Source: Acholeplasmataceae bacterium
GTDB taxonomy: Bacteria; Bacillota_I; Bacilli_A; Acholeplasmatales; UBA5453
Direction of reading: 5' to 3'
Assembly (NCBI GenBank): GCA_012800005.1
Contig: JAAZKC010000095.1
Location: 1-33,965 of the forward strand
DNA length: 33,965 bases
Program-made: the position numbers and the translations under genes
In this document: in pieces, positions 1 to 33,965 of the stretch
Position numbering within the stretch: the stretch's first letter is position 1
How the letters are laid out: every line of letters starts with the position of its first letter
Notes under the pieces: model-generated
Database searches by the model: none
What the model was told of the DNA's origin: nothing
The model's input: only the letters and a program-made list of their open reading frames with translations

Positions 1-588
1 ATCCCTAACAACCGTTCTCGTATTTTTTGTGAACATTTTATAGGAGAAGAGAAATATATTTTAAGTTTGGAAGAAGAGTCGGCGGGAACAATAACTTTAA
101 TTCACAGTTTGCCTACACTAATTAGTGCTATTAAGAGAGGGTTTATAATTGTGGTTGATGAAATAGACGCTCATCTTCATCCAAAATTAATTCAAAAGAT
201 AATTGAATTATTTAATAGCAAACATAATAAAGAAGCACAATTAATTTTTAATTCACATGATATTTTAAATATGAACAACGAAAACTTTAGAAGAGATGAG
301 ATTTGGTTTGTATATAGAAATGAAAATTTAGAATCAGAACTTATTTGTTTAAGTGATTTTGAAAATTATAAAGGCGAAAAAGTGAGAAAAGATGCTAAAT
401 ATTCAAAACAATATATGGAAGGTAGATACGGAGCTGATCCTTTTATCGAAAAAGGTGTGGTTTTTGGGCTTGAAGACTTCAAAGATATAAAAGATAATGT
501 CTTTATAAAAAATGAAAATAATTATGAAAAAAATTTAGAAGAAAAATATAGTCATTCCTTATTTATTGAAGAGAGTGATTTAGAATGA
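1..588 (+). CDS. AAA15/21-like ATP-binding protein, C-terminal part (5' end lies outside window)
   Basis: Frame 1 is open from base 1 (IPNNRSRIFCEHFIGEEKYILSLEEESAGT...), so the ORF-track TTG start is not the real start. ESAGT motif, Walker B-like FIIVVDEIDAHLHPKL and LIFNSHD H-loop are typical of AAA15/OLD-like ATPases. Confidence 0.8.
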   Translation: MPNNRSRIFCEHFIGEEKYILSLEEESAGTITLIHSLPTLISAIKRGFIIVVDEIDAHLHPKLIQKIIELFNSKHNKEAQLIFNSHDILNMNNENFRRDEIWFVYRNENLESELICLSDFENYKGEKVRKDAKYSKQYMEGRYGADPFIEKGVVFGLEDFKDIKDNVFIKNENNYEKNLEEKYSHSLFIEESDLE

Positions 589-1292
589 ATAAGTTAATGA
601 CTCCTAAAGGTAGAAAAGGAAGAAAAACAACACCACTACCATATGGAAGGCATTTGGTTTATTCTGAAGGCGAAAAAACTGAACCTTTTTATATTGAAAA
701 TTTAAAAAAGGTGATTAAACAAAATCAAAAAGATAAATGGAGTAAAATTATAATAGAAGTAAATCCTGAGTCTAGCGGAAAAGACCCATTAAAATTAGTT
801 GAATTTGCGGAAAAAGATGTTGAGAAAAAACGAAAAACAATTGATAAGATAGATCATGTATGGATTTTTTATGATAAAGATGATTTTTCTAAAGATAACT
901 TCGATAACGCATATACCAAAATAATTGGGAAAAATAAAAATGAATATAAAAATTATGATGAAGAATATACTGATGAGAATGGTACTAGGTGGCATGCTTG
1001 TTGGTCTAATGAATGTTTTGAACTTTGGGTTCTATTACACTTTTGTTTTACAGATTCCGCTTTAAGTAGAAAACAGTATATACCTAAAATTAATGAATAT
1101 TTAAATCCTAAAGGGTTGTCATATAGTAAAAATTTACCAAAATTATATGATATATTAAGCGAACACGGTAATATTAATGAAGCTGTGAGACGCGCCAAAA
1201 GATTAGATGAGAGATTAGAAAACCCTAACGTTAAAGAAAACCCATCAACGGGAGTATATATATTTTTAGAGAGGTTTAATCAGTTTCTTTAA
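585..1292 (+). CDS. RloB-like protein
   Basis: ATGA overlap with upstream ATPase; YSEGEKTEPFYIENL, DHVWIFYDKDDF and WSNECFELWVLLHF match the RloB-like family pattern. Confidence 0.8.
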   Translation: MNKLMTPKGRKGRKTTPLPYGRHLVYSEGEKTEPFYIENLKKVIKQNQKDKWSKIIIEVNPESSGKDPLKLVEFAEKDVEKKRKTIDKIDHVWIFYDKDDFSKDNFDNAYTKIIGKNKNEYKNYDEEYTDENGTRWHACWSNECFELWVLLHFCFTDSALSRKQYIPKINEYLNPKGLSYSKNLPKLYDILSEHGNINEAVRRAKRLDERLENPNVKENPSTGVYIFLERFNQFL

Positions 1293-1507
1293 AAAAAAAT
1301 ATAATTAGATCAAATCAAATCAACTCACATCTAATCAAATCACGAAAACATAATGATTAGATAAGGTTAATAATATGAAATTTTAATATATATAAATCAT
1401 TTTTCTTTTAAAAAAATAAAACATAAAAAAATTATGTTATGTTTTGATACATGTTAACTCCAACAACATAAATGAATTTTTCAAAAATGATGTATAATAG
1501 TTTTGTA

Positions 1508-1525
1508 GGACGATAAAAATCGTCC
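1508..1525 (+). promoter_or_regulatory. Perfect 7-bp hairpin in predicted mfd 5' leader
   Basis: GGACGAT-AAAA-ATCGTCC, 10 nt downstream of TATAAT (1493-1498) and upstream of the mfd SD (aaaggtgaat). Confidence 0.5.
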
Positions 1526-1552
1526 GTCTTTTGTCGTTTAAAAGGTGAATTT

Positions 1553-4500
1553 ATGGAAAAACTAAAGAATTTATTTAAACAATTTAAACCCTTTAATATT
1601 AAAGATAAGAAATGTTTATCTAATCTTAGTGAAGGATATATTTCTTCTTTAATTAGTTATGAATATATAGTTAAAAATAAAACTATCTTTTTAGTATTAC
1701 CTAATATAAACTTAGCTCAAACTTATTATGATAATATTAGTATGCTTGTGGGGAGTGAAAATGTAGTGTTTTATCCTGCAGATGAATTACTTACTAGTAT
1801 ATTATCTTTAGGGTTGGAAAGTTTTAAAATAGAACGCATTTTCACAAGAGGAGAACTAATTAAGAACAGTAAGAAAATAGTTATTTTAAATCAAGCCTCA
1901 GCGATGAGAAAAACTTTAGGTTTAGAAAAATGGAAAAAGGCGATATTAAAGTTTAAACCTAGAGTTAATTATGATTTTAAATACCTTTCAGAAAGGTTAG
2001 TTAATTATGGATATAAAAAAGAATATACCGTTATTAAACAAGGTGAATTTTCAATAAGAGGCTCAATTATTGATGTTTTTCCACTTGGAAGTGAGACTCC
2101 TTATAGACTTGATTTTTTTGATACGGAATTAGAAAAAATAAAGATATATGATCCTAAGACTCAAATATCTATTGGTGAGGTAAATGAGTTTATTTTACTG
2201 CCAATGAGTGAGCTTTTTTATGATGATTTATTAAAAGGTGAAGTTGTTAAAAGGATGGAAGAATATTTATTAAAAGAAAAATTAACTGGCGAAGTTAAAG
2301 ATACTTTTAATAAAGATATTGATAGTATTTATGAAAAACTTAATTTAGAAGAACTTGAACATTATATGGGGTTTTTTTCAAATGAAACAATTTTTGATTT
2401 TTCTAATGATAAAGAAATTTACTTTTTAGATATTAATTTAATGAAACATAATGAAAAGAGAATGTTAGAAGATTTATATAAATATAATGAAGAAAAATAT
2501 TTATCTTCTAACATGCCTTTTTATGTTTCTTTAGATAACCTTTTAAATAATCAATATGTTGAATTAAAAACTTTAAAAGAAGAAGAGGATAATTCATATA
2601 GTATTTATGCGAGAGATCAAGTGCGTTATCAAGGCAATGATAATGCGTTTATTAATACCTTAGATAATGAGACATATATTATCTCTATACATCAAGAAAG
2701 CAGATATTTAAAATTAATTGATTCTCTTAATTTAAAAGATATTAAATATTATTTAAATCCCAATAAGATTGTTAAAAATAGTATTAATATATTGTATCCT
2801 TCTAATTACTTAGGATTTAGTTTATATAACGATAAGGTTCATTTTATTAATGAATCTGATATTTATGATTTTAAGGCAAGAAAACATCATATTAAGTATC
2901 AATCTGTTATTAGTGAAACCGTTAAGGTTAGTGATGTTAATGAGCTTTCTGTTGGTGATTATGTGGTGCATTATGATTATGGAATTGGTTTATATAAAGG
3001 AATCAAAACTATGGAGTTATCTGATATAAAAAGAGACTATATTCATATTGCTTATCAAGGCACTGATTATTTATATATTCCTGTTGATCAAATTGATTTA
3101 ATATTAAAATATTCATCTCGTGAAGGTCATAAGCCTACAATTACGAAATTAGGAACTAATCAGTGGGCAAACACTAAAAAACGCATAAAAAATAAATTAT
3201 CTGATCTCTCAGATAGGCTTTTAAATCTTTATGCGAGTAGAGAAGAAGCTGTTGGGTTTAACTTTTTAAAAGATGAAGAGATGCATCAAGAATTTAGTAG
3301 TTACTTTGAATATGAAGAAACTCCCGATCAAAAGAAAGCTATTGAAGTTGTAAAAGAAGATATGGAATCGAATAAGGTAATGGACAGGCTTATTTGTGGG
3401 GATGTTGGCTATGGGAAAACAGAAGTAGCTTTAAGGGCTTCTTTTAAAGCGGTGTTTTCTAATAAACAAGTTTTATATTTGGTGCCAACCACAGTTCTCG
3501 CAAGACAACACTACCATACATATAAAAAACGTTTTGATCCTTTTGGAATAACTGTTGAAATGTTAAGTAGATTTACAACACCAAAAGAACAAAAAGAAAT
3601 ACTAGATAAACTATCAAAAGGATATGTTGATATCGTTATTGGAACTCATAGAGTATTATCTAATGATGTTAAGTTTAAAGACTTAGGTTTATTAATTATT
3701 GATGAGGAACAACGCTTTGGTGTTGAACAAAAAGAACGCATCAAAGAAATGAAGATAAATGTAGATACTTTATCTTTAAGTGCGACCCCAATTCCTAGGA
3801 CTCTACAAATGTCTTTAGTAGGGTTAAAAGATTTATCAATGATTGAAACGCCACCACTAAATAGATATCCTATTCAAACTTATATTATTAAAAGACATAA
3901 CGCTATTATTAAAGAAGCGATTTTAAGGGAAATCGCGAGAGGTGGACAAGTTTTCTATTTATATAATAGAGTTTATGATATGCCTTTAATAGAAAAAAGA
4001 CTACAAAAACTAGTCCCTGAAGCGAGGATTACTCACGCTCATGGAAAGATGAATCGTGATGATTTAGAAAACACAATTAGCTTGTTTATTGAAGGTGAAT
4101 ATGATGTCTTGGTTTCTACAACTATTATTGAAACAGGAATAGATATTCCTAATACAAATACACTTATTATTCATGATGCAGATAGGTTAGGTTTATCACA
4201 ACTCTACCAAATTAGAGGTAGAGTTGGAAGAAGCGATAAAATCGCTTATGCTTATTTAATGTATGATGAAAATAAACTCCTAAAAGATGATGCGAAAAAA
4301 CGTCTTAAAACAATTAAAGACTTCCAAGAACTAGGTTCAGGTTTTAAGATTGCGATGCGTGATTTAGCGATTAGGGGTGCTGGAGATTTACTTGGTGAAG
4401 AACAATCAGGTTTTATTGATAGTGTTGGCTTAGAAACATATTTAAGAATGTTAGAAGAAGTTATTAATGAGAAAAAAGGTATTAAAGTAGATAAAAGTGT

Positions 4501-4945
4501 TATTGATGATGAGGTTATTTTATCAGAAAGACATATTAGCAAAGAATATATTTCTAATGATGATGTAAGATTAGAAATACATAAACGAATTAGTAAAATT
4601 AATAATGTTAATGATCTTAACAACTTACAAATTGAACTTGAAGATAGATTTGGAAAGTTAGATGATGAATTAATAGAGTATATGTATGAAAAATTGTTTA
4701 GAAAATTGTCTGCAAAATTAGGTGTTGAAAAGGTTTATAAAACAAAAACGGATTTAACTTTACAAATGTCAGTTAAAAGAAGTAAGAATGTTGATGGAGA
4801 AAAACTTTTTGAAGCTATAAGTCAAGTTGATAGTAAAATTAAGTTATCTTATTTACATGAAAGAGTTTATATAACTTTAGTTTTCGATAATGAAAAAACT
4901 CATTATTTATACCAAATGATTGAATACTTAAGTTTAATAACTTAA
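1553..4945 (+). CDS. mfd: Transcription-repair coupling factor Mfd
   Basis: 1130 aa; CarD-like/RID segment (SVGDYVVHYDYGIGLYKGI), helicase motifs (GDVGYGKTEVALRA, LLIIDEEQRFGV, SATPIPRTLQMSL, QLYQIRGRVGRS) and a C-terminal TRCF-like domain. Confidence 0.97.
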   Translation: MEKLKNLFKQFKPFNIKDKKCLSNLSEGYISSLISYEYIVKNKTIFLVLPNINLAQTYYDNISMLVGSENVVFYPADELLTSILSLGLESFKIERIFTRGELIKNSKKIVILNQASAMRKTLGLEKWKKAILKFKPRVNYDFKYLSERLVNYGYKKEYTVIKQGEFSIRGSIIDVFPLGSETPYRLDFFDTELEKIKIYDPKTQISIGEVNEFILLPMSELFYDDLLKGEVVKRMEEYLLKEKLTGEVKDTFNKDIDSIYEKLNLEELEHYMGFFSNETIFDFSNDKEIYFLDINLMKHNEKRMLEDLYKYNEEKYLSSNMPFYVSLDNLLNNQYVELKTLKEEEDNSYSIYARDQVRYQGNDNAFINTLDNETYIISIHQESRYLKLIDSLNLKDIKYYLNPNKIVKNSINILYPSNYLGFSLYNDKVHFINESDIYDFKARKHHIKYQSVISETVKVSDVNELSVGDYVVHYDYGIGLYKGIKTMELSDIKRDYIHIAYQGTDYLYIPVDQIDLILKYSSREGHKPTITKLGTNQWANTKKRIKNKLSDLSDRLLNLYASREEAVGFNFLKDEEMHQEFSSYFEYEETPDQKKAIEVVKEDMESNKVMDRLICGDVGYGKTEVALRASFKAVFSNKQVLYLVPTTVLARQHYHTYKKRFDPFGITVEMLSRFTTPKEQKEILDKLSKGYVDIVIGTHRVLSNDVKFKDLGLLIIDEEQRFGVEQKERIKEMKINVDTLSLSATPIPRTLQMSLVGLKDLSMIETPPLNRYPIQTYIIKRHNAIIKEAILREIARGGQVFYLYNRVYDMPLIEKRLQKLVPEARITHAHGKMNRDDLENTISLFIEGEYDVLVSTTIIETGIDIPNTNTLIIHDADRLGLSQLYQIRGRVGRSDKIAYAYLMYDENKLLKDDAKKRLKTIKDFQELGSGFKIAMRDLAIRGAGDLLGEEQSGFIDSVGLETYLRMLEEVINEKKGIKVDKSVIDDEVILSERHISKEYISNDDVRLEIHKRISKINNVNDLNNLQIELEDRFGKLDDELIEYMYEKLFRKLSAKLGVEKVYKTKTDLTLQMSVKRSKNVDGEKLFEAISQVDSKIKLSYLHERVYITLVFDNEKTHYLYQMIEYLSLIT

Positions 4946-4951
4946 AGTGGT

Positions 4952-4980
4952 TTGACTTACTTATAAATAAGTGATAATAT
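4952..4980 (+). promoter_or_regulatory. Sigma-A-type promoter for FAD dehydrogenase-purA unit with internal palindrome
   Basis: TTGACT (4952-4957), 17-nt spacer, TAATAT (4975-4980); the spacer contains ACTTAT-AA-ATAAGT (4959-4972). Confidence 0.55.
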
Positions 4981-5019
4981 CGATATGGTTTTTTTAATTA
5001 TAAAAGGATGTGAATTTAA

Positions 5020-7697
<2,678 letters not shown>

Positions 7698-7701
7698 CAA
7701 T

Positions 7702-7728
7702 AAAAACGGCGATTTAACGCCGTTTTTT
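7702..7728 (+). terminator. Intrinsic terminator after purA
   Basis: AAAACGGCG-atttaa-CGCCGTTTT followed by T-run. Confidence 0.85.
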
Positions 7729-7786
7729 GATATAAAGATAGATTTAAATATTTATGTTTGTTAAAATATAATAGGAGGAAAAAATT

Positions 7787-8272
7787 ATGAAAAAATATAC
7801 TACCGTAAATGTTATAACAATCATACTATTAACAATTAGTGCTTTAATTCATTTTGGAACCATCAAAAAAGAAGTTTTTATTTATGAGGTGTGGTTTTTT
7901 ATACCTTTAACTCTTTTTTTAGTACTTTTAACTATTGTGATATTAGAAAAAACATTGTCTTTAAAAGTTTTCACAATTTTAAAGATGGTTTTAATGTCTA
8001 TTTCTATTTTATTGTTAGCTTATATTTATATAGATGCCGCAATTAATTTTATTCCTGAGATACAAGAAGTATTTGACTTCTTTTATGGTAAAGGATGGCG
8101 GGTTGCGATATTTGTGATATTTTTTATAATTCCTCTTGTGGTATTTATTGGGTTTGCGTTTGGGTACTTTTTACCAATACTTTTACTTTTAATAGCGTTT
8201 TTTATAACTTTGATAGTATTTATTAAACAATTAAAAAGCCTAAAAAGAAGCAATACAGTCAATCTCAACTAA
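7787..8272 (+). CDS. Small multi-pass membrane protein, unknown function
   Basis: Strong SD (aggagg) 5' of ATG; 161 aa with several hydrophobic helices. Confidence 0.65.
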   Translation: MKKYTTVNVITIILLTISALIHFGTIKKEVFIYEVWFFIPLTLFLVLLTIVILEKTLSLKVFTILKMVLMSISILLLAYIYIDAAINFIPEIQEVFDFFYGKGWRVAIFVIFFIIPLVVFIGFAFGYFLPILLLLIAFFITLIVFIKQLKSLKRSNTVNLN

Positions 8273-8611
8273 AACATCTTTAGGTAGTCTAGAAACTTCT
8301 AAAGCAACTCGCGCTGGTTTATGAGATTTAAAGAAATCCTCATAAGCTTTATTCATAATACTAAAATCATTTAAATCTTTTAAATAAACATGGCATTTAA
8401 CGATGTGTTCTTTTTTCATTCCCGCCTCATTAACAATCGCTAAAATATATTCTAAGCACTTTTTAGTTGCTTCATATATATCATTAATAGGAGTGCCAGT
8501 ATCTATATCTACTGGCAGTTGTCCTGAAACATATAAGGTGTTGTTAACTAAAATGCCTTGGCTATATGGACCTACCACCTTTGGTGCTTTATTTGTATTA
8601 ATAAATTTCAT
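8240..8611 (-). CDS. ridA: RidA/YjgF/YER057c/UK114 family enamine deaminase
   Basis: NTNKAPKVVGPYSQGILVNNTLYVSGQLPVD...VEIDCIASF is characteristic of the RidA family; SD AAAGGGGGA on the minus strand. Confidence 0.92.
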   Translation of the reverse strand: MKFINTNKAPKVVGPYSQGILVNNTLYVSGQLPVDIDTGTPINDIYEATKKCLEYILAIVNEAGMKKEHIVKCHVYLKDLNDFSIMNKAYEDFFKSHKPARVALEVSRLPKDVLVEIDCIASF

Positions 8612-8715
8612 TGTGAAAATCCCCCTTTAAAGATATTTTATCACAAAAAAGGGGATTTAATAAATAAAAAAATAATGTGAAATCTTATAATTACGCCATT
8701 TCTAACAAAAAATAC

Positions 8716-8744
8716 TTGCAAAAAAGCAAAAAAAAATATATTAT
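8716..8744 (+). promoter_or_regulatory. Promoter upstream of 432-aa protein
   Basis: TTGCAA (8716-8721), 17-nt spacer, TATTAT (8739-8744). Confidence 0.5.
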
Positions 8745-8789
8745 ATAAATACGAAGGCTATTTTATCAAATATAGAAAAGGAGATTTTA

Positions 8790-10088
8790 TTGATGGAAAA
8801 AATTAATTTTGAACGAAGCATTGTTGTAAAAAAGAAGACTTATACATTAAGAGAATTAGTGGATAAGTTATCTTCACTTTCAAGTGAAGTTGTTAAAGAT
8901 TTCTTTGGTTTAATAGGCTTAACAGTGCCAAGAAAAATAAGAATGCATGCGTTAAGAGAAACCCTTAAAGAAACTGTTTATAAGACCATTGAAGAAAGAG
9001 AATCTTTGGCTGATGAGTTAGGTTATAGATTATCTTGGTTTAAAAGATATTCTGAATATCAACTTGAAAACTTGCTTAAGTATTTCAATGATGAAAAACT
9101 TAACAAAGAATATTTAGAAAGATTGTGGGTTTTATTAATTGATTATCTTTTAGATAAAAAAGTATCAGAAGATGAATTTATTAACTTTATTAACAAAAAA
9201 GTTAAAAACGAAGATGATATTCATACATATAATGAAAAGATAAATCCAATTTTCTTTGATGAACCAAATGAAATTGATGGCCTACATCCAAATATTTTTA
9301 GACCAGTTCTTTATAAGAGCTCAACATTAGTTGAAATTAGAGAAATTGGTAGAAAATATGGAGTTAATGTTCCAAGAAGATTAAAGAAAAATGAATTAGC
9401 GGATATTATTGTTGATGAATTAAGAGAACGCGGTGAACACACTCCTGAGTTAGAAACACATTTAAGAGGTCTTTCAATTATTATGATGCAAAGGTTTGCT
9501 AAAGATAGAGATATTAAAGCTTCTACTGAACTTAAGAAAGAAGAAATTATCGAATATATATTAGCTAATGCACAAGAAACGAAAGAAGCATATTACTTAC
9601 CATCAGATAGTTCAATTTATGAACAAGAACTTAATGAACCAGTTAAAAAAGCTGAAGTTGTAGAAGAAGTTATTGAGGAAGTAGTTGAAGAGGTAGTAGA
9701 AGAACCACAAGAAACTTTAACTAGCGCAGAACAAGAACTGCTATTAGAAGAAATTAAGAAACTTAACGAAGAAGTAGTTCGTCTTCAAGATCAACTTAAG
9801 GAATTAAAAGAAGGAAGAGAATTTTTAGATGAGGAGTTTGAAGAAGAACCATTTGTTCATTATCACGAACACCATCACTACCATCATTATGATGAGGAGG
9901 ACAGTTCTTTAATAAAAAAAGAAGATCCTCAAGAAATAGTTGAGGACCCTGAAGAAGAATCACAAGATGTTTTAGTAACACCTGAAGAAAAGAACAGAAA
10001 ACCTTTAGTTTTAATCCTTAATGTGTTAATTGTTTTAGCGGTTGTGATTTTAACAGTTATTTTATTAATGATTCATAAAGTTATTTAA
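8790..10088 (+). CDS. Tail-anchored protein with SAP/HeH/Rho-N-like segments, acidic coiled-coil and His-rich stretch; unknown function
   Basis: SAP/Rho-N-like LVEIREIGRKYGVNVPRRLKKNELADIIVDEL followed by a second helical segment, VEEVIEEVVEEVVEE repeats, VHYHEHHHYHHYDEED, and one C-terminal hydrophobic helix (LVLILNVLIVLAVVILTVILLMI). Confidence 0.75.
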   Translation: MMEKINFERSIVVKKKTYTLRELVDKLSSLSSEVVKDFFGLIGLTVPRKIRMHALRETLKETVYKTIEERESLADELGYRLSWFKRYSEYQLENLLKYFNDEKLNKEYLERLWVLLIDYLLDKKVSEDEFINFINKKVKNEDDIHTYNEKINPIFFDEPNEIDGLHPNIFRPVLYKSSTLVEIREIGRKYGVNVPRRLKKNELADIIVDELRERGEHTPELETHLRGLSIIMMQRFAKDRDIKASTELKKEEIIEYILANAQETKEAYYLPSDSSIYEQELNEPVKKAEVVEEVIEEVVEEVVEEPQETLTSAEQELLLEEIKKLNEEVVRLQDQLKELKEGREFLDEEFEEEPFVHYHEHHHYHHYDEEDSSLIKKEDPQEIVEDPEEESQDVLVTPEEKNRKPLVLILNVLIVLAVVILTVILLMIHKVI

Positions 10089-10106
10089 TTTTTAAATCAA
10101 TCCAAT

Positions 10107-10138
10107 AAAAAGAAACCAATTTGACTTGGTTTCTTTTT
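10107..10138 (+). terminator. Intrinsic terminator
   Basis: AAAAAGAAACCAA-tttgac-TTGGTTTCTTTTT, 13-bp perfect stem; may act in both directions. Confidence 0.85.
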
Positions 10139-10219
10139 AATTAATGGCTTCATTAACACAATAAAATTAAGTGAAATACGATTCAGTGAAACATAATTCA
10201 CTAAACAAAGGGTGTTAGA

Positions 10220-10602
10220 ATGTTCATAGATAGAGAAAAAGAACTAATGTTTTTAGAAGAAAAATTAAATAGTAAAATATTTGAATTTGGCGTGCTTCAT
10301 GGAAGAAGAAGGGTTGGAAAGACTGTTTTTATAAAGGAAGCGATAAAGGGGAAGAATGCGATTTATTTTCAAGCACATCAAACTAATATGGAAATTAATT
10401 TAGAACTTTTATCTTCTCTTTACGGGAAATATAAGAATATGGTCAAAATATCTTATAATTCAATGTATGAGTTATTTAGACAGTTTTTTTAGAGGAAGAT
10501 TTGATTGTGGTTATTGATGAGTTTACTTATTTAACAAAGATAGATAAAGGTTTTGAGTCAATGCTACAAAATTTAATTGGTGAATATAAAAATAAAACAA
10601 CA
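10220..10602 (+). pseudogene. AAA ATPase (COG1672-like) 5' fragment, frameshifted and truncated
   Basis: MFIDREKELMFLEEKL..VLHGRRRVGKTVFIKEA (Walker A), frameshift in the T7 run 10484-10490, then LIVVIDEFTYL (Walker B) continuing until it changes into GalE-like sequence. Confidence 0.8.
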
Positions 10603-11281
10603 TTTAATTTAGTTAAGTTTGCACTTAAATATAAGGTTCCTAAATTTATTTTTTCATCAAGTGCTACAGTTTATGGCGATTAAAAATCACCATTTAATGA
10701 AGAAATGCCAAGAGGCATCACCACAAACCCTTATGGAGAAACAAAGAAAATGAATGAACGTATCTTAGAAGATATCGCTTATGCAAATAAAGATTTTAGT
10801 GTAGTTTTATTAAAATATTTTAATCCTATTGGGGCTCACAAATCAGGACTGATTGGTGAGAAACCAACAGGAATTCCAAATAATTTAATGCCTTATATTA
10901 CTCAAACCGCAAAAGGTATTATAAAAAAACTTTATGCTTTTGGAAATGATTATAATACTATCGACGGTACTGGAGTTAGAGATTATATTCACGTTGTTGA
11001 TTTTGCGAAAGGGCATGTTAAAGTACTAGAATATAATCATAAAGAGTAGAGATATTTAATCTTGGCATAGGAAAAGGAACCTCAGTATTAGAAATAGTAA
11101 ACGCATTTGAAAAAGAAAATAAGATTAAAATTCCTTATGAAATAACGGATAGACGTCTTGGTGATATTGATGAGAGTTATGCATCAATTGATAAAACTAA
11201 AAAAATTTTTAACTTGAAGCAAAACTAACAATTGAAGATATGGTTAGAGATTCTTGGAATTTTGAAAAGAATTTAAAATAG
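10597..11281 (+). pseudogene. galE: Decayed 5'-truncated UDP-glucose 4-epimerase
   Basis: KFIFSSSATVYGD, in-frame TAA at 10681, [63 protein letters not shown], frameshift ~11046, IFNLGIGKGTSVLEIVNAFE, second frameshift ~11210, IEDMVRDSWNFEKN. Confidence 0.92.
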
Positions 11282-11326
11282 TTATAAAAAAATACGTTTG
11301 TATAACAAATAATAATTAGTGTAATT

Positions 11327-11365
11327 AAAAAAAGAGAGCATCCATGATTAAATGCTTTCTTTTTT
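11327..11365. terminator. Bidirectional terminator between galE remnant and TAC operon
   Basis: AAAAAGAGAGCAT..ATGCTTTCTTTTTT: A-rich 5' arm and T-rich 3' arm, usable from either strand. Confidence 0.65.
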
Positions 11366-11376
11366 CTTGAATAAAA

Positions 11377-11763
11377 TTATTTTTTTTCTTTAAATGTTCT
11401 AACATCTACAAAGGGTAATATTATTGGCGGAAGCAGTGCTGCTCCAGTTAACGAATTAAGGGCAGACCTTATAAATGGGAATATTATTTGTATTGCACCG
11501 ACATTTAAAAAATCTTTTAACTCGTCTTCAGAATGGTATTCACTAACAAAAAAAGTTGATTCATAAATAACATTTATATCTAATGGAAATGCGTTTTCAG
11601 CAGTGTTTTGAAGTTTTAATTCAACTTCAACTACATAAGTGTCGGATTCTATTTTAGTAATCTTTTTGTAATATTTAGGAACGATTTTGAAGTCTTCCCC
11701 TAATAAACCGTTATCATATAATAGCAGTTTTTTAGCAAGAATATCTGTATGTCTGTATCTCAT
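11377..11763 (-). CDS. SecB-like chaperone (putative TAC chaperone)
   Basis: C-terminal half FFVSEYHSEDELKDFLNVGAIQIIFPFIRSALNSLTGAALLPPIILPFVDVRTF follows SecB (FP-x-R, L-x-PPx-LP). Start set to ATG at 11763 because of SD AAAGGGGAAG; third gene after a toxin-antitoxin pair. Confidence 0.75.
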   Translation of the reverse strand: MRYRHTDILAKKLLLYDNGLLGEDFKIVPKYYKKITKIESDTYVVEVELKLQNTAENAFPLDINVIYESTFFVSEYHSEDELKDFLNVGAIQIIFPFIRSALNSLTGAALLPPIILPFVDVRTFKEKK

Positions 11764-12163
11764 TTTTTTCTTCCCCTTTATACACATAAATATCTTCTTT
11801 TTTAAGATTATTTTCTTTTGAATTAAATTTATAAAATTCTTCTAAAAAATTTTGGTAAAATTTGTTTTCGAAAAACTCAACGTTTTTATCAATTATCTCA
11901 ATTTTCAAATCTAAAGCATCGACAAGCTTAATGATAGTATTTAATCTTGGAGAATGTGCTTGTGCTTCTATTCTTGCGATGGCTGATTGATTAAGGCCAA
12001 CTAAGTCTCCTAATTCTTTTTGAGTTAGTCCCTTTTTATTTCTTGCTTCAATAATATTTTGGATAATTTTTTTCTCAAGGCGGTAGTCATCGCCCCATTT
12101 TTTTAATAATTCACTTTTTTCTTCAAGTTTTTCAAAAAAAGTTAATGCATTTTTCTTTTTCAT
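11732..12163 (-). CDS. HigA-like XRE antitoxin with C-terminal extension (candidate chaperone-addiction region)
   Basis: HTH: IIEARNKKGLTQKELGDLVGLNQSAIARIEAQAHSPRLNTIIKLVDALDLKIEI; then ~50 aa aromatic/charged tail. ATG 12163 preferred over GTG 12172, with SD AGGTGA. Confidence 0.85.
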   Translation of the reverse strand: MKKKNALTFFEKLEEKSELLKKWGDDYRLEKKIIQNIIEARNKKGLTQKELGDLVGLNQSAIARIEAQAHSPRLNTIIKLVDALDLKIEIIDKNVEFFENKFYQNFLEEFYKFNSKENNLKKEDIYVYKGEEKNEIQTYRYSC

Positions 12164-12172
12164 ATTTATCAC

Positions 12173-12526
12173 CTATTTAATTTGTCCCTTTTTAATATCA
12201 TTAATATATCTTTTTGCTTTATTTATTTCATTTGGCGGAAGTTTTGGAGTTTTTTTGTAAAATCCTTGTAGAATATAAAATTTATTATTAAAGCAAGTAA
12301 AAAAAATTCTTATTTTTGGCGGTCTTAATTCAAAAAGATTGTCATCTATTTTTTTATAACTTTCCCTTTTAAATTTAGAATTCATTTTAAATCCATGTTC
12401 TGACAATTTTTCAATGTATAACATAATGTTTCCATAATCTGTTCCTTTTTTAGAACCTTCCATTTCATTAATTAAGTCAAGTATCAAAGCATTGTCTTCA
12501 CTTGGATAATACTCAATATCATACAT
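12173..12526 (-). CDS. HigB/Gp49-like (RelE superfamily) toxin
   Basis: 117 aa; IMLYIEKLSEHGFKM..KKIDDNLFELRPPKIRIFFTCFNNKFYILQGFYKKTPKLPPNEINKAKRYINDI is a typical HigB/Gp49 C-terminal half; immediately 5' of the XRE gene. Confidence 0.85.
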   Translation of the reverse strand: MYDIEYYPSEDNALILDLINEMEGSKKGTDYGNIMLYIEKLSEHGFKMNSKFKRESYKKIDDNLFELRPPKIRIFFTCFNNKFYILQGFYKKTPKLPPNEINKAKRYINDIKKGQIK

Positions 12527-12541
12527 TTAAGCACATCCTTA

Positions 12542-12557
12542 ATAACAAATTTGTTAT
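12542..12557. promoter_or_regulatory. 16-bp perfect palindrome, candidate antitoxin operator
   Basis: ATAACAAATTTGTTAT between the toxin promoter and the toxin start codon, at the predicted transcription start. Confidence 0.7.
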
Positions 12558-12562
12558 AATTG

Positions 12563-12591
12563 ATTTTATCATTAGATAGGCTTCTTGTCAA
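12563..12591 (-). promoter_or_regulatory. Promoter of TAC operon
   Basis: Minus strand TTGACA (12591-12586), 17-nt spacer, TAAAAT (12568-12563). Confidence 0.75.
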
Positions 12592-12732
12592 CGAAAATAA
12601 ACTATTGGTTTAAAATAACTAATAATTATGTGGTAATGTGCCATAAAGTTATTAATTTTAAACATACATTACAATTTAAAACCGCTTACTTAATTAAATA
12701 CTCTTGTATTATATACAAAAATAAGATACAAT

Positions 12733-13389
12733 ATGATTATTCAACAAGTGAACAAAGGAAGTGTTTTATTGGAATACTCATTTTATAAAGCAACACCTCT
12801 TTACAAAGAGTTATTAATTTTGAATTTAATAGAAAAGAATAAAAATATCACTCAACGTCAGATGAGTGATGTTTTAGCATCTAGTGTTGCGATGACTAAT
12901 AATTATCTTAATGAAATTGAGAAAAGAGGGTTATTAGAAAGAGAATATATTTCCACAAAAGAAGTTATTTATCATATTACAGATGAAGGAAGAAAAAGAA
13001 GAAAGTATTTAAGTATAGTTTATTTAAACGAAAGCCAAAAAATGTATGATGGAGCTAAAGAAGAACTACTTAAATTTGTAGAACAAATAAAAGAAAAGGG
13101 GTTTAAAAAGATTTTATTATATGGTGCAGGAGAAGTTGCAGAAATCTTTTTAAACGCGATTAAAGGTGAAGTAGAAGTATTAGCTGTAATAGATGATGAC
13201 GAGAGTAAACAAGGGAAAGAACTTGTGAATATATTAATTATTTCAAAAAATGAAATAATTAATTATGAATATGATGGAATATTAATATCAAGTTACAGTC
13301 ACCAAAAACTAATTAATCAAAAAATAAAAGAAATGGATATTCCTAATGAGAAAATAATGACATTTTTTGGAGTCCCATATGATTTATAA
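12733..13389 (+). CDS. Winged-HTH regulator fused to a PglD-N/Rossmann-like domain
   Basis: N-terminal wHTH (KNITQRQMSDVLASSVAMTNNYLNEIEKRGLLERE) then KKILLYGAGEVAEIFLNAI..VEVLAVIDDDESKQGKEL, resembling PglD N-terminal/nucleotide-binding domains. The true start may be internal, near the TTG before EYSFYKATPLYKE. Confidence 0.75.
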   Translation: MIIQQVNKGSVLLEYSFYKATPLYKELLILNLIEKNKNITQRQMSDVLASSVAMTNNYLNEIEKRGLLEREYISTKEVIYHITDEGRKRRKYLSIVYLNESQKMYDGAKEELLKFVEQIKEKGFKKILLYGAGEVAEIFLNAIKGEVEVLAVIDDDESKQGKELVNILIISKNEIINYEYDGILISSYSHQKLINQKIKEMDIPNEKIMTFFGVPYDL

Positions 13390-14008
13390 GGGATTTAAAC
13401 GAATGATGGATTTTTTACTTTCTTTAATAGGAATAATCTTATTATTACCGCTATTTATTATTTTTTCATTATTAATAAAATTAACAAGTAAAGGACCAAT
13501 ATTTTTTAAACAAAAAAGAGTTGGTAAAAATAAAAAACTATTTACAATGTTGAAATTTAGAACAATGAGAATAGATACGCCGAAAGATATACCAACACAT
13601 ATGTTAGAAAATCCAGAACAATGGATTACAAAAGTAGGAAAGTTTTTAAGAAAAACAAGTTTAGATGAACTTCCTCAAATACTTAATATTTTTGTTGGTC
13701 AAATGTCTATTATCGGACCAAGACCAGCACTTTGGAATCAAGATGATTTAATAGTGGAAAGAGATAAATATAAGGCAAATAATGTTCGTCCAGGGCTTAC
13801 AGGTTATGCTCAAATACATGGAAGAGATGAACTCCCAATTGTGGAGAAGGCTAAATTAGATGGATATTATATTGAGAATTTTGGAATATGGATTGATATA
13901 AAGACATTTTTCGGAACGATAAAAAGTATATTCAAATCTGAAGGTATTGTTGAAGGCGGAACAGGTGCTTTAGAAAATAAAGAAAAACAAAATGAGGTGA
14001 ATTTATGA
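13379..14008 (+). CDS. Bacterial sugar transferase (PglC/WcaJ-type phosphoglycosyl transferase)
   Basis: [71 protein letters not shown]; start moved to ATG 13379. Confidence 0.93.
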
Positions 14009-15171
14009 AAATTACAGTCGTAGGAACTGGTTATGTAGGGCTATCAAACGCAGTTTTACTTAGCCAAAAAAATGATGTTGTAGCGTTGGATATTATAGAA
14101 TCAAAGGTGGAATTAATTAATAATAAAATTTCTCCAATTGCAGATAAAGAAATTGAGGATTTTTTTAAAACAAAAAAACTTTCTTTAATTGCAACAACAG
14201 ATAAGAAATTAGCGTATAAAGATGCAGTGTATGTCATAATATCAACTCCAACAGATTATGATCCGAAAAAGAATTTTTTTGATACATCAACTGTTGATTC
14301 TACAATTATGGATGTTGAAAAATATAATCCCCAAGCGGTTATTGTAATAAAATCAACCATTCCTGTTGGTTATACTGAGCAAAAAAGAAAAGAACATCCC
14401 AATTTGAAAATAATTTTTTCTCCAGAATTTTTAAGAGAAGGAAAAGCCCTTTATGACAATTTATATCCATCGAGAATTGTGGTTGGTGATCATTCAAAAG
14501 AAGCAGAAGTTTTTGCGAAATTATTAGTTGAAGGTGCTAAAAAAGAAAACATTCCAGTTTTGTTTACTAATCCAACAGAAGCAGAAGCAATAAAACTTTT
14601 TTCTAATACATACTTAGCGTTAAGAGTAGCCTATTTTAATGAATTAGATACTTACGCAGAAGTAAGAGGGTTAGATACAAGAGAAATAATTAAAGGCGTT
14701 AGCTTAGATCCAAGAATAGGAGATTATTATAATAATCCTTCATTTGGATATGGTGGATATTGCTTGCCTAAAGATACTAAACAATTGCTTGCCAATTATA
14801 AAGATGTTCCTCAGCATATGATTTCAGCGGTAGTAGAATCAAATAGAACTAGAAAAGATCACATAGCTGATATGATTATTGATAAGAATCCTAAAGTTGT
14901 GGGAATATTTAGATTAATAATGAAAAGTGATTCGGATAACTTCCGACATTCTTCCATACAAGGTGTAATGAAAAGAATAAAAGCAAAAGGAATCGAAGTA
15001 ATTGTTTATGAACCTGTTTTAAAAGAAGACAATTTTTTTGGCTCTAAAGTAATAAGAGACATAGATGAGTTTAAAAAAGTATCAGATGTAATAGTTGCAA
15101 ATAGATTTTTTAAAGAGTTAAAAGATGTTGAAAATAAAGTTTATACAAGAGATTTGTTTAATAGAGATTAA
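14005..15171 (+). CDS. ugd: UDP-glucose 6-dehydrogenase-type nucleotide sugar dehydrogenase
   Basis: [56 protein letters not shown]. Confidence 0.9.
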
Positions 15172-15195
15172 ACATAGTTGTTTTTGGAGGTAATT

Positions 15196-16203
15196 ATGAC
15201 TAAAACAATTTTAGTAACAGGAGCAGCGGGATTTATAGGATATCATTTATCAAAAAGATTGCTTGATGAAGGAATAAAAGTAATAGGAATTGACAATTTA
15301 AATGATTATTATGATGTTAAATTAAAACAAGCAAGATTGGATTTAATAAAATATAATCCCCAATTTAATTTTTATAAAATAGACATTCAAAATAGGGAAT
15401 TATTGGAAAAAGTATTTAAAAGCAATAAAATTGATTATGTAATTAACCTAGCGGCACAAGCTGGAGTTAGATATTCAATTGAGAACCCTGATGTTTATAT
15501 AGATAGTAATATTATAGGTTTCTACAATATTTTAGAATTATGTAGACACTATCCAGTAAAACATTTGATTTTTGCATCAAGTAGTTCTGTTTATAAAGCA
15601 AACAAAAAGATTCCGTTTGAAGAAACTGATTTTGTAGATAATCCTGTTTCGTTATACGCAGCAACTAAGAAAAGCAATGAGCTTATGGCATATGCGTATA
15701 GTCATTTATATAATATTCCAACAACAGGACTAAGATTTTTTACTGTCTATGGACCTATGGGACGACCTGATATGGCATATTTTAGTTTCACAGATAAATT
15801 TTTTAAAGGGGAACCCATCAAAATATTTAATAATGGAGATTTTGAAAATGATCTTTATAGGGACTTTACTTATATTGATGATATAGTTGAAGGAATTGTT
15901 AGAGTAATTGATTTACCGCCAAAAGAAGGCAAACCAATGTACAGAATTTTTAACATTGGTAATAATAAACCGGAAAAACTTATGTATTTCATTAATACAT
16001 TAGAAGAGTGTTTATCAATTTCACTAGGAAAAAAAATAGAATTTATTAAAGAATATGAACCAATTAAACCCGGTGATGTGAAAGCAACATATGCATCAAC
16101 AGAACGATTGGAAAAATATGTTGGATATAAACCATCAACAGACCTAAAAAACGGCCTACAAAAATTTACTGATTGGTTTGTTTTATATTATAAAAAACAA
16201 TAA
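15196..16203 (+). CDS. NAD-dependent epimerase, probably UDP-glucuronate 4-epimerase
   Basis: ILVTGAAGFIGYHLSKRLL, IDNLNDYYDVKLKQARL, GLRFFTVYGPMGRPDMA, KPGDVKATYA; SD ggagg before ATG 15196. Confidence 0.88.
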   Translation: MTKTILVTGAAGFIGYHLSKRLLDEGIKVIGIDNLNDYYDVKLKQARLDLIKYNPQFNFYKIDIQNRELLEKVFKSNKIDYVINLAAQAGVRYSIENPDVYIDSNIIGFYNILELCRHYPVKHLIFASSSSVYKANKKIPFEETDFVDNPVSLYAATKKSNELMAYAYSHLYNIPTTGLRFFTVYGPMGRPDMAYFSFTDKFFKGEPIKIFNNGDFENDLYRDFTYIDDIVEGIVRVIDLPPKEGKPMYRIFNIGNNKPEKLMYFINTLEECLSISLGKKIEFIKEYEPIKPGDVKATYASTERLEKYVGYKPSTDLKNGLQKFTDWFVLYYKKQ

Positions 16204-16250
16204 TTAAAAAATAGTTAAAGGAAAATTTAAAAAAGGAAGCAGCGAAAGTA

Positions 16251-17429
16251 ATGAAAATACTTGTAATTTCACAATATTATTATCCGGAACCATTCAGAAT
16301 TACTGACATATGTGAATCATTAGTAAAAAAAGGGCACCGTGTTACAGTTTTAACTGGTAATCCGAATTATCCTGATGGGTTCATTTATCAAGGATATGAA
16401 AATAAATATTCATTTGAAGTAATAAATGGGGTTAATGTTATTAGATCAAAAATATATCCAAGAAAAAAAGGTAATGTAAATTTGTTTTTAAACTATATAA
16501 GTTTCCCCATAAAAACAAGAAAACTTGTAAAAAAAATAGATAAAGATTTTGATGTAGTTTTTGTTAATCAATTATCACCAGTAATGTCTGCTATTCCAGG
16601 AATAAAATATGCTAAAAAAAACAACAAAAAAATTTGTTTATATTGTTTGGATTTGTGGCCAGAAAGTTTAGTTTCTGGTGGTATAAAGAAAAACGGTATA
16701 ATTTATAAGGTTTTCAATAAAATAGCGAAAAAGATTTATAAAAAAATGGATAAGATTTTGATTAGTTCGAAATCTTTTGCAGATAAATTTGCCGAATATA
16801 ATATTGAAACAAAGTATTTACCACAATATGCTGAAGAAAGCTTCACATTTATTTCAGAAGAGCGAAAAAAAGATGGTTTTTTTCAAGTAGTTTTTGCTGG
16901 TAATATTGGAGAGATGCAATCCGTCGAAACGATTATTCTTGCTGCTAATGAACTTAAAAATTATAAAAATATTATATTCAATATTTACGGTAGTGGTTCT
17001 AACTATGATAATATTTATAAACTCAAAGAAGATTTGGGATTAAATAATGTTTTAATTCACGGCAGAAAAGATATAAGTGAAATGCCGAGTATTTATTTTC
17101 ATTCAGATGTTATGTTGGTAACACTCAAAAAAGATGATTTAATATCTAAAACTCTACCAGGTAAAGTACAAACATATATGGCGGCAAGGAGGCCTATAAT
17201 TGGTGCTATTGATGGGGAAACCAAAGAAATAATAAAAGAAGCTCAAGCGGGATATGTTTGTGAGGCAGAAAATTATAAAGAATTGAGTAAATTAATTTTA
17301 TTTGCTAGCAAAGATGAAAATCTAATAAAAAAAGGCAACAACGGAAGAAAATATTATGATGAAAATTTTGCAAAAGAAAAAGTTTTAGACAGATTAGAAG
17401 CAATACTTTTGGAGGTTTGTGATGTTTAA
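16251..17429 (+). CDS. Family 4-like glycosyltransferase (WbuB-like)
   Basis: MKILVISQYYYPEPFRITDICESLVKKGHRVTVLTGNPNYPDG, LYCLDLWPES, VFAGNIGEMQSVE. Confidence 0.85.
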   Translation: MKILVISQYYYPEPFRITDICESLVKKGHRVTVLTGNPNYPDGFIYQGYENKYSFEVINGVNVIRSKIYPRKKGNVNLFLNYISFPIKTRKLVKKIDKDFDVVFVNQLSPVMSAIPGIKYAKKNNKKICLYCLDLWPESLVSGGIKKNGIIYKVFNKIAKKIYKKMDKILISSKSFADKFAEYNIETKYLPQYAEESFTFISEERKKDGFFQVVFAGNIGEMQSVETIILAANELKNYKNIIFNIYGSGSNYDNIYKLKEDLGLNNVLIHGRKDISEMPSIYFHSDVMLVTLKKDDLISKTLPGKVQTYMAARRPIIGAIDGETKEIIKEAQAGYVCEAENYKELSKLILFASKDENLIKKGNNGRKYYDENFAKEKVLDRLEAILLEVCDV

Positions 17430-18417
17430 AGAGAAAATATTATTAGTAACAGGTGGTACTGGTTCATTTGGAAACGCAGTAGTGTCAAGATTTCTAAAAT
17501 CTGATATAAAAGAAATTAGAATTCTTTCAAGAGATGAAAAGAAACAAGAAGACATGCGAAAACGCTATAATAACGATAAACTTAAATTCTATATCGGAGA
17601 CGTAAGAGATTATAATTCGATAGAAGGAGCATTTATTGGAGTTGATTATGTTTTTCATGCGGCAGCATTAAAACAAGTTCCATCTTGTGAGTTTTATCCA
17701 ATGGAAGCTGTTAAAACCAACATTATTGGAAGTGATAACGTTATTTCTGCATGTGTTAAAAACAAGGTTAAAAAAGCAATTTTTTTATCAACTGATAAAG
17801 CAGCCTATCCAATTAACGCTATGGGTATGAGTAAGGCTTTAATGGAGAAAAATGTTGTTGCAAGATCACGCCAATTAAGAGAAGAAGATACTGTTCTTTG
17901 TTTAACAAGATACGGAAATGTAATGGCTTCAAGAGGTTCAGTAATTCCTTTATTTGTTAGTCAAATAGAAGCAAGGGAACCCATTACTATTACAAACCCT
18001 GAAATGACAAGGTTTATGATGACACTAGAAGATGCAGTAGATTTAGTTCTTTATGCGTTTAAACACGGAAATCAAGGAGATTTATTTGTTCAAAAAGCAC
18101 CAGCAGCTACTATTGATGTTTTAGCAAAAGCAGTTTTAGAGTTAAAAGGTTCTAAAACAGCACCAGTTTATATTGGGACAAGACATGGCGAAAAATTGTA
18201 TGAAGTTTTAGTTACTCAAGAAGAAATGGTAAAGGCGGAAGATTTAGGAGATTTCTTTAGAATACCAGCAGACAATAGAAATTTGAATTATGATAAATTT
18301 ATTGAAAAGGGATCTAAAGAAATTCAACAAACAGAATCATATCATTCACACAATACAGCTAGATTAGATGTTGAAGGTATGAAGAAACTATTATTAAAAT
18401 TAGATTTGTTTAAGTGA
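17422..18417 (+). CDS. UDP-GlcNAc 4,6-dehydratase/5-epimerase (FnlA/CapE/WbjB-like)
   Basis: KILLVTGGTGSFGNAVVSRFL, FHAAALKQVPSCEFYPMEAVKTN, LSTDKAAYPINAMGMSKALME; start at ATG 17422. Confidence 0.9.
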   Translation: MFKEKILLVTGGTGSFGNAVVSRFLKSDIKEIRILSRDEKKQEDMRKRYNNDKLKFYIGDVRDYNSIEGAFIGVDYVFHAAALKQVPSCEFYPMEAVKTNIIGSDNVISACVKNKVKKAIFLSTDKAAYPINAMGMSKALMEKNVVARSRQLREEDTVLCLTRYGNVMASRGSVIPLFVSQIEAREPITITNPEMTRFMMTLEDAVDLVLYAFKHGNQGDLFVQKAPAATIDVLAKAVLELKGSKTAPVYIGTRHGEKLYEVLVTQEEMVKAEDLGDFFRIPADNRNLNYDKFIEKGSKEIQQTESYHSHNTARLDVEGMKKLLLKLDLFK

Positions 18418-18422
18418 TATTT

Positions 18423-19532
18423 ATGAAAATATTAGTTACTGGTGCAAAAGGTTTTATTGGGAAAAATCTTATTGCGGAACTTAAAAATCAAAAATATGAA
18501 TATATTTATGAATACGATATAGACTCAAGTGAAGAAGATTTGGATAAATATTGTAAAGATTGTAATTTTGTTTTTCATCTTGCAGGAGTTAACAGACCAA
18601 AAGACGAAAAAGAGTTTTTAGAAGGGAATTTTGGATTTACCTCAACACTTTTAGAAACCCTTAAAAAGCATAAAAACACATGTCCTGTAATGATATCTTC
18701 ATCAATTCACGCAGAAGCGGATAACCCATATGGAAAGAGCAAAAAAATGGGAGAAAACGTTATGTTTAAGTATAGAAAAGAAACGGGGGCACCCGTTTAC
18801 GTATATCGTTTTCATAATGTTTTTGGTAAATGGGCAAGGCCAAATTATAATAGCGCTGTTGCGACATTTTCTTATAATATTGCGAGAGGTCTACCTATCA
18901 CAATTAACAATAGAGAAACAATTATGAACTTAGTTTATATTGATGATGTGATTAAAGAACTTATTAATGCATTAAACGGCAAACCAAATATAATTGAAAA
19001 CTATTGTTATGCTGAGCCAGTGTATCAAATTAAATTAGGAGAAATTGCTGATTTACTTTATTCATTTAAAAGAAGTAGAGAAGAAAGAAGTGTTCCTAAA
19101 CTAGATAATCCGTTTATTAAGAAATTATATTCTAACTACTTAAGTTATTTGGAAGAAGATGATTTTGGATATGATTTATTAATGCATAAAGATCATAGAG
19201 GTTCGTTTACAGAATTTTTAAAATCACCAGATAGGGGACAAGTTTCTATAAATATTTCTAAACCGGGCATAACTAAAGGAAATCATTGGCATCACACAAA
19301 AAATGAAAAGTTTTTAGTTGTTTATGGAACTGGTGTAGTAAGGTTTAGAAAAATAGGCGAAGAAAAAGTGATAGAATATTATGTGAGTGGAGATAAACTA
19401 CAAGTAATTGATATACCTGTAGGTTATACACATAATATAGAAAATCTTGGTACAACCGATATGGTAACAGTAATGTGGGTTAATGAAATATTTGATCCAA
19501 ACAATCCTGATACTATATATGAGGAGGTATAA
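18423..19532 (+). CDS. Reductase with C-terminal cupin (FnlB/CapF/WbjC-like)
   Basis: Rossmann start MKILVTGAKGFIGKNLI; cupin HRGSFTEFLKSPDRGQVSINISKPGITKGNHWHHTKNEKFLVV, characteristic of CapF. Confidence 0.9.
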   Translation: MKILVTGAKGFIGKNLIAELKNQKYEYIYEYDIDSSEEDLDKYCKDCNFVFHLAGVNRPKDEKEFLEGNFGFTSTLLETLKKHKNTCPVMISSSIHAEADNPYGKSKKMGENVMFKYRKETGAPVYVYRFHNVFGKWARPNYNSAVATFSYNIARGLPITINNRETIMNLVYIDDVIKELINALNGKPNIIENYCYAEPVYQIKLGEIADLLYSFKRSREERSVPKLDNPFIKKLYSNYLSYLEEDDFGYDLLMHKDHRGSFTEFLKSPDRGQVSINISKPGITKGNHWHHTKNEKFLVVYGTGVVRFRKIGEEKVIEYYVSGDKLQVIDIPVGYTHNIENLGTTDMVTVMWVNEIFDPNNPDTIYEEV

Positions 19533-19534
19533 AC

Positions 19535-20659
19535 ATGAAAAAACTAAAAGTAATGACTGTTGTTGGAACAAGACCAGAGATAATTAGATTATCATCAGTT
19601 ATTGAAGTGTTAGAAAAATCAGAAGCAATAGATCATGTTTTAGTCCATACAGGACAAAATTATGATTATGAATTAAATGAAGTATTTTTTAAAGACTTTA
19701 ATTTAAAAAAGCCTGATTATTTTCTTAATGCAGCAACAGGCACTGCAATAGAAACAATTGGTAATATTTTAATTAAGATAGATCCAATTTTTGAAAAAGA
19801 AAAACCGGATGCATTTTTAGTATTAGGAGATACTAATAGTTGCTTAACAGCTATTGCCGCAAAAAGGCGTAAAATACCCATTTTCCATATGGAGGCAGGT
19901 AATAGATGTTTTGATCAAAGAGTGCCAGAAGAAACAAATAGAAAAATAGTTGACCATATCGCAGATATTAATATGCCTTATAGCGCTATCGCAAGGGAAT
20001 ATTTATTAAATGAAGGATTTCCTGCAGATAGAATTATTAAAACAGGAAGTCCAATGTATGAAGTATTAATGAAAATGCAAGATAAAATAAACGCATCTGA
20101 TGTATTAAAAAGATTAAACCTAAAATCAGGTGAATACTTTTTAGTTTCTGCACATAGAGAAGAAAATATTGATTCAGATAATTTCTTTGAACTTGTTGAT
20201 TCTTTAAATACTATTGCAGAACTCTATAAACTTCCAATCATTATTTCTACACACCCTAGAACAAGAAAAAAGATTGAAGAAAAAGGGGTTAAGTTTAATC
20301 ATTTAATCCAAACATTAAAACCATTAGGATTTATTGATTATAATAAACTGCAAATTGAATCTAAAGCAGTTTTAAGTGATTCTGGAACAATTAGTGAAGA
20401 ATCCTCAATTCTTAAGTTTAGAGCTCTTAATATAAGAGAAGCGCATGAAAGACCAGAAGCTTATGAAGAAGCAGCAGTAATGATGGTTGGATTAAATAAA
20501 GAAAGAATCCTACAAGGATTAAAAGTATTAGAAACACAAACAAAAGATTTAATAAGATTACCATACGATTATAGTATGCCTAATGTATCAAATAAGGTAT
20601 TAAGAATCATTTTAGGGTATACTGATTATGCTAATAGAAAGGTATGGAATAAAAAATGA
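19535..20659 (+). CDS. UDP-N-acetylhexosamine 2-epimerase (FnlC/CapG/WbjD-like)
   Basis: KVMTVVGTRPEIIRLSSVI, LVHTGQNYDYELNEVFF, HMEAGNRCFDQRVPEETNRKIVDHIAD, third gene of a dehydratase-reductase-epimerase trio. Confidence 0.9.
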   Translation: MKKLKVMTVVGTRPEIIRLSSVIEVLEKSEAIDHVLVHTGQNYDYELNEVFFKDFNLKKPDYFLNAATGTAIETIGNILIKIDPIFEKEKPDAFLVLGDTNSCLTAIAAKRRKIPIFHMEAGNRCFDQRVPEETNRKIVDHIADINMPYSAIAREYLLNEGFPADRIIKTGSPMYEVLMKMQDKINASDVLKRLNLKSGEYFLVSAHREENIDSDNFFELVDSLNTIAELYKLPIIISTHPRTRKKIEEKGVKFNHLIQTLKPLGFIDYNKLQIESKAVLSDSGTISEESSILKFRALNIREAHERPEAYEEAAVMMVGLNKERILQGLKVLETQTKDLIRLPYDYSMPNVSNKVLRIILGYTDYANRKVWNKK

Positions 20660-21795
20660 ATAAAAGAGAATATCAAATATGTATTAATTGTGTAATGGAT
20701 ACCACGGATTCTAAAATAACTTTTAATAATGAGGGGATGTGCGATCATTGCCAACATTTTTATGGGAATATTAAACCAAAATGGATTGTTAATGAAAAAA
20801 GTAAAGAGAAACTAGAAAATATAGTTGCAAAAATTAAAAAGAAAAACAAAAAAAGAAAATATGACTGTATTATTGGATTATCTGGTGGAATGGATAGCAC
20901 ATATTTATTATATTATGCTAAAGAGGTGCTAGGATTAAGACCTTTAGTTTTTGCTGTTGATACAGGCTGGAATTTACCAGTAGCAGATAAAAACATTGAC
21001 AATTTACTTAAAGGATTAAATTTAGAAAAAATAGACTATAAAATAGATAAAGAAGAAATGAGAGACCTTCAACTTGCCTTTTTTAAATCACAAGTTCCAT
21101 ATCAAGATATGCCTCAAGATCATGTTATTTTTGCTTCGCTATATAATTTTGCTGTCAAGAGTAAAATAAAATATATTCTTACTGGAGGAAATTTATCAAC
21201 GGAGTCAATGAGGGAGCCAAATGAATGGGTTTATATGAATGATTTGAGAATGATGAAAGATATTTATAAGAAGTTTAGTAAGAAAAAGAAAATTAAGAAA
21301 TTACCTACCGCAAGTATTTTCAAATATAAAATATATTACAAATATTTCAAAGGAATGAAAGTTTATAGACCATTAGATTTGATTCCTTATTCAAAACAAA
21401 TTGCATTAGACACATTGACTGAAAAGTTTTCTTATGAACCGTATGCAAATAAACATTATGAAAGTCGCTTAACTAGGTTTTATGAAGGGTATTGGTTATA
21501 CCATAAATTTGGCTACGATAAAAGAAAAGCTTATTTTTCTAGTTTGATTGTTTCAAATCAAATGACAAGAGAAGAAGCCTTGGAAACTTTAAAAAAACCA
21601 CCTTATGATGAAAAAGAAGCATTAGAAGATATGAGAATCATTGTAGAAAAATTAGGTATTACGGTAGAAGAATTTAAAATTATGATGAAAGAACCAAATA
21701 AAACATATAAAGACTATAAAAACTCTTTTTGGTTAATTAAATTTGGTGTTTGGATTTCTAAAAAACTAGGATTATCTAAAATGCAATATCGTTAA
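20656..21795 (+). CDS. N-acetyl sugar amidotransferase (WbpG/WbuX/PseA-like)
   Basis: CINCVMDTTDSKITFNNEGMCDHC, YDCIIGLSGGMDSTYLLYYAKEVLGLRPLVFAVDTGWN (PP-loop), TGGNLSTESMREP. Confidence 0.9.
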   Translation: MNKREYQICINCVMDTTDSKITFNNEGMCDHCQHFYGNIKPKWIVNEKSKEKLENIVAKIKKKNKKRKYDCIIGLSGGMDSTYLLYYAKEVLGLRPLVFAVDTGWNLPVADKNIDNLLKGLNLEKIDYKIDKEEMRDLQLAFFKSQVPYQDMPQDHVIFASLYNFAVKSKIKYILTGGNLSTESMREPNEWVYMNDLRMMKDIYKKFSKKKKIKKLPTASIFKYKIYYKYFKGMKVYRPLDLIPYSKQIALDTLTEKFSYEPYANKHYESRLTRFYEGYWLYHKFGYDKRKAYFSSLIVSNQMTREEALETLKKPPYDEKEALEDMRIIVEKLGITVEEFKIMMKEPNKTYKDYKNSFWLIKFGVWISKKLGLSKMQYR

Positions 21796-21884
21796 TTAAA
21801 TGATAAAAATAAAGCTAATTGAAAAATTTTTAAAAAGACTTCAAATAATTTTAAAAGTATAGAAAGAGAAGGTAGTTTAAAAAA

Positions 21885-22973
21885 ATGAATGAAAACAAAT
21901 CAAAAGTGTGCATAGTTTCAACGGTCAATTTAATGCATATGACTTTGGTAAGTTTATATACTAGTTATTTTCAAAAAAACGAAATCCCCTATGATATTAT
22001 TTATATTGATAAATATGGAATCAATGAATCTAATGAAGCTGCTAATGTTTATAAATTTCGCTCTAAAAACACAAAAAACAAGATTTCTAAGATTATTAAT
22101 GTTTTAAAATTCACATCTTATGCAAAAAAAATAATTAAAAAAAACAATTATGAATTAATAATAGTTTGGAATGAGTTAACAGCAATATTGATGAGTAATT
22201 TTTTAGCAAAAAAGCACAAAGAAAAGTATATTATTAACATTAGAGATTATGGTTTTAATGATTTATCGTTAATAAAAAAACGAACACAAAAAGTAATTAA
22301 AAATTCTTCATTAACAATGGTATCATCTGATAGATTTTTAGAATTTTTACCAAACAGCAATAAATATTTATTTGTACATAGTTTTAATCAAAAAATTTTT
22401 GAAAACAATAATTTTAAATATACAAAAAAGGATATGGGACAACCAATAACTATTTTATTTATAGGAAAGTTATCATATCCACAAGAATCAAAAGAATTTA
22501 TAAAAAAATTAGGTAATGATAATAGATTTAGTCTTAAATTTGTTGGGGTTGGTACAGAAAGTCTTAAATCTTTTATTGTCGAAAATAAAATTAACAATGT
22601 TGAATTACTTGGATCGTTTCGACCTGATGAAACTGCAAAGTATTTAGAAAAGGCAGATATAATTAATAATCTTTATAGATTTGGAACAATTGCTGAAGAC
22701 ACAGCATTATCAATTAAATTGTATTATGCTATATATTTAAATATCCCAATTCTAACTTACGATAATACCAACACTAATAAGTATGCAGAAAAAGCGGGAA
22801 TAAATATAACTATACCTAATGAAGAACCGATGAACTTGGCTGACTTTATCTATACACAATACCAACAGTGGGATGAAAAAATTGCGAGGCAAAAAACTAA
22901 TGTTGTTATGACAGAAATAATTGATAGTCATAATAAATTACATGACAAATTAAATGAATTACTAAAGGACTAA
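21885..22973 (+). CDS. Glycosyltransferase, GT4-like/unclassified
   Basis: GT-B-like: VCIVSTVNLMHMTLVSLY..., ITILFIGKLSYPQESKEFIKKL, LLGSFRPDETAKYLEKADI; position in locus. Confidence 0.6.
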   Translation: MNENKSKVCIVSTVNLMHMTLVSLYTSYFQKNEIPYDIIYIDKYGINESNEAANVYKFRSKNTKNKISKIINVLKFTSYAKKIIKKNNYELIIVWNELTAILMSNFLAKKHKEKYIINIRDYGFNDLSLIKKRTQKVIKNSSLTMVSSDRFLEFLPNSNKYLFVHSFNQKIFENNNFKYTKKDMGQPITILFIGKLSYPQESKEFIKKLGNDNRFSLKFVGVGTESLKSFIVENKINNVELLGSFRPDETAKYLEKADIINNLYRFGTIAEDTALSIKLYYAIYLNIPILTYDNTNTNKYAEKAGINITIPNEEPMNLADFIYTQYQQWDEKIARQKTNVVMTEIIDSHNKLHDKLNELLKD

Positions 22974-22974
22974 T

Positions 22975-24066
22975 ATGACAAAAAGAATTTTATTTATAAT
23001 AAACAATTTAGGATATGGTGGCGCACAAAAGATACAAGTTTTTTTGGCGAATATGGCGTCAAACGATTTTGAAAATGTAGATATTGTTGTACTGTTTGGG
23101 ACACAATGTGTATTCAATATTGATGATAAAGTCAATGTTAAGTATTTAAGTAACAAACAAAAGAAAAGAAATATTATATTAAAAATATTTTTATATTTTA
23201 AAATTGTTTTTCAACTTAGAAAAGTAATTAAAAGACGCAAACCAAAAGTAATAATTTCTTTTAGTAGTGAAGAAGTATTATTAGCCCACCTTGCTTCATT
23301 ATTTAGAAAAGTAAAAATATTGGGATCTGAAAGATATAACCCACTTGGATTGACAAAAAAAGGCAAGAAAAAGAATAGATTTTATTTTTCTTTTGCTGAT
23401 CATATGGTTTTACAAGTACCAACTTTAATTGATTTTTATAATAGAAAGGATATTACAGTTATTCCTAATCCGTATTTTTCAGAAGTGGAAATAGAACCAT
23501 GCAAAGAAGAAAGAAATAATAAAATAGTTGCTGTTTCTGCAAGATTTGAATACAGAAAGGGAATAGATGTATTATTAAATGCATTTTCATTATTTCAGAA
23601 AAAATATCCTAATTATGAATTAGAAATATACGGAGATGGTGAATTAAAATCATCATATCTTGATATGATTGAAACAAAAAAAATAAAAAACGTGACTATT
23701 TATCCAAGCAAACGCAATATTATTCAGTTTTTGAAATGCTCCAAAATGTTTATTTTACCTTCCAGAGAAGAAGGAATGCCAAATATATTAATTGAGGCTC
23801 TTGGAGCAGGAATACCATCAATATCAGCAGATTGTCCTCCTGGAGGCCCAAGGTTTTTATCTAAAACTGAAACAAGACTGCTACTATATGATGTCGAAGA
23901 TTATAATAAATTATCTGAAAAAATGATAGAATTAGCTATAAATCAAGAACTTTCAAAAACTTTAAGTTCAAATGCATTGTCAATTAGGGAAGAGTTGAAT
24001 CCCCAAAAAATATACAACAAATGGAGAAAAGTCATTATTCAATTGGTAGGTGATTTAGGTGAATAA
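22975..24066 (+). CDS. Glycosyltransferase family 4
   Basis: ILFIINNLGYGGAQKIQVFLANMA, VAVSARFEYRKGIDVLLNAF, FILPSREEGMPNILIEALGAGIPSIS. Confidence 0.92.
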   Translation: MTKRILFIINNLGYGGAQKIQVFLANMASNDFENVDIVVLFGTQCVFNIDDKVNVKYLSNKQKKRNIILKIFLYFKIVFQLRKVIKRRKPKVIISFSSEEVLLAHLASLFRKVKILGSERYNPLGLTKKGKKKNRFYFSFADHMVLQVPTLIDFYNRKDITVIPNPYFSEVEIEPCKEERNNKIVAVSARFEYRKGIDVLLNAFSLFQKKYPNYELEIYGDGELKSSYLDMIETKKIKNVTIYPSKRNIIQFLKCSKMFILPSREEGMPNILIEALGAGIPSISADCPPGGPRFLSKTETRLLLYDVEDYNKLSEKMIELAINQELSKTLSSNALSIREELNPQKIYNKWRKVIIQLVGDLGE

Positions 24067-25486
24067 AAATATAAAAAGATTAATTTTACAAATTTTAAAT
24101 ATCGTTTTAACAATAATACTTATTTATCTATTTACTACACACCATAATCTTTCTAAAATTACTATTCGTTCAGTATCTGCTTTGGGTTTAGTTATTTTGT
24201 TTGCACAAATTTTTCAATTTTTAATATTAAAGATTAAATTTTATGATTTTAGAGTCTGGTTTATTTTGTTGTTTAATTTATTTCTCCTTGGAAGAATATA
24301 TATAATGTATTTTAATCCGAATTATAACTTTTTTTGGATTCAATTTAATCAATATCCTATAGGATTAATATTAAAAACAATTTTTTATAGTGTTGTTGTA
24401 GGACAGGTATTTTTTACAAGTTTTTTGTTTTTTAATAATAGGCCTATCAGATATAAATTTATTAATAACTTTATTGATGACAAACGGTTCATATATAGAG
24501 TGGGAATAATTATGTTTGTAATTTCTTTTCCTTTCAGACTATTTATCGATATAATATTCATAATAAGAGTACAAGCGTCGGGTTCTTTTTTGTCAGTGGA
24601 GGCTTGGAGTGGAATCTCTGATATATTAGCCACGTTTTTTGTCCCAAGCATAATTTTTTTATTAAATAGTGTAGAAAAAAATAAGAGGAAAAGCATTTTA
24701 ATATTAAGTATATTATATTTTGTTTTAGTAATGGCCTTAACGGGCGATAGAAGGTATCAAACTACTGGAATAATAGCAATTACGCTATCGTATTTTGTTT
24801 TAAAAAATAACAAATTAAAATTTTGGAATTTTGTTAAGTTATCAGTGTTTGCATACTTAGGATTGACTTTTTTGGTTATTTTAAGAAATGTTAGAAGTGG
24901 CTCAATAAATGATATTGATGTAATATTTAGTAAAATACAAACACTATCTTATGGTTTTGATATAATAATTGAAACAATGTCAGAGTTTGGATTAAGTTTT
25001 TTTTCATTGTTAGCAATAATTCAACATATTCCAGCAAATTACCCTTATCTTAATGGGCTTTCCTTTTACGGTTCAATTCTTTCTTTATTACCTGTTGGTT
25101 GGTTGTTTGGAGATTTTTTTAAAGTTGTTTCTATTTCATATACAATAAATAAATTTCCAGGAGGCTATCCTGTGGGGGCAACGATTGCAGGAGATTTTTA
25201 TGCTAATTTTGGAAGTTTGTCATTTATATTTATATTTATTTTTGGTTTATTTTTGAGTAAAATTTTTAATTTACCATCTAAATCAGATAAACAATTTCAT
25301 TATTCATTAAGTATTTATTTTTCATTATTTTATGTTTTAATAAACTTAGTTCGAGCGAGTTTTTTTGAGGTTTTTAGAGCTTCAATATATATTTATATTG
25401 TACCTATCGTTATAGGTTTTGTATTTTATAATTTTGTAAACAGGGGGAATTTAAATGAGAATAGTTATAGTAACGCTTTACAATAG
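24059..25486 (+). CDS. Oligosaccharide repeat-unit polymerase (Wzy-like)
   Basis: 475-aa polytopic membrane protein between GT and Wzx-like genes; GDRRYQTTGIIAITL and GGYPVGATIAGDFYANFG segments resemble O-antigen polymerases. Confidence 0.75.
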   Translation: MNKNIKRLILQILNIVLTIILIYLFTTHHNLSKITIRSVSALGLVILFAQIFQFLILKIKFYDFRVWFILLFNLFLLGRIYIMYFNPNYNFFWIQFNQYPIGLILKTIFYSVVVGQVFFTSFLFFNNRPIRYKFINNFIDDKRFIYRVGIIMFVISFPFRLFIDIIFIIRVQASGSFLSVEAWSGISDILATFFVPSIIFLLNSVEKNKRKSILILSILYFVLVMALTGDRRYQTTGIIAITLSYFVLKNNKLKFWNFVKLSVFAYLGLTFLVILRNVRSGSINDIDVIFSKIQTLSYGFDIIIETMSEFGLSFFSLLAIIQHIPANYPYLNGLSFYGSILSLLPVGWLFGDFFKVVSISYTINKFPGGYPVGATIAGDFYANFGSLSFIFIFIFGLFLSKIFNLPSKSDKQFHYSLSIYFSLFYVLINLVRASFFEVFRASIYIYIVPIVIGFVFYNFVNRGNLNENSYSNALQ

Positions 25487-26510
25487 TATAAATTCAGGTA
25501 GTTATTTGCAGGCATATAGTTTAAAAACATATCTTGAAAGTCTCGGATACGATGTTTTCTTTTTTAAAAACAAAGCAAGAAAACCATTTTTAGATTTATT
25601 TTTTGTAATTTTAAAAAGCATAGTGCTTTTTAAATTTAAGAACGCTAATTTTGCTTACAAAAAATATAGAAAATTCAAAAAAAATCAAAAGGTCTTTAAA
25701 ATAACCTCTCGAATTAATAGAGAAGACATTGTGATATATGGTAGTGATGAAATTTGGAATATTAAAAGAGACAACATCAAGAAATATGAGTATTTTTTTG
25801 GGAATCCGGCGTATAATTCCTTGAGCTTTTCACCTTCAATAAATAGATCAACTAAGGATGATTTTGCAAATTATCCTCAACTAGTTGAGAACTTGAAATC
25901 AATAAAATTTGTAAGCGTGCGAGATTATCACTCAAAGAAAGAATTAGAGCCTTTATTGTCTAAAAATATTCAGGTAACTACCGATCCAACAATGCTTATA
26001 AATTTTAAAAAAGAGGGTGTTTCAAAAAATGTCAATAATATTATAAAAGAAAAATACATATTATTATATTCATATCCTAATCATTTCAAAAATATTCAAA
26101 TTGAATCATTAAGAAGTTTTGCAGAAAATAACAATTTAAAAATTGTATCCAGCAATCATTTGTTTGATTGGTGTGATGAATCAATCCCAACCTCTCCATT
26201 TGAATTATTAGAACTGTTTAAAAATGCAGAATATGTTGTAACTGACACTTTTCACGGAACAGTATTTTCACTTTTATTTAAGAAAAAATTTGTTACATAT
26301 GCTAGCGATAATATTAAAATTCACGAGTTGGTTAAGCAATTTGGGTGCGAATGTACTATTATAAAAACCAATAGCGATTTTAAAGAATTAATAAAAAATC
26401 AATTGGATTATGAACAAATAAGTGGAAAAATTAAAGAAAAATCACACGCATCTCAAAAATTTTTAAAAGAAAGTTTAGGTGCTTTATTGAATGAAAAAAA
26501 TATTATCTAA
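25455..26510 (+). CDS. Polysaccharide pyruvyl transferase family protein
   Basis: IVTLYNSINSGSYLQAYSLKTYLESLGYDV, YGSDEIWNI, VSVRDYHSKKEL, VTTDPTML, VVTDTFHGTVFSLLFKKKFV. Confidence 0.9.
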   Translation: MRIVIVTLYNSINSGSYLQAYSLKTYLESLGYDVFFFKNKARKPFLDLFFVILKSIVLFKFKNANFAYKKYRKFKKNQKVFKITSRINREDIVIYGSDEIWNIKRDNIKKYEYFFGNPAYNSLSFSPSINRSTKDDFANYPQLVENLKSIKFVSVRDYHSKKELEPLLSKNIQVTTDPTMLINFKKEGVSKNVNNIIKEKYILLYSYPNHFKNIQIESLRSFAENNNLKIVSSNHLFDWCDESIPTSPFELLELFKNAEYVVTDTFHGTVFSLLFKKKFVTYASDNIKIHELVKQFGCECTIIKTNSDFKELIKNQLDYEQISGKIKEKSHASQKFLKESLGALLNEKNII

Positions 26511-27747
26511 CAATTATTTTGTTTCTTTAGTATCAAAAATAATAACAACACTTATAGCTGTACTAAATTCTATAATGATTAATAGATATTTAGGTCCAAC
26601 ATTAAAAGGCGAATATACTGTTATTATTAATACAATTGCTATATTAGTATTAGTCTTAAATTTGGGCATTTATCAAACATATCCAATTTTCAAGAAAAAA
26701 GAATTAGAAAATGTTAAAAACATATTTTTAAATAATATATTTTTATTATTTGTTATTATGTTTTCGGTTGCAATAATAATATCTTTTTTTATTAAAAATT
26801 TATTTGTTTTAGTTATATTATTAACACCTTTAATGGTGTTATCAAGGCAACTTAACTTCATTATTTTAGTTGAAAAACCAAATACAAGAAACTTAATAAA
26901 TATTTTAGATACTCTGTTTTATTTTGGAATCATATTAATTGTTTATTTTTTTATACCTTTTTCTGCAGATTCACTAAACTATATTATTTCTGCAATGTTT
27001 GCAAAAGAGATTATTTTTGTTTTATTATCAGTTATCTTTTTTAAAATTAAATTTAATTATAAAGATATTAATATAAAGATTTTATTTAAAAGTATTAAAA
27101 TGGGGTTTATACCAATGTTAATAGTGTTATTGTTAAATTTAAATTATAAAATAGATACATTAATACTAAAATTGTTTGTTGATTATTATTACATAGGGAT
27201 ATATAGTGTTGGTGTCCTATTAGCAGAACAAGTTTGGCTTGTTACAGATGCATTTAAAGAAATTTTATTTTCTAGAATGGCAAAAGAAGCGGGATATAGC
27301 GAAACTGTTTTTGTTGCAAAAATAAATATTTATGGAGTTTGGATAGTTATGTTTTTAATGCTTTTTTTAGGTAAATATATTATTAATTTTTTATATGGTC
27401 AAGAATATGTTGAAGCTCACTATATTACCGTGATAATGTTGTTTGGTGTATCAGGTATGACTATTTATAAAATATTGTATCCTTATTATTTAGCAAATAA
27501 CCTAAGAACAATATCTTTAATAATATTAGCAATAAGTACATCAATTAACATTATTTTAAATTTTATTTTAATTCCATTTTTTGGAATAATGGGAGCAGCG
27601 AGTGTTGCGGCAATATCATACATGGTTTGCGGAATAGCCTATATGATAGATTTTAATAAACGAACAAACAGTAAAATAAGTGATTTTCTATTGATAAAAA
27701 AAACAGACTTTAAAAAATTTAAAAGTTTATTTAGTAAAGGAGAATAG
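26491..27747 (+). CDS. Oligosaccharide flippase (Wzx-like, MOP superfamily)
   Basis: 418 aa, many TM helices; SKIITTLIAVLNSIMINRYLGPTLKGEYTV typical of polysaccharide flippases. Confidence 0.88.
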   Translation: MKKILSNNYFVSLVSKIITTLIAVLNSIMINRYLGPTLKGEYTVIINTIAILVLVLNLGIYQTYPIFKKKELENVKNIFLNNIFLLFVIMFSVAIIISFFIKNLFVLVILLTPLMVLSRQLNFIILVEKPNTRNLINILDTLFYFGIILIVYFFIPFSADSLNYIISAMFAKEIIFVLLSVIFFKIKFNYKDINIKILFKSIKMGFIPMLIVLLLNLNYKIDTLILKLFVDYYYIGIYSVGVLLAEQVWLVTDAFKEILFSRMAKEAGYSETVFVAKINIYGVWIVMFLMLFLGKYIINFLYGQEYVEAHYITVIMLFGVSGMTIYKILYPYYLANNLRTISLIILAISTSINIILNFILIPFFGIMGAASVAAISYMVCGIAYMIDFNKRTNSKISDFLLIKKTDFKKFKSLFSKGE

Positions 27748-27800
27748 AAAAAAAAGCATAAATAAAAACTAATATTAAGAACTTAAAAACTATAAAAAGT

Positions 27801-27809
27801 TGTTATAAT
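27801..27809 (+). promoter_or_regulatory. Extended -10 promoter for second part of the locus
   Basis: TGTTATAAT (TGnTATAAT) about 50 nt upstream of ATG 27860. Confidence 0.5.
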
Positions 27810-27859
27810 AATTTAGAGGTTGTAATCAAAGTTTTAAGAATCACGAAACAGGAGGAATT

Positions 27860-28303
27860 ATGGCAAAAAAAAGAAAAAAAACAAAAAAGTCTAAAGTTAT
27901 AAAAATGTATCGAGTTTCTAGGTGGTTTTATAAAAAAAGAATACCTTTATTCCCTAATTTAATTAGGAAAATGATTAGGTTCTTTTTTTCAGCCGATATT
28001 CCATTTACTGCAGATATTGATAAAACGGTAGAGTTTAAACATGGAGGTTTAGGTGTAGTAATACATGATAAGAGTACTATTGGAAAAAATAGTGTCATAT
28101 ATCAACATGTTACTATTGGTGGAAGAGAAGGGAGAGGACACCCTACTATTGGAGAAAATGTTTATATTGGAGCAGGTGCTTGTGTTCTTGGGGGCGTAAA
28201 AGTAGGTGATAATGTCATGATAGGCGCAAATGCTGTTGTGATAGAAGATATTCCAAGTAACACTACAGTTGTTGGAGTTCCGGCAAAACCAGTAAAAAAA
28301 TAA
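27860..28303 (+). CDS. Hexapeptide-repeat acyltransferase (serine acetyltransferase-like)
   Basis: Left-handed beta-helix: VVIHDKSTIGKNSVIYQHVTIGGREGRGHPTIGENVYIGAGACVLGGVKVGDNVMIGANAVV. Confidence 0.88.
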   Translation: MAKKRKKTKKSKVIKMYRVSRWFYKKRIPLFPNLIRKMIRFFFSADIPFTADIDKTVEFKHGGLGVVIHDKSTIGKNSVIYQHVTIGGREGRGHPTIGENVYIGAGACVLGGVKVGDNVMIGANAVVIEDIPSNTTVVGVPAKPVKK

Positions 28304-28365
28304 ATAATAGTATTTTAGATATATAAATGTTATACAATAAAATGTGAAATAGAAAGGAAAATGAA

Positions 28366-29586
28366 ATGATTAATGTAATAGGATTAGGATACATAGGCTT
28401 ACCAACAGCTTTAATGTTGGCTTCAAAAGGAGCACAAGTAGTAGGTACTGACTATAACAAAGAATTGGTAGCAACTTTGAAAAAAGGAGAATTAACTTTC
28501 GAAGAGAAAGGTATGCCTGAGTTATTTAAAAAGGCACTAGAAAAGGGGATTGTTTTTACTACGGAATATCAAAAAACGGATATATATATTATTGCGGTAC
28601 CAACGCCGTATGATAAAGTTAGCAAAAAGATTGATGCAAGTTACGTCAATAAAGCTATTGAAACAGTTTTAGAAGTTTGTCCAAAAGGGGCAACAGTTGT
28701 TATTGAATCAACAGTTTCACCAGGGACTATCGATAGACATGTAAGACCTTTTATTAATAAAAAAGGCTATGTTATTGGTGAAGACATTCATATTGTTCAT
28801 GCACCAGAAAGAATAATTCCAGGAAATATGGTTTATGAATTAGAATACAACTCTAGAACAATAGGTGCTGATTCTATGGAGATTGCAGAAAAGGTAAAAG
28901 CAGTTTATGAAACTTTTTGTAAAGGTGAAATAATACTCACTGATATAAGAACAGCAGAGATGACAAAGGTAGTAGAAAACACATTTAGAGATATTAATAT
29001 TGCTTTTGCTAATGAACTTGCACAAATTTGTAGATCGGATAATATGGATGTTTACAAAATTATTGAAATAGCAAACAAACACCCAAGAGTTAATATTCTA
29101 ACTCCGGGTCCGGGAGTAGGTGGGCACTGTATTTCTGTGGATCCTTGGTTTTTGGTAGGTGATTATCCAGGACTTGCCAACATAATTTTAGCAGCGAGAA
29201 AGATAAACGACTCAATGCCAGAGTTTGTTTTATCTAGAATAAATGATATTATGAAAGAAAATAATATGACAGATTTATCAAGAGTTGGCTTATATGGATT
29301 GACTTATAAAGAGAATGTTGATGATACAAGAGAATCACCAACACTTCAACTATTGGAGTCAATGGAAAAACACCTTGCAGAGCCACTTAAAGTTTATGAT
29401 CCTTGGGTTAAAAGAAATATTGTTGAACATCAATATCAAGATTTTGACAAATTTTTAAATGATGTTGATTTAGTTGTTATTATGGTTGCTCATAAACATA
29501 TAAAAGACAACATGAATAGATTGAAAGGTAAAATAGTCTATGATACTAAAAATGTTTGTGATTTAGAAGGAACGTATAAATTATAA
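28366..29586 (+). CDS. wecC: UDP-N-acetyl-D-mannosamine dehydrogenase
   Basis: MINVIGLGYIGLPTALMLASKGAQVVGTD, HAPERIIPGNMVYELEYNSRTIG, GPGVGGHCISVDPWFLVG. Confidence 0.9.
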   Translation: MINVIGLGYIGLPTALMLASKGAQVVGTDYNKELVATLKKGELTFEEKGMPELFKKALEKGIVFTTEYQKTDIYIIAVPTPYDKVSKKIDASYVNKAIETVLEVCPKGATVVIESTVSPGTIDRHVRPFINKKGYVIGEDIHIVHAPERIIPGNMVYELEYNSRTIGADSMEIAEKVKAVYETFCKGEIILTDIRTAEMTKVVENTFRDINIAFANELAQICRSDNMDVYKIIEIANKHPRVNILTPGPGVGGHCISVDPWFLVGDYPGLANIILAARKINDSMPEFVLSRINDIMKENNMTDLSRVGLYGLTYKENVDDTRESPTLQLLESMEKHLAEPLKVYDPWVKRNIVEHQYQDFDKFLNDVDLVVIMVAHKHIKDNMNRLKGKIVYDTKNVCDLEGTYKL

Positions 29587-29599
29587 AAGAGGTGATTAA

Positions 29600-30694
29600 G
29601 TGAAAAAAGTGATGGTTGTGTTTGGAACACGTCCAGAAGCAATCAAGATGTGTCCGCTTGTTCTTGAACTAAAAACAAGAAAGAATTTAGAAACCGTTGT
29701 ATGTGTAACAGGACAACATAGAGAAATGTTAGATATGGTTCTACAAACATTCAATGTTGTTCCAGATTACGATTTATCTATTATGAAAGAACGTCAAACG
29801 CTGTTTGATGTAACAATTAATATATTAGATAAAATGAGACATGTATTAGAAGAAGTGAAACCTGATGTTGTGTTAGTTCATGGGGATACATCAACAACCT
29901 TTGTGACTGCATTAGCGTGTTTTTATCTTCAAATTCCAATAGGACACGTTGAAGCTGGATTAAGAACATATAACATTCAATCACCTTATCCAGAAGAGTT
30001 TAATAGACAGGCTGTAAGCATTGTTGCTAATTATAATTTTGCACCAACAGAATTATCAAAACAAAACCTTATTAAAGAAGGTAAAAATCCTAAAACAATA
30101 TATGTTACAGGAAACACTGTTATTGATGCTTTTAAAACAACAGTTAGAGAAAACTATACACATCCAATGTTAGAGTGGGCAAAAGATAGTAGATTGATAA
30201 TGATTACAGCTCATAGAAGAGAAAACCTAGGAGAGCCAATGGTTCATATGTTTAATGCGATTAAAAGAATAATGGATGAATATAAAGACATTAAAGCAAT
30301 CTATCCCATTCATATGAATCCAAAAGTTAGAGAAACAGCTAATGCAATACTATCTGGTAATGATAGAATTAAAATTATTGAACCGTTAGATGTTGTGGAT
30401 TTCCACAACTTCTTAAATGCTTCATATTTAATTATTACTGATAGTGGAGGAATCCAAGAAGAAGCACCTTCTTTAGGAAAACCAGTATTGGTAATGAGAG
30501 ATACAACAGAAAGACCAGAAGGAATTAAAGCTGGAACACTTAAACTAGTTGGAACAAATGAAGAAAGAATATATAAAGCATTTAAACAATTATTAGAAGA
30601 CAAAAAAGAATACGAAAAAATGGCTAAAGCAAGTAATCCATATGGAGACGGGCTTGCGAGCAAGAGAATTGCTGATATATTAGAAAAAAACTAA
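29600..30694 (+). CDS. wecB: UDP-N-acetylglucosamine 2-epimerase (non-hydrolyzing)
   Basis: KVMVVFGTRPEAIKMCPLV, VCVTGQHREMLDMVL, VHGDTSTTF, GHVEAGLRTYN, TDSGGIQEEAPSLGKPVLVMRDTTERPEG. Confidence 0.95.
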   Translation: MKKVMVVFGTRPEAIKMCPLVLELKTRKNLETVVCVTGQHREMLDMVLQTFNVVPDYDLSIMKERQTLFDVTINILDKMRHVLEEVKPDVVLVHGDTSTTFVTALACFYLQIPIGHVEAGLRTYNIQSPYPEEFNRQAVSIVANYNFAPTELSKQNLIKEGKNPKTIYVTGNTVIDAFKTTVRENYTHPMLEWAKDSRLIMITAHRRENLGEPMVHMFNAIKRIMDEYKDIKAIYPIHMNPKVRETANAILSGNDRIKIIEPLDVVDFHNFLNASYLIITDSGGIQEEAPSLGKPVLVMRDTTERPEGIKAGTLKLVGTNEERIYKAFKQLLEDKKEYEKMAKASNPYGDGLASKRIADILEKN

Positions 30695-30722
30695 AAAATG
30701 TAAATTATATTATTTGATAGAG

Positions 30723-30782
30723 AGTTAATGACTTTAAGTGCTAAATGTGTTAATATTTAGTCAAATAAGACATTAACTTTTT
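30723..30782 (+). terminator. Long stem-loop terminator at end of polysaccharide locus
   Basis: Outer arms AGTTAATG (30723-30730) and CATTAACT (30771-30778) followed by a T-run; inner arms CTAAAT (30741-30746) and ATTTAG (30755-30760). Confidence 0.55.
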
Positions 30783-30854
30783 ATGTATTATAAGAAAAAC
30801 AAATATAATAAGAAAGGATAAAAATATTTATTTTTTAAAAAGTGTAAGAGGGAT

Positions 30855-33212
30855 ATGAAAATATTAGAAAAATCATCAATTTGGGATTTACATATACATA
30901 CCAATAATTGTCCTAAAGGAACAAGCGAATTTACAACAAAATATAAAGATAACACTGAAGGATTTATTGATGAATTCATAAAAATCATTGATTTAAAAGA
31001 ATATGAGTTGTTAACAATGATTTCTTTTACTGATCATAACCAAATATCTATAGATGTTTATAAAGAATTTTGGTCACGTCATCATTCAGTGAAATTATTA
31101 CCTGGTGTTGAAATTGATGTAAAAATTAGTGACTCATCTAATATTAAACATTTGATAGCATATTTTGATGTAACTGAAAATGAATTTGATAATTTTGCCA
31201 TAAAATTAAATAAAATGTTAGCACCATCTAGAGATGGGAAAACTATGGACATTAACAAATTATTAGAAAAACTTATAGAATTGAAGTGTGATTTTTTAAT
31301 AAGCCCCCATGCTTTCAAGCAAGAAAAAAGAGGAATAGATTATGAATGGACTGATGAGGAGAGCGCTAAGTTAGGAAAACAAAAGTTCTCTGATCAATTT
31401 TTTTGTTTTTGGGAAGCATCTGGATACACTCAAATTGCAAAAGCTGTTGATTTTTTAAAAGAATATGATAAAAATGAAATGTCCATTGTAAGTTTTTCAG
31501 ACTCGAAAAGTTTTGATGATATAAAAAAATATTTGAACAACCCTCCTCAATATTTTCACAGTTTACCTAATTATAGAGGATTGTGCTTAGTTGGCACAGA
31601 AAAGACAAGAATTAGACAACACCCAGATATATTTGACAGGTCAAATAATTCTAATTTGATAGGTAAAATATGTTTTGATGGAAAAGAAATATTATTATCA
31701 AAACAATTAAATGCAATTATTGGTGGAAGGGGAAGTGGAAAATCATTATTATTAGACAGCATAGCAAATAAACTAGGTGAAAAATTAAAAAATTCAAAAA
31801 GAAAGGCATTTGTTGAAAACTTTGATATTGAACTTTATGATTATAATAATAATGTAATTTCAAACATAGAAATCGAATATTATGATCAAGCATATGTTTC
31901 AAATATATTTACAGAAGAAAATTTTTCTGGTAAACTCAAAGAAAAATTTTCTGATGCTTTTTCACAAATTGAGGATATAAAGTCTGAAATAATACAAGCT
32001 GAAATTCAACAAAAATATAATTCATATGATGATAATGACACTTTTACTGAAGAAAAGTTTAATTTAGAAGCGATAGATGAAGATTTTAGAATACTTACAG
32101 ATGATAAACTTGACATTTCTATATTTAAAAAAGATGGGCACTCAATACCTAAAACAAAGGATGCCGTTGATTATGAAAAAGCACTTAAGGATATTGATAA
32201 AAATTTTACTAATTTACTACCTAAACAAATAAATGAAAAAGAAATATTTAAGAGATTGAAACAAATTTTTCAAATAGCAGTTTTAAAAGAAAGTCATGAT
32301 TATAATATTAAACTTATTAAAGAAAAAAAAGCAATTAATAAATTTATTGAAAATTTTATAGAACAAAAAACTAGCATGGACAAAAGTGCTGAAAAAAAAG
32401 AAGAAATTAAAGACAAACTAACTAAAAAAATTAATCAATACGCAAGAGGGTATATTGAAAGAAACAAAATAGTTAATAAATATTTTTATTTAAGTAAAGA
32501 TTTCAAAAAAACGTATAGAAGATATTATTCTGTTGATGGATTAAAAAAGAATGCATTTACTTTTTCTAAAGAGTTAGATATTCAGACCCCGTTTGAATAT
32601 ATGTCAAAAATTTTTGAACAATATTTTGATAAAACAAAATTAAAAAGAATAAAAATAGAAAATAATCTACCAGAAATAATGAAAAAATATATAACGAATC
32701 CTGATGAAATTTTAAAAGAAAAAGCAGATTTATTAAAGTTGAATGAAGATTTAAATAAACTAGCACTAACACCTACCTTAAGAAACACTATTTATTATCT
32801 AGATGAAAATAATAAATTACAAGATATTGAAAATCTGTCACCAGGGTATCAAAGTAACATTTTAATGGAATATATTGTACATAAAGAAACTACAGTGCCA
32901 CTTTTAATAGATCAACCAGAAGACAATGTAGATAATCAGACAATTTATAAAGAACTTACATTATGGTTTAAAAAATTGAAATTAAAAAGACAGGTTATAG
33001 TAGTTAGTCATGATGCAAACATTGTTATTAATGCTGATTCTGAGAATATAATTATTGCAAACCAAAAAGCAGAAAAAGAGTTTAATTATAATTGGGGAGC
33101 TATGGAATATGACAATATAATTGTAAATTCTGCAACAATACTAGATGGTGGAAAAAAAGCTGTTGAGAGGAGATTATTCAAATATGAAACAGGAACAGAA
33201 AAAAATGATTAA
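30855..33212 (+). CDS. PHP-domain/SMC-like AAA ATPase (TrlF-like), candidate defence effector
   Basis: PHP motifs DLHIHTN, SFTDHN, LLPGVEID, LISPHAF; Walker A IGGRGSGKS (31719-31745), ABC signature-like LSPGYQSNIL, Walker B PLLIDQPEDNVDNQ, H-loop VVSHD. Confidence 0.85.
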   Translation: MKILEKSSIWDLHIHTNNCPKGTSEFTTKYKDNTEGFIDEFIKIIDLKEYELLTMISFTDHNQISIDVYKEFWSRHHSVKLLPGVEIDVKISDSSNIKHLIAYFDVTENEFDNFAIKLNKMLAPSRDGKTMDINKLLEKLIELKCDFLISPHAFKQEKRGIDYEWTDEESAKLGKQKFSDQFFCFWEASGYTQIAKAVDFLKEYDKNEMSIVSFSDSKSFDDIKKYLNNPPQYFHSLPNYRGLCLVGTEKTRIRQHPDIFDRSNNSNLIGKICFDGKEILLSKQLNAIIGGRGSGKSLLLDSIANKLGEKLKNSKRKAFVENFDIELYDYNNNVISNIEIEYYDQAYVSNIFTEENFSGKLKEKFSDAFSQIEDIKSEIIQAEIQQKYNSYDDNDTFTEEKFNLEAIDEDFRILTDDKLDISIFKKDGHSIPKTKDAVDYEKALKDIDKNFTNLLPKQINEKEIFKRLKQIFQIAVLKESHDYNIKLIKEKKAINKFIENFIEQKTSMDKSAEKKEEIKDKLTKKINQYARGYIERNKIVNKYFYLSKDFKKTYRRYYSVDGLKKNAFTFSKELDIQTPFEYMSKIFEQYFDKTKLKRIKIENNLPEIMKKYITNPDEILKEKADLLKLNEDLNKLALTPTLRNTIYYLDENNKLQDIENLSPGYQSNILMEYIVHKETTVPLLIDQPEDNVDNQTIYKELTLWFKKLKLKRQVIVVSHDANIVINADSENIIIANQKAEKEFNYNWGAMEYDNIIVNSATILDGGKKAVERRLFKYETGTEKND

Positions 33213-33510
33213 AATTATTCATGAGGGAAATGTTTTATTAGAAATAAATGCTAAATCACCCAATTTAGAAAACATTGTCAGTAAAATAATAGTAGACCCA
33301 GAAATCGATGTTGAAAAATTAGCATTAGAGACGGAAATAGAAAGTTTTGATAACAATACATTTTTGGGAATTTTAAAAAAGACAATAAGAGATATTAAGG
33401 AAGATTTGAAAAACGAAATTGATAAATATGAAGAGGTTGTCAAAAGTTTAAATTATGACGACGAAGTTGTGGAATATTATAAAAAAATGTTGGAACAACA
33501 AAAAAAATAA
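33184..33510 (+). CDS. Small charged helical protein, possible partner of PHP-ATPase
   Basis: ATG at 33184 overlaps the end of the PHP-ATPase gene by 29 nt (tight coupling); 108-aa product without recognised domain. Confidence 0.6.
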   Translation: MKQEQKKMIKIIHEGNVLLEINAKSPNLENIVSKIIVDPEIDVEKLALETEIESFDNNTFLGILKKTIRDIKEDLKNEIDKYEEVVKSLNYDDEVVEYYKKMLEQQKK

Positions 33511-33621
33511 AAGGAATGAAAAGGAAAAGCAAATTTGTCACAAATATAGGTGAGAGAAATTCTAATTTTTCAAAAAATTTTTGGAATTTTCTTTAATAAT
33601 TCTTTTTTAGTGTCGTTACTG

Positions 33622-33965
33622 TCAGTTATTGATGTGATAAATTTGATAGTATTTAGTTAAAGTAGGATTGTAATCTACTGTTGCTAAATAATTTGATATA
33701 GTGAGGGCGTCAATTTTATCTGTTTTAGTTTTTCTGATTGTCGCAGATTCAGAAAAACGTTTAATTAAAACAGGATTAACTTCCATAAACGAATAGCCAT
33801 GTTCGATTAAGAAGTGCTTTAAATTAACGCTATAGTGACCAGTAGATTCAAATCCTATTTTTATTTGGCCACCAACTGATTGTAAGGCTTTTAATAGTAA
33901 GTAAAAGCCATCATGTGAGTTATCAAAGTCTTGAGCTTCTTTGATAACCTTACCTTCACCATTAA
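33622..33965 (-). pseudogene. IS110-family transposase, partial (N-terminal DEDD region; 5' end beyond window, 3' end truncated/decayed)
   Basis: Minus-strand translation NGEGKVIKEAQDFDNSHDGFYLLLKALQSVGGQIKIGFESTGHYSVNLKHFLIEHGYSFMEVNPVLIKRFSESATIRKTKTDKIDALTISNYLATV...YQIYHINN* matches IS110 hallmarks (ESTGHY, VNP, KTDKIDA). The stop at 33622-33624 comes before the expected C-terminal half. Confidence 0.85.

Follow-up and report, generated by a model that had tools for sequence, protein, structure and literature searches.

Organization of the operon and its control elements

A stretch of DNA of 33,965 nucleotides (hereafter the window) from a wall-less-type bacterium related to Acholeplasma was used for the analysis. 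An intact toxin-antitoxin-chaperone (TAC) operon with a promoter, a palindromic operator and a terminator is present at positions 11377-12591. Its three genes lie on the minus strand in the order toxin, antitoxin and chaperone, and the place, strand and order given in the original prediction were all recovered. The toxin gene (12173-12526) encodes a Gp49/HigB-type protein of 117 amino acids (Pfam Gp49). The antitoxin gene (11732-12163 from its ATG, with an alternative GTG start at 12172) encodes an XRE/HTH_3 protein of 143 amino acids (Pfam HTH_3), and the chaperone gene (11377-11763) a SecB-like protein of 128 amino acids (Pfam SecB). Nine nucleotides separate the toxin stop from the antitoxin start; the 3' end of the antitoxin gene and the start of the chaperone gene overlap by 32 nucleotides (11732-11763). 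Open frames and Shine-Dalgarno-like sites were found for all three genes.

The predicted promoter TTGACA-17-TAAAAT was found at 12591-12563 on the minus strand, with a TG before the -10 element. It is the top-scoring of the eight promoter-like sites in the window (11 of 12 matches); as a class such sites are not enriched here (8 against 10.9 expected in shuffles). A putative operator, ATAACAAATTTGTTAT, lies at 12542-12557 between the -10 element and the toxin start; it is a perfect 16-bp palindrome and the sole ATAACN6GTTAT of the window. The operon is closed by an intrinsic-terminator-like hairpin and T run at about 11366-11327 on the minus strand (fold z -4.1).

The ATAACN6GTTAT palindrome occurs 31-50 nucleotides 5' of the toxin gene in all ten homologous operons compared, one of which has a second copy further up. 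The remaining 893 kb of the genome examined holds four such sites, and about 0.001 would be expected per 250 nucleotides. Since the palindrome is also present 5' of the HigBA loci L088, L089, L099 and L100, it belongs to this HigBA family and not to TACs only.

Toxin

The toxin matched the Pfam Gp49 profile with 41.4 bits (E 1.5e-10), above the curated cut-off of 23.9 bits, which agrees with the proposed family. A profile built from eight TAC toxins matched Streptococcus pneumoniae HigB (6af3) in the PDB with E 3e-26 and Mycobacterium tuberculosis HigB1 with E 2e-4. The AlphaFold2 model (pLDDT 88) was matched by Foldseek with TM values of up to 0.84 to 6af3/6af4 and 0.70 to HigB1 (7awk). PMC9098466 discusses K58, E66, R68, R77, F93 and K95 of HigB1 as active-site residues, or as residues that toxicity requires or is linked to. 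They align with K58, E66, R68, R73, F89 and K91 of the toxin, all six of which are invariant across the TAC-toxin alignment. The model and the alignment together give a RelE-superfamily fold with the catalytic basic residues, and by fold and residues the protein is predicted to be an intact ribosome-dependent mRNA endonuclease. No match was found for it among PADLOC and NCBIfam families, and no further toxin copies were found in the genome.

Antitoxin and its C-terminal tail

The antitoxin matched Pfam HTH_3 with 48 bits (cut-off 23). Its best PDB match is the HigA of 6af3 (E 1e-19), with the HTH core alone aligned. Beyond this core the protein carries a C-terminal extension that two-gene relatives mostly lack. 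Antitoxins of the ten SecB-linked operons extend 31-81 amino acids past the HTH core (50 in the window copy), whereas, of nine HigBA relatives that lack SecB and have a complete antitoxin, seven have antitoxins ending 0-6 amino acids past it. The two exceptions, L089 and L100, keep a tail; at L089 SecB has been lost or was never present. Omitting these two and treating related loci as independent, the difference in tail length gives a Mann-Whitney p of 3.5e-4, used here descriptively. Phenylalanine, tryptophan and tyrosine make up 13% of the tails against 4% of the HTH cores of the SecB-linked antitoxins. Residues 94-143 of the window antitoxin (11735-11884, minus strand), 12 of 50 of which are aromatic, are thus considered a candidate chaperone-addiction (ChAD) tail.

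The window antitoxin ends in ...YRYSC, six residues shorter than its nearest relative, and does not have the terminal alanine present in four relatives; the C-terminal end of its tail may be altered. CmdA ends with LAA, like other known TAC antitoxins (PMC11618068). In TACs an antitoxin left without its chaperone is expected to be broken down by a housekeeping protease, often by way of a C-terminus with a final alanine. The M. tuberculosis ChAD motif EVPTWHRLSSYRG is not present in the window antitoxin, whose tail differs and is rich in tyrosine and phenylalanine. As the ChADs of compared TACs have no significant mutual similarity (PMC5105189), the missing motif does not speak against TAC membership.

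The tailed antitoxin of L100 (L100:187-1409) overlaps a third gene of about 150 amino acids (MKNIWTVIFNRAVVDEKTNS...). This gene is no secB, and neither Pfam nor NCBIfam gave a significant match for it. The locus may represent a TAC-like module in which another protein takes the place of the third partner.

SecB-like chaperone and SecA

The product of the third gene matched Pfam SecB (PF02556) with 33.8 bits, above the curated cut-off of 26. It also matched PADLOC PD-T4-9_C (5.5e-13), which we take to be the model of the CmdTAC chaperone. The predicted structure (pLDDT 94) has a SecB fold, as was anticipated from the sequence: the best PDB match is 5mtw, Rv1957 with its ChAD peptide (E 4e-7, TM 0.75), and the TM value to the SecB of 1ozb (SecB with the SecA C-terminus) is 0.82. 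Identity to Rv1957 and SecB is 14-18%. A SecB-fold chaperone is therefore encoded inside a toxin-antitoxin operon. Single-sequence searches of viral contigs, genome contigs, phages and plasmids with the chaperone gave no match, so a profile search was needed to find its homologues.

The genome was found to have a single secB. Its sole SecA is full length (817 amino acids) but has at its end no SEC-C zinc motif, the docking site of canonical SecB on SecA, and SEC-C was not found over the cut-off anywhere in the genome. This argues against canonical SecB-SecA docking. Many relatives with a solitary SecB also have no SEC-C over the cut-off, and its absence alone is therefore not proof of dedication to the antitoxin. 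Taken with the single SecB and with ClpP and ClpX unseen in 65% of the genome, it makes a chaperone dedicated to the antitoxin rather than to export likely, in agreement with the original prediction. The argument used there, that SecB is usually absent from low-GC Gram-positives, did not hold: SecB homologues occur in 36 of the 160 genomes of the order, mostly solitary, and for A. laidlawii and A. oculi SecB is already published (PMC4221730). Rarity is hence a poor argument for dedication.

Could the third gene encode an ordinary export SecB that lies behind a HigBA pair by chance? Solitary homologues of SecB are frequent in the order, and in the SecB tree the TAC clade is sister to the solitary SecBs of genus g12, with weak support (93/77). 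Against this stand the SecA without a docking motif, the overlap of chaperone and antitoxin genes, the linkage of SecB to HigBA in ten operons, and an antitoxin tail that goes with SecB linkage. The absence of SEC-C and the gene linkage rule against an export identity, which we regard as highly improbable; the reading as a dedicated TAC chaperone is preferred. The chaperones of HigBA-type TACs do not form one clade in the tree (four changes needed).

Solitary SecB genes occupy conserved places in two genera: beside apparent rplM-rpsI in g12 (L014, L023 and L028) and beside chromate-transporter-like genes in g4 (L016, L022 and L025). Most of the g12 and g4 genomes with a solitary SecB have no SEC-C over the cut-off.

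Related operons, distribution and neighbors

Ten homologous HigBA-type TAC operons, including that of the window, were found in the class, with the toxin-antitoxin-chaperone order, the tail and the operator in common. Chance falls far short of explaining a gene set whose order recurs in ten operons. HigBA-type TACs with a chaperone are present in 7 of the 160 genomes of the order, and three more in other families of the class. The Mollicutes-like background named in the original prediction is borne out by the same-order matches of the chaperone profile, which come from Acholeplasmataceae, Anaeroplasma, Bacillota and Bacillales. In eight of the operons the distances of toxins, antitoxins and chaperones are correlated (Mantel r 0.64-0.79, p <= 0.003), an effect to which shared host ancestry could add. 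The literature searched, one key survey lying outside it, yielded no account of a TAC from this order, which does not amount to evidence of absence.

MqsRA-type TACs were also found (L003, L006, L026, L080, L081 and, on a viral contig, L039). The HigBA-type TAC L033 has AbiE and TOTE genes as neighbors; other TACs adjoin genes for a reverse transcriptase (L006), Abi_2 (L080), AAA_21 (L015) and NACHT (L003). Polysaccharide genes adjoin three HigBA-type TACs (window, L018 and L032).

A profile scan of viral contigs found distant SecB homologues only, one of them inside the MqsRA-type TAC of L039. In this IMG/VR contig, classed as viral, the TAC and its SecB lie at 6871-8348 near a recombinase gene, and a prophage or another mobile element appears to carry the module. 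At L015 a SecB homologue follows an HTH gene and an unknown gene and adjoins the AAA_21 gene, and at L019 another follows two unknown open reading frames; both are possible further TAC types.

Genomic setting and history of the locus

The genome assembly is fragmented (1.42 Mb in 167 contigs), with a contamination estimate of 8%. Several glycan genes of the window are 63-90% identical to their counterparts in a sister genus (G003), and relatives of the core gene at 8790-10088 turned up in each of the five family members that were searched; these matches place the contig in the family despite the estimated contamination. The neighbors of the TAC in the window are glycan genes and gene fragments, and no defence gene adjoins it.

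At 10220-11049, pieces of an ATPase_2 gene are joined directly to pieces of a galE-type epimerase gene. The open reading frame at 10501-10683 resembles an ATPase_2/galE chimera, a deletion junction beside the TAC.

In G003, two contig ends (L107:1-420 and L108:1500-2098) each hold part of a decayed TAC, which lies about 6 kb away from the same glycan locus. The split antitoxin reading frame suggests that these two contigs adjoin. The toxin of the decayed TAC has stops, the antitoxin core is open with its tail lost, the chaperone is mostly deleted and the operator is intact. An empty glycan site, as a simple recent insertion of the TAC would imply, was sought; the decayed copy some 6 kb away in G003 was found instead, so that such an insertion is not supported. 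The position of this copy speaks for a TAC that has resided at the glycan locus for longer within the family, and against a fresh insertion.

The window module might itself be a decaying or already inactive copy, given that its antitoxin tail stops early relative to four relatives and that gene fragments (10220-11049) adjoin the operon. We consider this unlikely: each of the three genes has an open frame and a Shine-Dalgarno-like site, no damage is seen in the active-site residues or in the promoter, operator and terminator, and the truly decayed TAC of G003 looks quite different.

Proposed mechanism and role

The prediction of a complete TAC system is upheld by the family matches, by two predicted folds compared with solved TAC proteins, by the active-site residues, and by the extended antitoxin, the common operator and recurrence as a unit. 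The sister genus, where decay has struck toxin, antitoxin tail and chaperone alike, also counts for this reading. From this anatomy, and from the folds, residues, recurrence, tail and operator, a complete HigBA-type TAC mechanism is very probable.

By its fold and residues, the toxin would cleave mRNA in a ribosome-dependent manner. The antitoxin would bind the toxin, and its HTH domain, judging from the conservation of the ATAACN6GTTAT palindrome, would repress the operon there. The aromatic C-terminal tail of the antitoxin would act as the chaperone-addiction region, and without the SecB-like tetramer the antitoxin would misfold and then be degraded.

Antitoxin turnover in CmdTAC has been reported to depend on ClpP (PMC11618068), and ClpXP is reported to degrade M. 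tuberculosis HigA1 (reference 17 of PMC11618068). ClpP and ClpX were not found in the 927 kb (65%) of the genome examined, nor was tmRNA found in that 65%. Lon was found in the same genome (L187:5219-8845, contig C64), its gene adjoining that of trigger factor with no clpX between them. If ClpXP is missing genome-wide, turnover of the antitoxin would depend on Lon or another protease; as ClpXP was unseen, degradation here would probably be by Lon. As in the HigBAC and CmdTAC models from E. coli, the chaperone may be captured, by a phage protein or through proteotoxic stress, so that the antitoxin is stripped of it and the toxin freed.

Two roles were considered for this anatomy. Phage defence by abortive infection appears the likeliest, because several relatives adjoin Abi, TOTE and reverse-transcriptase genes and because E. 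coli HigBAC and CmdTAC offer a precedent; we judge it rather probable from these neighbors and precedents. The same anatomy could serve a stress response or selfish maintenance, with a chaperone that reports general misfolding and a module that persists by addiction. The M. tuberculosis TAC is classically seen as stress control (PMC4257090, PMC5105189), the decayed G003 copy and the scattered occurrence in the order (7 of its 160 genomes) fit gain and loss, and the window copy has no adjoining defence gene. However, defence genes adjoin L033 and several other TACs, and two E. coli TACs have been shown to act against phages (PMC11980606, PMC11618068). A stress or selfish role is therefore regarded as quite possible, with phage defence as the preferred reading.

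A broader suggestion is that SecB-family chaperones of the Acholeplasmatales work off the export pathway, since SecA has no SEC-C even in relatives with a solitary SecB, and that the TAC is a Lon-read phage sensor rebuilt for a ClpXP-less cell. This suggestion is tentative, and we hold it as doubtful.

Gp49 toxins in TACs, and TACs in bacteria other than proteobacteria, are already on record, and SecB outside the alpha-, beta- and gamma-proteobacteria is linked to toxin-antitoxin genes in 63% of cases (PMC4257090). The operons described here make up a HigBA-type TAC family that is well supported in Acholeplasmatales and other Bacilli, in cells that lack the docking motif between SecB and SecA. 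Such a background is clean for testing TAC chaperone function apart from export, and for asking whether SecB-like chaperones sense phages outside the E. coli systems as well. Concrete constructs for chaperone-addiction experiments can be drawn from the ten operons and from the contrast between tailed and tailless antitoxins.

Comparison with known systems

Among solved structures, S. pneumoniae HigBA (6af3/6af4) comes nearest to the window operon, with E 3e-26 for the toxin and E 1e-19 for the core of the antitoxin. It differs in that its HigA chain has 97 amino acids without a tail and in that it is a two-protein module in the crystal.

The M. tuberculosis HigB1-HigA1-Rv1957 system shares with the window operon the toxin-antitoxin-chaperone order, a Gp49-family HigB with matching active-site residues, an HTH antitoxin with a C-terminal extension and a SecB-fold chaperone (5mtw being the best match). 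Unlike the window operon, it has the ChAD motif EVPTWHRLSSYRG, and the two chaperones are only 16-18% identical. In M. tuberculosis HigA1 is reported to be degraded by ClpXP, while ClpXP was unseen here in 65% of the genome.

E. coli HigBAC (PF_gp49 toxin), an anti-phage TAC (PMC11980606), resembles the window operon in toxin family and chaperone type, a likeness taken from its description in that report. E. coli CmdTAC is an anti-phage TAC as well, in which a capsid protein captures the chaperone (PMC11618068); across the E. coli TACs the captors are phage capsid or tail proteins (PMC11618068, PMC11980606). The window chaperone matches the CmdTAC/PD-T4-9 model (PD-T4-9_C, 5.5e-13). The toxin of CmdTAC is an ADP-ribosyltransferase, in contrast to the mRNase-type toxin here, and its antitoxin consists of two helices and a long unstructured C-terminal part, in contrast to the HTH domain and tail of the window antitoxin. 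Membership in CmdTAC was ruled out by the toxin fold (Gp49/RelE and not the ADP-ribosyltransferase CmdT).

The original prediction took the M. tuberculosis TAC as its model. For the role of the module, E. coli HigBAC and CmdTAC are the better functional models, because they have since been demonstrated as anti-phage systems.
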